64,000 nt of DNA from NCBI RefSeq assembly GCF_003841485.1, contig NZ_REFY01000004.1:372001-436000 (forward strand), given 5' to 3'. Positions within the stretch are counted from its first letter, which is position 1; each line of letters begins with the position of its first letter. The notes below the pieces were generated by a model. It had not been told where the DNA came from. It was given only the letters and a program-made list of their open reading frames with translations, and searched no databases. Position numbers and translations under genes: made by a program. This DNA comes from Natrarchaeobius halalkaliphilus (GTDB lineage Archaea; Halobacteriota; Halobacteria; Halobacteriales; Natrialbaceae). Of this stretch, positions 1 to 64,000 are shown piece after piece.

Positions 1-813
1 GTTGTCGACGAGGTCTTTCAGCCCCGACTCGTCGGTGTAAGCGACGTCGAACTTGCCGATGACGTTGTCCTGAATCTCGTGGTGGAGGTAATCGCCGTCG
101 AGAAACTCGTCTTTCGTCGGGGAGGGGCCGCCGACGAGAATCCCATCGAGTTCGTGGCGCTTCGGAACGAAGAGGTCGTTCGCCATCCCGGCGACCTCCT
201 GATAGAAGTTGTCGATCGCCTCGAGACGCAGGCGAGCGAATCGCTGGGCGGACTGGCCACCTTTTCGCTGTTTGCCGGGAACGAGCGACGAGGCGGACTT
301 GACCGGCTCGATTCGCTTGCCTTTCAGCCAGCCGACGTTCGCCTCACGCCGGTCGAGGACGACCAGGCCGTAGAGCCCTTTGTCCGCGAGCATGTTCTCG
401 AGCGGTTCGGTGAGGAAATCTGAATCGCAGTGGTATCGGAACGATTCGACCGGTTGGGGCGGGCTCTCGAGCACCTTGGTGACCATCGTGGTCTGACCGC
501 CGCCGGCGTCGACTGCACCCGAGAACAACACCATCCCCTTTTCGGGGGGGTAGGTGTCGTAGTATCGGAGTCGGTCTTTGATGCTCGTCAGTGCGTCCTG
601 GACGTTGGTTCGCGTCTGTTTGGACTTGATGTTGGCCGCTTCGCTGTGTTCCTGGGTGACGTGCTGGACGACGTCACTGACCTGTCTGTCGTCCGGGATG
701 TAAATCGTCACGAGCTGTGTGCCAGAGCCCTCGTAGTCTGTGAGATCCTCGATGACCTTCCGGAACTCGTATTTCTTCCGGTCGGATTGCTCCTGCTCGC
801 CCTCCTGGCTCAT
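1..813 (-). CDS. prf1: Peptide chain release factor aRF1, partial (3' end outside window)
   Basis: Class 1 release factor that reads all three stop codons in the ribosomal A site and triggers peptide release. The first 271 codons are present, starting at the ATG at 811-813 (complement); the C-terminal domain lies beyond base 1. The stop-codon-reading NIKS motif is at residues 61-64 and the catalytic GGQ at 185-187, both intact and in the usual order. It is transcribed divergently from the MinD-like gene across a 123-base gap that must hold both promoters. The identification is very secure because both signature motifs are exact. Confidence 0.96.
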   Translation of the reverse strand, partial: MSQEGEQEQSDRKKYEFRKVIEDLTDYEGSGTQLVTIYIPDDRQVSDVVQHVTQEHSEAANIKSKQTRTNVQDALTSIKDRLRYYDTYPPEKGMVLFSGAVDAGGGQTTMVTKVLESPPQPVESFRYHCDSDFLTEPLENMLADKGLYGLVVLDRREANVGWLKGKRIEPVKSASSLVPGKQRKGGQSAQRFARLRLEAIDNFYQEVAGMANDLFVPKRHELDGILVGGPSPTKDEFLDGDYLHHEIQDNVIGKFDVAYTDESGLKDLVDN

Positions 814-936
814 TAGCCGTACAAAACGGTGCTGTGGCTAAGTATTCTTTGACACGCTACTGCGATCGCTCGAATCTCGGCCGACGGGGGTAAGATTCAC
901 GGTGGTGCCGTTCCACTGTCCGCACAGTATCCGAGT

Positions 937-1815
937 ATGTCACACGAGACTGTCTATGCTATCGCGAGCGGGAAGGGCGGTGTCGGAAAGACGACGACGA
1001 CGGTCAACCTCGGAACGGCACTCGCTCAGGCGGGCGAGCGGGTTGCCATCGTCGACACCGACCTGGGTATGGCGAACCTCGCCGGGTTCGTCAGTCTGAC
1101 TCCGGACGCGACGACGTTGCACGACGTGTTAGCCGGCGACGTCTCCATCGACGACGCAACCTATCGCCTCGCGGACAACATCGTCGCCGTTCCCAGTGGT
1201 ACCGACCTCGATGAATACGCCGAAACCTCTCCCGAGGGGCTTCGGGAGGCGGTCTCCGAACTACGTGCCACGTACGACTACGTCTTCCTCGACGTCGGAG
1301 CCGGAATCAGCCACGAGACGGTTCTCCCGCTCGGGCTCGCCGACGCCGTCGTCGTCGTCTCGACCCCCGAGCCCGCCGCCGTTCAGGACTCGAAAAAAAC
1401 GGTCGAACTCACCGATCGGGCGGGCGGCGATCTCGCGGGACTCATCGTCACTCGAACCCACCCCGGCAGCGACATCAGCTACGAGGAGGTCGCCTCCAGA
1501 CTCGAGATTCCGCTGCTCGGGACCGTTCCCGAAGATCCGACGTCCCGCGAAAGCGTCTACGCCGGGACGCCACTCGTCGTCTACGATCCGGACAGCGACG
1601 CATCCGCGGCGTATCGCCAGCTCGCCGCAGATCTCGCCGGCATCGAGATCCCGGATCACTCGAGCGGCGGCGACGACTCCGTCGGAACTGTCAGTTCGGA
1701 CGACGACTCGAACCCGGATGTCGATAGCGATCGAGATCACGAGGAGGTCATCGAAGGCGAGACAGCACACGACGAGGTTTCGAGTGCGATCACGGAAGCG
1801 GAATCCGATAGCTAA
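937..1815 (+). CDS. minD: MinD/ParA-family P-loop ATPase
   Basis: A 292-residue deviant-Walker ATPase. The signature GKGGVGKTT (residues 12-20) is followed by a DTDLGMANLAG-type switch segment near 41-51, as in MinD proteins that position proteins by cycling on and off membranes or polar sites. The last 70 residues or so form an acidic Asp/Glu/Ser-rich tail with no obvious amphipathic membrane-targeting helix. Haloarchaea carry several MinD paralogues, some acting in chemoreceptor and archaellum positioning, and this window gives no minE or cell-division partner. The family is certain; the cargo is unknown. Confidence 0.9.
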   Translation: MSHETVYAIASGKGGVGKTTTTVNLGTALAQAGERVAIVDTDLGMANLAGFVSLTPDATTLHDVLAGDVSIDDATYRLADNIVAVPSGTDLDEYAETSPEGLREAVSELRATYDYVFLDVGAGISHETVLPLGLADAVVVVSTPEPAAVQDSKKTVELTDRAGGDLAGLIVTRTHPGSDISYEEVASRLEIPLLGTVPEDPTSRESVYAGTPLVVYDPDSDASAAYRQLAADLAGIEIPDHSSGGDDSVGTVSSDDDSNPDVDSDRDHEEVIEGETAHDEVSSAITEAESDS

Positions 1816-2092
1816 CGGCCGGTAGGCGGTACCTGGTTTCGCTCCGAGACGCCTCGAGAGTTCTTTTCGTGTCGAATGCGGTGACTACCTTCGGCTCCGA
1901 ACGATCGTCTCTTCGAAACCGTTCGTATTTCGTTACCGAGTTCCGGCACACACGAACGTAACCCGCCGAATTCCACCTTTTCAGAGATTGGTTCTGGAAT
2001 GTCCGACTTGATAGAATAGCTGAGCGCAGCGGATCAACGACCGCTGGGGTACGAGCTAATTACTAATCCGACCGTCTCTCGAGCGCTCGAGC

Positions 2093-2614
2093 ATGGAGCG
2101 ACGAAAAATCCTCCTCGGCAGTGGAGCCGCGCTCGCAACCGTGCTCGCGGGCTGTTCCAGTACAGAAACCGGAGAAGAACTCAGCGACGATACCGACGAC
2201 GACCCGTCCGACGACGGAGCCAGCTACGACGATGGCGACGACGATTACGACGACGGGGACGACCACGACGAGATCCCCGGCTTCGACGGCGGTATCGAGA
2301 CCGACAGCGACAAGCTGACCGTCACCGAGGTCAGTCGGGACGGCGACAGCCTCGGCATCGCCGTCCAGACCGAAGTCACCGACACCGACGAGCTGTACAA
2401 AGAGCTCGAGGACGTCGGCCACGACCTCGCGTACGCGATCAGCGACTCCGAGCGGTTCAAAGCGGAGGTCGACGTCATCGAGCTCTACCTCGAGCGTGAC
2501 GGCGCACACGTCGTCGGCCTGTTCATCGACGTCGAGTGGGCGCTCGACTACCTCGAAGGCGAGATCTCGAGAGAAGAACTCGGAAAGAAGATCGTCGACA
2601 CCAAAGAGGAGTGA
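2093..2614 (+). CDS. Tat-type lipoprotein, acidic, unknown function
   Basis: A 173-residue secreted lipoprotein. The N-terminus has MERRKILL followed by a hydrophobic stretch and the lipobox LAGC, with the lipidated Cys at about residue 21, the standard haloarchaeal twin-arginine lipoprotein signal. Residues 22-65 are an extremely Asp-rich spacer. The remaining globular part has no motif I recognise. It stands alone: the 277 bases before it and the 159 bases after it hold no other gene. Function not assigned. Confidence 0.8.
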   Translation: MERRKILLGSGAALATVLAGCSSTETGEELSDDTDDDPSDDGASYDDGDDDYDDGDDHDEIPGFDGGIETDSDKLTVTEVSRDGDSLGIAVQTEVTDTDELYKELEDVGHDLAYAISDSERFKAEVDVIELYLERDGAHVVGLFIDVEWALDYLEGEISREELGKKIVDTKEE

Positions 2615-2654
2615 CCGCCGGTTCGTTCCGAGCGGTCGGTTCGCCCGTCGATTC

Positions 2655-2722
2655 TTGATACGGATGCCGTCCGTCAGTTTCGATGCGACCGCGACCGTCG
2701 GCGGTTGCGCAGGCACAATATA
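2655..2722. repeat. Possible degenerate copy of the palindromic intergenic repeat
   Basis: Begins with TGATACGGATGC and continues with GATGCGACCGCG, echoing the left arm and GC-rich core of the clear copy at 26695-26765 (TGATACGGATTGC, then GGTGCGACCGC). The second arm is much eroded. Assigned by eye only, so it may be a chance resemblance. Confidence 0.35.
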
Positions 2723-2773
2723 AGCAAGACGTCTGTGGGACTGGTGTAGACCGCTCGAGGAACTCGTCCGCCG

Positions 2774-4603
2774 TTACATCGACCGCGGTGCAGCGACGCC
2801 GAGGATCGACAGCGCGTTCGAAACCGTGTGTCTCGAGGCGGCGACGAGCGCGAGTCGCGCCTCACGCTGTTCGGGATCGACGTCGTCTGCGAGCACCGGG
2901 CACTCGCGATAGAAGGCGTTGAATCGATCCGCAAACTCCCGCGTGTAGGTCGCGACGCGGTGGGGCTCCAGATCGTCGGCGGCCTCGTCGACGACCGCAG
3001 GGAACCGTGCGATCGTCTCGAGGAGGTCTCGCTCGGCGTCGGTCTCGAGGAGGTCTGCGTCGACGTCGCGTTCGATCTCCACGGTAGCGGTGTCGGTCTC
3101 GACGGCCTCGGCTGGGGGACGGGCGTCGTCCGTCTCGTCGCGAGTTTGAAGCGCTCCACCCTCTTCGAGGATCCCACAGCAGCGCGCGTGGACGTACTGG
3201 ACGTACGGCGCGGACTGCGCTTCGAAATCGAGCGCCTGGTCCCACTCGAACGTGATCGATTTCGTCGGCTGCTTCGAGACGATGTCGTAGCGAACCGCCC
3301 CGATCCCGACCTGATGGGCGATGCGTTCGACGTCCTCGTCGTCCAGATCGTCGTCGCGGATGCGGTCGTCCATCCGGTCCTCGACTTCCTCTCGAGCCCG
3401 GTCGATCGCCTCGTCGAGCAGGTCGTCGAGGTCGACGCCGGTCCCCCGTCGGGTCGACATCTTCCCTTCCGGGAGGTTGACGTACGAATAGAGCACCTGC
3501 CGTAGCTCGTCCGTATCGGTACCCAGTAACTCGAGGGTCGTTCGAAGTTGTCTGGCCTGGAGCTTGTGGTCCTCTCCGAGGACCGTCACTGCACGGTCGT
3601 AGTTGTCGAACTTCCACTCGTGGTGTGCCAGATCCCGGGTCGCGTACAGCGAGGTATCGTCGGAGCGAAGGAAGACGAAATTCTTCTCGATCCCCTGCTC
3701 GGAGAGATCGAGCTGCCAGGCTTCTTCCTCGTAGACGGCTTCGTCGAGCGCTTTGAGCCGGGAGACGAGCTCGTCGGTCGACCCGTCGCGCATGAACCGC
3801 GTCTCCTTGACGAACTCGTCGAACTCGGCTGGGAGCCGCTCGAGACAGGCCGTCATTCCCGAGAGGACCTGATCGACGACCTCGCTCACCCGCTCGTAGG
3901 TCGTTTCCTCGCCCGCCTCGAGTCCCCGCATGATCGACTCGATCTCGGCTTCTGCAGCCTCGACTTCTGACTCCGGGGCGTTCTCGAGAAACGCGTTTCC
4001 GTGGCGGTAGTACCGGACGAGATCGTACTCGATGCGGTCGCGTTCGGGGTCGTCGTCCAGATCCGACTCGTCGAACGTCTCGTACGCCCAGGTGAAGACG
4101 GCCATCTGACGACCGGCGTCGTTGACGTAGTAGTGACGCGAGACGTCGTATCCGGCGTACTCGAGCAGGTTCGAAACGGCGTCACCGATAATCGGGTTCC
4201 GGGCACGGCCGACGTGAACCGGTCCCGTCGGGTTCGCGCTCGTGTGTTCGACGACGACCGACTCACCGCGGTCCTCGAGAGCGCCGTAGCGCTCGTCCGT
4301 GGCGGCTCCGAGAGTCTCTGCGAAGTAGGCGTCGCTCGGGAGGAAGTTGAGATACGGTCCCTGACTCCGTACCTCGGAGACGTATTCGAGATCGTCAACG
4401 TCGAGTTCGTCCGCGAGCTGTCCGGCGACCTGTGGCGGGGGCGCGCCGGCCTCGCCGGCGAGTCGGAACGCCACGCTCGAGGCGAGAACGCTCTCTACGT
4501 CTTCCGGCGGTTCTTCGATTCCGAGATCGTCGGTGGGAAACTCGAGCGCCGAGAGCGCCCCGCCGAGGGCCTTCTCGACTTCCGTGCGCAGGGAGAGGAA
4601 CAT
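2774..4603 (-). CDS. argS: Arginyl-tRNA synthetase
   Basis: A 609-residue class I synthetase that charges tRNA-Arg. The HIGH-type motif appears as HVGR at residues 130-133 inside [15 protein letters not shown], the conserved ArgRS form. A KMSK-type loop, GKMSTRRG, lies near residue 380. The N-terminal Add-1 domain and the C-terminal DALR anticodon domain are both of expected length. The gene starts 40 bases downstream of the stop of the HTH gene on the same strand, so read-through from that gene is possible. Confidence 0.96.
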
Positions 4604-4643
4604 ACCAGCCCGTATTCAGGGGGCAACTAAAGGAATGTCGGGT

Positions 4644-5516
4644 TCACGTTTCGAACGGGAGATCACCGAGAAACGCATCGCTTTGATAGTCGAGGTGATC
4701 CAGTCGTGGTCCCAGGAGTTCCCGGACGAGGACGACCAGCGGATTCCGGCGTCCCTCTCCGACCATTCCGATCTCGGTTTTCCCGTCGTCGACCGAAGCT
4801 TTTCGGTCATCGGCATCGGGCTCGTCCCAGAGCCCGACGAGAACGCGTTTGCGATCGGAGACGATGAGTCGGCTGATCGTCGGGTACACGGATGGATCGG
4901 AGCACCAGTCCAGCTGTGGTTCCCAGACGGTCGCGTCCGGAAGCCGCTCTTGAAAGAACTGTCGCGCGCCGGACCCCTGGACGCCGGCGTGAAATTCGAC
5001 GCCACGCTGAATCGCGTTTTTCGCCTGCGGGAGACAGTCTCCGTCGAGCAATTCGTCGGAAGTGTATATCAAAAACAGCTCGTCATCGGATCTGTCGGCT
5101 AGCGTTCGTCCGTACTCGTACAGCGCTTCCCGGCCCTCGAGCATCCCCACGGTACGTTCGTCGGCTTCGTCGGGAGCGTTGATTCGAGCGAGCAGTTCGT
5201 CGATCGACTCGAATTCCGCCCAGACGCCTTCACTCCCGACATCGGATTCGACGCTCACGACGTTTCTCCTCGCGTCGTAGTCGATTATCCCGATCTCGTC
5301 GAGTTTCGGAAGCACCCCGTGATGAAGCGAGAGCTGCCTTTCATCGAGTCGACGGTCGTACTCCCTCGAGTCGACGACGCCGGACTCCCGGGAAACGAGT
5401 CGCTCAGCGATCTCCATCGTCGTAAGCCGACGATCGGCGTCGACCAGCACGTCCAGCACGGCTCGGTTCGTCGGATCAGCGACTATCGCTGCGAGATCCT
5501 TGCTATGCCAATTCAT
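4644..5516 (-). CDS. HTH transcriptional regulator with C-terminal sensor-like domain
   Basis: I place the start at the ATG at 5514-5516, giving 290 residues that begin MNWHSKDLAAIV; a longer frame to 5669 has an Arg/Pro-rich, non-haloarchaeal front. Residues 1-110 form a winged-helix module of the haloarchaeal DUF7344 style, with a helix set that includes ADPTNRAVLDVL. Residues 120-290 resemble the C-terminal effector domain seen after such HTH modules (ALYEYGRTLADRSDDELFLIYTS). It probably acts as a small-molecule-responsive or autoregulating transcription factor. The target is unknown; argS lies immediately downstream. Confidence 0.75.
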   Translation of the reverse strand: MNWHSKDLAAIVADPTNRAVLDVLVDADRRLTTMEIAERLVSRESGVVDSREYDRRLDERQLSLHHGVLPKLDEIGIIDYDARRNVVSVESDVGSEGVWAEFESIDELLARINAPDEADERTVGMLEGREALYEYGRTLADRSDDELFLIYTSDELLDGDCLPQAKNAIQRGVEFHAGVQGSGARQFFQERLPDATVWEPQLDWCSDPSVYPTISRLIVSDRKRVLVGLWDEPDADDRKASVDDGKTEIGMVGEGRRNPLVVLVRELLGPRLDHLDYQSDAFLGDLPFET

Positions 5517-5720
5517 ACCAATAGATTGGTGGTCCAACGGAATAAGTCTGATTCTAGGCGACGGTTCCACCGGAACAACGCAGTTGCGACTCGAGACGAG
5601 GGGGCGACCCGAACGTCGCGGCTCCACGCACCGCACCGGCAGGAACGCCCGCCGGACTGGCAGGGTCACACCGCACCGGTGAGAGTGTCGTGCGATCCCC
5701 GTCGGAGATTCACCGACAGT

Positions 5721-6257
5721 TCATTCGGATCGGTCGGCAACGGTCCGGAACCGGTCTTCGTGAATCGGTCGGAAGATCTCGTCGGCCGTATCGAACTCGG
5801 CCGGCGTCCAGAACCGTGCTGCGCTCGCGTCGCTTCCAGCCGCCGGTTCGCCCTCGGTGTGCGCTCGATCGACGACGTAGTGGATCATCGTGACGTGTTT
5901 GCCGTTCTGTGGCGGCAACGCCGTCGCATCGAGAATCTCGAGCGCGTCGGGATCGACCGACACGCCGGTCTCCTCTTCGAGTTCACGGGCGGCCGTCGTT
6001 TCGGGGTTCTCGTCGATCTCCATGTGTCCGCCCGGAAGCGTCCACTCGCCGATGCCTGGCGGGACGCCCCGTTCGACGCAGAGGACGGCTGGCTCGGCCC
6101 TGGATCGATCGACGACCGCCACGCCAGCGCAGGGGACCGGGTTATGCCAGATTACGGCTCCACAGGGAGAACACCGTTTTCGCTCCCGAGATTCGAACGT
6201 GATCGTCTCGAGGGGGCTTCCACAGCGGGGGCAGTACTGCGGTGGTCGGCTGACCAT
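5721..6257 (-). CDS. Nudix hydrolase with N-terminal zinc ribbon
   Basis: A 178-residue protein. Four cysteines at 9, 12, 29 and 32 form a zinc ribbon like that of NADH pyrophosphatase-type Nudix proteins. A complete Nudix box follows, GHMEIDENP then REL-EEETG, matching GX5EX7REUXEEXGU. It should hydrolyse a nucleoside diphosphate linked to another group; the substrate cannot be read from the sequence. It follows the GH3 gene on the same strand after 64 bases and could be cotranscribed with it. Confidence 0.88.
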   Translation of the reverse strand: MVSRPPQYCPRCGSPLETITFESRERKRCSPCGAVIWHNPVPCAGVAVVDRSRAEPAVLCVERGVPPGIGEWTLPGGHMEIDENPETTAARELEEETGVSVDPDALEILDATALPPQNGKHVTMIHYVVDRAHTEGEPAAGSDASAARFWTPAEFDTADEIFRPIHEDRFRTVADRSE

Positions 6258-6321
6258 CTACCCGACCTTTCGGACCGATGGTCCAAAAGGTATCGAAGCG
6301 AGTTTCGCAGTGTCTGTGACC

Positions 6322-8088
6322 TCAGTAGCTTTCGCCGTGGCCGATCGGATACTGGTCTCCGATCGCGACGGGGAGCTGGCCACCGGGCTGGGCACCGAAG
6401 AGGACCGAGACTGCGGCGCTAAGCGCCGTCGGGTTCTCACTCTGCCAGCGTTCGATCGCATACGATGCGACCGCCGCATCGACCGCGTCGGGATACTCCC
6501 CGATGTCGTAGGGCAGCCCCGTCGACAGCCCGACGACCGGAGTGTTCGCGTTCGCGATCGACTCGAGTACGCCGAGCTGTCCGTCCGGAATCGCGGCTTG
6601 TGAGTACGTCTGGACGATCGCGGTGTCCGCACCGGCTGCCAGTGCACCGGCGTTTTCCGCCTCGGTCGGCGTTGGATCGTGTGAACTTGCCGAGAACTGG
6701 AGCGTAGTCGCGTCTGTTTCGGCCTCGACGGCATCGCGGATCGTTCCGAGATCTTCGACACCGGCAACGAGGACCGTCTCGTTCGCGGACGGATCGAGCG
6801 GCAACAGGTTGCCGTCGTTGTGTATCAGCGTGATTCCGTCCTGTGCGAGATCGGCCGCGGTATCGCGGTGGTTCGGATGGCCGACCGTCTCGATTGCCGT
6901 CTCCGGATTGACGGTGTACTGATCCATGGTGCCGTACTCGAGTTTCGTCTCGAGGATCCGGGCGACTGATTCGTTGATGCGCTCTTCGCTGAGTTCGTCA
7001 TCGGCGTACGCCTGGTGTAATGCGTTGTACGTGTCGAGCTGATCCTGCCAGGTGCCCGTCGCCATGATGACGTCGGCACCGGCCTCGACGGCCAGGCGGG
7101 TCCCGTCGCTGGTACCCCACTCGTCTTCGATCGCGTCCATCGACATCGCGTCGGTGACGATGAGTCCGTCGAAGCCCATCTCCTCGCGAAGCAGACCGGT
7201 GAGAACGTCTTTCGAGAGCGTCGCGGGCCGTTCGTCGTCGATCGCCTCGACGATGACGTGCGCCGTCATGATCGCGTCCGTTCCCGCGTCGATCGCCGCC
7301 TGGAACGGCGGAAGGTGGACGTCGTGAAGCGTCTGCTCGTCGTAGGTGACGATTGGCAGATCGTAGTGGGAGTCGTGGTCCGTGTCGCCGTGGCCGGGGA
7401 AGTGTTTCGGCGTCGCGATGACGTCGTTGTCCTGGTAGGCCTCGACCATCGCCTCGGTGAACTCGGAGACGGTCTCCGTCTCTCCACCGAACGAACGGAC
7501 GCCGATAACCGGGTTCGACGGGTTCGTGTTGACGTCCGCACCGGGATCGAAGTTCCATGTGAACCCCATCGACCGGATCTCCTCTGCGGTGACTTCTGCG
7601 GACGTGACGGCGTTAGCCGTCGATCCCGACGCTGCCAGTCCCATCTTGCGGGGGTGTGTCGTCCCGCCGATGTCGATGTTGTGAGCCGAGCCGTACTCGA
7701 AGTCCGCACAGACAAGCAGCGGAATCTCCGGATCCGTATCCATCGCCCACTCCTGGAGTTTGTTGTTGTACGTCGCTGCGTACGCCGGTGAAGTCTGGTT
7801 GTAGACGATGACCGACCCGACGTTTAGGTTCTGAATCGCCGTCTTGGTTTCACCGGGCGGCATCTCGTGTGGACCGGTGATCCCTCGAGTCGTTACCATG
7901 ACCATCTGGCCGATCTTTTCCTCGATGGACAGATCGTCGAGATAGCCCGCAACCACGGCGTTTGGGGGACTGACCGCCGAGGAGTCTCCCCCGGCTGCGA
8001 CGCCGGTCATCGACGCGGCGAGTCCGGTTGCACCGACGCCTTCGATGAACCGCCTTCGACTCGTCGTCCGATTTCTACCGAAGTTCAT
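6322..8088 (-). CDS. Secreted glycoside hydrolase family 3, beta-N-acetylhexosaminidase type
   Basis: A 588-residue exported enzyme. A twin-arginine signal (SRRRFIEGVG, residues 10-19) is followed by a hydrophobic core and an Ala-rich cleavage region. The GH3 TIM barrel carries the NagZ-type signature KHFPGHGD at 228-235 with the catalytic His of the following DHDSH loop, and a nucleophile-region motif VTDAMSMDAI with Asp at about 313. A C-terminal alpha/beta sandwich is present. The KHFPGHGD motif is typical of N-acetylhexosaminidases rather than beta-glucosidases. Haloarchaea lack peptidoglycan, so the natural substrate is probably an environmental or S-layer glycan; that is inference. Confidence 0.9.
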   Translation of the reverse strand: MNFGRNRTTSRRRFIEGVGATGLAASMTGVAAGGDSSAVSPPNAVVAGYLDDLSIEEKIGQMVMVTTRGITGPHEMPPGETKTAIQNLNVGSVIVYNQTSPAYAATYNNKLQEWAMDTDPEIPLLVCADFEYGSAHNIDIGGTTHPRKMGLAASGSTANAVTSAEVTAEEIRSMGFTWNFDPGADVNTNPSNPVIGVRSFGGETETVSEFTEAMVEAYQDNDVIATPKHFPGHGDTDHDSHYDLPIVTYDEQTLHDVHLPPFQAAIDAGTDAIMTAHVIVEAIDDERPATLSKDVLTGLLREEMGFDGLIVTDAMSMDAIEDEWGTSDGTRLAVEAGADVIMATGTWQDQLDTYNALHQAYADDELSEERINESVARILETKLEYGTMDQYTVNPETAIETVGHPNHRDTAADLAQDGITLIHNDGNLLPLDPSANETVLVAGVEDLGTIRDAVEAETDATTLQFSASSHDPTPTEAENAGALAAGADTAIVQTYSQAAIPDGQLGVLESIANANTPVVGLSTGLPYDIGEYPDAVDAAVASYAIERWQSENPTALSAAVSVLFGAQPGGQLPVAIGDQYPIGHGESY

Positions 8089-8120
8089 TCAGTCATCACC
8101 ATTGGTTTGATACACGCCAC

Positions 8121-8152
8121 GTATACAATATATATATATAATAATAAAGTTT
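8121..8152 (-). promoter_or_regulatory. AT-rich promoter region of the GH3 gene
   Basis: An uninterrupted run of TA steps and ATAATAATAAA lies 35-65 bases before the GH3 start and stands out sharply from the GC-rich surroundings. It is the most likely TATA region for that gene, though the exact box cannot be fixed among several overlapping candidates. Confidence 0.5.
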
Positions 8153-8266
8153 AGGAAATATACTACTTTAGATAGTTCGAGAGCGACGGAGAAAAGCGGA
8201 GCTTTCGAGAGCGACGGAGTCCCCGGGCCGAGACAAGGGCCGTCGAACGGCCGATTCAAAGAGTTT

Positions 8267-8671
8267 TCAGCCCGCTGCCGGCAGCGGGACGACGACGTCT
8301 GCGTCCGGTTGGAGCGTTCCGTCGTTGCGATAGCGTCCGAGTGCGGCCGGCGCGACGGCGCTCGTCGGCTCGACGTGAATCGTCATCGGCTTGGATCGGG
8401 AGACGTCCGCCGGAACGAAGATATCAGCTTCGAGTCCCGCACGCGCCGCGTACGTGGCGATCGCAGCTCCGGCGTTGCCCGAGGAGTCCTCGAGGACGCG
8501 TTCGACGCCGAGTTCGACGGCTCGAGAGAGCATCGTGGTCGCCCCGCGATTCTTGAACGATCCCGTCGGGAAGACGTACTCGAGGGGATGGCCACAGCGA
8601 CAGCGCCAGGGTTCGTCTGGGCCGGCTGGATAAGTCGTCTCACACGCCGGCAGCAGAGGTCTGATGCCATC
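8267..8671 (-). pseudogene. Threonine synthase-family remnant with internal deletions
   Basis: One reading frame without a usable start joins three separated pieces of a PLP-dependent threonine synthase: an N-terminal zinc knuckle-like segment (CRCGHPLEYV), the PLP-lysine motif TGSFKNRGAT with SSGNAGAA and the following Rossmann segment, and finally a C-terminal piece (IHVEPTSAVAPAAL). About 70 residues are missing between the first two pieces and roughly 200 between the last two, judged against the usual length of about 380. The frame is intact across both joins. The 5' edge coincides exactly with the end of a palindromic repeat, which supplies the upstream in-frame stop. The active centre cannot form, so this is a dead gene. 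Confidence 0.85.
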
Positions 8672-8757
8672 TCATACGGTCTACTGTAAGTCGTTACCGG
8701 AGCGACCGCAGGACGGCTCGCGGTCGCTCCGGTAAAAAGTCACAGCGAACCGTATCA
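8672..8757. repeat. Palindromic intergenic repeat, copy A
   Basis: An 86-base near-perfect inverted repeat that starts TCATACGG and ends CCGTATCA. The inner arms TTACCGGAGCGACCGC and GCGGTCGCTCCGGTAA pair exactly around a 10-base loop. The outer arms are ATACGGT-CTGT and ACAG-ACCGTAT type. The right end supplies the TGA stop codon of the aspartoacylase-family gene; the left end abuts the threonine synthase remnant. Confidence 0.9.
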
Positions 8758-9711
8758 GTAGGAGTCGACGTCGGTACCGACGGAGCAGACGTACTCGCCG
8801 GTTGCGACCTGGGGCAACCGGCGGATCCGCCAGAGAACCCCGCGACTGTCGGCGGTGACCGTCGCTTTCGGCTCACCGAACGGCGTCGTCACCTCGAAGA
8901 TCGTCTGCCCCGCCGAGACTTGCTCGCCGAGATCCGCCTTCATCGTCACGAGCCCGCCGCTCGGTGCGCCGTACTGCTCGAACCCGTTTGCACGGGTCTG
9001 GCGGGAGCGGTCGACGGTTCCCTCGAGAAAGCCGTAGTAGTTGAGAACGTTGAAGACACCCTCGACGCCCGCTCGAATACTCTCTTCGTCCCAGCCGACG
9101 CAGCCGCCGAGTTCGGGATCGACCGTCGGAACGCCCTCGTTGGGGGCTGCGCGAGCGAGCTGGCCGTCGGGCCCCTTCTGATCGAGGACGTATCCGCAGC
9201 CGAAGGTCTTTGCAAGTTCGAGACACTCGTCGTAGAGCCGGTGGCGTTTCCCACAGCGGACCCGAACCTCGTCGACCATTCGGCTGGTCGACCCCTGGTG
9301 TAAATCGAGGACGAGATCGGCTCGAGTCGCGGCGTCGAACGTCGCGGCCGCGATCCGCTCGCTCGAGGTCCCGGTTTCGTTGCCGGGATAGGTACGGTTC
9401 ATCTTGGTATCGTCGATCGGATTTCGGTGTTCTGCGACCTGAAACGCGTGATAGTTGACGATCCCGACGATCAGAATCTCACCGGAGAGCTCCGCGGGAT
9501 CGAGTCTCGGTACGACACGCTGAATAACGCCAACGCCGTTCAACTCGTCGCCGTCGCTCGCCGCCTGCATGTACAGGGTCTTCCCCGACTGTGCGCCGTT
9601 GATGACGGCGACGGGGAGGCCAAATGGGCTCCCATCTCGGGTCTCACCGACCTCGAGCCGGCCCGTATCGATCTCGCCGGGCCCCGCTCTCGCCGTTCCG
9701 AGCGTCGTCAT
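8755..9711 (-). CDS. Succinylglutamate desuccinylase/aspartoacylase-family hydrolase
   Basis: 318 residues from the ATG at 9709-9711; the longer frame runs back into repeat B and has an Arg/Ser-rich front, so I reject it. Family markers are the zinc-binding set around INGAQSGKTLYMQAASDGDELNG, HRNPIDDTKMNR and a DLHQG motif, as in M14-type N-acyl amino-acid deacylases and desuccinylases. The last 70 residues form a biotinyl/lipoyl-like beta sandwich (VSAGQTIFEV). The substrate is not predictable. The TGA stop lies inside the outermost bases of repeat A, and the promoter region is limited to the 180 bases between this gene and repeat B. Confidence 0.85.
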   Translation of the reverse strand: MTTLGTARAGPGEIDTGRLEVGETRDGSPFGLPVAVINGAQSGKTLYMQAASDGDELNGVGVIQRVVPRLDPAELSGEILIVGIVNYHAFQVAEHRNPIDDTKMNRTYPGNETGTSSERIAAATFDAATRADLVLDLHQGSTSRMVDEVRVRCGKRHRLYDECLELAKTFGCGYVLDQKGPDGQLARAAPNEGVPTVDPELGGCVGWDEESIRAGVEGVFNVLNYYGFLEGTVDRSRQTRANGFEQYGAPSGGLVTMKADLGEQVSAGQTIFEVTTPFGEPKATVTADSRGVLWRIRRLPQVATGEYVCSVGTDVDSY

Positions 9712-9892
9712 GTCACGGACGACGAACCGGTTCGTCTTTATACTGTCCTTTGCGTTCGGTTGAATCAACTCCGCGCCGATTCGAGTCCTGATCGGAACCG
9801 AACGTGTCGAACGCGAAGAACAGATCCTCGAGTCGCCGTCCAACGAACGGGAAACGGGATCCCGTCGGTCGGAGCAGCGCTGGTTGATGCCC

Positions 9893-9977
9893 CATACGGT
9901 CTGCTGTAAGTCAGTACCGGCGCACCCTGAAACCGGTCTCCGGATACGCCGGTAAACAGTTACAGCAGACCGTATCA
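9893..9977. repeat. Palindromic intergenic repeat, copy B
   Basis: 85 bases. Outer arms ATACGGTCTGCTGTAA and TTACAGCAGACCGTAT are exact inverse complements. Inner arms CCGGCG and CGCCGG follow, and the loop differs from copy A. The right end CCGTATCA provides the TGA stop of the YgfZ-like gene at 9975-9977. This is the best-preserved outer stem of the family in the window. Confidence 0.92.
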
Positions 9978-11066
9978 CTCGTACATGGGAAGTCGACCTG
10001 ATCGGTCCGACCCCTCCACGAACGGAAGCGGCGTCACCGTCGCCGGTCGCTCCGAGCCGCCGACGCGAACCGTCACCGCCTCGCTCTCGAGGCCGTAGTC
10101 GACGACCGCGAGCGCGATCACGTCTCCGAGCATCTCGCTCGCACCCGCACGGGTGACGTCGCCCACGCTCGAGTCGCCGTCGAAGACGGCCGCACCCGCG
10201 TCCGGAACCGGATCCCCCGCGAGCGTCAGCCCCACGAGCCGACCGCTCGGCCGACCGCGGTTTTCGACGCGGGAGACGACCTCCTGGCCGACGTAACAGC
10301 CCTTCTCGAAGTCGAGGGCGTTTCGTAGGCCGAGAACGTTTGGGATCCGTCCCTCGAGTTCGGTCTCGAACAGCGGCGAACCCGCCTCGAGCGAGAGGCT
10401 CTCCCAGGCCCGGTATCCGAAGGGGGCGGCGTTCATGCCCTGGTTCAACAGGACGTCGTAGACGGCTTCGGCGTCGGTCGCTGCACAGATCACCTCGTAC
10501 CCCTCCTCCCCGGTGAGCGCGTCCGTTCGGAGAACCGAGACGCCCGACTCGCCCATCGTTCCCCGGACGAACGAGAGTCGCTGATCCGGCGTGGCCGCTC
10601 CATTGAGGACGCTCGCGACCTTCTCGGTCGCCTTCGGACCGTGGAGTCCGAAGATCGCGTACTCGTCGGTCGCGACCGTGATCTCGACGTCCTGGATGAA
10701 CACCTTCTCGGACCAGTCGGCGGCGAGCGGTTCGGCCGTCTCCGGCGGAACGAACAGCAGCAGGCGCTCGCCCGCGTTGTAGATTGTGAGTTCGACCTCG
10801 ATCCTGCCCTGGGGGTCGAGGACGAGCGCGTAACAGCCCGCGCCGTCCTCGTCGGGAACCCGGTTGGAGACGACGTTGTCGACGTACTCGAGGCGGTCGG
10901 CTCCTTCGACGACGACCACGCCGTAGGCGGCTTCGATCAGACCGACGCCGTTTCGAACCGCACGGTGGGTCCGCTCCGGTCGTCCGAAGTGTTCGACGAT
11001 CGTCCGACCGCCCCGCTCACCGAACGTCGCTCCGTGGTCGGCATGGAGGGACTCGATAACACTCAT
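9975..11066 (-). CDS. Folate-binding YgfZ/GcvT-like protein
   Basis: 363 residues of the aminomethyltransferase fold. The diagnostic YgfZ motif K-G-C-Y-x-G-Q-E is present as KGCYVGQE near residue 255, after LGLRNALDFE. YgfZ/IBA57-type proteins use folate to support iron-sulphur cluster assembly or repair. True glycine-cleavage T proteins lack this Cys motif, so many database entries that call such genes gcvT are probably wrong for this one. Its 5' side is 39 bases from the stop of the small HTH-like gene on the same strand, which suggests cotranscription. The stop codon is within repeat B. Confidence 0.85.
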   Translation of the reverse strand: MSVIESLHADHGATFGERGGRTIVEHFGRPERTHRAVRNGVGLIEAAYGVVVVEGADRLEYVDNVVSNRVPDEDGAGCYALVLDPQGRIEVELTIYNAGERLLLFVPPETAEPLAADWSEKVFIQDVEITVATDEYAIFGLHGPKATEKVASVLNGAATPDQRLSFVRGTMGESGVSVLRTDALTGEEGYEVICAATDAEAVYDVLLNQGMNAAPFGYRAWESLSLEAGSPLFETELEGRIPNVLGLRNALDFEKGCYVGQEVVSRVENRGRPSGRLVGLTLAGDPVPDAGAAVFDGDSSVGDVTRAGASEMLGDVIALAVVDYGLESEAVTVRVGGSERPATVTPLPFVEGSDRSGRLPMYE

Positions 11067-11105
11067 GGATGGAACCAGGGGACTGGCCGTCTCAGGCGTT
11101 TCGGT

Positions 11106-11405
11106 TCAGAATGGAAACCGCTCTCGCAGCCAGTCGCTGATCGACGACTCCTCGTCGAGATCCGTCGGATCGCTCGGAACCACTCGCTCGTCGGGCTTGA
11201 TCCTCGTTCGGTCGCCCTCGGACTCGACGACGATCAGTCCGTCCGACTTCAGCGTCGCCAGTGCGTCCTCGAGATCGTCGATCTCCGCTTCGACGGCCGC
11301 ACGGAGTTCGAAGACGGTCATCCCGTCGCCGGCCCGGTCGACGAGCGCATCGAGTACCGCAACCTCCGTCTCGCTCCGATCTCGGTACTCTCGCTTAGCT
11401 CTCAT
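11106..11405 (-). CDS. Small winged-helix-like protein, DUF6432 family
   Basis: 99 residues from the ATG at 11403-11405 (MRAKREYRDRSETE). The sequence reads like a compact winged helix: AVLDALVDRAGDGMTVFELR, then DDLEDALATLKSDGLIVVE and a beta wing. I recall this as the haloarchaeal DUF6432 family. A longer upstream frame to 11573 is out of character and crosses the divergent promoter region. It sits just upstream of the YgfZ-like gene and may be in one transcript with it. A DNA-binding role is inference. Confidence 0.75.
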   Translation of the reverse strand: MRAKREYRDRSETEVAVLDALVDRAGDGMTVFELRAAVEAEIDDLEDALATLKSDGLIVVESEGDRTRIKPDERVVPSDPTDLDEESSISDWLRERFPF

Positions 11406-11543
11406 CCGTCTCAGTATTCGTCGACCCGGGATTTGACGTTTGCCGTTCCGGGAGTCCGCGTTCGCCTCGAAGAGGGACGTTGTCTGACGAGCGGCCGACG
11501 GCAGCGGTACGTTTTTTATGCCCTGGATCGGTACGGTGGGACA

Positions 11544-12563
11544 ATGGTCCTGCGATGTTCGTTGCTCGGGCACGACTACGGCGAGTCCGAAGTCGACCGC
11601 GAGCGCGAAGAACGGGGCAGCGAAGTCGTCGTTACCGTCCAGGAGTACGAGGAGTGTCTCCGCTGTGGCGAGCGAAACGTCATCAGCGAAAACACCGAGG
11701 TGACGAGCATCGTCACGGACTCGACCGGCGACTCACGACCTCACGATCCTGATCTCGACGTCGACTCCGAACCGCCGGTAGAACAGACTCACGACCGAAC
11801 GCGCGGAGACGGGGACGCCGCAACCGGACCACCCGAAGCTGACGCAGAAATCGTCGACGAGTCTGCGGCGGGTGTCGAGTCCCCTCCTTCCGAGAAGGGT
11901 TCACCGCCTCCTGGCGAGTCGAGCACCACCGAGCATCCCGAAACCGAAGACGGCGAGCCGATCACCGACGACGGGGAGATTCTCGAGGACGACGAAAGCG
12001 ACGTCGGCGACGACCGCGACCACGGCGAGTGGCCCGACTCGGACGACGTCGGTCCGCCCGTCGACACGTCGAAGTCGTCGGCCGCCTGGCCGGACAGTGA
12101 GACCGAGCCAGCGACGGACACCGAACCGGGCGAGGACGCCGATTCGGTCGAGAACGCCGGTTCGACAGAGCAACGCCACCACGACCAGTCGGACGAAGGC
12201 GACGAACCGATCGAGGACGACGAACCGATCGAGGACGACGGGATCGTTCTCGAGCACGACGATACCGCTCACGAGCCGTCGACCGGCACCGAGACGGTCG
12301 CGACGGAGGCCGAAATACTCGATGCCGGTGACGGGAACGACGCCGACGATCCCGCCGCCGACGTCGAGGCCGGATCGGGTATCCAGCGGGCCGAGTCGGT
12401 TCCGACGCCGGGACGTTCCTCGAGAAACCGCTCCGACGACCGAACGGAGTTTTACTGCCCGCGCTGTGACTTCGTCGAGGGGAACAACCACGGATCGCTT
12501 CGCGCTGGCGATATCTGTCCCAGTTGTCGGAAAGGCTATCTGGGTGAGCGTCCGAAACAGTAG
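11544..12563 (+). CDS. Double zinc-ribbon protein with long acidic linker, DUF7093-like
   Basis: 339 residues from the ATG at 11544. The N-terminal domain (residues 1-55, starting MVLRCSLLGHDYG) has a CLRCG knuckle; the C-terminal domain (about 300-339) has CPRC and CPSC knuckles (YCPRCDFVEG, then DICPSCRKGYLGE). Between them lies about 245 residues of Asp/Glu/Ser/Pro-rich, surely disordered linker that contains an 18-base tandem duplication at 12201-12236. The N-terminal domain matches what I remember as the haloarchaeal DUF7093 family. Two zinc ribbons tethered by a flexible acid linker suggest a nucleic-acid or protein-bridging role; function unproven. Confidence 0.75.
   Translation: MVLRCSLLGHDYGESEVDREREERGSEVVVTVQEYEECLRCGERNVISENTEVTSIVTDSTGDSRPHDPDLDVDSEPPVEQTHDRTRGDGDAATGPPEADAEIVDESAAGVESPPSEKGSPPPGESSTTEHPETEDGEPITDDGEILEDDESDVGDDRDHGEWPDSDDVGPPVDTSKSSAAWPDSETEPATDTEPGEDADSVENAGSTEQRHHDQSDEGDEPIEDDEPIEDDGIVLEHDDTAHEPSTGTETVATEAEILDAGDGNDADDPAADVEAGSGIQRAESVPTPGRSSRNRSDDRTEFYCPRCDFVEGNNHGSLRAGDICPSCRKGYLGERPKQ
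12201..12236 (+). repeat. 18-base tandem duplication inside the acidic linker
   Basis: Two exact copies of GACGAACCGATCGAGGAC in direct succession, giving a DEPIED repeat in the protein. It is in frame and probably neutral in a disordered region. Confidence 0.9.
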
Positions 12564-12581
12564 CCCCGGGATCGAACCAGT

Positions 12582-12968
12582 TCACCCGTCCGACCGTAGT
12601 TCTCGATGGTGCGGAAATGTCCTGATGGTGCGTCCGTTGTACACGATGACGCTTCCTCGGAACTCCGGGTTGCTCGTGTTTTTGTCATCTTTGAGTGAGC
12701 CGTGGCAGCTCCCGAGGGCGTCGACGGCGAGGTTTCTCGCGGATTGGACGAGACTGGATTGGAGATCGGTTTTCTCGCGGACTTCGGTGTACGTGGCTTG
12801 GTGGAGTTCGTTTTTGGCTTTGACGAGGTGGTATAGGTCGTCGCTCCACCCGTGGTCTGCAACGTATTGGGCGGCTTGGCGGAACTCCTCGAAGGTGTGG
12901 TCAACATCCGAGTGTCGTGACTCGGGGATGTTGAGTTCGACTCGAATGTTCCTGACCACCTCTGCCAT
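12582..12968 (-). pseudogene. Truncated TnpB (IS605/IS1341-type) N-terminal fragment
   Basis: 128 codons starting MAEVVRNIRVELNIPE and continuing through VKAKNELHQATYTEVREKTDLQSSLVQSARNLAVDAL, the N-terminal wedge/recognition part of haloarchaeal RNA-guided TnpB nucleases of about 400 residues or more. The RuvC catalytic part and the zinc ribbon are absent, and the frame ends 19 bases from the stop of the neighbouring zinc-ribbon gene. No tnpA is nearby. This is a decayed insertion of IS1341 type and cannot be an active nuclease. Confidence 0.8.
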
Positions 12969-13070
12969 ACTTCATCAGATAGATAGGTGTATTTAATGGC
13001 GGGTGTTTGGGAGCGTGGGGGAGTTGGCCGTGTTGTAGTACGTGGATTTCCTCCCAAGTGTCGGCTTCCT

Positions 13071-13091
13071 CCCCGAGGTCAAGCCTCGGGG
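13071..13091. repeat. IS1341/IS605-type subterminal hairpin
   Basis: CCCCGAGG, loop TCAAG, CCTCGGGG: a perfect 8-base stem about 100 bases upstream of the truncated tnpB. Stem-loops of this kind mark the ends of IS200/IS605-family elements and are recognised as DNA hairpins. It supports the view that the element once extended through here. Confidence 0.7.
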
Positions 13092-13148
13092 TATCCGCCT
13101 CGACCGCTGATGAAAAGAGGTAAACACCCCGCCGTGTATCTCCAATCC

Positions 13149-13532
13149 ATGAAGGAGTACAAGATGCGTCGCGGTGAATATCTCGAGGAGCGAATCCCGG
13201 ACATGGAGTCGACGGTCGAGGACTACTTCGGCACCATCACGGAGACCCAGGAGTACAAGGGATCCGATCTTCACGTGGTCGGAGAGCCGGCAAATCCCGT
13301 CTTCGAGAAGATCGTCGTCGGTGCCGTCGAATACTCCGGCAAAAAGGACAAACTCGGCGTGGAGTTCTACGAACGGGATCCCACCGAACTCGGTCCCGAC
13401 GAACTCGAGGCCGCTGGTGAGGCAGTCGACGCGAAAAACGATTTCCTGCTCGAGGCGACCGGACGGGACGCCAAGTCGCGACGCGACTCGATGAAGCGCA
13501 CCGTCGAAGACGACCCCGACCACGACCTATAA
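13149..13532 (+). CDS. DUF5611-like small acidic protein
   Basis: 127 residues from the ATG at 13149 (MKEYKMRRGEYLEERIPDME); a second ATG at 13164 is possible. An earlier in-frame start would place the N-terminus inside the insertion-element hairpin, so I reject it. Composition and codon use are typical of the host. The sequence (VEDYFGTITETQEYKGSDLHV, then EPANPVFEKIVVGAVEY) fits the haloarchaeal DUF5611 family as I remember it. No enzymatic motif is visible. Confidence 0.78.
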   Translation: MKEYKMRRGEYLEERIPDMESTVEDYFGTITETQEYKGSDLHVVGEPANPVFEKIVVGAVEYSGKKDKLGVEFYERDPTELGPDELEAAGEAVDAKNDFLLEATGRDAKSRRDSMKRTVEDDPDHDL

Positions 13533-13690
13533 CGGCGATTTTCTACCATCAGATCATCCGGAATCGACCTGTTCAGCGCTCGCTATCGCCACGACGCCTC
13601 GATCGCGACGAGCAGGAGGAGACGAGGCGATCTCCCGACTATCAATACGTTGGGAAAATTATTCCTTTGCGGCTCGTCGACTGGTGAGGT

Positions 13691-14200
13691 ATGTTCCAGA
13701 CAGACGGGAGAACGCGGCTCCCTCGAGCGATCGTACGTTCCGGGTCGGAAAGCGTCGACGAACGGTTGTACAAACTGATCGCGCTGGCGACCGTCTTCGG
13801 GATCGGACACCACGTCGATCATCTCATCAGGGGCAATCACGTCGGCTGGCCGGTGATCCCCGAAGTCACGCCCTTTACTTACACTCTCGCGATCTATCCG
13901 CTTCTCGCAATCGGGCTCTATCTGACGCTGACGGAGCGAGCCGGGGCAGGGTACTGGGTCGTCTTGCTAGGGGCGATTTTCGTCGTCGTCACCCTCTCTC
14001 ATTTCGGCCCGTGGGCGACCGAACCACCCCAGGACGTGATCGGTCCGTACGACCACGTAGCCGTCGGATACGTCGCACTCGCGTGGTTACTCGGCCTCGT
14101 CGGAACGTTGTTGGCGGCGACCGTCTACGCGGGACACCGGTGGCGATCCGCGCGCAAGTCTACGTCGGTCGAGCGGTCGCCGCCACGACCCGAGTCGTGA
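13691..14200 (+). CDS. Four-span membrane protein, unknown
   Basis: 169 residues with about four hydrophobic segments (near residues 27-45, 58-78, 88-108 and 125-147). Several His residues lie at membrane borders (GHHVDHLIRGNH, LSHFGPW), which could bind metal or haem, but this pattern also occurs in unrelated proteins. No family was recognised. The short cytoplasmic tail is Arg/Ser-rich. Confidence 0.65.
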   Translation: MFQTDGRTRLPRAIVRSGSESVDERLYKLIALATVFGIGHHVDHLIRGNHVGWPVIPEVTPFTYTLAIYPLLAIGLYLTLTERAGAGYWVVLLGAIFVVVTLSHFGPWATEPPQDVIGPYDHVAVGYVALAWLLGLVGTLLAATVYAGHRWRSARKSTSVERSPPRPES

Positions 14201-14256
14201 CCTGACGTGCTGTCGGTTCGAAACGGCTATGGGGCTCAGGGCGAATCCCTCGAGCG

Positions 14257-14445
14257 ATGGATCTCGCTTCGTTCTTGCTCGCGACGGCGGTCGCTCACGT
14301 CGGCTTTGCGATCTTCGTGGCCGTTCACGCCGCACTTTCCGATCGTGACGCCGAAAACTGGCCCTACATCACGCTCGTTCTCGGATTAGCGGGCGTCGCC
14401 GCCTACTTCTTTTACGACGAGACGGACAGATCGGGACCGCTCTAA
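14257..14445 (+). CDS. Small two-span membrane protein
   Basis: 62 residues: two hydrophobic helices (about 3-25 and 38-53) joined by a short polar loop, with an acidic C-terminus. It lies 56 bases after the preceding membrane protein on the same strand, so the two may form one transcript. No family recognised. Confidence 0.6.
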   Translation: MDLASFLLATAVAHVGFAIFVAVHAALSDRDAENWPYITLVLGLAGVAAYFFYDETDRSGPL

Positions 14446-14457
14446 GAGCCGGCGCGA

Positions 14458-15999
14458 TCAGGCGAGGAACACGTGTCGCGGTCGATCCGCGAGGACGTCT
14501 CGACCGAACTCGACGGTTTCGGAGAAAGCATCGCTTCGGAAAAAGGCCATCGCGTCCTCGCGGCCGTCCCAACGGCTCGCGATGAACATGTCGTTTTCGT
14601 CCTCGCGGTTGACCAGCAGGTCGGTCTTTCGGTGACCGTCCATGTCATCGAGCAGCCCGGCGACGTCGCCGAAGGTACCGACGAAGTCACCCCTGCGTTC
14701 GGCTTTGACGGTGTAGAACATGCCCATCGTACCCCAGGAATCGCCGTCGTCGTCGCCCGCCTGCCTGACGATCTCCGGCAGATCCGCGAGAAAGCCGGCC
14801 GCCGTATCCGCGGCCCGTTCGGTCTCCCAGAGACTGACGATCGCCGTCTCGGCGTTCTCACTCGCTGATTCGCCGTCCGCTCCCCCGTCGTCTCGATCGG
14901 TGGATTCCGGCTCGTACACCGCCGTCTTGACGTGGGAGTCGTAGTGATCGAAGTTCGTCCGCAATCCGTCCACCTCTTCGAAGAGATGGTCGGAATCGGC
15001 CGCCGAGTAGAGGACGACCGCGTGGACGTCCTCGCCGTGCGGTTGGCCCGCGTAGACGCCGATCTCGTCGAGTTCGCTTCGGACGTCCTCGTCACCGTGG
15101 TGGTCACCGTGAGACCCATCGCCGCCGTGTGCGCCGGATTCCCCGTGTGCAGGGTCACTCGAGCCACCGCTTCCGTGGGGGTGGCTACCGCCGTGTGTAT
15201 CCGCACTCGTCTCCTGTGGAATCGTTTCGCCGGCGAGGAAGGCACCGAGGTTCTCGGGCGGGAATCGACGAGCCGAGAGGAACCGGCCGAACTCGGCGAA
15301 CCGAGAACTCGAGGGGTCGAAGCGCATCTCGTAGAGCAGTTCCTTGACGTCGGTCGGATCGTCAGCGAACAGCGTCACGCCCCACTCGAAATCGTCGAGT
15401 CCGATGCTACCCGAGATGATCTGCGTGACTCGACCTGCGTACTCCCGGCCGATATCGCCGTGACTCGAGAGGTGTTCCGCGCGTTCGTCGAAGGGGAGGT
15501 CGTACCAGTTGTGATCCGGGCCGCGTCGCTTGCTCATCGGGTAGAAGCTGACGAACTCCGCCTCGGGAATCTCGGGCTCGAGACGGGACTCAATGTATCG
15601 CTTCATCCCCGTATCTTCGACCTCGCTGTCCTCGTCGAAGAACTCCTGGGACATGTAGCCCGAGACCTCGGTCACGGAGAGGTACGAGTCCGTTCGCTCG
15701 GTGAACGCCGCTAGTTCGGTGTGTTCGAATCGGCGCTCGAGCCCGTCGAGATCTGCCAGGGTCGGGCGGAGGTGTAAGACCAGTAGATCGGCCTCGTGTC
15801 CGAGCACCGAGAACGTCGCGGAGTCGCCCGCATCGGCGTCCTCGAGTCGTTCGGCCGCGGCCAGGAACTCGATCCCTTCGTCGATCGCTCTCGACCGGCG
15901 ATGGTCGGGCGCGTTTCGCCAGGCGTCCCAGTCTATCGACCGGAAATCGTGGAGCACGTACCAGCCCTCTTCGGTCTGTGGTGGTGTCCGACGGGTCAT
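14458..15999 (-). CDS. pitA: PitA-like fusion: chlorite dismutase/HemQ domain plus monooxygenase-like domain
   Basis: 513 residues in three parts. Residues 1-260 form a chlorite-dismutase/HemQ-family barrel pair, with the haem-ligand region RAEHLSSHGDIGREY. Residues 265-300 form a striking His/Gly/Ser linker (HGGSHPHG, HGESGAHGGDGSHGDHHGD). Residues 310-513 resemble the antibiotic-biosynthesis monooxygenase ferredoxin-like fold. This arrangement was described as PitA in Haloferax volcanii. Relatives of the first domain convert coproheme to haem, or dismutate chlorite when they have a catalytic distal Arg; which applies here I cannot decide. It stands alone, divergent from padR. Confidence 0.88.
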   Translation of the reverse strand: MTRRTPPQTEEGWYVLHDFRSIDWDAWRNAPDHRRSRAIDEGIEFLAAAERLEDADAGDSATFSVLGHEADLLVLHLRPTLADLDGLERRFEHTELAAFTERTDSYLSVTEVSGYMSQEFFDEDSEVEDTGMKRYIESRLEPEIPEAEFVSFYPMSKRRGPDHNWYDLPFDERAEHLSSHGDIGREYAGRVTQIISGSIGLDDFEWGVTLFADDPTDVKELLYEMRFDPSSSRFAEFGRFLSARRFPPENLGAFLAGETIPQETSADTHGGSHPHGSGGSSDPAHGESGAHGGDGSHGDHHGDEDVRSELDEIGVYAGQPHGEDVHAVVLYSAADSDHLFEEVDGLRTNFDHYDSHVKTAVYEPESTDRDDGGADGESASENAETAIVSLWETERAADTAAGFLADLPEIVRQAGDDDGDSWGTMGMFYTVKAERRGDFVGTFGDVAGLLDDMDGHRKTDLLVNREDENDMFIASRWDGREDAMAFFRSDAFSETVEFGRDVLADRPRHVFLA

Positions 16000-16131
16000 A
16001 CTCTCCGATTGGCGTGGCGTCGCAAAGAAGGACAGGGTTTCGTTCCGACCGGACGAGACGGTACCACGCTCGGGAGCGATCGGTTAGCCGACCGAAACCC
16101 TTTACGTACGTCCGTTTAAATCACGTGTCGT

Positions 16132-16668
16132 ATGCGGAAAAGTGGGCCGCCAAAGGGACTCATCGCGTATCTCGTCTTCGAGCTACTCGAGGAGAAACCG
16201 CGCTACGGCTACGAAATCTTAAAAGAGATCGAGGAGATCAGCGGCGGCCACTGGGAACCCTCGTACGGATCGGTCTATCCGATCCTGTACAAGTTCGAAG
16301 AGAAGGGATGGGCGAAACGGATCGAGCGCGAGGACGAACCCGATCGCAAGTACTTCGAGGTGACCGACGCCGGACTCGAGGAACTCAGCGACCGTCGCGA
16401 GAAGGGGTCTGAGAAGGCCGAGGACTTCGCGGACGTGATCCTCGGTTTCTTTCACGTCTACGCCGCGTTTGCGACCGACGACCGTTTCCAGATCCCCGAA
16501 CTCGAGGGCGAGTGGCGTTTCGACGAGGCGTTCAGCGAGTGGATCGTCGAGCAGCTGGCTCGCCACCACGAACACTACTTCGAGACCGCGTTCGAGCGCG
16601 TCGAAGCGACGCCCGAGGAGTTCTCCCGGCGCCACGGAATCGATGAAAACGACGATCAGGCCACGTGA
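16132..16668 (+). CDS. PadR-family transcriptional regulator
   Basis: 178 residues. The N-terminal winged helix reads LIAYLVFELLEEKPRYGYEIL and then HWEPSYGSVYPILYKFEEKGW, the classic PadR signature of recognition helix and wing. The C-terminal half (about 100-178) is an alpha-helical, Phe- and His-containing dimer/effector segment. It is divergent from pitA across 132 bases, so an effect on pitA or autoregulation is plausible. Ligand unknown. Confidence 0.88.
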   Translation: MRKSGPPKGLIAYLVFELLEEKPRYGYEILKEIEEISGGHWEPSYGSVYPILYKFEEKGWAKRIEREDEPDRKYFEVTDAGLEELSDRREKGSEKAEDFADVILGFFHVYAAFATDDRFQIPELEGEWRFDEAFSEWIVEQLARHHEHYFETAFERVEATPEEFSRRHGIDENDDQAT

Positions 16669-16891
16669 ACCGGTTCACGACGATCGCAGATCGAGGCCCC
16701 GCTTGTCTGGGCCGTCATGAGTGTCTCCCGCCCAGTCTTCCGTGGCCGTCGTCAAACAGGCTCTGGACCGCTTCTGTTGTCGTCCGTCGACGATTCGACT
16801 TCGTGTGTTGTCTGCCGATCGACTCGTCTCCGTGAGTAGATGTTCGTCACCGCCGAGCCGATCACTGGGTCGGCCCCCGACGCGTCGTTGC

Positions 16892-18727
16892 TCAGCCGGC
16901 GAGTAGTCCCGGCGCGAACAACATCGCGAGGAAGCTTATCAGCATCGCCACACCGACCGTCGTCGTGACCACGCGGACCATCCCGCGAGTCGCATCGATC
17001 GGGAGACGCGAGACCACGGCTTCGGTGCTGGTCCGAAGGATGTGACCGCCGTCGAGCGGGAACGCCGGAATGCAGTTGAAAAAGCCGAGCTGGAGGTTGA
17101 TCCAGCCGGTCCAAAACAGCAGGTTCGCGATCGCGAAAACGGTCCAGTCACCGAAGGCGGCGAGCGAACCCTCGACCTGATAGAAGTTCTCGATACCGCC
17201 GGCAAAGCCGGCGAAGTTGTAGGGCAACACCTCGAGAACGCCGGCGATCGGAAGCAACACTGCAAAGCCGATCTTGCCGAGGAAGGAGTCGGTGAACGCA
17301 CCGACGTCTTCGTCCGTTTCACCGCCGAGCACCGAGAGGTACGCCTCGGCGGGATAGAGCTGGACGCCGAACGTCTCGGCCGAAAAGCCAGAGATTCCCG
17401 ATACGGCGTAGAACCCGACCGTGCCACCGCCGGTCACCTGGCTCCGGTCCCCGAGCGTGACGTCGTACTCGACGCGTTCGCCATCGAGGTAGCCGGCGAC
17501 GGTAACCTCGTCGCCGGGGTCGGTCGTTCCCAGCCGCTCATTCAGAGCCTGCTGTGAGGGGGTGCGTTCGCCGTCGAATGAGGTGATGACGAAGTGTTCG
17601 TTGGCCGGCGCGTCGCTTTCGACGAGCGGACCGTCGTCAGCGATTTCGACGAGCGCGCCGATCGGAACCTCGCGTTCGTCGATCCCGTCGTCCGTTTCGA
17701 CCGTGAGCGTCGCCGTCTCGCTCTCTCCGACGGCCTCGAGGAGTTCGGTTTCGGTGGCGATCTCCTGATCTCCGACGGCGATGATTTTGTCGCCCGCATC
17801 AAGGCCCGTGATGTCGTCACCGATCGCCGCGGTGACGAGCAACGATCGATCGACCTCGATCGTCTCCTCGCCGTTGAGTTCGACCGTGAGCTGATTGCCG
17901 TCGGCCGCCTCGACTCGGTCGGTGAGGGCGTCGTTGTCCTCGACGGACTCTCCGTTGATCGCGGTGATTCGGTCGTTGGGTTCGATGCCGGCCGACGCCG
18001 CAGGCGAGTCGGGCGCGACTCCGCCGACGGCAGCACCGGGCGCAACGGCGATCGAGCCGATGACGGGACCGAACAGGAGCGCAAAGACGACGATCGTGAT
18101 CGCGAAGTTGTTCGTCACTCCGGCAGCGAACATTCGGGTCTGGCCGCCTCGAGAGGCGTTTCTGCTGCTTTCCTGTTCGGGTTCGACGAAGGCCCCGATC
18201 GGGATGATCGCGAGCATCGCGACGCCCATCGACTCGATGTCGATGTCCTCGACGCGACAGAGGAGCCCGTGGCCCCCTTCGTGAACGACGAGCCCGACCA
18301 GCAACCCGAATACGATTCCCGGCGTCGCAGAGAGCGGGAGGAAGTCGTTGACGCCGGGAATCACGAGCACGTTTCGGGGTTGCTGGACGGAGGACGTCGG
18401 CTGTGGCGAGGTGAGCGCGCCGATCGCCGCAAAGAGTAAGAAGACGAACATCGCCACCATCACGACGAGCGCGATGCCGATACCGAGATTCGCCCAGGCT
18501 CGCCAGAACCGTTTGGGACCGGAGAGCCAGTCGAGAAACGCGCGCCCGCGCTTGGTGTGAAACGTCAGGATCGGCCCCTGCGCACCGATAAACGCCGGGA
18601 GCAGGTTCGTGCTCTTGAGGAGGATGATCCCGAACCAGTAGACGAAGAGACCGACGAGGACCCAGGTCAGGAGCTCCGAACCGAAGAGTTCGGGGGGCGA
18701 AACGAAAGCGGGGGAACCGTAAACCAT
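16892..18727 (-). CDS. Site-2 protease (M50) with PDZ domain, multi-span
   Basis: 611 residues. The zinc-binding site is HEGGH at 149-153, in a membrane helix, with the second zinc/catalytic Asp motif LDGGH at 558-562. Between them lies a PDZ-type domain (about 225-290, APDSPAASAGIEPNDRITAING) and a second, PDZ-like region rich in acidic loops. Four or more further membrane spans are visible. Enzymes of this family cleave substrate helices within the membrane, as in regulated release of membrane-held transcription factors or removal of signal remnants. HEGGH instead of the common HExGH with bulkier residues is a normal variant. Substrate unknown. It lies just upstream of lysS on the opposite side of a 72-base gap, same strand. 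Confidence 0.9.
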   Translation of the reverse strand: MVYGSPAFVSPPELFGSELLTWVLVGLFVYWFGIILLKSTNLLPAFIGAQGPILTFHTKRGRAFLDWLSGPKRFWRAWANLGIGIALVVMVAMFVFLLFAAIGALTSPQPTSSVQQPRNVLVIPGVNDFLPLSATPGIVFGLLVGLVVHEGGHGLLCRVEDIDIESMGVAMLAIIPIGAFVEPEQESSRNASRGGQTRMFAAGVTNNFAITIVVFALLFGPVIGSIAVAPGAAVGGVAPDSPAASAGIEPNDRITAINGESVEDNDALTDRVEAADGNQLTVELNGEETIEVDRSLLVTAAIGDDITGLDAGDKIIAVGDQEIATETELLEAVGESETATLTVETDDGIDEREVPIGALVEIADDGPLVESDAPANEHFVITSFDGERTPSQQALNERLGTTDPGDEVTVAGYLDGERVEYDVTLGDRSQVTGGGTVGFYAVSGISGFSAETFGVQLYPAEAYLSVLGGETDEDVGAFTDSFLGKIGFAVLLPIAGVLEVLPYNFAGFAGGIENFYQVEGSLAAFGDWTVFAIANLLFWTGWINLQLGFFNCIPAFPLDGGHILRTSTEAVVSRLPIDATRGMVRVVTTTVGVAMLISFLAMLFAPGLLAG

Positions 18728-18799
18728 CAGTCGGTACTCGGAGCGGCGTTCTCAAATGGCTTTTGTCTGGACACGGACCGGCGGCTCGTCCGTCGAGTC

Positions 18800-20518
18800 T
18801 CACCGCTCGCGCCGGAGCCGTGCGACGACGAACTCCCGGTCGACGTTCGCGAGGAACGGGCCGAGTTTCGGACCCTGTCGCTCGTCGAAAAAGAGCCGAT
18901 AGCCGGCCGCGAAGAACTCGCCGGTTTCGACGTCGTGGCGTCTCGCACTCTCGTAGATCTCTCCCTGAATCTCCTCGGGCCCGTGGCCTTCCTCGACGAA
19001 GTCCGCAAGGTCCTCGAGTGCCGCCTCGGTCGCGGCGTCGAAGTCGTGGTCCGGAACCGCCGCGCGCTTGAGTTCGTAGTCGAACTCGTTTTCGGTGCGC
19101 CGGGCCCAGTTTCGGGCCTGCTCGACGCGCTCGAGCGCCTCTTCGACCGCCCACTCGGGCGCGTCGTCGGGAACGTGACCCTCCCGACGGGCTATCTCCT
19201 CGCGCAGGTCGGGGTCGTCGGTCATCCCGAGGACCGCCGCAAAGGTATACGGAAGGCGGATGCGCCGTTCTCGTGGCTCGTCGACGATGAGCGGATAGAC
19301 TCGCTTTGCGAAGGCCACCTCGTCCTCGTCGGCGTCGATCTCGTCGAAGTAAATCTCTTCGAGTCGATCGAACTCGTCGACCAGCTGATCGAGGCGTTCG
19401 ATGCTGAAGTCCCGAGCTTTCGAGGGATCCTTGACGAAGAAATACCGCAACACCTCGGGTTCGATCAGCTCGAGGACGTCCGAGACGAGGATGACGTTAC
19501 CCGCCGAGGACGAAAAGGGCTCTCCATCGAGGGTGAACCACTCGTAGACCATCGGCACGGGCGGTTCGATCTCGAGGACGTTGCGGGCGACGTCGTCGCC
19601 GCTCGGCCAGGAGCCCTCGGCGTGATCCTTGCCGAAGGGTTCGAAGTCGACGCCCAGCTGCTGCCACTGGCCGGGCCACTCGAAGCGCCAGGGCATCTTC
19701 CCCTCTCGGACGGTGGCGCTGCCCTCGTGACCGCAGCCGTCGATGGTCCGATCGCCGGCGTCCATGTCGGTACACCGGTAGGACACGGTCGCCGGCTCGG
19801 CGTCTAGATCGACGCCCGTGACGGTCTCGGTGATCTTCCCACACTCCGCACAGATCGGATTGAACGGGACGTAGTCGTCGTCGACTTTGTCCTGGTAGGC
19901 CGCCAGAACGTCGCGTGCACGGTCGCGGTTCTCCAGGACGTGGCGAGTAACGTCATCGAACTCGCCGCGCTCGTATAACTCCGTGTTCGAGACGAGGTCG
20001 ATCGGGACGTCGACGGCGTCGGCGCTGTCCGCAATGATTCTCGAGAAGTGGTCGCCGTAGGAGTCACAGCAGCCGAACGGGTCGGGAATGTCGGTGTACG
20101 GCGCGCCGAGATTACGTCCGAGTGCGCCCGCGTCGACGTCACCCAGATCGACGAGGGCTCCCTCGAGGTCACAGAGCGTCCGCGGGAGTTTGCGAAGCGG
20201 ATCACGATCGTCCGCGGTGAACACCTGGCGCACCTCGTGGCCGCGCTCGCGCAGGACCTCGGCGACGTAGTAACCGCGCAACAGTTCGTTGACGTTGCCG
20301 AGGTGAGGGACTCCCGACGGCGAGATGCCGCCTTTGACGACGATCGGTTCGTCCGGATCGCGCGCCTCGACTCGGTCTGCGACGGCGTCGGCCCAGAACG
20401 CGTGGTGTTCGTCGTCCTCGCGCTGGAGTGTGTACGGGCTCGACTCGTCGCCTGGTTCCGATTCCGCGACCGCACGTCCGCCCTCGCTGTTCGTCTCGGT
20501 GTCCGGTTCGTCGCTCAT
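18800..20518 (-). CDS. lysS: Lysyl-tRNA synthetase, class I
   Basis: 572 residues. Motif PHLGN at 71-75 (HIGH type) and the KMSKS-type SSSAGN near residue 340 place it in the class I LysRS family of archaea. A Cys-rich insertion (CAECG, then YRC and GCGHEG) near 195-245 is a zinc knuckle. The C-terminal alpha-helical anticodon-binding cage follows. It charges tRNA-Lys. The first codons overlap the end of pyrH by four bases (ATGA), so pyrH and lysS are translationally coupled in one transcript. Confidence 0.96.
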   Translation of the reverse strand: MSDEPDTETNSEGGRAVAESEPGDESSPYTLQREDDEHHAFWADAVADRVEARDPDEPIVVKGGISPSGVPHLGNVNELLRGYYVAEVLRERGHEVRQVFTADDRDPLRKLPRTLCDLEGALVDLGDVDAGALGRNLGAPYTDIPDPFGCCDSYGDHFSRIIADSADAVDVPIDLVSNTELYERGEFDDVTRHVLENRDRARDVLAAYQDKVDDDYVPFNPICAECGKITETVTGVDLDAEPATVSYRCTDMDAGDRTIDGCGHEGSATVREGKMPWRFEWPGQWQQLGVDFEPFGKDHAEGSWPSGDDVARNVLEIEPPVPMVYEWFTLDGEPFSSSAGNVILVSDVLELIEPEVLRYFFVKDPSKARDFSIERLDQLVDEFDRLEEIYFDEIDADEDEVAFAKRVYPLIVDEPRERRIRLPYTFAAVLGMTDDPDLREEIARREGHVPDDAPEWAVEEALERVEQARNWARRTENEFDYELKRAAVPDHDFDAATEAALEDLADFVEEGHGPEEIQGEIYESARRHDVETGEFFAAGYRLFFDERQGPKLGPFLANVDREFVVARLRRER

Positions 20519-21240
20519 CGCTCGTGTTCCGCCCAGTACGTCGGCTCTTCACCGACACCGGCGGGGATGACGTCGGTACCGTCGTGTTCGCCGTACCGGA
20601 CCGCTCGGGCGATTCTGTCGGAATCCGTTCCGTCGAGGACGATCGTCCGCATCCCCGACCGCTCGATGATCTTCGCCGCGAGCAGGTCGACTGGAGCCGA
20701 CGCGCCGGCGTTCATCTCGAGGCCGGCGATGACGTCGACGAGTTCGGCGGCCGAGAGTCGGTCGTACTTGGTCGCGCTCTCGTCCTCGTTGGGGTCGGCG
20801 CTGTAGACCCCCGGAACGCTGGTCGCGTAGACGAGTAGGTCGGCGTCGACGTACTCCGCGAGGGCCGCACCGACGGCGTCGGTCGTCTGAGCGGGAGCGA
20901 CGCCGCCCATGACGGAGACGTTTCCCTGACGGAGCGCGTCGCCGGCTTCCTCGTAATCGAGTGCCGGCGCCGTGACGGACTCTTCACCGAGTGCGGCGAT
21001 GAGGAGCCGAGCGTTGAGTCGGGTAACGTCGATCCCGAGCTGATCGAGTTCGATTTCGTTGGCCCCGAGGTCGCGCGCGGCACCGATATACTCCCGCGCG
21101 ACACCGCCACCGCCGACGACTGCGCCGACGCGACAGCCGTCCGAAACGAGGTTTTCGACGACGGCAGCGTGCTCGGCCACCCGATGAGCGCCGGGCTCGG
21201 GGACGAGTACGCTTCCGCCGATGGAGACGACCACTTTCAT
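20515..21240 (-). CDS. pyrH: UMP kinase
   Basis: 241 residues from the ATG at 21238-21240. The amino-acid-kinase fold is shown by the N-terminal VVVSIGGSVLVPE, the nucleotide loop VVGGGGVAREYI and the later DADLLVYATSVPGVYSADP. It phosphorylates UMP to UDP in pyrimidine synthesis; the archaeal type is shorter than the bacterial one and lacks the GTP-regulatory insert. A longer frame to 21741 contains an improbable Arg/Asp-rich front and is rejected. First gene of the pyrH-lysS pair. Confidence 0.94.
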   Translation of the reverse strand: MKVVVSIGGSVLVPEPGAHRVAEHAAVVENLVSDGCRVGAVVGGGGVAREYIGAARDLGANEIELDQLGIDVTRLNARLLIAALGEESVTAPALDYEEAGDALRQGNVSVMGGVAPAQTTDAVGAALAEYVDADLLVYATSVPGVYSADPNEDESATKYDRLSAAELVDVIAGLEMNAGASAPVDLLAAKIIERSGMRTIVLDGTDSDRIARAVRYGEHDGTDVIPAGVGEEPTYWAEHER

Positions 21241-21375
21241 GCTAATCCGGTGTAACCGGGTTGCTATCTTAAGAGTTGCCAACTGTCCGGCACTCGCCAC
21301 GGCGTGACACTTGAAAGCGGTGCTGGTCGGTCCGGCGGCGACAGCTACAAAGTGCAACCCGGCCTTGTCACGTAC

Positions 21376-22224
21376 ATGCACGTACTCGGTATCGTCGGTC
21401 ACGACGCACGAGACGAGACGCTCGAGACCGTCGTCGATCAGGCGGTCGAACGGCTTTCGGGGGCGGGACGCGTCGGCGTCGTCAGATACGACGCGACTAT
21501 TGCGGACGGAATGACCGCCAGCGAGACGATTACGGTCGGCGGAGACGTTACCTACGAACTCGGAGCGGACGGCGACTGGACTGCGACCGGAACGGGGCTC
21601 TCCGTCGACGACGCACTCGATCGGCTGGCGCTCGACTGCGAGTACGCCGTCGTCGTCGGCGTCCGCCCTCTGCAGTATCCCTCGGTCGTCGTGGGATCGG
21701 GACGGACCGGAGAGGACAGCCTCGACGTCGAGTCGGATCACGTCATCGCTACCGTCGAGACAGCGGCCGAACTCGCGGATATCGACCTCGCGACAGAACT
21801 CGAGCGCGTCGACCCCTACGAAACGCTCGAGTCACTCGTCGCTCGCGTCAAACGGTCTCCTCTGGCCGACCGGTCCGGCGCGATCGCGACCTTTACCGGT
21901 CGAGTGCGCGCGAAAGACGCCGAGGACGACGATCGGACGCAGTACCTCGAGTTCGAGAAGTACGAGGGCGTCGCCGATGAACGAATGAACGCACTCGAGG
22001 TCGACCTCGAAAAGCGAGACGGCGTGCTCTCAGTCGAACTCTACCACCGAACCGGCGTCATCGAGGACGGCGAGGATATCGTCTTCGTCGTCGTCCTCGC
22101 GGGCCACCGCGAGGAAGCGTTCCGGACCGTCGAAGACGGAATCAACCGGCTGAAAGACGAGGTTCCGCTCTTCAAGAAGGAAGTGACGATCGAAGACGAG
22201 TTCTGGGTTCACGAACAACGTTGA
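21376..22224 (+). CDS. moaE: Molybdopterin synthase catalytic subunit MoaE with MobB-like N-terminal domain
   Basis: 282 residues from the ATG at 21376. Residues 150-282 are MoaE: the GAIATFTGRVR segment, EYEKYEGVAD-like region and FKKEVTIEDEFWVHE, including the Lys positions that act in sulphur transfer to precursor Z. Residues 1-130 resemble MobB, the molybdopterin-guanine-dinucleotide accessory protein, but the P-loop is degenerate (GHDARDET instead of a GxxxxGKT). The front part may keep a scaffold role. It is divergent from pyrH across 135 bases. Confidence 0.9.
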   Translation: MHVLGIVGHDARDETLETVVDQAVERLSGAGRVGVVRYDATIADGMTASETITVGGDVTYELGADGDWTATGTGLSVDDALDRLALDCEYAVVVGVRPLQYPSVVVGSGRTGEDSLDVESDHVIATVETAAELADIDLATELERVDPYETLESLVARVKRSPLADRSGAIATFTGRVRAKDAEDDDRTQYLEFEKYEGVADERMNALEVDLEKRDGVLSVELYHRTGVIEDGEDIVFVVVLAGHREEAFRTVEDGINRLKDEVPLFKKEVTIEDEFWVHEQR

Positions 22225-22472
22225 TGGTCCGCGGCTAAGATGGACGATAGCACCCTCATCGTTTCCGCTCCCCAGCGATAGAATACAGTGACTATCCGTC
22301 CATCGAGAAGTACTATCTCGTCCGTATGATCGCACCGAGATAATGAGTTAGCGCCCGTCGTAAAACGTTTAACAGATTCTAGAGGAGTAGTAAATGAGTG
22401 AATAAACGCGGCTAAAAGATTCATTACCGATCAGATCAGTGAACACAATCGAATTTTAGCGAACCGTCCTCG

Positions 22473-22480
22473 ACTTATAA
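22473..22480 (+). promoter_or_regulatory. TATA box for the DUF7123-like gene
   Basis: CTTATAAC centred about 27 bases before the ATG at 22504. With the usual 25-base spacing to the transcription start, the mRNA would be leaderless or nearly so. Confidence 0.55.
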
Positions 22481-22503
22481 CATATACCCATCACAAGTGG
22501 TCG

Positions 22504-22749
22504 ATGTCGATGAGTACAACAGCACAACCCTCCACGGAAAGCAAGGAACACCGTCTGAAACGCTACCTTCGCGACCGCGCCGAAGACGGAGAGCTGTACT
22601 TCAAAGGCAAGTTCATCGCCGACGAAGTCGGCATGTCTCCCAAGGAGATCGGCGCGCTCATGGTCAAACTCTCCGAGTCCGCGACCGAACTCGAGATCGA
22701 AAAGTGGTCCTACACGAGCGCAACGACGTGGCGCGTCGAATCCGCTTGA
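22504..22749 (+). CDS. DUF7123-like small winged-helix protein
   Basis: 81 residues. After a polar N-terminus comes HRLKRYLRDRAEDGELYFKG and KFIADEVGMSPKEIGALMVKL, the pattern of a compact winged helix, then EIEKWSYTSATTWRVE. The region matches what I recall as the haloarchaeal DUF7123 family. The 279 bases before it hold no other gene and contain an AT-rich stretch. It may bind DNA, but no partner is visible. Confidence 0.8.
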   Translation: MSMSTTAQPSTESKEHRLKRYLRDRAEDGELYFKGKFIADEVGMSPKEIGALMVKLSESATELEIEKWSYTSATTWRVESA

Positions 22750-22916
22750 GGTTCCGAGACGCGACTCTCGAGCGGTCTCGTCACCGACGCGAACGCGTTC
22801 CCCGCACGGTTTCGTCTCCGCCGCTCGACGAAGGGGTGGGGGCTTCGGCATCGCTCGAGTCGCGTCGGTCCCCGTTTCGTCTCTCCTTCCGCCGTCCACA
22901 CCCCGTTCCAGCGAAC

Positions 22917-22924
22917 GTATATAC
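22917..22924 (+). promoter_or_regulatory. TATA box for the second site-2 protease gene
   Basis: GTATATAC about 27 bases before the ATG at 22948, the spacing expected for a leaderless haloarchaeal transcript. Confidence 0.55.
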
Positions 22925-22947
22925 GAGGGGACAGTGAGTCACGCACG

Positions 22948-24129
22948 ATGGACGACGTCGATTCGTCCGGCTACAGCACGTCGACGCGAGCCCAGCCCCT
23001 CCAGAACGGACCGCCGCTCGAGCGGATCGAGTCGGTTTTTTCGGTGTACGAAACGCAGACCGAGGGTGAGACCGCTGGTTCGGACGAGGCGAGCCGGACG
23101 CTGGTCTACTACGGCGATCCACTGGTTCCACCGCAGGACGTGATGAGCGAGCTGTGGCCCGTGTTCCAGGAGGCCGGCTACGAACCGGAACTGACGACTC
23201 GACACGGCGAGTTCGTCCTGGTTGCCGAACCGAAACAGGTCGGCGTCGACGGGGTTCCCTGGACCAACGTCGTTCTGTTGTGTCTGACCGTCGCGTCGAC
23301 GCTGTTTGCCGGGTCGATGTGGTATCACATCGATCCGATCGCCAATCCGACCGAGATGTGGCGCGCCTGGCCGTTTACCGTCGCGATCCTCGGCGTCCTG
23401 GGCGTTCACGAGATGGGACACTACGTGACGAGTCGGTACCACGACGTCGACGCCTCGCTTCCGTACTTCATCCCCGTGCCTACGCTCATCGGTACGATGG
23501 GTGCGGTGATCAAGATGAAAGGGCGAATGCCCGACCGGAAGGCACTGTTCGACATCGGCGTCGCCGGACCGCTCGCCGGTCTGGTCGCGACGATCGCAGT
23601 CACGGTCGTCGGGTTACACCTGCCGCCGGTGACCGCACCCGAATCCGTCGTTCAGGATCCCAACGCGATCCAGATACGGCTCGGCTACCCACCCTTGCTC
23701 GAGATGCTCGCGGCCGCGTTCGACCAGCCGCTGTACCGCGACGACCCGGCGACGGCGGTCAACCCGGTCGTCATCGGCGGCTGGGTCGGGATGTTCGTTA
23801 CCTTTCTCAACCTTATCCCCGTCGGCCAGCTCGACGGCGGACACATCCTCCGGGCGATGGCCGGTGAGTTCCAGGAGACGATCGCGGCGCTCGTTCCGGG
23901 CGCGTTGTTCGGTCTGGCGGTCTATCTCTACTACGTCGGTGACCACGGCGGTAACTCAGTCCTCATCTGGGCGGTCTGGGGCGTCTTCACCGCCATCCTC
24001 GCCACCGTCGGCCCCGCACACCCGGTCCGCGACGACCGGTTGGGTCTCGGTCGGCTCCTCCTCGGCATCGTCACGTTCGGGCTCGGAATCCTCTGTTTCA
24101 TGGCCGTTCCGATCGCGATCGTCGAATAG
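22948..24129 (+). CDS. Site-2 protease (M50), six-span core
   Basis: 393 residues. A soluble N-terminal region (1-100) precedes the membrane core. Zinc ligands are HEMGH at 154-158, with QLDGGH near 290 providing the conserved Asp. No PDZ domain is present, unlike the other M50 protein in this window. The order of hydrophobic segments matches the plant/archaeal EGY1-like branch as I remember it. It should perform intramembrane proteolysis of a single-span substrate; none is apparent nearby. Confidence 0.9.
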   Translation: MDDVDSSGYSTSTRAQPLQNGPPLERIESVFSVYETQTEGETAGSDEASRTLVYYGDPLVPPQDVMSELWPVFQEAGYEPELTTRHGEFVLVAEPKQVGVDGVPWTNVVLLCLTVASTLFAGSMWYHIDPIANPTEMWRAWPFTVAILGVLGVHEMGHYVTSRYHDVDASLPYFIPVPTLIGTMGAVIKMKGRMPDRKALFDIGVAGPLAGLVATIAVTVVGLHLPPVTAPESVVQDPNAIQIRLGYPPLLEMLAAAFDQPLYRDDPATAVNPVVIGGWVGMFVTFLNLIPVGQLDGGHILRAMAGEFQETIAALVPGALFGLAVYLYYVGDHGGNSVLIWAVWGVFTAILATVGPAHPVRDDRLGLGRLLLGIVTFGLGILCFMAVPIAIVE

Positions 24130-24142
24130 CGGCCTCCGTCTC

Positions 24143-25054
24143 TCAGCCGTGCGTGAATCCGCGATCCTCGAGCGCGTCGCCGTCTATCGTTATTCCGTCG
24201 CCGGGTTTGCGGACCGAACCGATCGTCGAAAGTGGGACGGCTGTCGCCGCTCGAACGGCCTCGAGTGCGTCTTCGGGAACGGTTGCCACGAGCTCGAAAT
24301 CCTCCCCGAACGTCGTTGCGCGCTCGAGCGCTTCGTCGTCGTCGGCTGAGACCTCGAACAACGCATCGTCGATCGGGACGTCCCCAGCGTCCACCGCGAA
24401 CCCGCAGTCGCTTGCCTCCGAAAGCTGGTGGAGCGAGCGCGCGAGCCCGTCGCTCGAGTCCATCATTGCGGTCGCGTGCGCTCCGAGTGCAAGGCCGGCG
24501 TCGACACGCGGCTCGAACCGGAACAGCTCGTTCGCCCGTTCACGGAGGCGGTCGGCGTCGGCAGCCGAGTCGGTTTCGGACGCACGATCGAACAGCTCGA
24601 GTGCGGCGGCGCTTCGTCCGAGCGTTCCCGTGACACAGAGGCGGTCGCCGGGACGGGCACCGCCTCGGAGGACGGGGTCGTCCGTCCGTCCGAACGCGGT
24701 CGTCGTAACCGTAAACTCATCGTGACCGTCGAGATCGCCGCCGACGTACTCGGCACCGACGCGCTCGCAGACCTCGCGTGCGCCGCGTACGAACGCGAGC
24801 ACCTCGTCACGGTCGAGCTCGGGAGCCGCGTAAACGGCGACCGCCGCTATCGCGGTCGCACCCATCGCGGCCACGTCCGATAGCGACGCACCGACGGCAC
24901 GCCAACCCGCCGTATAGCGCGTCGTTCCGGACGGGAAATCCGTCCGCTCGTGGAGCATGTCCGTCGTTATCACGAGATCGTCGACGACCGCGGCGTCGTC
25001 GCCGGCGGCCTCGAGTTCGCGTTCCAGAAGCGCCAGTACGGCCCGTTCGTCCAT
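24143..25054 (-). CDS. thiL: Thiamine-monophosphate kinase
   Basis: 303 residues from the ATG at 25052-25054. Motifs of the AIRS/ThiL fold are DDAAVVDD (metal/ATP), the TTDMLHERTDFP loop, SLSDVAAMGA, the GGDLDG segment and MDSSDGLARSL. It phosphorylates thiamine monophosphate to the coenzyme thiamine diphosphate. A longer frame to 25420 would overlap the S19e gene and is rejected. Divergent from rps19e; convergent with the site-2 protease with 13 bases between stops. Confidence 0.93.
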   Translation of the reverse strand: MDERAVLALLERELEAAGDDAAVVDDLVITTDMLHERTDFPSGTTRYTAGWRAVGASLSDVAAMGATAIAAVAVYAAPELDRDEVLAFVRGAREVCERVGAEYVGGDLDGHDEFTVTTTAFGRTDDPVLRGGARPGDRLCVTGTLGRSAAALELFDRASETDSAADADRLRERANELFRFEPRVDAGLALGAHATAMMDSSDGLARSLHQLSEASDCGFAVDAGDVPIDDALFEVSADDDEALERATTFGEDFELVATVPEDALEAVRAATAVPLSTIGSVRKPGDGITIDGDALEDRGFTHG

Positions 25055-25190
25055 ACCTCTCGTTTCGTCTCGAGTGCGAAAAACGGTCCGGGACTGCGCT
25101 GTGCCGACGGCGACCGGTGGAAACGGAACGCCGACGCGGCTCGAGTGCGATACGATGGTCTTAAATGCCGCGGAAGGGAACCTGACCCCA

Positions 25191-25646
25191 ATGGCTACGA
25201 TGTACGACGTTCCGGCGGACGATCTCATCGAGGCGCTCGCTGAGGACCTCGGAGACCGACTCGACGAACCCGACTGGGCGCAGTTCGCAAAGACCGGCGT
25301 CGGTCGCGAACTGCCACCCCAACAGGAGGACTTCTGGGCGACGCGTGCGGCGAGTCTCCTGCGAAAGATCGCGGATCGCGGACCCGTCGGTGTCGAACGA
25401 CTCGCAACCGAATACGGCAACGCGAAAAGCGGCTCGAACCGCTACCGCGTCGCGCCCGACCGACGGACCGACGGCTCGCGCAACGTGATCCGGACGATCC
25501 TCCAGCAACTCGAGGACGAGGACCTCGTCGAGACTGCAGAGGGCGAAGGACGGCGCATCACCCCGAACGGACGGAGCCTCCTCGACGATACCGCAGGCAC
25601 CGTACTCGAGGACCTCGACCGTCCGGAACTCGAGCGCTACGCCTGA
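25191..25646 (+). CDS. rps19e: Ribosomal protein S19e
   Basis: 151 residues from the ATG at 25191 (MATMYDVPADDLIEALAEDL). The core DWAQFAKTGVGRELPPQQEDFW followed by RAASLLRKIADRGPVGVERLA and a winged-helix C-terminus is typical of archaeal and eukaryotic S19e in the small subunit. The PDCD5-like protein follows on the same strand, the usual archaeal arrangement. Confidence 0.96.
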   Translation: MATMYDVPADDLIEALAEDLGDRLDEPDWAQFAKTGVGRELPPQQEDFWATRAASLLRKIADRGPVGVERLATEYGNAKSGSNRYRVAPDRRTDGSRNVIRTILQQLEDEDLVETAEGEGRRITPNGRSLLDDTAGTVLEDLDRPELERYA

Positions 25647-25756
25647 ACGTCGGCCTCATCTCCCGCTTTTCGTCACGCGTTTCTCGAGAGCGATCAGTCG
25701 CCCGGCGTGAGCGTGGTCCGTAATCATTTTCCCCGCCGCCAAACAATCGAAGACGT

Positions 25757-26107
25757 ATGAGCGACGCACCCGACGAGGAGAAACTCGAACAGCTTCGACA
25801 GCAGAAAATGGAGCAGCTACAGGAACAGGCGGAATCCGGACAGGGGGAGGGCTCCAAGGAGGCCGCCCAGCAGCAAGCGGACGCCCAGAAACAGGCGCTC
25901 TTGCGCCAGCACCTGACCGACGACGCGCGAAAGCGACTCAACACGGTCAAGATGAGCAAACCACAGTTCGGCCAGCAGGTCGAACAGCAGGTCATCGCGC
26001 TGGCCCGAAGCGGACGGATGCAGGGCAAAATCGACGACGACAAGATGAAACAGCTCTTGAAGGAGCTAAAGCCCGACTCGAAGAGTTTCGACATCAAGCG
26101 ACGCTGA
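25757..26107 (+). CDS. DNA-binding protein of the PDCD5 family
   Basis: 116 residues: a Gln/Glu-rich N-terminal helix ([18 protein letters not shown]), then [22 protein letters not shown] and [17 protein letters not shown], the conserved three-helix PDCD5 core. Archaeal members bind nucleic acid or chaperonin in vitro. It overlaps the next gene by one base (TGATG), indicating coupling. It follows S19e after 110 bases. Confidence 0.93.
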
Positions 26108-26697
26108 TGGAGGTCGGACTGCTTTACAGCGGCGGCAAGGATTCGACGCTCGCGGCGCTCCTCCTCGAGGATTTCTACGACGTAACGCTCGTGACGGCCC
26201 AGTTCGGAATTAGCGACGACTGGAAACACGCCCGCGCGACCGCCGACGCGACCGGCTTCGCGTTCGAACGGCTCGAACTCGATGCGGAGGTGGCACACGA
26301 GGCCGTCGCGATGATCCGGGACGACGGCTTCCCTCGAAACGGTATCCAACACGTCCACCAGCACGCACTCGAACGAGCCGCAGCCGACGGGTTCGACGTC
26401 GTCGCGGACGGAACGCGACGGGACGATCGCGTGCCCACGGTTTCGAGGGCCCAAGCACAGAGTCTCGAGGACCGACACAGCGTCGATTACATCTCGCCGC
26501 TGTCGGGGTTCGGCCGCGGTGCCGTCGACCAGCTCGTCGACGCCCATCTCGAGGTAACGGTCGGGCCAAGCGAGGAGATCAGGCGAGCCGACTACGAGGC
26601 GGAGCTCCGGGCGCTCATCGTCGACGAGGACGGCCTCGACGCCGTCGGGGACTACTTTCCGGACCACGAACAGACCTACGTAACCGACGTTCGCTGA
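26107..26697 (+). CDS. PP-loop (adenine alpha-hydrolase fold) ATPase, DUF7411-like
   Basis: 196 residues with the PP-loop SGGKDSTLAALLL at about 8-20, which binds the ATP diphosphate in enzymes that adenylate an amide, carbonyl or RNA base. Further conserved-looking segments are HQHALERAAADGFDVVADGTRRDD and YISPLSGFG. It is related to the alpha-hydrolase proteins found beside PDCD5 and S19e in haloarchaea, and I recall the label DUF7411. The TGA stop forms the first bases of repeat C. The product is unknown; a tRNA- or translation-related role is only suggested by the neighbours. Confidence 0.8.
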   Translation: MEVGLLYSGGKDSTLAALLLEDFYDVTLVTAQFGISDDWKHARATADATGFAFERLELDAEVAHEAVAMIRDDGFPRNGIQHVHQHALERAAADGFDVVADGTRRDDRVPTVSRAQAQSLEDRHSVDYISPLSGFGRGAVDQLVDAHLEVTVGPSEEIRRADYEAELRALIVDEDGLDAVGDYFPDHEQTYVTDVR

Positions 26698-26765
26698 TAC
26701 GGATTGCTGTACCGGGTTACCGGTGCGACCGCGGGCGGTCGTGGTCGCACCGGTAACGACTGTTG
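26695..26765. repeat. Palindromic intergenic repeat, copy C
   Basis: Starts TGATACGGATTGCTGT and has inner arms GTTACCGGTGCGACC and GGTCGCACCGGTAAC, exact inverse complements around a GC-rich loop. The distal outer arm is eroded (TGTTGATC). The left TGA is the stop codon of the PP-loop gene. Confidence 0.88.
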
Positions 26766-26883
26766 ATCTCCCGATCTCGTCGCTGCGAAATGCCTCCGCG
26801 TGTATTTCTCCACCGAGAGCTGATATATAGCTCGGAGGGGACAACCAGCGCGTTTATCCCGTCGGAGTAACATCGGATTACCG

Positions 26884-27972
26884 ATGCAGCGACTGCACGC
26901 CCGATACCCGTTTCTCGAGGCGGCACGCGAGACCGTGGCGACCGAGGCGGTCGATCTGGCGACCGTCGTCGAGGACGATCGCGCGGTCGTCGACCGCGCC
27001 CGTCAACGAGTTATTACCGCACTCGAGGGGGAGGGTATCGGTGAGCCACACCGAACGACCCGGATCGAGTTGCTCTCCTATCCCGTTGCGCGCGTTCTCG
27101 TCTCGATGGTCGGGGAACGCATCCTCGTTCGACGGTACGCTCGCGGAGAGGCCGAAACCGCCTACGACCGGTTCAAAAACGACCGCGACGACACGACCGA
27201 ACTGAAAAGCGTCGAAACGACGGCACTCGATCTCGCGGACCTCCGTGCCGAGTTCGAGATGGACGAAGCCGTTCGAAGCTCGTCGACGGAGAGCTACCGG
27301 ATCGACGTCGGTACGTATCTTCCGCTTGCGGCGAACCTGTGGGGCGACGAGTGGTTGCTCGTCAATCAGCCGGTAGCCGATGGGGAGGTCCCGGTCAGCG
27401 AGGACGAACTGCTGGTGCTCCTCCGGGAGGCGATCCGGAACCGCATCGAGGACGGATTGCCGTTCGAGGTCCCCGAATCGATCGCGAGCGCGCTCGAGGA
27501 CGACGCCGAGGAGATCAGACGAGCGCTGGCCGAACTCGATCTGACCCGCGAAATAGACACGGTCGTCCCCGACCTGTTCCCGCCGTGTATGAAGGCACTG
27601 CTCGACGATATCCAGAAGGGGGAACACCTCCCGCATCACTCCCGGTTCGCGATCACCGCGTTTCTGGCGAACATCGGCATGTCGACCGACGAGATCGTCG
27701 ACCTCTATCGGGTAAACTCCTCGTTCGGTGAGGAGATGACTCGCTACCAGACCGACCACATCCGGGGCGATACGTCACCGACTGAGTACTCCTCGCCCTC
27801 GTGTGCGACGATGCAATCTTACGGCGACTGCGTGAACAAAGACGACCTCTGTGAGCGCATCCCTCATCCGATGGCCTACTACGAAGAGCGGATCGACGAT
27901 GCCGAAGACGACGAACTCGAGGACTGGCGCGAAAGCGAGGGGGAGGAGGAAGGCGAACCTGCGGACGACTAA
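26884..27972 (+). CDS. priL: DNA primase large subunit
   Basis: 362 residues. PriL binds the catalytic PriS and template and carries a 4Fe-4S cluster. The N-terminal helical domain runs to about 210; the C-terminal domain holds the four cluster cysteines in order: FPPCMKALL, PSCATMQSYGDC and DDLCERIPHPMAYY. The last 25 residues are an acidic tail. The start ATG at 26884 follows repeat C by 118 bases; a TATA-like GATATATAG lies about 60 bases upstream. priS is not in this window. Confidence 0.93.
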   Translation: MQRLHARYPFLEAARETVATEAVDLATVVEDDRAVVDRARQRVITALEGEGIGEPHRTTRIELLSYPVARVLVSMVGERILVRRYARGEAETAYDRFKNDRDDTTELKSVETTALDLADLRAEFEMDEAVRSSSTESYRIDVGTYLPLAANLWGDEWLLVNQPVADGEVPVSEDELLVLLREAIRNRIEDGLPFEVPESIASALEDDAEEIRRALAELDLTREIDTVVPDLFPPCMKALLDDIQKGEHLPHHSRFAITAFLANIGMSTDEIVDLYRVNSSFGEEMTRYQTDHIRGDTSPTEYSSPSCATMQSYGDCVNKDDLCERIPHPMAYYEERIDDAEDDELEDWRESEGEEEGEPADD

Positions 27973-27982
27973 CTCCGACGGA

Positions 27983-28408
27983 TCATTTTTCCGGCGGCTC
28001 CTCGGAGAGTTCCGCAGCCTGCTGGCGGACGTCCTCGAGCGCTCGCTCCTGTTCGGACCGAGCGAGTCCGCCCGATTCGACGTGGCGCCCCTCGTACTGC
28101 CAGGACGGAATCGCGTTCCAGACGCTCGAGTCACCGTCGGCCGCCCGTTCGGCGTCCGATTGACGCTCTCGGTCGCCATCTGATCGGTCGGTCGAGCCGG
28201 CTTCGGACGCCGCCGCGGACCGTCGCCACAGGAGGACGACCGCGATGACCGCAAAAATCCCCATCACGCCCATCGCCGTCCGTCCGGGGAGGAACGCCGG
28301 CGTCCGGACGAAGAGGGACGAGCCCAGCAGGACGAGCGCGAGAAAGAGGGCCAGCTGGCGACGGGATGACGACTGCTCAGCGTTCGAACTCGAGCCGGCA
28401 CTGCTCAC
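27983..28408 (-). CDS. Two-span membrane protein with soluble tail, unknown
   Basis: 141 residues. Two closely spaced hydrophobic helices (about 18-35 and 44-61) are followed by a polar C-terminus with the segment SWQYEGRHVESGGLARSEQE, which looks conserved. No catalytic motif. It converges with priL, with 10 bases between stops. Confidence 0.65.
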   Translation of the reverse strand: MSSAGSSSNAEQSSSRRQLALFLALVLLGSSLFVRTPAFLPGRTAMGVMGIFAVIAVVLLWRRSAAASEAGSTDRSDGDRERQSDAERAADGDSSVWNAIPSWQYEGRHVESGGLARSEQERALEDVRQQAAELSEEPPEK

Positions 28409-28461
28409 GGGATATGTCGGTTGCGAGCAAGGAAAACGGTACCGGTAACGGCACTGATCGA

Positions 28462-28722
28462 TCAGGCTGCGTTCTTCGCTTCGGTATCCTCGTCTTCGAG
28501 GCCGTCTCCGGGTTCGTTCAGCACGAATGCCAGCCCGATGCCGACGGCCGTCAGCAGGAGGATAAAGCCGACGATCGCACCGACGAGCATCTCCGCGCCA
28601 TCGGGTGAGAGGACGCTGTTCTCCCCGCCGTAGGTTACGCCGATGTAGAACATGACACCCAGCATCACCAGTACGGCAGAGACGGCCACGATAATTTCGA
28701 TGACCCGCTCGCGATCAAGCAT
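28462..28722 (-). CDS. Small two-span membrane protein, DUF7472-like
   Basis: 86 residues with helices at about 7-29 and 43-66 and an acidic tail. The layout (MLDRERVIEIIVAV, then VGAIVGFILLLTAVGIGLA) fits what I recall as DUF7472. It lies 53 bases upstream of the preceding membrane gene on the same strand, and the two may be cotranscribed. Function unknown. Confidence 0.65.
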   Translation of the reverse strand: MLDRERVIEIIVAVSAVLVMLGVMFYIGVTYGGENSVLSPDGAEMLVGAIVGFILLLTAVGIGLAFVLNEPGDGLEDEDTEAKNAA

Positions 28723-28825
28723 TACTGAGACGGTTTCTCCGGCCGCATCAAAAACGCTTCGAAGCGCTCGAGTGAGACGGCGTCGATTCAGCGACGATAG
28801 TGGGTTCTCGCGGTGACGGAGGAAG

Positions 28826-29713
28826 CTACGTTCCGGTCATTCCCTGCTCGAGTTCGCGGAGCTGTTCGATCCGCCGTTCCGTCGGTGGATGCGTACTGAA
28901 CAGTCTGCCGACGACGCCTGATCTGATCGGGATGATAAAGAAGGCGTTCATCTCGGCTTCTTCTCGCATGTCGTCTTTGGGGACTCGATCCATCTCCCCC
29001 GAGATTTTCATCAGGGCGGACGCCAGCGCTGCGGGGTTGCCGGTGATCGCGGCCGCACCGCGGTCGGCGGAGTACTCGCGATACCGCGAGAGCGCTCGAA
29101 TAAGGAGATAGCTGATGATCCAGACGACGAGCGAGACGAGGATGGCGACGACGATTCCGCCACCACCGCGACCGCCACCGCGACCGCGGCCACCGCCGAA
29201 GAACGCGCCCCACCGAACCATCATGAACGCGATCGTCGAGAGGAACGAGGCGATCGTCATCACCATCATGTCGCGGTTTTTGACGTGGGCGAGTTCGTGT
29301 GCGAGGACGCCGTCGAGTTCGTCTCGCTCGAGCGTTCGCAGTAGTCCCGTCGTGACGGCAACGGCCGCGTTGCGCTGATTTCGTCCGGTCGCGAACGCGT
29401 TGGGAACCTGCGAGTCGACGACGGCCACCGTCGGCTTGGGCAGATCCGCCTGCTGGGAGAGGCGTTCGATCGACGCGTGCAGTTGCGGATACTCGTCGGC
29501 CGAGACCGTGCGTGCACCCATACTCCGGAGCGTCAGCGTATCGCTGTAGTAGTACTGGACGAGCGAGAAGCCGCCGAACAGGAGCGCGAAGAGGAGCGGA
29601 CCGCTCCCCGTATAGAGGGTGATCGCACCCGCAAAGACGATGTACAACACGAACAACAGAAACATCGTCAGAAACATCCGGAACCGAAGTCCCCAGTCCG
29701 CCTGCCAGTTCAT
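28826..29713 (-). CDS. htpX: HtpX-type zinc metalloprotease
   Basis: 295 residues from the ATG at 29711-29713 (MNWQADWGLRFRMF); a frame to 29785 would add a non-conserved front. Two N-terminal membrane helices precede the M48 active site HELAH at 139-143, with a downstream Glu ligand in the REYSADRGAA segment. A Gly/Arg-rich cytoplasmic loop (GGGRGRGGGRGGGG) splits the domain. HtpX enzymes degrade misfolded membrane proteins. Family secure. Confidence 0.93.
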   Translation of the reverse strand: MNWQADWGLRFRMFLTMFLLFVLYIVFAGAITLYTGSGPLLFALLFGGFSLVQYYYSDTLTLRSMGARTVSADEYPQLHASIERLSQQADLPKPTVAVVDSQVPNAFATGRNQRNAAVAVTTGLLRTLERDELDGVLAHELAHVKNRDMMVMTIASFLSTIAFMMVRWGAFFGGGRGRGGGRGGGGIVVAILVSLVVWIISYLLIRALSRYREYSADRGAAAITGNPAALASALMKISGEMDRVPKDDMREEAEMNAFFIIPIRSGVVGRLFSTHPPTERRIEQLRELEQGMTGT

Positions 29714-29771
29714 ACATGAAATAACGTGTTCCAGGTGATAAGTATCGTTCCCATTCGGCTCGGCCGCTTTC

Positions 29772-29815
29772 ATCCGGTCTGTCACACGTCAGTACCGGTT
29801 CAACCGCGATCCGTC
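29772..29815. repeat. Probable degenerate copy of the palindromic repeat
   Basis: CATCCGGTCTGTCACACGTC then AGTACCGGTTCAACC follow the left arm of copy B (CATACGGTCTGCTGTAAGTC, then AGTACCGGCGCACCC) base by base with a few changes and one gap. The right arm is not recognisable. It lies just past the 3' end of the lipoprotein gene, as the other copies lie just past stops. Confidence 0.5.
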
Positions 29816-30709
29816 TCAGGGAACTTCCTCGGGGATATCCGGCGGTGCGCCGACGACCGTCGCCGTTCGGCCGTCGATACTCGAGTCCTCGACGCCGCTC
29901 GAGATCCCCTCGAGTTCCTCGAGCGCTGTCCCGGTCAGATCTTCCTCGCGCTCGAAGACGAACACCCACGTCATTGTCTCCGCCGTCGGAAACTCGCTCG
30001 AGACGCCCCAGAGGTGAAGTTCGTCGATATCGACGTTCGCCCCGGTGGGACTCCCGTACTGACCGGAAACGGTCGTTTCGTGTGGAAGCTCCCGGAACAG
30101 GTGTGTGAACTCGGGATCGGTCTCTTCCAGCCGATCTCGTTCCCCACGGTGGGCGTCGATCCGCCGTTCGTAGTCGTTTCCGACGACGATCACGTCGGAG
30201 CCGATCGCGATGTCCTGCGGTTGACCGTCCGGGAGCGTCTGGGTGAGGAGCGCGTATCCTTCGTACTGGCCGGCCGAATCGTACTCGTCGGCGGCTTCGA
30301 CCCCGTCGACGATCGACTCGCTGTCGAACGAACCGAAGAAAACGTGAGTCCCGGTCTGGATCAGATGGGCGTCGATAGCCCCGTCTGAGACTCCGAAAAC
30401 GTCCGGAAACCCGCTCGCTGGATCGGCGTCCGCGGGAAATTCTTCGGTGTAGTCGAACCGGCGGTTCGCGTCCGTATCGAGCAACCACGTCCGAAACGGC
30501 GCGGCTTCGTCCCAGTTCGCTTCGATGTCGCGGTCGGTGCTGTCCCGTTCGTCCGCGCCGTTCGCGTCGGATTCAGACCCGTTCGTATCGTCCGTATTGC
30601 CGCCGTTCGTTCCGCCGTCGTCGTTTCGGTCTTCGCTGCTCGTACAGCCAGCGAGGCCGACCGCCGCGAGCGCAACGACGCCGCGACGCGAGAGTCTCGA
30701 GTGAGTCAT
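29816..30709 (-). CDS. Twin-arginine lipoprotein, unknown function
   Basis: 297 residues from the ATG at 30707-30709. Signal: LSRRGVVALAAVGLAGC with the lipidated Cys at 22. An Asp/Asn/Gly-rich tether (about 25-70) leads to a globular part with no catalytic motif I recognise (RTWLLDTDANRRFDYTEEF, then VFFGSFDSESIVDGVE). It resembles other haloarchaeal surface lipoproteins of unknown job. Stop is next to a degenerate repeat copy. Confidence 0.78.
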   Translation of the reverse strand: MTHSRLSRRGVVALAAVGLAGCTSSEDRNDDGGTNGGNTDDTNGSESDANGADERDSTDRDIEANWDEAAPFRTWLLDTDANRRFDYTEEFPADADPASGFPDVFGVSDGAIDAHLIQTGTHVFFGSFDSESIVDGVEAADEYDSAGQYEGYALLTQTLPDGQPQDIAIGSDVIVVGNDYERRIDAHRGERDRLEETDPEFTHLFRELPHETTVSGQYGSPTGANVDIDELHLWGVSSEFPTAETMTWVFVFEREEDLTGTALEELEGISSGVEDSSIDGRTATVVGAPPDIPEEVP

Positions 30710-30955
30710 CCGATTGGCAGGGTCCACGAACGGAGCAATAACTTCTCGTGACTGTCCGCTGTGTGAGAATTACCGCCATCGATCGGATATCTGGACCGGG
30801 GGAATTCACTCTCGGGAGCGAATTCGAACGCGTGGGGAGCCATCCGGGATCAGTACCCTCATTGGGAGGGGTCAGTCATATGTACCGTATCGATCGTTGA
30901 AACGAGTACCACAGAGATCCGTGTCGAACGATAGCGTCACAGGTGTGAGTGACTG

Positions 30956-32598
<1,643 letters not shown>

Positions 32599-32632
32599 TG
32601 GAGAGCGAAACGAAAAGAGCAGCTCAGAAGAC

Positions 32633-32797
32633 TCACTCGGCTCGGTCGACGTCGACTTTCTCTTTGAGCGTCTCGAGACCGTCGGTTTCAGCGAGTTCCT
32701 GCAACCGCTCCCGGAAGTGCTCCTCGCAGAGGCCGACCTGTAACCCGTCGGATTCCGCGGCGAATGCAGCCTCGCGGTCGCAGTAGTGGCAGTTCAT
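32633..32797 (-). CDS. Short zinc-knuckle protein, DUF6757-like
   Basis: 54 residues, found by direct reading of the complement from the ATG at 32795-32797 to the TGA at 32633-32635. It begins MNCHYCDREAAFAAESDG and has a third Cys and a His in LCEEHFRERL, a plausible CxxC...CxxxH zinc knuckle. The rest is helical. I recall the family as DUF6757. It lies between the ferredoxin and PHP genes. Confidence 0.8.
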   Translation of the reverse strand: MNCHYCDREAAFAAESDGLQVGLCEEHFRERLQELAETDGLETLKEKVDVDRAE

Positions 32798-32853
32798 GGA
32801 CGCGGGTAGGAACCGCGATGCATTGAACCCTCCGCTCTCGGTCGAGTGCGTTT

Positions 32854-33633
32854 CTAGTGGTCCGTTAGCTCCAGGCGATCGTACTGCGATTTCGACAGGC
32901 CGGCGACTCCGAGTCTATCGCCGTGCGCGTCCGTCCCGCCCGTCGCGAGGAGGTCGTACCGGTCGATCGTCCGTTCGACGAGTCTTCGGTCGACGTCTCG
33001 GTCGTACGGATACCATCGCTCGACGGCGTCCAGTTCGGACGCGAGCCCGAGCGCCCGCTCCGGATCGCGATAGCGTAACGGGTGGGCGAGCGAGACGATA
33101 TCGGCTGCTGCTGTGAGTACCGCCCGCCCCCGCTCGAACGATGGGACCGCTCGCGGAACGAAACAGGGGCAGTCGGCACCGATGAGATCGTCGAACGCCT
33201 CCCGATAATTTTCCACGAGTTCGGGATGATCGTCGACCGCGCGGGCGATGTGTGGCCGACCGAACCCGCCGGTAACGGTCACGCCGAGATCGACGCCGGT
33301 TTCGTCCTCGACGCAGTCGACGATTTCCTGGCCGCGTTCGATACGGTTCGTCTGGATGCGATCGGTCATGGCGACGAGTTCGTCGGTGGGGTCGATGCCG
33401 TATCCGAGCAGATCGACTCGCAGACCGGTGTCGCATTCGACGCGGAGTTCGATCCCGTGGACGATCGTGATACCGTCGCGGACGATTCTCGGTTTGTCGA
33501 ACGGCTGGACTCGATCGTGATCGGTTATCGCGACGACTGAGACTCCGGCGCGACGAGCGACGTCCGGAACCGCCGCCAGCTCGAGACATCCGTCCGAACG
33601 GGTCGTGTGGACGTGAAGATCCGCGTAGGGCAC
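32854..33633 (-). CDS. PHP-domain metal-dependent phosphoesterase
   Basis: 259 residues. PHP motif I is HVHTTRSDG (His at 7 and 9); motif II VAITDHDRV; motif III GIELRVE; later HPLRY and GGTDAHGD. All metal ligands of the trinuclear site are present. Such small PHP proteins hydrolyse nucleotide or phosphate esters (for example 3',5'-bisphosphates); the exact substrate is unknown. Confidence 0.9.
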   Translation of the reverse strand: MPYADLHVHTTRSDGCLELAAVPDVARRAGVSVVAITDHDRVQPFDKPRIVRDGITIVHGIELRVECDTGLRVDLLGYGIDPTDELVAMTDRIQTNRIERGQEIVDCVEDETGVDLGVTVTGGFGRPHIARAVDDHPELVENYREAFDDLIGADCPCFVPRAVPSFERGRAVLTAAADIVSLAHPLRYRDPERALGLASELDAVERWYPYDRDVDRRLVERTIDRYDLLATGGTDAHGDRLGVAGLSKSQYDRLELTDH

Positions 33634-33810
33634 AGCGTACTCGAGCGGCCGGGATGGTAAAAGCCGTTCGCCGGTGCGGACGGGACGCCGTCGACACCGA
33701 TGCCGACGGTCGTCCGGATCTGTTTAATGTGCCCTTCGTTGACGATCCATTCTATGACATACTAGGTCACAAAGGTGTAGGGATAGACTAGAGAACGTTT
33801 ATGGACAATA

Positions 33811-33820
33811 TTTATAATTA
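33811..33820 (+). promoter_or_regulatory. TATA box for the DUF5789-like gene
   Basis: TTTATAATTA about 28 bases before the ATG at 33844, in an AT-rich pocket. Spacing predicts a leaderless or very short leader. Confidence 0.55.
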
Positions 33821-33843
33821 TTGATCACGCATATGGTGGCGTA

Positions 33844-34131
33844 ATGCTGCGAAACCGCACCGGCGAGGCCATCGACGACCACGAGTATCCCGCGACGACC
33901 GACGAACTGATCGAGGAGTACGGCGATCACGTTCTCGAGCTCCCGAACGGTAGCGAATCGGTCAACGACGTACTCGCCCGCCTCGAGAGCGAGACGTTCG
34001 AAGACTCCCACGAGGCGCGTCTTGCTATCTACTCGGCGGTGAGCCGGAAAGCGATCGGCCGTGTCGGCTACAGCGACCGCGATCCCACACCGGTCGGAAG
34101 CCCGTACGCGCCGGACGCGGTCTCGTTCTAG
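33844..34131 (+). CDS. Small acidic protein, DUF5789/DUF2795-like
   Basis: 95 residues. The middle (TTDELIEEYGDHVLELPNGSE) and the end (SRKAIGRVGYSDRDPTPVG) match the general pattern of haloarchaeal DUF5789 proteins, which end in a conserved IGR-Y-x-D-R motif. No enzyme motif. It converges on the DUF5784-like gene. Confidence 0.65.
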   Translation: MLRNRTGEAIDDHEYPATTDELIEEYGDHVLELPNGSESVNDVLARLESETFEDSHEARLAIYSAVSRKAIGRVGYSDRDPTPVGSPYAPDAVSF

Positions 34132-34168
34132 CTCGCGTCGGGATCGAAGCGGGTTTTCACGTGTTCGC

Positions 34169-35176
34169 TCAGTTCAGAAAACCGATCGCGTCCTCGAGTT
34201 CGATCGGTACCGATCCCTTCCGATACCCCTCGACGTGGCCGTCCGGACGGGCGCGATAGACGACCGCAGGACGGTGACGAACGTCCGGTTGCTCGCCGCG
34301 AACGGCGTTCCAGACATCGTCACGGAAACTCGAGCAGTCGACGAAGAGAACGGCTCCGCCGCCGTGCTCAGCGAGTTGGCCGTTAACTTTGGTTTCGGCG
34401 GTGTCGCGAACGGCTGCAACGGGTCCCGCCGCGGCGCGGTTTTTCGGCGGCTGCGGTCGCGTTACCTCGACGAGGATGTTCGTCGCCGAGTCTTCGGCTC
34501 GGTAATCCAGCGAGTGACCGGTCGTCACCTCGATTTCGGGTGTGATCTCGTAGTCAGCGTCGGTTAGGATCTTCGCGGCGATGAACTCGCCCATCGCGGC
34601 GCTCATGCGGACCCGATCGACGTGGTTACTGGTGCCGAGTTTGCCCGACATGACGTGCCGGTACTCGTCGAGTACGCCCGTCGCGAAAAACTCCTCGAAA
34701 AAGCGCGTCGCCTCGCGACGGCCGGCGTCGGGAAAGCCCGCCGCGTGCTCGCGGAAGAACGCACGCGTCGACTCGCGACCGTCTTTCGACATGAACACCG
34801 GCAGGAAATACCACGAAATGTGCGGATAATCTTCGAGCCAGCGATCTTCCTCGTGGAGCGTCGCCAGCAGTTCGCGCTGTGCCCATCGAGAGACGTGGTA
34901 CGGAACGTCGGTCCAGGCGAATTTGTTCGTCTTCCACAGCGAGGAAGGGGTTTCGGTATTCCCCATCCAGTAGGCCTCCTCGTCGTTGCGAGCGAAGAGG
35001 GCGATATCGCCGTTTTTCATCTCGAAGCGGTGCGTTTCCCAGTCTGTGCCGATGTCGAACCACGGCGCGATCGTGCGGGCTCCGATGTTCGACCGAAGCG
35101 GCTGAAGGATTTCCTGTCGGACTCGTTGCTCGCTCCAGGTCGCAGGCGAGTAACGAAAGCGAAGCGGCCGTGCCAC
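34169..35176 (-). CDS. DUF5784-like protein
   Basis: 335 residues if started at the GTG at 35174-35176 (reading VARPLRFRYSPATWSEQRV). I prefer this to the upstream ATG at 35263 because the extra 29 residues are unlike the family and would occupy the divergent promoter region. Segments such as PHISWYFLPVFMSKDGREST, MSGKLGTSNHVD and LVEVTRPQPPKNR look strongly conserved; I recall the haloarchaeal DUF5784. The VTTGHSLDYRAE-LVEVTRPQPP stretch has a nuclease-like Asp...Glu-x-Lys feel without the lysine, so no activity is claimed. Confidence 0.78.
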   Translation of the reverse strand: MARPLRFRYSPATWSEQRVRQEILQPLRSNIGARTIAPWFDIGTDWETHRFEMKNGDIALFARNDEEAYWMGNTETPSSLWKTNKFAWTDVPYHVSRWAQRELLATLHEEDRWLEDYPHISWYFLPVFMSKDGRESTRAFFREHAAGFPDAGRREATRFFEEFFATGVLDEYRHVMSGKLGTSNHVDRVRMSAAMGEFIAAKILTDADYEITPEIEVTTGHSLDYRAEDSATNILVEVTRPQPPKNRAAAGPVAAVRDTAETKVNGQLAEHGGGAVLFVDCSSFRDDVWNAVRGEQPDVRHRPAVVYRARPDGHVEGYRKGSVPIELEDAIGFLN

Positions 35177-35277
35177 GGTATCAGTACGTTCCAGCCCGAC
35201 ATACGTCTTACGAGACAGCGGATGTGAGGAACCGTTACATTGATATACGCTACCGCCATACACTGTGTATAGTTACC

Positions 35278-35451
35278 ATGTCAATGGGTGCCTATGACGA
35301 AGACGAACACGAGCGCCGCGAACAGCAGGCCTCGAGAGTCGATGCGGATTTCGACGACGAGCGGACGATATATCACGGACAGGTCGAGTACGACTCCGGC
35401 GACTCTGCAGAAGCGCTTTTGAGTAAGTTCGAGGAGATCAAGTCGAATTAG
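35278..35451 (+). CDS. DUF5786-like small acidic protein
   Basis: 57 residues from the ATG at 35278-35280: MSMGAYDEDEHERREQ, then DDERTIYHGQVEYDSGDS and EALLSKFEEIKSN. This is a very conserved haloarchaeal small protein (DUF5786 as I remember). It is divergent from the DUF5784-like gene. Role unknown. Confidence 0.8.
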   Translation: MSMGAYDEDEHERREQQASRVDADFDDERTIYHGQVEYDSGDSAEALLSKFEEIKSN

Positions 35452-35520
35452 AGCAGCGAACGTCAGAGCAGGAACGACGAACGCCCGAACGAATTAGTGC
35501 TCGCCCGCACGATGTGGCGT

Positions 35521-36027
35521 ATGAACATCGGTATCGTCTCCGATACGCACGACAACGTGACGGCGACCGAACGAGTGACCGAGATATTCGCGGCGGAGGG
35601 CGTCGAGATCGTCCTTCACTGTGGGGACTTCGTCGCCCCGCTGATCCCACCGTACTTCGAGGGAGTCGAACTCCACGGCGTACTCGGGAACAACGACGGA
35701 GACGTGGCCAACCTGGGATCCGCTTTCGACGCCCTTTCCGGCGAAAGCGAACTCCACGGCCGATTCGCGAGCCTCGAGTTCGACGGGCTCTCGTTTGCGG
35801 TCCTTCACGGCGAGTCGAAAGCGGAAGTCGAAGCCGTCGCCACCGCTGGAATGTACGATTTCGTCTGTTACGGTCACCACCACGAACGGGAGCTAACCGA
35901 GGTCGGTCGAACGACGGTTCTCAACCCCGGGGCACACTTCCCGACGGTTGCCGACGCCGATCGAACGGTTGCGATCCTGGATACGCGCTCGGAGACGGTT
36001 CGGTTTCGCTCCGTTCTCGAGGAGTGA
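35521..36027 (+). CDS. Calcineurin-like phosphoesterase of the YfcE/MJ0936 type
   Basis: 168 residues from the ATG at 35521 (MNIGIVSDTHDN); an ATG nine bases earlier is possible. Metal-site motifs are SDTHDN, HCGDF, LGNNDGD, LHGES and GHHHE. Proteins of this group hydrolyse phosphodiesters with two metal ions. Cellular substrate unknown. The KH gene follows after 61 bases. Confidence 0.92.
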   Translation: MNIGIVSDTHDNVTATERVTEIFAAEGVEIVLHCGDFVAPLIPPYFEGVELHGVLGNNDGDVANLGSAFDALSGESELHGRFASLEFDGLSFAVLHGESKAEVEAVATAGMYDFVCYGHHHERELTEVGRTTVLNPGAHFPTVADADRTVAILDTRSETVRFRSVLEE

Positions 36028-36088
36028 GCACGACCCACGGAGACCGCCGGACAAAGGTATTAACGTCACCGAGCGAGTAGCGTGGCGT

Positions 36089-36646
36089 ATGCAGCACGTG
36101 AAGATTCCGCAGGACCGAATCGGTGTTCTCATCGGAGAGGGTGGTGAGACGATGCGCGAGATCGAGGCGGAAGCCGAGGTTCGACTGGACATCGACTCCG
36201 AGAACGGCTCCGTCGCCGTCGAAACCGTCGGAGATCCCGTTCTCGGCCTCAAAGGTCCGGAGGTCGTTCGGGCGATCGGACGCGGGTTCCCACCCGAGGA
36301 CGCGCTTCGGCTGCTCGAAGGCGAGATGATGCTGTTCGACGTCGTCGATATCGACGCTGCCTCCCGGAACAAAAACGATATGAAGCGCCAGAAAGGACGA
36401 CTCATCGGTGAGAACGGACGAACCCGCGAGCTAATGGAGGAGCTCTCGGGTGCCTCGGTCGTCATCTACGGCTCGACGCTCGGTATCATCGGCTCGCCCG
36501 AGCAAGTCGACGCCGCTCGCACCGCATCCGAGATGCTCCTCGATGGTGCCCCTCACGGTGCCGTCTACTCGTTCCTCGAGGACCGACACAACGAAATGAA
36601 ACACAAGGGAATGGAGTACCACCGGTTCCCCGGCGGGAAGTCCTGA
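36089..36646 (+). CDS. KH-domain RNA-binding protein, KRR1/Pno1-like
   Basis: 185 residues from the ATG at 36089. Two KH domains: the first has IPQDRIGVLIGEGGETMREIE (GxxG at IGEGG), the second KRQKGRLIGENGRTRELME. This is the archaeal relative of Pno1/Dim2 (Krr1-type), which acts in small-subunit maturation. The C-terminus FLEDRHNEMKHKGMEYHRFPGG is characteristic. Family secure; role by homology. Confidence 0.9.
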   Translation: MQHVKIPQDRIGVLIGEGGETMREIEAEAEVRLDIDSENGSVAVETVGDPVLGLKGPEVVRAIGRGFPPEDALRLLEGEMMLFDVVDIDAASRNKNDMKRQKGRLIGENGRTRELMEELSGASVVIYGSTLGIIGSPEQVDAARTASEMLLDGAPHGAVYSFLEDRHNEMKHKGMEYHRFPGGKS

Positions 36647-36883
36647 AAAGCGGGCCACCAAACACGGTTATCCCGTGCCACATCAGCCGGATGGACAGCG
36701 AAGCGTGCGGTCGTCCACAACTACTGTTGGGAGTCGTCCATATCCTGCGTTCAACGTTCTTGGCATCCTCCTCGAGCGGCCATCTATTCGGTCTCAGTAG
36801 CCACCGATCAGGGGTTCGTGCCTCGAGTTGAGTATCGACCCCCACCCACGTCTTGCGGTTTTGGATGGTTGACACCGGAACAC

Positions 36884-36890
36884 TTATATA
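36884..36890 (+). promoter_or_regulatory. TATA box of the thermosome gene
   Basis: TTATATA about 30 bases before the ATG at 36917, preceded by CGGAACAC as a possible BRE region. The 270-base upstream region is gene-free and may hold heat-shock control sites, as is usual for thermosome genes. Confidence 0.65.
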
Positions 36891-36916
36891 GAATAGCAAT
36901 CAATCTTTCCCTGACT

Positions 36917-38593
36917 ATGGCACAACAGCAGATGGGCAATCAGCCCCTCATCGTTCTTTCGGACGACAGCCAGCGGACATCGGGAAAAGACGCACAGTCG
37001 ATGAACGTACAGGCCGGAAAGGCCGTCGCTGAATCGGTTCGAACGACGCTCGGACCGAAGGGGATGGACAAGATGCTCGTCGACTCGACGGGGAACGTCA
37101 TCGTCACGAACGACGGCGTGACGCTCCTCTCGGAGATGGAAATCGATCACCCGGCCGCCGACATGATCGTCGAAGTCGCAGAAACCCAGGAGGACGAAGT
37201 CGGTGACGGGACCACGAGCGCCGTCGTGGTCGCCGGCGAACTGTTGAGCCAGGCCGAGGACCTCCTTGAGCAAGATATCCACGCGACCACACTCGCACAG
37301 GGATACCGTCAGGCGGCCGAGGAGGCCACCGAAGTCCTCGAAGACATCGCTATCGAGGTCGACGATGACGACGAAGAGGTCCTCCACCAGATCGCCGCGA
37401 CGGCGATGACCGGCAAAGGCGCAGAGAGCGCTCGCGATCTGCTCGCAGATCTCGTCGTCACCGCCGTCCAGTCGGTTGCCGACGAAGACAGCATCGACAC
37501 GGACAACATCAAAGTCGAGAAGGTCGTCGGCGGCTCCATCGAGAACTCCGAGCTCGTCGAAGGCGTCATCGTCGACAAAGAGCGCGTCTCGGAGAACATG
37601 CCGTACTTCGCTGAGGACGCAACCGTCGCGATCATCGACGGCGATCTCGAGATCAAAGAAACCGAGATCGACGCCGAAGTCAACGTTACCGATCCAGACC
37701 AGCTCGAACAGTTCTTAGAGCAAGAAGAGGCCCAGCTCCGCGAGATGGCCGAAGCGATCGCCGACGTCGGTGCTGACGTCGTCTTCGTCGATGGCGGTAT
37801 CGACGACATGGCCCAGCACTATCTCGCCCAGGAAGGTATCATCGCCGTCCGACGCGTCAAATCCAGCGACCAATCTCAACTCGCCCGTGCGACCGGTGCT
37901 CGACCGGTCTCGACGGTCGACGATCTCACCGAGGGTCACCTCGGCTTCGCCGGTAGCGTCGCACAGAAGGACATCGCGGGCGACCAGCGCATCTTCGTCG
38001 AGGACGTCGACGACGCGAAAGCCGTTACGCTCATCCTCCGCGGCGGCACCGAACACGTCATCGACGAAGTCGATCGCGCCATCGAGGACTCCCTGGGCGT
38101 CGTTCGAACGACAGTCGAAGACGGAAAGGTCCTTGCAGGCGGCGGCGCACCCGAAGTCGAGCTCTCGCTCGCCCTTCGTGACTACGCCGACTCCGTCGGC
38201 GGCCGAGAACAACTCGCCGTCGAAGCCTTCGCGGACGCGCTCGAAGTTATTCCGCGAACGCTCGCTGAGAACGCAGGACTCGACCCCATCGACTCGCTCG
38301 TCGAACTTCGCGCGGACCACGACGGTGGCAACGAAGCCGCCGGCCTCGACGCGTTTACGGGCGACACGATCGATATGGCCGAGGAGGGCGTCTACGAACC
38401 TCTCCGCGTGAAGACCCAGGCGATCGAATCCGCGACCGAGGCGGCCGTCATGCTGCTTCGTATCGACGACGTCATCGCTGCCGGTGACCTCGCGGTTGCC
38501 GACGACGACGATGGCGAGGATATGCCGCCAGGCGGCGGTGGCATGGGCGGCGGTATGGGCGGCATGGGCGGCGGTATGGGCGGCATGATGTAA
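36917..38593 (+). CDS. ths: Thermosome (group II chaperonin) subunit
   Basis: 558 residues from the ATG at 36917. ATP-binding motifs [11 protein letters not shown] (about 43-53) and [15 protein letters not shown] (about 96-110) are intact. The C-terminus is the typical Gly/Met repeat ([13 protein letters not shown]) that lines the cavity. It forms the double-ring folding chamber. A frame to 36818 upstream would cross the TATA box and is rejected. A TFB gene follows on the same strand with its own promoter. Confidence 0.96.
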
Positions 38594-38713
38594 GCCGGAT
38601 TCCTCCCCTTCCGTCGGTCGCGACCATCGAACACCGACGCGATAGTCCGACCGTTTTTATTCTACCGACTCACACTACCAGTCGACACTCTATTTAATAC
38701 TTTACCAGAATGG

Positions 38714-38723
38714 TTTAAATATA
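38714..38723 (+). promoter_or_regulatory. TATA box of the TFB gene
   Basis: TTTAAATATA in an AT-rich stretch about 45 bases before the GTG at 38762. The leader would be about 15-20 bases. Confidence 0.5.
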
Positions 38724-38761
38724 ATAACGAAATTAGTGATTGTAGAAGGTAATAACCAGTA

Positions 38762-39670
38762 GTGAAGAGCAGTACACTCACGATCTGTTCGGAGTGTGGC
38801 GGTCGGCTACGAGAAACGGGGACCGAAACCGTCTGCGAAGACTGCGGTCTCGTTTCCGGGGAAGACGCCCTCGATCGCGGGCCGGAATGGCGCTCGTTCG
38901 AGGACAGCGAGACCGATCGACGGCGAACTGGAGCACCACTCACTCGGTCGAGGCACGACCGAGGCCTGTCGACGGAGATCGGCTACCGCTCCGGATCGGA
39001 TTCGTATCGGTCACGGCTGACCGGCCGAAAACGACGACAGATCGCACGCCTCCGACGCGAACACAACCGCGCGCGCATCTCCTCGAAAGCCGAGCGAAAT
39101 CAGATCTACGGATTCGCTGAAATCAGACGAATGTACGCGTTGCTCTCGCTTCCCGACGTCGTTCGAGAGCAATCGTGTGCGCTGTTCAAATCCGCACAGT
39201 CGGAGGGGCTATTTCAGGGGCGATCTCTCGAGGGATTCGCAGCGGCATCGGTCTATGCGACCTGTCGAACGCGCTCGATCGCCCGTACGATCGACGAAAT
39301 CGAAGACGTAGCCCGTGCCGACGAAGGCGAACTCAAAGTCGCCTACGATGCACTGAATCGCGAACTCGGGCTTCCGACGGGACCGATCGACCCCGCACAG
39401 TATCTCGCTCGCTACGCATCGAAACTCGATCTCGAGCGAGCCGTCGAGCGCCGGGCTCGCGACCACGTGGCCACGTTAGACGGCCGTGGACTGATCGGCG
39501 GTCGAAACCCGAGCGGCGTCGCTGCCGCGTGTCTCTACGCGGCCGCTCGAGAACGCAACGAGTGGACGTCGGTGACGCAAGCGGAGGTCGCTGACGTGGC
39601 AAACGTTTCTCCGGTAACCATTCGGTCGACGGTCACCGACGTCCGCGACTTTCGATCGCCGGAGAGATGA
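38762..39670 (+). CDS. tfb: Transcription initiation factor TFB
   Basis: 302 residues from a GTG start at 38762; no in-frame ATG precedes the zinc ribbon. Zinc ribbon Cys at 9, 12, 25 and 28 (ICSECGG, VCEDCG); B-reader/linker about 35-100; two cyclin repeats, with RSLEGFAAASVYATCR and NPSGVAAACLYAAAR marking the repeats. Haloarchaea have many TFBs used as global regulators. Compared with the general TFB, the B-finger and linker (DRGPEWRSFEDSETDRRRTG) are conventional. Its separate promoter argues for stress-dependent rather than operon control. Confidence 0.94.
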   Translation: MKSSTLTICSECGGRLRETGTETVCEDCGLVSGEDALDRGPEWRSFEDSETDRRRTGAPLTRSRHDRGLSTEIGYRSGSDSYRSRLTGRKRRQIARLRREHNRARISSKAERNQIYGFAEIRRMYALLSLPDVVREQSCALFKSAQSEGLFQGRSLEGFAAASVYATCRTRSIARTIDEIEDVARADEGELKVAYDALNRELGLPTGPIDPAQYLARYASKLDLERAVERRARDHVATLDGRGLIGGRNPSGVAAACLYAAARERNEWTSVTQAEVADVANVSPVTIRSTVTDVRDFRSPER

Positions 39671-39689
39671 GAGCCCGGTCCGGATTCGA

Positions 39690-42338
39690 TCACGTCGTTC
39701 GAAGGGAATCGGTGCTCGGCTCGTACACCTCGCCTTTCTGTTTGAGTTTCTCGATTTCGTGCTCCGCTTTCGACTGGTCCATGCCGACCTCCTGTGCACG
39801 CTCGAGGACGATATCGACCGGTGCACCTTCGTCGTACTCGGATTCGATCTCGCTGATCAGTCCTTTGAGGTTCTTGATCCGATCGCGCTGGGATTTGGAG
39901 GTCCCCGCCTCGACGATGTCCGCATCGAACTCGCCCGTTTCCGGATCGACGCCGATATCCTGGAGACACGACCGGACGATCTCGATGACTCGTTCTGCGT
40001 CCTCCTGCTCGACGGTATCGGAGAGTCGAATGCGAGCGCTTGCTTCCGAGAGCCGAACCAGCGCCTCGAGTTTTCGGGCGGTGACGGGGATCGGTGCGTC
40101 CTCGTCCGTCCCCTTCGAACGGAGGTCGACGTAGAAATCGCGGATCGTCTCCCGAGCCGCTTCGGTCATCCGCGGGTGACAGTTCTGTTTTGCGAACGCG
40201 ATATACTTGCGGAGGAGTTCGGCGTCGATGTCCGGATCGACCGTCTCGGTCATTTCGTCGATTTCGTCCTGGCTCACGTCGAGCGAGGTCATCTGATCGC
40301 GCTGCGTGGTCAACTCGCCCGCGTAGTTGGTCGTAAGGATGTGCTCAGCGAGGTTCCTGTCCTTTTCCTCGTCGGGCTGGTCGGTGACCGTAAAGATCAG
40401 GTCGAACCGGGAGATGAGCGCCGGCTCGAGATCGATCTGCTCGCTCATCGGCTCGTAATGGTCGAAACGCCCGTACTTGGGGTTTGCCGCACCGAGGAGA
40501 GAACATCGGGATTTGAGCGTTGCATTAATACCGGCCTTGCTGACCGAAATCTGCTGTTGCTCGAGCGCCTCGTGCATCGCGGATCGGTCCTCCGAGCGCA
40601 TTTTATCCAGTTCGTCAACCGCCGCGATCCCCTGATCAGCGAGCACGAGCGCGCCAGCCTCGAGGGTCCACTGCTGTCCGTCACCGAAATCGTCGCGAAC
40701 GGCAGCAGCAGTCAGCCCTGCGCTGGAGCTCCCTTTCCCCGACGTGTAGACGGAACGGGGCGCAATGTTCCGGATGTAACTGAGCATCTGGGAGTTGTGG
40801 GACACGATCCCGTTCGAGACGTAGTTGTGGGTTCGTTCGATCTCGAGGTCGTACACCCAGTCGTCGTCGGGTTCGAACGGTTCGATCGAGACGATCCGAT
40901 CGGTTTCGGCAGGGAACCGTCCACCCGAAACACCGCCGTCGGCACGAGCGCCGTCCGCGTTCCCGATCGACCGCGCGAGGGGATCCGTCGCGGTTTCCAC
41001 CGCGGCGACGTGATCGCCGGGCGAGAGCGCATCGGCGCGAACGGGGCGAAACGCATCCGGAGCCGACACGAACAGCGGATGCGACGGCGTCACTTCGAGC
41101 GATCGACCGCTCGCGGTCCGAATTCGGTACATCCGCTCCGGCGCCCGTCGTTTCCAGACTTTCGTCGCCCGCTGTGGCGCGATCGTCCCGTCCTCTTGCA
41201 GCGACGGTACCTCGAGATCGATCTCGTCCCACCAGCCGTCGTCGATCGGATTCGGATCCACGAGATTCGACTCGACGATCTCTCGAATCGGGACGGTTCG
41301 TCCGTCCGCGAGAGACACCAGGGTGTCCCCGCGGACACACTTACCCGTACCCGGATCACCGATGAGCAACATGTGCAGATCGCCGCGAATCCTCGAGCCG
41401 TCGGGAAGCTGCTTGGTGACGCCCGAAAAGAGCTGAAGGATCATCGCGAGCTTCTCCTGTTCGTAGCCGTAGATCGAGGGGGCGATCGATCCGACCATCC
41501 GCTCGTAGACGCTCTCCTGGTTGGAAATCTCGTAGATCTGTTTTTTGTCCTCGTCGGTGATGTCCATGTCCTCGAACTGCTCTTCTTCGACCTGGACCGA
41601 TACCCCCTCCATGTAAAAGTCGAAGACGGGTGACTTCTCGCCTTGGCTTTCCTGTTGCTCGAGTCGAAGCACGCCGGTCGCGGCGACGTTATCTCCGGGA
41701 GTGACCTCGCCGGTGATGTCGTCTTCGATATGAATGTCGAGCGACTGCGGCGTCTCCCCACCACGTAGGCCTTCGGGACTCTCCTGAATTCGAAGCTTCT
41801 GGGAATCGACGAACTCGGACTGGTCGAAGTTCACGCGAAACGGCCCCTGTCGTTCACAGCCCTGGCACTCGTGGGGCTCCTGGAAGTTACCGCTCGACTG
41901 GGGGACTCGAGAGAGAGTGCCACAGAGCTGGCATTCGAACGCAGCCTCCTCGATTTTGGGCCGGACATCGGTCGCCTTCCGAACGATTCCCCGGACCTGG
42001 ACCAGCGAGTTCATCTCCCGCGCTCGAATCTCCCTGATCTCGGGGGACTCGGTCTCGGGGAGGTTTCGAATCCGGACGTGGGCCTGCCCGAGGCTGACGT
42101 CGATCGGGAGGTCGTACAACCGGAGCGCTTCCTCGGCGTAGCGCTGGAGCTGTTCGGGCTGGTTCAGGTAATCATCAGCCAGATCCGGATCGAACCGATA
42201 GAGGTCCTGCCAGTCGATCGCGAGCGATCGCTGTTCGTTCGGATATCGCTGCGCAAGCTGTTTGATATCGCTGTCGTAGTAGTTGCGGAAGAACTGCTCG
42301 AACGCGTCGACAAGCTCAGAATTTCCCGCTTGCGCCAT
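39690..42338 (-). CDS. mcm: Replicative helicase MCM containing a mini-intein
   Basis: 882 residues as translated; about 700 after splicing. The N-terminal domain has the zinc set CQLCG and CQGC. The Walker A loop GDPGTGK (327-333) is interrupted immediately after Lys333 by an intein that runs from Cys334 to Asn515. The C-extein restarts with Ser516 (SQMLSYIRNIAPRS). Walker B (LADQGIAAVDELDKM) and the arginine-finger region (ISRFDLIF) follow, then a winged-helix C-terminus. MCM is the archaeal replication fork helicase, so correct splicing is essential for life. Confidence 0.96.
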   Translation of the reverse strand: MAQAGNSELVDAFEQFFRNYYDSDIKQLAQRYPNEQRSLAIDWQDLYRFDPDLADDYLNQPEQLQRYAEEALRLYDLPIDVSLGQAHVRIRNLPETESPEIREIRAREMNSLVQVRGIVRKATDVRPKIEEAAFECQLCGTLSRVPQSSGNFQEPHECQGCERQGPFRVNFDQSEFVDSQKLRIQESPEGLRGGETPQSLDIHIEDDITGEVTPGDNVAATGVLRLEQQESQGEKSPVFDFYMEGVSVQVEEEQFEDMDITDEDKKQIYEISNQESVYERMVGSIAPSIYGYEQEKLAMILQLFSGVTKQLPDGSRIRGDLHMLLIGDPGTGKCVRGDTLVSLADGRTVPIREIVESNLVDPNPIDDGWWDEIDLEVPSLQEDGTIAPQRATKVWKRRAPERMYRIRTASGRSLEVTPSHPLFVSAPDAFRPVRADALSPGDHVAAVETATDPLARSIGNADGARADGGVSGGRFPAETDRIVSIEPFEPDDDWVYDLEIERTHNYVSNGIVSHNSQMLSYIRNIAPRSVYTSGKGSSSAGLTAAAVRDDFGDGQQWTLEAGALVLADQGIAAVDELDKMRSEDRSAMHEALEQQQISVSKAGINATLKSRCSLLGAANPKYGRFDHYEPMSEQIDLEPALISRFDLIFTVTDQPDEEKDRNLAEHILTTNYAGELTTQRDQMTSLDVSQDEIDEMTETVDPDIDAELLRKYIAFAKQNCHPRMTEAARETIRDFYVDLRSKGTDEDAPIPVTARKLEALVRLSEASARIRLSDTVEQEDAERVIEIVRSCLQDIGVDPETGEFDADIVEAGTSKSQRDRIKNLKGLISEIESEYDEGAPVDIVLERAQEVGMDQSKAEHEIEKLKQKGEVYEPSTDSLRTT
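40794..41339 (-). mobile_element. Mini-intein in the MCM Walker A loop
   Basis: 182 residues. The N-terminal splicing motif starts with Cys (CVRGDTLVSLADG); block B is TPSHPLFV with the catalytic His; the C-terminal motif ends YVSNGIVSHN before a Ser. The region between blocks B and F is about 60 residues of Ala/Asp/Gly-rich spacer, with no LAGLIDADG motif. The intein has therefore lost its homing endonuclease and can no longer spread. This insertion point, in the P-loop, is a known hotspot for MCM inteins. Confidence 0.93.
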
Positions 42339-42754
42339 TGGAATGGTGTACGGCTCTCATCAGGTATAAATGATGGCAAAGCGCTGCGAAACTGTTCGTC
42401 CCTATCTCGAGAGCCGATCGCGCGGTGCGTGGACGGACGGTCGCTACGGGCTGTCCTCGAGGAGTCGATTCGGTCTCAGATCGAGAGCGCTCGAGGACGG
42501 CTCCTCGCAGTGAGTTTCGAGAGCCAGTCGTCGACGGTGTAACGCAACCCTCACCGCCGGGACGAGCGTCCGAAAACGGAACGACGCCACGGAGGTTCGG
42601 ACCGCTGCCGTGCGGTTCGGCGGACGGTTCTTGGTATCGTGGTTCCTCGGACAGTGCGAGTGCCACCATCGGAACGCGAACCCGTTCGCACGGGTCGTTC
42701 GAGTCCGCTCGATGGCTCCGGAAGAGTAATTCGAGCGCCGGCCGGAGCGTGGCG
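42339..42754. other. Gene-free region between mcm and HTH gene
   Basis: 416 bases. The first 35 hold the mcm promoter. The rest is GC-rich with no frame of haloarchaeal character on either strand; the frames present are Arg/Ser/Thr-rich. A short palindrome-rich patch near 42660-42700 (GAACGCGAACCCGTTCGCACGGG) was noted without meaning. No RNA gene seen. Confidence 0.5.
42364..42371 (-). promoter_or_regulatory. TATA box of mcm
   Basis: Complement of GTATAAAT, about 28 bases before the MCM start codon, predicting a leaderless message. Confidence 0.6.
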
Positions 42755-42973
42755 TTATCGGCAGTGATAGCCACGCTCCGTCCGCCGGACGAGACCTTTC
42801 GCGACGAGCGATCGGAGTATCGGCAAGAGCGTGAGCTTCGAGAGACCGAACCGGTTCTGGAGCTCCGTCGTCGTTGCTTCACCCGCGGAAACGAGCGCGA
42901 GGTAGACGAGTTTGGCCCGCGGTGACTGGAGATCGTTCGGCACCGTGACCGACCGGGTGTTGGTGGGCATCAT
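42755..42973 (-). CDS. Small HTH DNA-binding protein
   Basis: 72 residues from the first of two adjacent ATGs (42973 and 42970). The core LQSPRAKLVYLALVSAGEATTTELQNRFGL then SKLTLLPILRSLVAKGLVRRT is a winged helix of the TrmB/MarR general type. A longer frame to 43060 begins with TTG and crosses the TATA box. It is probably a stand-alone transcription factor. It shares its promoter region with nothing else: the DUF502 gene lies upstream on the same strand. Confidence 0.75.
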   Translation of the reverse strand: MMPTNTRSVTVPNDLQSPRAKLVYLALVSAGEATTTELQNRFGLSKLTLLPILRSLVAKGLVRRTERGYHCR

Positions 42974-43001
42974 TGGCCACAGAGGACACCAACGAGACGA
43001 C

Positions 43002-43009
43002 ATATAAAT
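43002..43009 (-). promoter_or_regulatory. TATA box of the small HTH gene
   Basis: Complement of ATATAAAT, about 32 bases before the ATG at 42973; spacing fits a leaderless or near-leaderless transcript and supports the shorter start. Confidence 0.55.
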
Positions 43010-43080
43010 TATCGACGAGAGGTGTGTACAGGGCACAAAGAAAGCTGATTGTGAGGCCAACGTTCGGCAACGGACGGCGT

Positions 43081-43713
43081 TCAGGGGTCGATATCGTCAG
43101 CAGCGACGCCGAGGGTCGCGATCGATCGAACCGCCTCCTCGACGGTGATATCGATGTCGTAGACGTTCTCGCTCGAGATGTGCATCACGAACCCGTTGGT
43201 CGTCGGGTTGGGGCCGAGTGGGACCATGATGGTCACCATGTCCCCACAGCCGGTGTTCGCTTCGATTTTCGGGGGCGTATCGGCCGTCAAAAAGCCGAGC
43301 ATGTACGCGTTCTCGTGTGGAAACTCGACGAGTTTTACCTCCTGAAACTGATCAGTGTCGTCGTCCACCAACAGGTTCGCAGCACGACGAACGCTCTCGT
43401 AAATGGTGCGCACGCCGGGGATCGTCTCCATCGTCCGGTGGACGCGCTTTGAAAGGTAGCGTCCGGGCGTGTACTCTGCGACCAGTCCGACCAAAACGAA
43501 AAAGGCCACGATCGACAGCAGTGACGCCAGTTGCACGACGATCCGCGGCGGCTCGTTCGGCCACGCATAGATCAGCCCCTCGATGACCGGGGAAAGAACA
43601 CCGAGGACGAAATCGATCACTACGAGAAGCACGAGAACCGTGACGACGAGCGGAATCGTGATCGCGACACCGTTGACGAACCACCGTTTCAGCCGTTTTC
43701 GAACCGTTCCCAT
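43081..43713 (-). CDS. DUF502-family membrane protein
   Basis: 210 residues from the ATG at 43711-43713 (MGTVRKRLKRWFVNG). Two membrane helices (about 14-38 and 57-77) enclose PVIEGLIYAWPNEPP; the soluble C-terminus has MVTIMVPLGPNPTTNGFV and LGFLTAD, the DUF502 hallmark. Function unknown, though plant relatives take part in vesicle trafficking; that cannot be carried over. Confidence 0.85.
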   Translation of the reverse strand: MGTVRKRLKRWFVNGVAITIPLVVTVLVLLVVIDFVLGVLSPVIEGLIYAWPNEPPRIVVQLASLLSIVAFFVLVGLVAEYTPGRYLSKRVHRTMETIPGVRTIYESVRRAANLLVDDDTDQFQEVKLVEFPHENAYMLGFLTADTPPKIEANTGCGDMVTIMVPLGPNPTTNGFVMHISSENVYDIDITVEEAVRSIATLGVAADDIDP

Positions 43714-43899
43714 GTGCGATACGTACGCTGTCGAGTCCGAACTGAAAATCGCTCCGGCCGACAGAGTGATCCCGGCTCGAGTTTTCACGGCGTCACGCTC
43801 GTCTCGCGTGCCAGGACTAACCACGGCGTCGGCGTCCTCGAACGATAGATCTCAAACAGCGGAGTAGCCTCGGGAACCGCTGAATTCTTCCGTCCGCAC

Positions 43900-44682
43900 C
43901 TACTCGCAACTCAGAACGGACTCGGTGCCGACGAATTGCAGATCCATCTTCTCAGCGAAAGAGGACAGGAGTTGAGTCCGCCTTCGCACCTGGTCCGGGG
44001 CGTGTGCGTCGGTTCCAGCCACGAGTGGAACGTCGTAGTCACCGAAAATAGACAGGAAATCCGGATGCGGATGAACGGTCGCGTACGGCCTGTCGAGGCG
44101 ACCCGCGTTGATCTCGAGTACGGTGTCCGAATCGACGAGTGCCTCGGCGATGCGACGGTAATCTCCGTCGTTCATCACCCCCCGGAGCGAGGGGCGACGC
44201 TGAGTGACGTCGACGTGAGCGATACTGTCGAACAGGTCCGACTCGATCAGTCGGACCTGCCAGTCGACGTACGTTTCGATCGCGGTCCGTTTGGCCGTCT
44301 CGGACCGATCGACGAAGTCCTCGTTTTCCATCACGTAATACTCATCCGCGTAGTGAACGCTCCCGATAGCGTAGTCGAAAGCGGCTTCGTCCAGAAAGGA
44401 CCGAATCTCGGATTCGCGATTCGGGTCGTAGTTCAACTCCACGGCGTCGTAGATCTCGACGTCCGTGGTGGCACGAACCTCGTCGATATCGCTCCTTCTT
44501 TCCGCGTAGGTTTCCTCGAGGTCGTACATCCGTCGTCGACCGAACGGATCTTCGTACGGAAGGCAGTGATCGGTGAAACCGATCCCTGATAAACCGGCTT
44601 CCGCCGCTGCATCGGCCATCTCGCGCATGTCGTATCCGTCGGAATAGGTCGTGTGCGTGTGGAGGTCGTGCTCGATCACCAT
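43900..44682 (-). CDS. PHP-domain protein, histidinol phosphatase/HisK-like
   Basis: 260 residues from the ATG at 44680-44682 (MVIEHDLHTHTTYSDGYD). Metal motifs are HTHTTYSDG, GFTDHCLP, AVELNYD, GSVHYAD, AHVDVTQR and GTDAHAPDQV. Size and motifs match HisK-type histidinol-phosphate phosphatases, but plain PHP phosphoesterases share them, so histidine synthesis is only a possibility. No his gene is adjacent. Confidence 0.85.
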   Translation of the reverse strand: MVIEHDLHTHTTYSDGYDMREMADAAAEAGLSGIGFTDHCLPYEDPFGRRRMYDLEETYAERRSDIDEVRATTDVEIYDAVELNYDPNRESEIRSFLDEAAFDYAIGSVHYADEYYVMENEDFVDRSETAKRTAIETYVDWQVRLIESDLFDSIAHVDVTQRRPSLRGVMNDGDYRRIAEALVDSDTVLEINAGRLDRPYATVHPHPDFLSIFGDYDVPLVAGTDAHAPDQVRRRTQLLSSFAEKMDLQFVGTESVLSCE

Positions 44683-44939
44683 GGCTCGGCCTCGAGTAAG
44701 TACCCTAATCAAGACTCGCGTCTCGGTATAATCTGCCCGTGCATAGGTGCTCGAGCGGCGACGGGGCAGATCCGAAAATCGGATTCGTCGGTTCACGGAG
44801 TCGGTCGCGAGAAAACGGATGGAATCGTCCGGAGATGTTCCACGCCGAAACGTGCTCACTTCGTTGTGCGCGCCTCGTCTGATTCAAATCCGTGCCAGTT
44901 CGATCGCTACCGCTCACGAATTAGTTCGCGACAGCAATA

Positions 44940-45012
44940 TGGGATCGCCCGGATTTGAACCGGGGTCACGGGCACCCAAGGCCCGAAGTATACCAAGCTA
45001 ACCCACGATCCC
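44940..45012 (-). tRNA. tRNA-Pro (anticodon UGG)
   Basis: 73 nt, read on the complement. Acceptor arms GGGATCG and CGATCCC pair perfectly; the T-arm has CCGG-TTCAAAT-CCGG; the anticodon stem CGGGC/GCCCG closes loop CTTGGGT, so the anticodon is TGG, decoding CCA. Discriminator A; CCA is not encoded. No intron. Confidence 0.93.
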
Positions 45013-45094
45013 GTACTCAATCGTTTCGAGTGCAACCCATAAAGGGTTTCGTTTCGCCCGAACGGTTTTGCGTCTCGGGTAGGTAGCCTCGAGT

Positions 45095-45352
45095 ATGGTC
45101 ACGGGGTTCGAAATCCTGCTGTTAGTCATCGTACTCGCCGCCGTGTTGGGCGCGTCGACGCTCGTCGAGACGGTACGGCCGTTCATCGTCAACGCGGTCG
45201 TCGGGCTGCTCGTGTTGTTCGTCGCCCAGTCGGTGTTCGGCTTTTCGGTCGCGGTTACCCCCGTTGCGATCGCGATCGTGGCGATCGGTGGCGTACCCGG
45301 CTCACTGCTGGTGATCCTGCTCTCGGCGTTCGGTATCGCGTTCGTTCCGTAG
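45095..45352 (+). CDS. BofA-like small membrane protein
   Basis: 85 residues with three hydrophobic helices (about 5-22, 28-48 and 55-80). The layout LVETVRPFIVNAVVGLLVLFVAQ then IAIVAIGGVPGSLLVILLSAFG is that of the pro-sigma-K processing inhibitor BofA family. Archaea have no sigma factors. BofA in bacteria restrains a site-2 protease, and this window has two M50 proteases, so an analogous role is an attractive but unproven idea. Confidence 0.78.
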   Translation: MVTGFEILLLVIVLAAVLGASTLVETVRPFIVNAVVGLLVLFVAQSVFGFSVAVTPVAIAIVAIGGVPGSLLVILLSAFGIAFVP

Positions 45353-45415
45353 CTCGAGTCTGGCCGGGAAACCGATCGAGAAGCCGATCGAGAGACGATC
45401 TGTGAGCGATCGCGA

Positions 45416-47482
45416 CTAGAGGTCGTCCTCGCGAAGCTCGATATCCGCGATGAGATCGTAGGGGTGAGCCCCCTTACGAATCCCGTCGAGGAGCGCAAAC
45501 GCCTCGTCGGGCTCGAGGAAGTGTTCGGTGACGACGCGTCCGAGCGGCGTCGGTTCGAAGCCGTCGATGAACCCGTACTGGAGGAGCTTTCCGACCGCGT
45601 GTTTCGTCGGAACGTCCCCGAGCATCCGGTCGTTGAGCGATTTGGCGGCTCTGGCACCGACCGTGACGTTCGCGAGCGTCTCCTCGACGGCGGCCGATTC
45701 GTCGTAGTGAGTCATCACCGACTCCATCTCCCCTTTGAGTAAGGTAAAAGCGACCTCGTCCTCGGTCATCTCCATGGAGTTGTGATACGCACAGTCGGGC
45801 TCGACGAGAACGTAGACCGTCCCCTCGTCGTGATAGTCCGGTCGGCCCGCCCGCCCGAGCATCTGGTGGAACTCCTGGACTGAAAGCCACTCGATCCCCA
45901 TCGCCAGCGAGTCGAAGACGACCTGCGAGGCGGGGAAATCGACGCCCGCCGCGAGCGCCGCAGTCGTCACGACCGCCGCGAGATCCTGATTTCCGAACTG
46001 TCGCTCGACCGTCTTTCGACGACCGTAATCGAGCCCGGCGTGGTAGGGCGCGGCGGCGTACTCGAGTTTCCGCGAGATCTCGTGACACCGCCGTCGCGAG
46101 TTGGTGAAGATGATCGTCTGGCCGCGATATCCCTTCGAGGATTCGGTATCGAACTCCCGTTTGACGAGTTTGTTCGCGACGCGCACCTTCTCCCTGCCGT
46201 CCGCGAACGTGACGTGGCGCTCGATCGGGACGGGACGCTCTTCGAACTCGATCAGGGTCGCCTCGAGCGCCGTGGCGAGCTGTTCGGGGTTGCCAACGGT
46301 CGCAGAGAGATACACCCACTGAGCGCCGTCGTAGTCGTCGCGGCGGGCCGCCCGCTGCTCGCAGGTGTGTTTGAGCCTCGAGATCAGCCCGTCGAGACGG
46401 TGGCCCCGCTCGTCCTCTTTGAGCATGTGGACTTCGTCGATGACGACCGTTCCGATGTCGCCCATCTCCTTGCCCGTCCGCAGCGCGTGGTCGATCCCTT
46501 CGTAGGTCCCGACGATGACGTCGGCGCCGGGATCGAACTGATTTCCGTCGTCGTTGATCCGGCTCGCACCGACCCGAATGGTGACGTCGACGAGGTGGCC
46601 GTACTCGTCCTCGAAGTCCTCGTACTTCTGGTTTGCGAGGGCAACGAGCGGGACGAGAAAGAGCATCTTTCCCGCGCCGTTCAGGACGCGGTCGATTCCG
46701 GTCATCTCTCCGACCAGGGTTTTCCCGGTCGCCGTCGCCGACACCACGAGCTGATCCTCGCCGTCGAGCAGTCCGTTCTCGACGGAGAGGCTCTGGACGG
46801 GTAACAGGGTCTCGAAGCGGTCTTCGAGTAACCCCTGAATGCCGGGGTGGAGGGACAGCGAGTCCACGGTGACCGGATCGACGTCCTCGACGGTGGCCGA
46901 GATCGTATCGAACTTCGTCAGATCCGGATCGAGTCGGCCCTTGAGCAGGTTGACGATCCGTTCTAAATCCTGGACCTCGAGCATGAGGTCCTCGAGACGC
47001 TCTTTGGCCGCGCCGGTGACCGTCCCGCCACCGGTGTACGACAGCTGGCGCTCGAGTTCCTGGCGAGCGCAATCCCGACAGATCCAGTCCTGGTCGTCTT
47101 TGATCGCGGTGTCGGTCGTAACCGGCGAGTACCGTCCCGCCGACGCACAGTAACGACAGGTGCGGACGGCCTTCGCTTTGTCCTCGAGTTGGTATCCCGA
47201 GAGCATCTCCAGTAGTCTCCGTCGATCCGCAGACGAGGTCTGCTCGGAGATGCGGATCCGTCGCGTTCGGCGGGCAAGCTCGACGAACTCGTTCGGCGGA
47301 CGTGGCTCCTCGCTCGAACCTTGTTTGAGTCGAAACTTGGCGGGACGTGGTCCCGCGTCGGTCTCCGAGAGGCCGAGCTTCGCCCGAAACAGCCGCTCAC
47401 CATCCCGTTCGACGACGACGAGATAGTCGTCGCCCAGTCCGTGACAAAAGATCGTCTCGACCTCCTGGGCCTGCTTCGACAC
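45416..47482 (-). CDS. Ski2-like DEVH-box helicase with zinc-knuckle insert
   Basis: 688 residues. N-terminal beta domain about 1-100; Cys knuckles CRYC and CRDC near 108-137; then RecA-type domains with Walker A SATATGKT, DEVH box VVIDEVHML, SATVGNPEQL, FTNSRRRCHE and the motif VI QMLGRAGRPDYHD. The order and the ratchet-like C-terminus place it in the Ski2/Hel308 superfamily, archaeal branch. It would unwind nucleic acid or remodel RNP. Ends convergent with the BofA-like gene. Confidence 0.9.
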   Translation of the reverse strand: MSKQAQEVETIFCHGLGDDYLVVVERDGERLFRAKLGLSETDAGPRPAKFRLKQGSSEEPRPPNEFVELARRTRRIRISEQTSSADRRRLLEMLSGYQLEDKAKAVRTCRYCASAGRYSPVTTDTAIKDDQDWICRDCARQELERQLSYTGGGTVTGAAKERLEDLMLEVQDLERIVNLLKGRLDPDLTKFDTISATVEDVDPVTVDSLSLHPGIQGLLEDRFETLLPVQSLSVENGLLDGEDQLVVSATATGKTLVGEMTGIDRVLNGAGKMLFLVPLVALANQKYEDFEDEYGHLVDVTIRVGASRINDDGNQFDPGADVIVGTYEGIDHALRTGKEMGDIGTVVIDEVHMLKEDERGHRLDGLISRLKHTCEQRAARRDDYDGAQWVYLSATVGNPEQLATALEATLIEFEERPVPIERHVTFADGREKVRVANKLVKREFDTESSKGYRGQTIIFTNSRRRCHEISRKLEYAAAPYHAGLDYGRRKTVERQFGNQDLAAVVTTAALAAGVDFPASQVVFDSLAMGIEWLSVQEFHQMLGRAGRPDYHDEGTVYVLVEPDCAYHNSMEMTEDEVAFTLLKGEMESVMTHYDESAAVEETLANVTVGARAAKSLNDRMLGDVPTKHAVGKLLQYGFIDGFEPTPLGRVVTEHFLEPDEAFALLDGIRKGAHPYDLIADIELREDDL

Positions 47483-47571
47483 GGTCCCAGATAGCGGGCT
47501 GGCGTACTTGAGCGATTCGGACTCGGCTCGGACGGGAATCGTGGGGTGCCAGGAATCTCAGCGCGGGCGGA

Positions 47572-47871
47572 AGTCGCGGTGACGGTCTCGTCCTCGTAGT
47601 TTGCGACCGCGAAGATGACGTCCTCCCGGTCGGATTCGTTCACGTCGAACGACGCGAGCGTCTCCTCGAGGTGGGTTGCGACGGCCTCGAACTCCTCGAG
47701 TGTGATCTCGAGGTGGTCGTGGGCGGTCGCCATCTCGTCGCCGGTGTACTCGACGGGGCCACCAGCCACCGCACTGAGGAACTGCGTCTGGTGGGCTCGT
47801 TGCTTTTGCATGTCGACGACAGCAGCAATCGCTTCGGTACCGCCGAGTCGATCGCACAGCGTTGTAGGCAT
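47572..47871 (-). pseudogene. Truncated haemoglobin (group I) with internal deletion and lost stop
   Basis: Reading from the ATG at 47869-47871: CDRLGGTEAIAAVVD joins directly to MQKQRAHQTQFLSAVAGG, with the proximal-His region EYTGDEMATAHDHL. Compared with the usual group I truncated haemoglobin, about 19 residues between AVVD and MQKQ are absent; these hold the B-helix end, the distal Tyr and the CD1 Phe. The frame has also lost its stop and runs on into the upstream end of the helicase gene in another frame. Haem binding and function are unlikely. Confidence 0.85.
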
Positions 47872-48009
47872 CCGATTCGTCGTTTCCCTCGAGAGCGTAT
47901 GAATAGTTCCACGAACATATTTGTGGGAAGATATCGACGCGTCTCTCGGCCGGACCGAGATCGACCGACAAGCGTGCGCTTTTCATAGTTCAGGCGACGA
48001 CTGACGACT

Positions 48010-49137
48010 ATGAGAACGCGTGGGACGTTGCGACTGGCGACGCGGGGGTCAGATCTCGCCCGACGACAGGCCTCACTGGTGAAATCGGCCCTCGAGGACC
48101 GTCGGTACGAGGTCGAACTCGTAACCGTCGAGACGACGGGCGACCAGATCAGAGACGAGCTGATCCATCGGCTGGGAAAAACGGGCGCGTTCGTCCGCGA
48201 GCTCGACGAACACGTCCTCGAGGGGGATCTCGATGCCGCGGTCCACTCGATGAAGGACATGCCGACCGAACAGCCGACGAAACTCGTGACGGCCGCGGTA
48301 CCCGAACGGGGCACGCCGGGGGACGCCCTCGTGACACCCGACGGGACGACGCTCGAGGAACTCCCCGAAGGATCGGTCGTGGGAACCTCGAGCCTGCGCC
48401 GGCGCGCGCAGTTGCTCTCCGAACGTCCCGATCTCACGATCGAGCCGCTTCGGGGGAACGTCGATACGCGCCTCGAGAAGTTGCTCGCGCCCGCACTCCA
48501 GGCGGAACATCAGCGTCGAAGCGAAGCCGACAGCGAGCGAAAGGCGAGCACGGGCGACGAGGAGTTCGAACCCGAGTTCGATCGGACCGTCGACGAGTGG
48601 TTCGACGATCTCCCAGAACTCGAAAAGCAGGCCCTCGGCCGCGAGGTCGAGACGGAGTACGACGCGATCGTTCTCGCGGAGGCCGGCCTCGAGCGGAGCG
48701 GGGTCACGCACGCGGTCGACTACCAGCGCCTTCCGACGAACTCGTTCGTCCCCGCGCCGGGTCAGGGTGCACTCGCCGTAACAGCGGTCGACAGTGAGAC
48801 GGCTCGCGAGATCCAGTCGGCCATCGACCATCCGCGAAGCCGCGTCGAGACGACCGTCGAGCGAACCCTGCTAGCGGAACTCGGGGGCGGCTGTATCGCG
48901 CCGATCGGCGTCTACGCGGTGGTTCAGGGTGAGTACGCCCACACGCGGGTGAGCGTCTTCGATCGCGACGGCGAGGAATCGGTGGCTGCGACCCGGGACC
49001 TGCCGGTCGAAACGTACGCCGAGGCGGCACGCGAGTTCGCGGACGATCTCTCCGAGCGCGGCGCGGCGGCACTTATCGAACGCGCACGGGAGGACAGCGA
49101 AACACCCGCCGAGGAAGACAGACCCGACGGCAAATAG
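48010..49137 (+). CDS. hemC: Hydroxymethylbilane synthase (porphobilinogen deaminase)
   Basis: 375 residues. N-terminal LRLATRGSDLARRQA; SMKDMPTEQP; GTSSLRRRAQLL; REVNV-like RGNVDTRL; APGQGALAV; and the cofactor-binding Cys in ELGGGCIAPIG. A 60-residue acidic insertion (about 162-220, with SEADSERKASTGDEEFE) enlarges the enzyme beyond the usual 310. It joins four porphobilinogens into hydroxymethylbilane. First gene of hemC-sumT-hemD; the next gene starts 16 bases on. Confidence 0.95.
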   Translation: MRTRGTLRLATRGSDLARRQASLVKSALEDRRYEVELVTVETTGDQIRDELIHRLGKTGAFVRELDEHVLEGDLDAAVHSMKDMPTEQPTKLVTAAVPERGTPGDALVTPDGTTLEELPEGSVVGTSSLRRRAQLLSERPDLTIEPLRGNVDTRLEKLLAPALQAEHQRRSEADSERKASTGDEEFEPEFDRTVDEWFDDLPELEKQALGREVETEYDAIVLAEAGLERSGVTHAVDYQRLPTNSFVPAPGQGALAVTAVDSETAREIQSAIDHPRSRVETTVERTLLAELGGGCIAPIGVYAVVQGEYAHTRVSVFDRDGEESVAATRDLPVETYAEAAREFADDLSERGAAALIERAREDSETPAEEDRPDGK

Positions 49138-49153
49138 CAATTCAGAGATCAGC

Positions 49154-50062
49154 ATGTCCGATACCGACGCGGAATCCGACGACAGTGACGAACCGGGAAC
49201 GGTCTATCTGGTCGGCAGCGGTCCCGGCGATCCCGACCTGTTGACCGTCAAAGCGACGCGGCTACTCGAGAACGCCGACGTCGTCCTTCACGACAAGTTG
49301 CCGGGTCCCGAAATCATCGAGATGCTCCCCGAAGATCGCCGCGAGGACGTCGGCAAGCGCGCCGGCGGCGAGCGGACGTCACAGTCGGAGATCAACGAGC
49401 GCCTGGTCGACCTCGCCCGCGAGGGCAACGCCGTAGTCAGGTTGAAAGGCGGCGACTCGTTCGTCTTCGGACGCGGCGGCGAGGAAGCCGAATACCTCGC
49501 CGCCCACGGCGTCCCGTTCGAGGTCGTTCCCGCAGTTACCTCGGCCATCGCCGCGCCCGCCGTCGCGGGGATCCCCGTGACCCACCGCGATCACGCCTCC
49601 TCGGTTTCGTTCGTAACGGGTCACGAAGACCCGACGAAAGCTGAGTCGGCAGTCGACTGGAGCGCACTGGCCGCCACCGGCGGCACGATCGTCGTCCTGA
49701 TGGGGGTCGGTCGGCTCCCCGACTACACGGCCGCGCTGCTCGAGGCCGGCATGGGCCCCGAGACGCCGGTCGCGCTGATCGAACGGGGGACCTGGCCCGG
49801 CCAGCAAGTCGCCACGGGCACCCTCGAGACGATCGTCGACGTCAGGGACGAGGCGGGGATCTCGCCGCCGGCCGTGACGGTCATCGGCGGCGTCGCTGCG
49901 ACCCGCGAGTCGGTCCTCGAGTTCCTTCGAAACGAGGACGGAACGGCGGTCGCAACCGACGGGACGCCGACCGGAGACGGGGAGCCGCCGGACAAAGGTG
50001 GCGAGGAATCGGGCAAAGGCGGCGAGGCGAGGTCCGAAAACGGCGAGCGGGGCCCGAGATGA
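49154..50062 (+). CDS. sumT: Uroporphyrinogen-III C-methyltransferase
   Basis: 302 residues. SAM-binding motif VYLVGSGPGDPDLLTVKA near 18-35, VVLHDKL, VRLKGGDSFVFGRGGEE, AGIPVTHR and LMGVGRLPDY mark the SUMT/CobA family. The C-terminal 50 residues are a Gly/Glu-rich extension. It methylates uroporphyrinogen III to precorrin-2, the step toward sirohaem, the archaeal haem pathway and cobamides. Overlaps hemD by four bases (ATGA), so the two are coupled. Confidence 0.94.
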   Translation: MSDTDAESDDSDEPGTVYLVGSGPGDPDLLTVKATRLLENADVVLHDKLPGPEIIEMLPEDRREDVGKRAGGERTSQSEINERLVDLAREGNAVVRLKGGDSFVFGRGGEEAEYLAAHGVPFEVVPAVTSAIAAPAVAGIPVTHRDHASSVSFVTGHEDPTKAESAVDWSALAATGGTIVVLMGVGRLPDYTAALLEAGMGPETPVALIERGTWPGQQVATGTLETIVDVRDEAGISPPAVTVIGGVAATRESVLEFLRNEDGTAVATDGTPTGDGEPPDKGGEESGKGGEARSENGERGPR

Positions 50063-50862
50063 GCGACCAGCCCACTGTCGCCGTCTTTCGGCCCGACGAC
50101 GAGCGTCTCGCGGAGGCGAGCGCCCTGCTTGAGTCGCTCGGTGCGGACCCCATCGTTGATCCGATGCTCGCCGTCGAGCCGACCGACGAGACGCCCCGTA
50201 CCGACGCCGAGTACACGATCTTCACGAGCAAGACCGGCGCGGAACTCGTCGCGGACGCCGGCTGGGAACGCGGCGAGACGACGGTGTGTGCGATCGGGAC
50301 TCCGACGGCCAGCGCGCTCGAGCGCGTCGGGTACGCGGTCGATCTCGTCCCCGAGGAGTTCACCTCGAGCGGTCTCGTCGCCGCACTCGACGGGAGCGTG
50401 AATCCCCGAATCGAGCGAGACGAACGCGAGAGCGACGCGGAGAGACGATCGGCGAACACACCGCGAGAAACCGTCGAGGGCGCACGCGTCGAGGTCGCCC
50501 GCAGCGACCACGGCAGCGACGTCCTACTCGAGGGACTCGAGGCCGCGGGCGCGTACGTCCACGAAACGGTCCTCTATCGCCTCGTCCGTCCCGAAGGAAG
50601 CGGCGAGTCGGCCGAACGCGCCGCCGGTGGCGGCCTCGACGCGGCGTGTTTCACCTCGTCGTTGACCGTCGATCACTTCCTCGAGTCCGCAGCGGACCGT
50701 GGAATCCGAGACGAAGCGCTGTCCGGACTCGCGAACGCGACGGTCGGCGTGATCGGTGACCCGACGCGAGAGACCGCCGAGTCCCAGGGCATCGATGTCG
50801 ACGTCGTAGCCGAGGAGGCGACGTTCGACGCGCTGGCGCGGGAGACGCTCGAGGCGCTCTAG
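50059..50862 (+). CDS. hemD: Uroporphyrinogen-III synthase
   Basis: 267 residues of the low-conservation HemD fold: TVAVFRPDDERLAEA, IFTSKTGAELVADAG, AIGTPTASALERVGY, the acidic hinge region near 115-150, ACFTSSLTVDHFLES and VGVIGDPTRETAESQG. Assignment rests on these segments and on the operon with hemC and sumT, which supply its substrate and use its product. It closes hydroxymethylbilane to the III isomer. Confidence 0.92.
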   Translation: MSDQPTVAVFRPDDERLAEASALLESLGADPIVDPMLAVEPTDETPRTDAEYTIFTSKTGAELVADAGWERGETTVCAIGTPTASALERVGYAVDLVPEEFTSSGLVAALDGSVNPRIERDERESDAERRSANTPRETVEGARVEVARSDHGSDVLLEGLEAAGAYVHETVLYRLVRPEGSGESAERAAGGGLDAACFTSSLTVDHFLESAADRGIRDEALSGLANATVGVIGDPTRETAESQGIDVDVVAEEATFDALARETLEAL

Positions 50863-50918
50863 CACCGGCGAGCCCCGATCCGCACCTTTATTCGGGAAGC
50901 CGACCCAACGATACGTCG

Positions 50919-52436
50919 ATGGCTGGCCCGATTCCCGATCTCGAAGAGCGCGCGACGCTGTGTGCGCGACGGCTGTACTCGGCCGATCGCGTTCTGCTCG
51001 CGTCCCACATCGACGCCGACGGGCTGACGAGCGCGGCGATCGCCGCCCAGGCGATCGAGCGCGCGGGGATCCCCTTCGAAACCGTCTTCGAGAAACAGCT
51101 CGACGAGGACGCGATCGCCGCACTCGCGGCGACCGAGTACGACACCGTGCTCTTTACCGACTTCGGGAGCGGCCAGCTCGACGTGATCGGTCAGCACGAG
51201 GACGCCGGCGAGTTCACGCCCGTTATCGCGGATCACCACCAGCCGGCCGATCGGGAAACGAAGTACCATCTCAACCCGTTGCTGTTCGGGATCAACGGCG
51301 CATCCGAGCTGTCCGGAGCAGGGACGAGTTACGTGCTCGCACGCGCACTGGCGGCCGTTTCCGACGACGGTTCGGACACGAGCCAGGGAGTCGCGACCGA
51401 CGGCGGCGTCGGCGCGAATACCGCGGCTCCGGACGACGCCACGGACGCCCGCCCGGACAACACCGATCTGGCGGCTCTCGCCGTCGTCGGTGCCGTCGGG
51501 GATATGCAGGCATCGAGCGGCGAACTTCACGGTGCGAACGCGAAGATCGTCGAGGAAGGCGTCGACGCCGGCGTTCTCGAGACGGGGACCGACCTCGCAC
51601 TCTACGGGAAACAGACCCGACCACTGCCGAAGCTCCTCGAGTACGCTACCGACGTGCACATTCCCGGCATCTCGAACGACGAACGCGGCGCGTTACGCTT
51701 TCTGGACGGACTCGACCTCGAGTTGAAACGGGACGGCGAGTGGCGTCGCTGGTCGGGGCTCACCAACGACGAGAAACAGACCGTCGCCAGCGCACTCGTA
51801 AAGCGCGCGGTGACGAAAGGCGTCCCCGCCACGAAGATCGACCAGCTCGTCGGGACCGCCTACGTGCTGGCCGAAGAGCCCGTCGGAACCGAACTCCGCG
51901 ACGCCAGCGAGTTCTCGACGCTGCTCAACGCCACCGCCCGCTACGATCGAGCCGACGTCGGCCTCGGCGTTTGTCTCGGAAACCGGGACGAGGCCCTCGA
52001 GCGCGCCCGGAAACTGCTTCGTAATCACCGACGGAACCTCTCGGCGGGAATCGATCTCGTTACCCGGGAAGGCGTCACCGTCGAAGACCACGTCCAGTGG
52101 TTCCACGCCGGCGATCGAATCCGGGAAACGATCGTCGGTATCGTCGCCGGAATGGCGATGGGGAACGCGGGAATCTCGAGGTCCAGGCCGATCCTCGCGT
52201 TCGCAGAAAAAGGGGTCGACGGCGACGACGAGCCCGATCTGAAAGTGTCGTCTCGAGGCACGCACAGCCTCGTTCGACGGGGACTCGACCTTTCGGTCGT
52301 GATGGGCGAGGCATCCCGGGCGGTCGGCGGCGACGGCGGCGGCCACGACGTCGCCGCGGGCGCAACGGTTCCGAACGGAGCCGAACGCGAGTTCATCGAA
52401 CGCGCCGACGAGATCGTTGGTAATCAACTCTCCTGA
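50919..52436 (+). CDS. RecJ-like DHH/DHHA1 single-strand nuclease
   Basis: 505 residues. Motif I SHIDADGLTSA, the DHH motif ADHHQPAD near 109-116, and a C-terminal DHHA1 with GGDGGGHDVAAGATV. An acidic insertion about 150-185 (DDGSDTSQGVATDGG) is disordered-looking. Archaeal members of this family include RecJ-type and GAN-type exonucleases that act with the replisome. Metal-site residues are all present. It is the last host-like gene before the AT-rich region. Confidence 0.92.
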   Translation: MAGPIPDLEERATLCARRLYSADRVLLASHIDADGLTSAAIAAQAIERAGIPFETVFEKQLDEDAIAALAATEYDTVLFTDFGSGQLDVIGQHEDAGEFTPVIADHHQPADRETKYHLNPLLFGINGASELSGAGTSYVLARALAAVSDDGSDTSQGVATDGGVGANTAAPDDATDARPDNTDLAALAVVGAVGDMQASSGELHGANAKIVEEGVDAGVLETGTDLALYGKQTRPLPKLLEYATDVHIPGISNDERGALRFLDGLDLELKRDGEWRRWSGLTNDEKQTVASALVKRAVTKGVPATKIDQLVGTAYVLAEEPVGTELRDASEFSTLLNATARYDRADVGLGVCLGNRDEALERARKLLRNHRRNLSAGIDLVTREGVTVEDHVQWFHAGDRIRETIVGIVAGMAMGNAGISRSRPILAFAEKGVDGDDEPDLKVSSRGTHSLVRRGLDLSVVMGEASRAVGGDGGGHDVAAGATVPNGAEREFIERADEIVGNQLS

Positions 52437-52534
52437 TCGCACGAGGAGAGCGCGGTTCGGAGCGAACGACGTGATCGAGAGCCCGGACTCTGCGGTGAGT
52501 GTGTGAATAGTTCACTTGTGAGCAGGGTACGCGA

Positions 52535-52558
52535 GACCACTCAGTCTGGAGAGTGGTC
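52535..52558. repeat. Hairpin after the RecJ-like gene
   Basis: GACCACTC and GAGTGGTC form an 8-base stem with an 8-base loop about 100 bases past the stop. No T-run follows, so it is not a convincing archaeal terminator. The remainder of 52437-52719 shows no gene. Confidence 0.5.
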
Positions 52559-52719
52559 GCTGTCGGACCTATGCATTATTCCCTATCTTCGCACACCAGG
52601 GGTCTGGCAGCTAATGGAGATACCTCTATGGCAAGCACGGCTTTATTCCACCGATAGAGCAACCAAACCGGGTCCTTAGACCTTACAATACGTTATCTGA
52701 CACTGGAAGCTACCAAATT

Positions 52720-53140
52720 CTAGAAAGAATCAAGGCTTCGTTGATCGTCCGTGACGCCTTTCCGGCCGCCGCCACCAACCGACCTTGGATCGACGATTTC
52801 CCCAGACTCGAGGCGGCGTTCGACCCACTCGGCCCGCTGACCGATATCCTCGAGATGATCGTATGGGTAGTGGGTGTTACCTTCGGTCAACCGATCAGTG
52901 ACGACGCGAAGGTTTCGACGAAATATATCGTTCGTCTCGTGGTCAAGCAGCGAGGGATCGGCCAGCACAAACGTCACCGTCCCACTCGAGATTGCAGCGA
53001 TCGACGTCGACTGGCTTGGCGAGGTCGGCTATGTCAACGTCGGTCGGAGGGTTCGTGTCTGTACCTGATTGCTCGAGACCCGCCTGCAGCGAGCTGCCAC
53101 CAGTCGTCTGTGAACTCGTACCACCACTCTCGTGCGCGTA
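52720..53140 (-). pseudogene. Frameshifted remnant of an unknown gene
   Basis: Two minus-strand frames meet at about 52975. The downstream one (FVLADPSLLDHETNDIFRRN, then LTEGNTHYPYDHLEDIGQRAE) and the upstream one (TDVDIADLAKPVDVDRCNLEWDGD) both look like protein of normal composition, and a single small insertion or deletion would join them. Neither has a good start. I do not recognise the family; the DNA is host-like in GC, so it may be an older resident gene broken at the island edge. Confidence 0.45.
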
Positions 53141-53182
53141 AGCGATACCGTGAGCTCCGTAAGTATCTGACTATTGTGCATT

Positions 53183-53368
53183 TCAAATAAGTCCGCGAAG
53201 AATATTAACTGCTGCAGACATGCTTGGTTGCTCATCTTCATGATACCAGCGGAGAGCTAAGGTTGCACCTAATAAAGAAGCAATAGTGATGAGTCCGAAG
53301 ATAACAACACCGGACATTAACAATCGAATTACGGTAATGGTATTTTCCATACTTTCATATCTGGTCAT
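53183..53368 (-). CDS. Single-span small membrane protein in the cysteine-rich cassette
   Basis: 61 residues, or 55 from the second ATG at 53350. One hydrophobic helix (VIRLLMSGVVIFGLITIASLLG, counted across about 20 positions) followed by ALRWYHEDEQPS. Codon use is AT-rich like the two genes before it on the same strand. Possible roles as immunity or accessory peptide are inference from position only. Confidence 0.5.
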   Translation of the reverse strand: MTRYESMENTITVIRLLMSGVVIFGLITIASLLGATLALRWYHEDEQPSMSAAVNILRGLI

Positions 53369-53611
53369 AAAGCAATATAACTTATGGTGATGTTTGGCCT
53401 GGGGCCTGTTCGGAAATTTGTTGTGTGATTCATCGAGTCGTTGATCAGTGATTATTCTGCGGCGTGAGAATGAAAGTGACCGACGATGACGGCTTAAGTG
53501 TGCCTTTCAAATGTCCTCACCAGCCGATGTACTAAAGCATATACCTGTCACAAACATCCTTGCAGCGTCATCCCAAAAATACAGTGTCCCGGATTTATAA
53601 AACAAAACCAG

Positions 53612-54526
53612 TTATTCTGGGATTTGATTCAGTGGGTGTTCAGCCAAGCGTTCGCCGGATTCCGAGCAAACTACGGCTAACACTTTGCGGGAATAACAAC
53701 ATGATTCGACAACATCCTCAATCAGTTCGACATCGCCGCGGTCGCTAGGACACTCTTCAAGGAACAGCCGAAGCGCGCTGAGTAACTCTCCCTTTTGTTG
53801 TGGGCGTCGTTGTTCCCAGTTTCCATCCCACTCGCTGAGAATAGAAGCAGCACTAACATCAGCTATGAGTGCAGCCTCAGAAGGCCACTGACCGATGATA
53901 TTATCGTCCTTTAGTAGTACTCGTGCGTCGTTATGTTTTTCAATAATATATTCCTCATTGGTTTCCTCAAGTCCAAACATACTAACAGCCTGATTGGAAG
54001 AAATCTCATCTGATTCCAGTGATTCAATACGCTCTGTCCATTCATTACCAAATGCTTCAGTAAGACAGAGGTCGTCTTGATTTTCACATTCTTTGAGCAC
54101 ATTCAATTGTTCGTAATAGATTTCGATATCAGTTTTCTCTTGGTTGTAATCAATAGAGGTAACTTCGCTCTCGCCTGCAGGTCTTGGATCACCAGAAGTG
54201 ACTGCCGTTGTCGTATTTTGTGCATCCTCTACATCCCCGAGCCCGGTCATTACTGGTGGTTTCTCAGGCTTTTTTCCAAACCAGCGAAGTACCTCCGGTG
54301 GAAGATACTGTTTTGTCAGCGTCGGTGTTCCAGGTACCAGATATCCGCGCAGGTAGATCAAACCGATTGAAACTCCGAACACAACTGCACTGAGAGCCTT
54401 GGACTTTCGAGCGATCGTGATGCCTGCAATGAACGCAATGGCTAGATTCAGTACTGTGCACGGAACACATCGATTTTCCCCGGTGTATTCTGGCTGCTCA
54501 AGTTGTTCGATTATTTTCACTACCAT
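53612..54526 (-). CDS. CVPC-motif membrane protein with soluble domain
   Basis: 304 residues. The N-terminus QPEYTGENRCVPCTVLNLAI has Cys20 and Cys23 just before two membrane helices (about 25-40 and 44-62); then LRGYLVPGTPTLTKQYLPPEVLRWFGK, a segment I recall in many haloarchaeal membrane proteins. Residues 110-304 are a soluble acidic domain with late cysteines (ESCCYSRKVLAVVC). A CxxC at the membrane face could take part in disulphide handling, or the protein could protect the producer; both are inference. It is 180 bases downstream of the cysteine-rich precursor gene on the same strand. Confidence 0.78.
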   Translation of the reverse strand: MVVKIIEQLEQPEYTGENRCVPCTVLNLAIAFIAGITIARKSKALSAVVFGVSIGLIYLRGYLVPGTPTLTKQYLPPEVLRWFGKKPEKPPVMTGLGDVEDAQNTTTAVTSGDPRPAGESEVTSIDYNQEKTDIEIYYEQLNVLKECENQDDLCLTEAFGNEWTERIESLESDEISSNQAVSMFGLEETNEEYIIEKHNDARVLLKDDNIIGQWPSEAALIADVSAASILSEWDGNWEQRRPQQKGELLSALRLFLEECPSDRGDVELIEDVVESCCYSRKVLAVVCSESGERLAEHPLNQIPE

Positions 54527-54625
54527 CGTTAATCACATCCAATCCAATCAATATAAGATTACCTTTACGACTATTGTTACTAACTTACAGAATGATGTAC
54601 AAAATAAGGGTAGACGATGGCGATA

Positions 54626-54636
54626 CCCCCCCCCCC
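54626..54636. repeat. Eleven-base C homopolymer
   Basis: A run of 11 C (G on the coding strand of the cassette) in otherwise AT-rich DNA between the precursor gene and the CVPC gene, about 100 bases before the start of the latter. The longest homopolymer I saw in the window; such tracts are prone to length change. Confidence 0.9.
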
Positions 54637-54706
54637 TTAAAAGCGTCCAGAGAAAGAAGACAGGTGGCGAGTCCTGCAACTCGTGCGTTTGAATTCCTCA
54701 ATGAGG

Positions 54707-55690
54707 TCAGCAATCGGGATAATTATAATCCTCCTCTGTAGGAATGTCTTCTAAATCACATTTTGGCAGTGGCAACTCCTGACCAGCATTTGGATTGAAC
54801 ATCGCACATGGGTGTGGATACAACGGAGGGTCAGGCTCATGGACATTTTCTTCCAGCCAAGATTCGCTTATATTCACTTCCACACTGTTAGAGGGACATG
54901 AGATGCAGCTCCCAGCTTCCCAGAGAGCAATACCAGCGCCGTAAGCACAGAGAAGGGCACTCAACGGGTTGGAAAACCCGGTCAGACAACCTAAAATCGC
55001 TGCCATGTCTATCCCAAGAGCCGATACTATACAGTCAGCGGACAGGCATGTTATTCCATCGTCAAAATCTACGGCTCTAACTTGAATCGTACAGTAGTCG
55101 TTTGAGGCAGGCAAAACTGCTACTGTTCCAACATCATCATCATCGTCTTCTTCGATCGTTGTGGTTTCAGATATTACTTCGTTTCCACGGATATCGTAAC
55201 TTGCTGCTTCGATTATTTTACTCCCAGATTCAGCAAGCATCTGACTGTTATCCGAAATGTGGACAATATTAGCACCTTTTGAAACATGATCAAAGTGTTT
55301 CGGTTCAGCATCATCTATTCCAAAAGTATCGTTTCCGTTCCAGATCAGACGGAAGTATTCGTCCTCTTCTTTATTACCGGAGTGATCAAATGGCAGCACT
55401 AAAGTGTCAAAACTACCCTGCTTTGATTCCGTTTCAACTTCTTTGGTCTTAGCCGTCGCTTCATTCCAGTTGGGTGACCAGCCCATGTTCTCCGCTTTTT
55501 CAATAAGCATCGACACCTCTTCATCATCTTTCAGCTTTCTCCGGAGGGAGTCATAATGATGAGAGTCTACTTCGGAGGCATTTATCATATTAAGTCCTTC
55601 GTTATCCTCATCAGCTCCAGCAACCGTGCTGGGAGTGACGGTTCCGAGTCCAATTACACCCATGCTTCGCATGAGATTTCTACGCTTCAT
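54707..55690 (-). CDS. Halocin C8-like (microhalocin) precursor candidate
   Basis: 327 residues from the ATG at 55688-55690 (MKRRNLMRSMGVIGLG). A twin-arginine signal (KRRNLM) with cleavage near AGA at 24-26. Residues 27-190 form a polar pro-region (FDTLVLPFDHSG, then RLIWNGNDTF) ending in an acidic run EEDDDDD. Residues 198-327 hold ten Cys, at 200, 215, 220, 235, 248, 262, 265, 295, 311 and 327, around a hydrophobic Gly/Ala-rich core (about 219-262). Halocin C8 is likewise made as a Tat-exported precursor with an immunity-conferring front and a ten-Cys C-terminal peptide. Length and Cys count fit, but exact Cys spacing was not aligned. The tail past 290 (Pro/Asp-rich) is longer than in HalC8. 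Confidence 0.72.
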   Translation of the reverse strand: MKRRNLMRSMGVIGLGTVTPSTVAGADEDNEGLNMINASEVDSHHYDSLRRKLKDDEEVSMLIEKAENMGWSPNWNEATAKTKEVETESKQGSFDTLVLPFDHSGNKEEDEYFRLIWNGNDTFGIDDAEPKHFDHVSKGANIVHISDNSQMLAESGSKIIEAASYDIRGNEVISETTTIEEDDDDDVGTVAVLPASNDYCTIQVRAVDFDDGITCLSADCIVSALGIDMAAILGCLTGFSNPLSALLCAYGAGIALWEAGSCISCPSNSVEVNISESWLEENVHEPDPPLYPHPCAMFNPNAGQELPLPKCDLEDIPTEEDYNYPDC

Positions 55691-56079
55691 ACAATAACAA
55701 TAGTATATATCCATGAATATAAATCTTTCTCCTGAACTGTTAATTATGGGCACCGCCTATATGAGAGTTTGAGAAGCGAACAGATGGTGGCGAGAAGTGC
55801 TCATGCAAGTCGATGGCCTGCTCAGAATGAGCTTAGATGGGTGAAAGAGGTAATATGCTGTATCAATTCTCTGTATCCGGCGTGTCTTCTCAGGAGAAGT
55901 TGAAACGAAACGTAGCGGTCTGTTCACTGCAGCACCTTCTCCAAGCAGACACCTACTCTAACCCGATGTGGTCGCCTGAAACCTGGGGTGCTGGATGATG
56001 AGTGACCATTGAGTTATTCAGGTTTACTTTCACTCCGGTACCGGACCCCTTTTATTCGCTTCTGCAAAAATATACGGCA
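55691..56079. other. Intergenic region between precursor and transposase genes
   Basis: 389 bases. The first 40 hold the precursor promoter. The rest has mixed composition, no convincing frame, and should contain the left end of the transposase element. I could not identify a terminal inverted repeat. Confidence 0.5.
55718..55724 (-). promoter_or_regulatory. TATA box of the halocin-like gene
   Basis: Complement of ATATAAA, about 31 bases before the ATG at 55690, giving a predicted start at the edge of the coding region. A second TA-rich run at 55703-55710 is too close to serve that ATG. Confidence 0.6.
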
Positions 56080-58197
56080 ATGACAAACAGATTCCCGACG
56101 ATCGCACCCTCACTCGGGGATGACTCCTCTCTTTCTTCAAATCTTTCTGAACTATCTGAGGTAAAAGACACAAAATCGGCAGACGATCCTACTGCGTCGG
56201 AATACTATCTCGACCTGGTGAAAGTTGCTTCACTCCGAAAGGAATTTGGCGTTGAACTGACCGGCCCAGATGCGTTTGAGGACGACATCACAATGGCGGC
56301 CCAAATCACAGCAGGAGAGATCATCGAGGGCCTCAACGACAAAGTTGACCTCGCCAAGGCCATCACCGACGCGATGATTCCGTTCGAATCGCTCGAGGAC
56401 CCGTACTGGGGCGATCATCCCGAAATTTACGAATTCGAGGTGATGCTTCGGTCGTTCATCTACGGTGAACTCAGAGGGATCCGTTACCACCAGGACCTCG
56501 CGGACTTCCTCGAGCGAAATCCCACGATCGCGTTCACGCTGGGGTTCAAGCCCGACTTCGGGCCGGAAAACGAATACCCAGCGTTGAACGTCTTCCAGAC
56601 GCCAAAGACACCACACCAGACGACAATCACTCGCTGTGCGAACAAACGGTTTCTCGCACAGGCAGAGCGATTTATCACCGACGTCGCCGACCGAGTCGAA
56701 GCCTACTGCCGCCGGCACACCCACCTCGTCGAGATGCACGAGCTGTGGAGTGAGACCGACGACACCAATCCAGGCGAGTCCGAGGAAAAACTCGACCCGG
56801 ACGGACTCACGAAAGAGCAAATCCGGCGGCTCGTGAACGAGTTGATGCGTCACGTCTGTCCGAATATTAGCTTCCAGCGTGGTGTGAGCAAGCAGATCCG
56901 GAAGAACCTCTTTCTTGAAGTCATCGCTCACTGCGGGCTGACGAACTCGAGTGTCTACGGCGGCGGTGACGTCTTCGATATCTACCTCTGCCCGGAAGAA
57001 GAGGAACTCCCGCACGGCCGGACGTTCTTCGACCATATGGAGGGAATTGCTCTTGAGGAGATGCTCGAGATGTTCGACGCCGCCGTCGAGAGCATGGTCG
57101 GCGGGGCGAAGGATATCGGTCTCTACGACCGGCCGGTTGACCTCGCGATCGACGTGACGACCGTCAAGTACACCGGTATCGGGAAGTCGTTCAGCTTCCA
57201 GACGCTGGCCGACCCGGATAGTGACGAGTGGAGCAAGCGGGAACGCTCCGAGGCGAAGGCGGCGATCGAGGAATGGGAACTCGAACCGATCGTCGGCGAA
57301 GACCCGGCGGACATCAAGCACGCGAATTTCGATAACCTGGAGAAGCGGGCGGCCGCCCGTCGCGTGAAAGATTGTGTTCGGTGGGTCAACGGCACGAAAG
57401 ACCAGGACGAGGAGATCGCATACGGCTTCCAGTTCGCTGCTGCTGCCTTCGCGGAGCACACGTGTCCGATGATCTACGGCGTCAAGCCGATCAACAACCG
57501 GACCGGTGACGAACTCGCTGGCCACGTCCGGCAGTTCGTCGAGCGCGCTCAGGACCTCGTCGTAGTCGATACCGTGTACATGGACGCCGCCTATGGCCGG
57601 TGTTCCGAGGTACACAATCTGTTTCACTACGGTCACGGATTCCGAACCGGCGATCGGTTTGACGTCGAGTACGTCACAAAGGTTCCCGAAAGGAGTCGCG
57701 GCAGGCGTGAGGTGCTCGAGGAACGGTACAAGATCGAGCATCGATTCGAGGACGGAAAGACGGCACTGAGCATCAAACGCAACTACGGTTTCGGCGATCA
57801 ACACAGCGGGACCGGGAACGCACACACGACGCTCGTGGCAGTGAAGAAATGGTCCGTCGACACCGTTGCGGACAAAGTAACCGACCGAGTGGTCTTCGCG
57901 ACGAACCACCAGGGCGAAGACCCAGTCGAGTTGATGCGATTTATCAACGGCTACCGTGACCGCTGGGTAATCGAGAACGGTTTCAAAGAGGTGAAGAAGT
58001 TCTTAGCTGAGACGCGCAGCTCGAGCGAGAAACCACGGCTGTTCTACTTCTTGTTCGCCGTCCTGCTGTTCAACGTCTGGATGCTGATCGATCGAGTTGC
58101 GAAGAAGCGTCTCGGCATGGAATTCGCCGGCGAACCGATCATCAAGTTCGAGGTGTTCGTCGCCGCCGTGGCAAACTTCATGCGGCCGGTAGACTAA
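56080..58197 (+). CDS. IS4-type DDE transposase
   Basis: 705 residues from the ATG at 56080 (MTNRFPTIAPSLGDDS); the frame extends to 56002 upstream with an improbable start. The C-terminal signature Y-(2)-R-(3)-E-(6)-K is exact in YRDRWVIENGFKEVKKF, which defines the IS4 group. Earlier acidic candidates are IDVTTVKYTG and VDTVYMDAAYG for the first two Asp. No stop or frameshift, so it may be active. Its GC is nearer to the host than the AT-rich cassette, suggesting separate arrival. Cut-and-paste transposition is expected. Confidence 0.85.
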   Translation: MTNRFPTIAPSLGDDSSLSSNLSELSEVKDTKSADDPTASEYYLDLVKVASLRKEFGVELTGPDAFEDDITMAAQITAGEIIEGLNDKVDLAKAITDAMIPFESLEDPYWGDHPEIYEFEVMLRSFIYGELRGIRYHQDLADFLERNPTIAFTLGFKPDFGPENEYPALNVFQTPKTPHQTTITRCANKRFLAQAERFITDVADRVEAYCRRHTHLVEMHELWSETDDTNPGESEEKLDPDGLTKEQIRRLVNELMRHVCPNISFQRGVSKQIRKNLFLEVIAHCGLTNSSVYGGGDVFDIYLCPEEEELPHGRTFFDHMEGIALEEMLEMFDAAVESMVGGAKDIGLYDRPVDLAIDVTTVKYTGIGKSFSFQTLADPDSDEWSKRERSEAKAAIEEWELEPIVGEDPADIKHANFDNLEKRAAARRVKDCVRWVNGTKDQDEEIAYGFQFAAAAFAEHTCPMIYGVKPINNRTGDELAGHVRQFVERAQDLVVVDTVYMDAAYGRCSEVHNLFHYGHGFRTGDRFDVEYVTKVPERSRGRREVLEERYKIEHRFEDGKTALSIKRNYGFGDQHSGTGNAHTTLVAVKKWSVDTVADKVTDRVVFATNHQGEDPVELMRFINGYRDRWVIENGFKEVKKFLAETRSSSEKPRLFYFLFAVLLFNVWMLIDRVAKKRLGMEFAGEPIIKFEVFVAAVANFMRPVD

Positions 58198-58681
58198 GCT
58201 GGCCCCGTTTCCGGTTCGACGATCGCGAGTGGCGACACTGTTCTGAACTTCGGTTTTCTGCGTTTTCCTGTCAGAATCCGCTAGATAGCCGACTCTAGTT
58301 TTCTGATAGAGCCTGCTTTCACTCGAAAAGAGGTGTGTTCTTACTTTTGTTCAGTGTTAGAAGTGCTTAGAGAATCCTGTTTCTCGATTAGCTGGTCTGG
58401 TGTTGTATATATCGAAATATAGTATATACCCACAGACGAGAGTCACAACAGTTCGGTACCAGCGGATACCACGGAAACCACGACTCTCACAGGAGATGCA
58501 CTTCAGTTAGCATTAATCAGTCAAACCGGGTTCCCGCGCTCGAGAAGACGGTGTGGCAGATCGTCGAGCGATCACTCGAGACGAAAATAGCAACTAAACC
58601 CGTCCGTCGACTCGAGACAAGCGACCGGATCACGTTCGATTCGACTCGAGCTCGACGGGACGTCACGATCGACGCGCAGTA
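58198..58681. other. Gene-free region after the transposase
   Basis: 484 bases, no good frame on either strand. It includes an AT-rich stretch TATATATCGAAATATAGTATATAC near 58410 (under 20-base parts) and an inverted pair GAGAGTC / GACTCTC spanning about 58437-58497. The right end of the transposase element must lie here but is not evident. It ends at the small acidic gene below. Confidence 0.5.
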
Positions 58682-58939
58682 TTAGGCTTCGCTGCTGAGG
58701 TCCGCGTCGACGCGAACTTCCGAATCGGTGATCGTCTCGATGTTTTCGCTCGGAATCTCTATGTCATCTTCGCCGGCACCGCCACGACCGAGACTCTGGA
58801 TCCAGGCGTTCGTAAGCGTTGGCTCGGGGTCGACGTACGCGACCTGTTCGATCGGATCGATTTCGGTGACGATGCCGATCTGTTCGCCTCGGACGTCCAT
58901 GAGAAACTTCCCTTCGTCCTCGGTGGAGAGCACTGACAT
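58682..58939 (-). CDS. Small acidic protein, PRC-barrel-like
   Basis: 85 residues from the ATG at 58937-58939 (MSVLSTEDEGKFLMDVRGEQ). GIVTEIDPIEQVAYVDPEP and the acidic rest suggest a short beta barrel of the PRC type, involved in RNA or protein contact in other systems. The N-terminal extension in the longer frame to 59029 looks non-coding. Assignment tentative. Confidence 0.6.
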   Translation of the reverse strand: MSVLSTEDEGKFLMDVRGEQIGIVTEIDPIEQVAYVDPEPTLTNAWIQSLGRGGAGEDDIEIPSENIETITDSEVRVDADLSSEA

Positions 58940-59095
58940 TGTACTCGGAAGGTATTGGTTCCACGATAAGTGTTTGTTGATTCTATGTGAGAGGGATCGC
59001 CCGATTACCAGTGGTGGGCGGACGGTCAAGAACAGCGACCGTCATATACCATATGCGAGTATACAAAATGGCGATGGTGGGATCGGACCGCGTCG

Positions 59096-59482
59096 TCAGG
59101 CCGACTCGGATACCCGCTCTGGAACGAGACTCGAGAGCGAGACGCGTTCGAGAACCGTTCGGACGTACAGTACGTCCTCGGCGTCCTCAACAGTCTCGTG
59201 GACGCGATTCATGCATTCGAGCAATCCTTCGGTCGCCGCATGGCGAGTGGAAACCCGACCGATTGCTTCGGAAATCGGCTGTTCGCCGAGCGAGTAGCTG
59301 TATCGCAGTTCCCAGCACCGACAGAGGCCGAGTCCGGGCGGAGGTCGTGGGATCGTCGCGTCGGCAACGAGTTCGATCGGGAGACGACTACATCGGTAGG
59401 AGAACCGGTCGTCACGGTGTTCCGCGAGCCCCCACCCCGGAGGGAGCGCTTCGCGAGGGATTGGGGGGTGGTCGGGGGACAT
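59096..59482 (-). CDS. Conserved-looking small protein, unknown
   Basis: 128 residues: PPGWGLAEHRDDRFSYRCSR, LCRCWELRYSYSLGEQP and TRHAATEGLLECMNRVHETVE suggest a folded domain with three Cys. Codon use is host-like. I do not recognise a family. The 249 bases upstream hold a palindromic repeat and no other gene. Confidence 0.6.
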   Translation of the reverse strand: MSPDHPPIPREALPPGWGLAEHRDDRFSYRCSRLPIELVADATIPRPPPGLGLCRCWELRYSYSLGEQPISEAIGRVSTRHAATEGLLECMNRVHETVEDAEDVLYVRTVLERVSLSSLVPERVSESA

Positions 59483-59603
59483 GAAGCATACGTCGCCGGT
59501 GATCGAAATGTTCGTTCCCCTTGCGTACGCACCCTCCGTATGTAAGCACTCCCTACCGATCGACGGACAGACCGACCGGTGCGTCCGTCCGAAACGTCGA
59601 GCC

Positions 59604-59686
59604 GAACGGATCGCTGTGTCGGGTTATCGGTGGGACCCCGATCCGTCTGCAGTTGCACCGGTACCGACTGACAGCAGACCGTACCA
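59604..59686. repeat. Palindromic intergenic repeat, copy D
   Basis: ACGGATCGCTGTGTCGGGTT on the left and GACAGCAGACCGTACCA on the right, with GGTTATCGGTGGGACC and GGTACCGACTG inside, matching copies B and C in order. Several pairs are changed, so the stem is weaker than in copies A and B. Confidence 0.78.
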
Positions 59687-59731
59687 GATCCGATCGCCCG
59701 ACTTTTGTCCTCGCTCACCGTTTGCCCGGGT

Positions 59732-60100
59732 ATGGCCGATTTCGACCCCGAGAAGTTCGATGACAAGTACGCCAACTACTTTCCCGAACTCCAGCAAGCG
59801 TACAAAAACGCCTTCAATCGGATGAACGACCGGTACGACTCGAAACTCATACACGCGATCGATCAGCAGGTGCTCAACGAGAGTGAGCCCTTCTACGAGG
59901 GGCACGCCGAACGGAGCACTGGAGAGGGTAACGGAACCGAACCGGGCGACGACGAGGGGGAGTTCCGAATCGATCTTCCGGAGGATCCCTACGACCGGAT
60001 ATCGGGCGTCGTCGTCGAGAAGAACCGCTTCGAAGAGGTCCTCGAGATCTACGTCGACGAGATCAAAGCTGAACTCCGTCGCGTCTTCGGGTTCGTCTGA
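59732..60100 (+). CDS. DUF5783-like protein
   Basis: 122 residues from the ATG at 59732 (MADFDPEKFDDKYANYFPELQ). The sections YKNAFNRMNDRYDSKLIHAIDQQ and VLNESEPFYEG look strongly conserved; I recall the haloarchaeal DUF5783. The C-terminal half (FEEVLEIYVDEIKAELRRVFG) is helical. Function unknown. Confidence 0.78.
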   Translation: MADFDPEKFDDKYANYFPELQQAYKNAFNRMNDRYDSKLIHAIDQQVLNESEPFYEGHAERSTGEGNGTEPGDDEGEFRIDLPEDPYDRISGVVVEKNRFEEVLEIYVDEIKAELRRVFGFV

Positions 60101-60169
60101 GACAGCCGTCGAGACCGACCGAACACGAGGGACGGAAGGTTTAGGGGCTCGGACACCCAACGGTTGCCC

Positions 60170-60526
60170 ATGAGCACCGAAACCCAGAACGACGGGGACG
60201 ACCTCGAAGAGCGCGTTACGAACTTCCTCCGTCGAAACTTCCCGCAGATCCAGATGCACGGCGGGAGCGCGGCGATTCAGGAGATCGATCGCGAAACCGG
60301 CGAGGTCACGATCGCACTCGGCGGTGCCTGCAGCGGCTGTGGCATCTCACCGATGACGATTCAGGCGATCAAGAGTCGAATGGTCAAAGAGATTCCCGAG
60401 ATCGAGAAGGTCAACGCCCACACGGGAATGGACGGCGGTGGCGACATGGGCGACACGAGCCCGTCGTTCCCCGGCGAAACCGTCGACGACGGCGAGGTCG
60501 ACGAAGGACCGGAAGCACCGTTCTAG
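60170..60526 (+). CDS. NifU C-terminal-type (Nfu) iron-sulphur scaffold
   Basis: 118 residues from the ATG at 60170; the ATG six bases earlier is possible. The single CxxC (CSGC, Cys54 and Cys57) lies in GGACSGCGISPMTIQ, the Nfu hallmark. FPQIQMHGGSAAIQEIDRET precedes it. Such proteins bind and pass on a 4Fe-4S cluster as a dimer. The acidic tail is a haloadaptation. Confidence 0.92.
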   Translation: MSTETQNDGDDLEERVTNFLRRNFPQIQMHGGSAAIQEIDRETGEVTIALGGACSGCGISPMTIQAIKSRMVKEIPEIEKVNAHTGMDGGGDMGDTSPSFPGETVDDGEVDEGPEAPF

Positions 60527-60631
60527 ATCCCGTCGGCCGCCACTGATCGGATTTTCGAGAGGACGTTTGCTTCGGATTCGACGACGGGAGAGAGGCCACC
60601 GTTTTGCGTTCGGCGGTGTCGTTCTCGGCCG

Positions 60632-61531
60632 CTATCGCAGTCCTCGAGCCCGTTCCCACGTCCGAACGAGCGTCGCGAGGGTTCGGTTCGTCGGTACCTC
60701 GAGTCCCCGTTCGCTCGCACGATCCAGGACGTAGCCGTTGATCGCGTCGATTTCGGTCCGCCGACCGGTACGGACATCCTGGCGCATCGACGAGGCGTTT
60801 GCGGCGGTGTCGTCCGCGACGCGCGCCATCGATTCGAGCGCGACCCGGTTGGGTAGATGAACACCGCAGGCTCGAGCGACGCGCGCCGTCTCGCGGGTTG
60901 CCGCACGCGCGGTGTCGTTCGCCGGCGGATCGAGGACGGCCCCGTTCTCGACGTCAGCCAGCGCGGTGACCGGGTTGATCCCGGCGTTGACAGCGAGTTT
61001 TCCCCACAGCCGACGCGGCATGTCGTCCGCGACGGTCGTCTCGAGACCGACCACGGAAAAAGCTCGTCCGACGCGTTCGGCCAGGACCGAGGAGCCGCCC
61101 TCTCGAGCGCCGAGAACGATTTCTCCGCGGCCGGTGCACTCGACAGTGCCGGGTTCGCGGCGGACCGCACCGTAACTCGCCGTTCCGGCGAGGATCGAGC
61201 CCTCGAGGACGTCTGCGAGCACTGCTTCGTTTCCCATCCCGTTCTGGAGCGAGAGAACGACGTCGAACGATCCCGTCGCGAGCGCGTCCGCAGCGGTGGC
61301 TGTATCACCGGATTTTACGGTGACGATCGCCAGATCGGCCGCGAGTCCCCGGCCGTCGGTCGTCGCCGCCGGGAAGACGGTTGCTTCGAGTTCGCCCTCG
61401 ATGTGCAATCCGGAATCGCGAATCGCCTCCGTGTGTTCCGCTCGAGCGACGAGCGTCACCTCGTGGTCGCGCGCGAGACGCCCGCCAACGAGGCTGCCGA
61501 GGCTCCCGGCACCGAAGACGACGATCTCCAT
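60632..61531 (-). CDS. panE: 2-dehydropantoate 2-reductase
   Basis: 299 residues from the ATG at 61529-61531. NADP-binding GAGSLGSLVGG (about 7-17), IVTVKSGDT, LSLQNGMGNE and the catalytic Lys region LWGKLAVNAGINP mark the ApbA/PanE family. It reduces ketopantoate to pantoate for coenzyme A. Family members with other substrates exist, but the pattern here is standard. Confidence 0.9.
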   Translation of the reverse strand: MEIVVFGAGSLGSLVGGRLARDHEVTLVARAEHTEAIRDSGLHIEGELEATVFPAATTDGRGLAADLAIVTVKSGDTATAADALATGSFDVVLSLQNGMGNEAVLADVLEGSILAGTASYGAVRREPGTVECTGRGEIVLGAREGGSSVLAERVGRAFSVVGLETTVADDMPRRLWGKLAVNAGINPVTALADVENGAVLDPPANDTARAATRETARVARACGVHLPNRVALESMARVADDTAANASSMRQDVRTGRRTEIDAINGYVLDRASERGLEVPTNRTLATLVRTWERARGLR

Positions 61532-61578
61532 ACGCACGTCCTGTGGTCAGCGAGACCAAAACGGTTTTCCTCGAGCGA

Positions 61579-61878
61579 TCAGTCCTCGGTCCAGTAGTAG
61601 AGGTTTTCACGTTCGGTGTTACAGGACGGACAGGACGACGGAAAATCGTTCTCGAGCGTCCCCATCTCGCCGCACTCGAGACAGCGCCACATCAGGTGTG
61701 CCTCACCGAACTCGTGACCGGACCGGACGTGCTCGATGCTCAGTCCCTCGAGGCCGTCACGAAGCGTCACGTAGAAGCCGTCCTCGTCGAATCCGCGAAT
61801 GCGACCGATCGGCCTCCCGGTTTCAGTGTACACCGTCGTTCCGGACCCGAGCCGTGGACGGTTCTCTTTCATTGCCAT
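61579..61878 (-). CDS. Rubredoxin-like zinc-ribbon protein, DUF7130-like
   Basis: 99 residues from the ATG at 61876-61878 (a second ATG six bases on). N-terminal half: GSGTTVYTETGRPIGRIRGF; C-terminal half: two CxxC knuckles, RCLECGEMG and CPSCNTERENLYYW. The paired Cys and aromatic end fit a rubredoxin-type zinc ribbon; I recall DUF7130. Divergent from the coiled-coil gene. Confidence 0.82.
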   Translation of the reverse strand: MAMKENRPRLGSGTTVYTETGRPIGRIRGFDEDGFYVTLRDGLEGLSIEHVRSGHEFGEAHLMWRCLECGEMGTLENDFPSSCPSCNTERENLYYWTED

Positions 61879-62111
61879 ACGGGATCGTATGCGGCCAACG
61901 GACATAAACCAAATACGGCTATCAGAAATGAGAACAGAGACGGCGTGGAGACAGTCTGTGCTCGAGACTTATCGCCGGGTCTCGGTGGAATCGATGGTCG
62001 CCGTCCGATCGGTCGCGCAACTGCGTCGTGAATGACTCGAGGTGACAGCCAGCTGTTCTGATCAGTAATGTTTTATACACGCTCCGTCCCAACAGTTGCA
62101 CGTACCGTCTC

Positions 62112-62648
62112 ATGAACACCGCACCGACCGAAGAAACCACGGGGCTGCTGGAGCAACTGGAAGCCGAGGCGAACGATCGAAACGTATCGACGGAGGCGTA
62201 CGTCCACGAGATCCTGACCAACAGACATGCGGTGCGCGAGGCGAACGAGTCCGAATCGGAGCTTCGAAAGCAACTCGAGCGACGAGAGAACCGTATCGAG
62301 GAACTCGAGGCCGAACTCGCACAGTATTCGACGACGGAACAGGAGCTTCGAGGGGAGATCGCTCAGCTACGCGAGCGAACCGACGAACTCTCGACGGCGC
62401 TGAGCGAGGCGAACGACGAACTCGTCGACAAGCGCGAGTACATCGAGGGACTGGAAGAGGACGTCTCGTCGCTCCGGGAGCGACTCGAGAGTCGAGAAGA
62501 GCGGATAACCCAGCTCGAGACGCAACTCGCGCGACGGTCCCAGATCGAAGACAAGGTGAGCGAGCTCTCGATGGTCGTTCGAGAGGAGCGCACCGCGAGG
62601 GACGCGCCGTTTTTCGTTCGGTGGTGGCGGTGGATGCGAGGGAAGTGA
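62112..62648 (+). CDS. Coiled-coil protein, unknown function
   Basis: 178 residues. After a helical start (about 1-50), residues 50-155 are one long heptad coiled coil (ELRKQLERRENRIEELEAEL, QLRERTDELSTALSEANDEL, LRERLESREERITQLETQL). The C-terminus FFVRWWRWMRGK is Trp-rich and basic, suited to membrane contact. No enzymatic domain; an anchor or spacer role is inferred. It precedes the DUF7504-like gene, which runs toward it. Confidence 0.75.
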   Translation: MNTAPTEETTGLLEQLEAEANDRNVSTEAYVHEILTNRHAVREANESESELRKQLERRENRIEELEAELAQYSTTEQELRGEIAQLRERTDELSTALSEANDELVDKREYIEGLEEDVSSLRERLESREERITQLETQLARRSQIEDKVSELSMVVREERTARDAPFFVRWWRWMRGK

Positions 62649-62676
62649 GAGAACCACCGACACGGTCTCGGACCGA

Positions 62677-64000
62677 TCACTCGCTCTCGAGGGAGGTCCC
62701 GACCGAGTCGATCGTGATGACGCGGTCGAACAGCGGCTTGAGCGTGTTGATCTCGTGTGGATCGCCGGCGGAGGGATCGACGTGGAAGTGTGAGACCGCG
62801 TCGACGGTCTGGAGCTTGCTGAGAAAGAGGTGCAAAAATCGGAACGTTCCCTGGACGCTTTTGTACTGCAACAAGACGTCGAGCGGATCGTAACAGACGA
62901 CGATGTCAGCCACGCCGGAAGTAGCCCACTCGTCGACCGTCCCCGTAACGACGATCCCCAGCCGGGTGACGTCGTTTGGATTGTTGATCCTGACGTTTTC
63001 GACGGTCCCCTGAATCGGGTCGGGGATCGGCTGACTGTAGCCGATCGAGATGATCTTGACGCGAGCTGCGTCCGAGGCGATCCGCTCGAGTCGTTTCCCG
63101 TCTATCTGGGTGTATCTGATGAGCAAGACGTGGCTGTCCGTCACGTCGTCCAGTCCGAGGAGGTCCGTACAACAGGCGGTCTTGCGGTCGTCGTGAGAGC
63201 CACACTGGACCAGGACGCTCGTCCCGTGCTCGAGATCGAGGCTATCGGGTCTGTGGTATGCATCCGGAGTGCCGAACAGCGCGTCCGCAGAGTCAGCGTT
63301 CGGCTCGTCCGGCGATGTCGCAGGGTCGGACGAGTCGGCCGACTGTCCGACAGCGTCAGCCGAATCCGCGGCATCCGGATCCGGATCCGGTTCCCTCGAA
63401 GCTGTCTCGTCCGCAGTCACATCCTCGAAACCACCGATATCGTCGCGAAGATCGTCGATATCGCTCTCGAGTTCGTCGGTATCGCTCTCGGGATCGTCCG
63501 TGGCTTGGTCTTCGGACTCGTCGGCGGCATCCTCCTCGAGATGATCTCTGAGCAGGACGAGTAACTCGTCCTTCGACAGCTGTTCCAGACGGTCCGGGTC
63601 GTCGTTATCTCGATCCGTCTCGTCGCGTTCGTGAGCGAGTAGCTGTTCGATTTCGCCGCGGTCCGCACTCGAGAGCGCAACGGTAGAACCGATCGAGTCC
63701 GCGGCTGTCCGGGTAGAGTCAGCCGTGTCCCCTTCTGTCGACTCGGTGTGGGTGGGGACGGCGGAGGAAAGCGGCAGAGAGTCGTCGGGACGACCCTCGA
63801 GTTCGCCGCCGGACTCCGTGTCCGCAGTCGATCCGGTCCCCTCGGACTCGATCGGTTCGGGTTCGCCAGCGTCGGTCGGCGCTGATTTCTCGACGTCGAT
63901 TTCCCCGGACTCTGCGGCTTCGATCGCAGACCGTGCGAGCTGGAACGCCGCGTCCGATTCAGCGGTATCGTCGTCCGACGTCGGGGGGCCATCGTTCGTC
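62677..64000 (-). CDS. DUF7504-like RecA-fold protein with long acidic N-terminal part, partial
   Basis: The stop is at 62677-62679; the frame is open to the window edge, so more than 440 residues are present and the start is outside. The first 330 or so are Asp/Glu/Ser/Pro-rich and disordered apart from a short helical patch (HDRLLVLLEDKSLQELRD). The C-terminal 200 residues form a RecA-like alpha/beta domain (GTSVLVQCGSHDD, then VADIVVCYDPLDVLLQYKS and TFRFLHLFLSKL), the DUF7504 type found in haloarchaea near signalling genes. The Walker A is degenerate. Function unknown. Confidence 0.78.
   Translation of the reverse strand, partial: TNDGPPTSDDDTAESDAAFQLARSAIEAAESGEIDVEKSAPTDAGEPEPIESEGTGSTADTESGGELEGRPDDSLPLSSAVPTHTESTEGDTADSTRTAADSIGSTVALSSADRGEIEQLLAHERDETDRDNDDPDRLEQLSKDELLVLLRDHLEEDAADESEDQATDDPESDTDELESDIDDLRDDIGGFEDVTADETASREPDPDPDAADSADAVGQSADSSDPATSPDEPNADSADALFGTPDAYHRPDSLDLEHGTSVLVQCGSHDDRKTACCTDLLGLDDVTDSHVLLIRYTQIDGKRLERIASDAARVKIISIGYSQPIPDPIQGTVENVRINNPNDVTRLGIVVTGTVDEWATSGVADIVVCYDPLDVLLQYKSVQGTFRFLHLFLSKLQTVDAVSHFHVDPSAGDPHEINTLKPLFDRVITIDSVGTSLESE

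Follow-up and report, generated by a model that had tools for sequence, protein, structure and literature searches.

Few halocins are known at the gene level. Halocin C8-like precursors are already known, that of halocin C8 itself giving a ten-Cys peptide that kills haloarchaea, with immunity supplied by its front part, and a survey from 2019 reportedly showed the antimicrobial peptides of haloarchaea to be highly diverse. The locus considered here encodes a putative precursor, P0001, whose front appears to be related to the pro-domain of halocin C8 and whose Cys-rich end is of another type, together with a membrane protein with a CxxC motif, P0002, relatives of which recur beside other such precursors.

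The locus and the inserted segment

A first-pass annotation of the window, by which we mean the whole 64,000-nt stretch of DNA that was analysed, had proposed a microhalocin cassette of three AT-rich minus-strand genes at 53183–55690, and all three are found there, with GC contents of 0.45 (P0001), 0.46 (P0002) and 0.40 (P0003), that is 40–46%, as against 62% (0.62) for the window. P0001 (54707–55690, minus strand) encodes a putative halocin-type precursor of 327 aa with a Tat-like start, a pro-domain and a Cys-rich end, P0002 (53612–54526, minus strand) encodes a protein of 304 aa, an accessory member of a membrane family that is widespread among haloarchaea and has an invariant CxxC, and P0003 (53183–53368, minus strand) encodes a single-span protein of 61 aa whose membership of the cassette is uncertain. 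Since relatives of all three are present in other genomes, they are real genes and not chance ORFs. P0001 and P0002 are separated by 180 bp, and a run of ten C between them, at window 54629–54638, is a possible slippage tract.

The genes lie on a low-GC segment of about 6.2 kb (52440–58688, limits approximate) that is absent from the same site in two of three same-genus genomes (G039 and G040), the third (G038) being uninformative there. The DHH-phosphoesterase gene (50919–52436) is present at 82–85% identity in all three, and the alignment picks up again at window 58.69–58.94 kb in G039, about 1.2 kb further on, and at window 59.1 kb in G040 after about 0.6 kb. In addition to the cassette, the segment contains an 85-aa ORF, which was not found in the other three same-genus genomes, and a DUF772/DDE transposase gene (56002–58197, plus strand). 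The segment was either gained in this genome or lost from its relatives, and its low GC favours gain.

P0001 and its relationship to halocin C8

P0001 starts with MKRRNLMRSMGVIGLG; to the eye, its RRNLM and the hydrophobic stretch behind it resemble a Tat signal, and homologues keep the RR pair almost without exception, but no Tat HMM of Pfam or NCBIfam scored on P0001 itself. Searches of Pfam and NCBIfam, the latter to E 10, returned no curated family match to P0001, and PDB sequences gave chance-level matches only (E 0.69), on which grounds a known enzyme or receptor was rejected as its identity. Foldseek and VIA-align searches with the models of P0001 and P0002 found nothing over background. 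Matches to P0001 at E 0.01 or better occur in 12 of the 125 family genomes, the weakest over the Tat region only, and the best (in G038) aligns over the full length at 32% identity. A profile of six P0001-type sequences has matches in 52 of the 391 genomes of the class, many only over the front, and some of these fronts sit in ORFs whose end matches the halocin C8-like model TIGR04449 (e.g. G105 C2, G076 C26). Decaying precursors of the P0001 type are also seen, with an internal stop or a split into two frames (G061 L004, G047 L011), and the relative in G039 has ATA at the expected start before RR (L062:1490–1520), with no ATG, GTG or TTG.

The ten Cys reported near the end of P0001 all fall within the last 128 residues (at 200, 215, 220, 235, 248, 262, 265, 295, 311 and 327), an arrangement for which random placement gives a chance of about (128/327)^10, roughly 1e-4. 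This Cys-rich domain (residues 200–327; 54710–55093, minus strand) comprises a predicted helical hairpin at 218–261 and a Pro/Asp-rich tail and is common to about a dozen other haloarchaeal precursors; in an alignment of 13 representatives Cys 220, 235, 248 and 262 are invariant and Cys 200 almost so (P0001 numbering). The tail with its Cys, described earlier as unusual, is not unique, HPC...MTKCELEDAPTREEYNYAEC being found also in G038 and a similar tail in G250.

When the Cys-rich end was checked with TIGR04449, no match was obtained. This model has nothing in the genome of P0001, though 23 of the 125 family genomes exceed its cut-off, and PF22862 (Hac8_like_N) matched neither 13 members of the P0001 family nor the P0001-family loci across 16 genomes; with both models lacking a match, membership of the halocin C8 family as these models define it was rejected. 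Profile comparisons of the fronts were made with hhalign after removal of the signal, with eight column shuffles as control. The P0001 group matched an intermediate group at 1e-8, and the intermediate group matched the halocin C8 precursors at 7.5e-7; the direct match of the P0001 front to halocin C8 precursors (1.2e-4, probability 55%) is short, at 40 columns, and the shuffles gave 0.59–1. The direct match coincides with a helix–loop–helix (residues 43–68; 55487–55564, minus strand) formed by helices 43–55 and 57–68 of the P0001 structure model, which is a weak one (pLDDT 63). The C-terminal profile of the P0001 group is significantly similar to that of the intermediate group (3.3e-5) and not to that of halocin C8 (0.033). 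On these comparisons the N-terminal region of P0001 shows distant homology to the pro-domain of halocin C8. The precursors of the two groups thus have a front in common but not an end, P0001 being by its sequence a halocin-type precursor with another warhead. The original idea of a distant relative of halocin C8 therefore survives for the front and the precursor architecture, but not for the C-terminus, which is not a halocin C8 domain.

P0002 and P0003

The membrane CVPC motif noticed in the second gene is confirmed (residues 20–23; 54458–54469, minus strand), and P0002 has two predicted membrane helices (21–39 and 43–63), the first of which has the motif at its edge. Both Cys of the CxxC are invariant in 19 aligned relatives of P0002, and none of the accessory copies aligned has lost the motif, which agrees with a redox function at the membrane. 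The suggestion that P0002 is dedicated to P0001 had to be rejected, because its relatives occur in 124 of the 125 family genomes, often several per genome, and because the closest P0001 homologues have no P0002 relative within about 9 kb. GC-rich copies are found at conserved chromosomal places, either beside genes identified by eye as larB-like and phosphoglucomutase-like or near one identified in the same way as a PAN-type ATPase gene. The only Pfam hit of P0002 is Phage_T4_gp36 (E 0.061, under its cut-off), DsbB and VKOR giving no match, and P0002 had no match in phages. Its model has two membrane helices, and fold searches with it gave no informative match. The topology cues conflict: the short RKSK loop suggests that both ends are outside, but the segment that follows the second helix is basic too.

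The third gene, P0003, has one hydrophobic span, as had been stated, and is the nearest small membrane ORF in the window, 1.34 kb past P0001. At 13 of 28 precursor loci the next 250 bp downstream bring, on the same strand, a small ORF with two or more predicted spans, compared with 4 of 205 other genes of the same regions (Fisher 1e-10), and we infer that these multi-span proteins are immunity candidates. A specific immunity function for P0003 is unsupported: its relatives, at 67–75% identity, are located elsewhere with no adjacent precursor, and for this reason it is not counted as a firm part of the cassette.

Accessory P0002 copies beside precursors

The association of P0002 with precursors was assessed in 33 copies with surrounding sequence, and, with a GC threshold (under 0.60 for AT-rich copies) and a distance (5 kb) that were both set after seeing the cases, a precursor was found near 7 of 7 copies below the threshold and 0 of 26 others. 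With the window left out, the figures are 6 of 6 AT-rich copies against 0 of 26 GC-rich ones (chance 1 in 906,192). An automatic precursor rule taken alone, which misses P0001 itself and the chromosomal precursors of G098 and G037 (these two were found by TIGR04449), finds a precursor near 4 of the 7 copies below the threshold and near none of the 26 others (P 9e-4); by this rule there is no precursor beside the degenerate plasmid copy pBOL4-2_49.8 or beside the Halomarina copy (37% identity). Precursors were present in none of 19 random regions of the same genomes. Several genomes have halocin C8 genes 12–14 kb away from a P0002 relative; these cases were counted as negative and the apparent association dropped, because the copies are GC-rich and at a conserved locus of related genera.

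The spacing between a P0002 copy and its Tat/Cys-rich precursor is 93 bp in G098, 321 bp in G092, 464 bp on the Halobacterium salinarum plasmids pKBTZ03 and pBOL4-2, 1.05 kb in G009, 1.1 kb on the plasmid and about 2 kb on the chromosome of G037, and 4.2 kb in G041; the copy on Haloferax larsenii pHl5678-1 is divergent, with three precursors around it, and in GN101 and NRC-34001 P0002 remnants lie by genes annotated as halocin C8-like. In a tree, ten accessory copies need about five changes, at least three of them forced by well-supported branches, so that on this phylogeny the accessory copies have at least three independent origins. The neighbour comparison thus bears out the repeated occurrence of a membrane protein with CxxC next to such precursors, but only next to a minority of them. 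Two outcomes had jointly been named as telling against the proposal: the lack of any curated halocin match, which was what we found, and homologues always without the CVPC gene, which was not. We know of no report of this association, and none appeared in the titles and abstracts of the literature searched, mostly non-subscription papers.

Several of these loci deserve mention in their own right. The precursor of G092 (L130:4995–5906), 321 bp after the P0002 relative, has 18 Cys C-terminally and represents another warhead type. A Haloarcula CBA1115 plasmid carries a P0002 relative and, about 10 kb away, a P0001 homologue; separately, plasmid NZ_CP010533 of Haloarcula sp. CBA1115 carries adjacent genes for a tetrapyrrole-methylase-type SAM methyltransferase, a 71-aa peptide ending in GIQIAGIVLPSSEA and a prolyl oligopeptidase (L124:10352–13503), a trio with the appearance of a split borosin cluster, for an N-methylated peptide, in an archaeon. 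The three precursors that flank the single P0002 relative of pHl5678-1 (L126:2143–7349) differ from one another. Both Hfx. larsenii NCIM 5678 and Halobacterium GN101 are listed halocin producers (PMC11509114), and since the former is the listed producer of halocin HA3, of 13 kDa (PMC11509114), one of the three could be the HA3 gene.

A probable mobile bacteriocin cassette

The explanation that we favour, with some confidence, is a mobile bacteriocin cassette of the halocin type that has recruited a membrane protein with CxxC. P0001 would be exported by the Tat pathway and cleaved to give a Cys-rich hydrophobic peptide from residues about 195–327. This peptide would probably be a helical hairpin locked by disulphides, followed by the Pro/Asp-rich tail, and may harm related haloarchaea, most likely at the membrane. 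The N-terminal domain, as a putative homologue of the halocin C8 pro-domain, would be a chaperone or immunity part, and the accessory P0002 may either form or shuffle disulphides of the exported precursor or protect the producer. That P0001 is a precursor of the bacteriocin type we consider quite probable. It might instead be an exported Cys-rich surface or binding protein with no bacteriocin activity, as the absence of a halocin model match and an acidic tail after the hairpin unlike known microhalocins would allow; this seems unlikely, as its relatives are patchy (12 of 125 genomes), lie on islands and plasmids and include decayed copies, all of which we count in favour of a bacteriocin cassette, and as fast-changing C-termini stand behind a common front, one common also to halocin C8 precursors, with a small membrane neighbour.

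That the accessory P0002 copies are functionally linked to the precursors is likewise probable. Plasmids and AT-rich islands could collect both genes with no such link, both being on mobile DNA and P0002 relatives lying beside only a minority of precursors; we think this improbable in view of the precursor within 5 kb of all six AT-rich copies, the rarity of precursors (none in the control regions), and the occurrence of the pairs on different islands and plasmids in varying gene orders. If the link is granted, maturation and self-protection have equal claims as the role of P0002. In a serious but lesser possibility, the peptide attacks a chromosomal P0002-type protein or complex and the extra copy shields the producer. 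The near-universal family, the several origins of accessory copies from the chromosomal lineage and their long branches beside unrelated warheads agree with this, as does the fact that, of the six family genomes with an accessory copy, three (G098, G037, G092) also keep a separate copy of the same group, and a housekeeping-type gene repeatedly captured by antimicrobial cassettes fits self-resistance by a spare target; against it, these warheads are too unlike for one obvious common target, the genome of the window has only a more distant second P0002 and none of the close group, and the CxxC is retained in every aligned accessory copy, as a redox role would need. It is an even bet that unrelated cassettes of the halocin type have, on several independent occasions, taken up a conserved haloarchaeal CxxC membrane protein, either as a common factor for disulphide maturation or as a resistant copy of a target common to these peptides.

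Comparison with known systems

If these precursors form a superfamily in which one front domain is joined to interchangeable Cys-rich ends, much of the halocin diversity that has gone unseen would be accounted for. A recurring P0002-type partner would be a marker for finding such cassettes, and P0002 would be a concrete candidate for disulphide formation in archaeal bacteriocins or for producer survival. P0001 resembles the halocin C8 precursor ProC8 in its Tat-like start, its apparently homologous pro-domain front and its nature as a single gene of about 300 aa with a hydrophobic, Cys-rich C-terminus containing ten Cys. It differs in Cys spacing, in domain and in gene neighbours, and its Cys occupy a stretch of 128 residues that includes a Pro/Asp-rich tail, whereas ProC8 gives a 76-residue peptide. 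P0002 has its CxxC at a membrane helix edge as do the membrane thiol oxidases DsbB and VKOR, but unlike these it is predicted to span the membrane twice and has additional Cys in a large C-terminal domain, and it gave no Pfam match to them. The combination of a conserved front with variable C-terminal effectors and a likely adjacent immunity gene recalls polymorphic toxin systems; in contrast to those, the P0001-type ends are peptide-sized and Cys-rich rather than enzyme toxins, and export would be of the Tat type, with no repeat-rich carrier.
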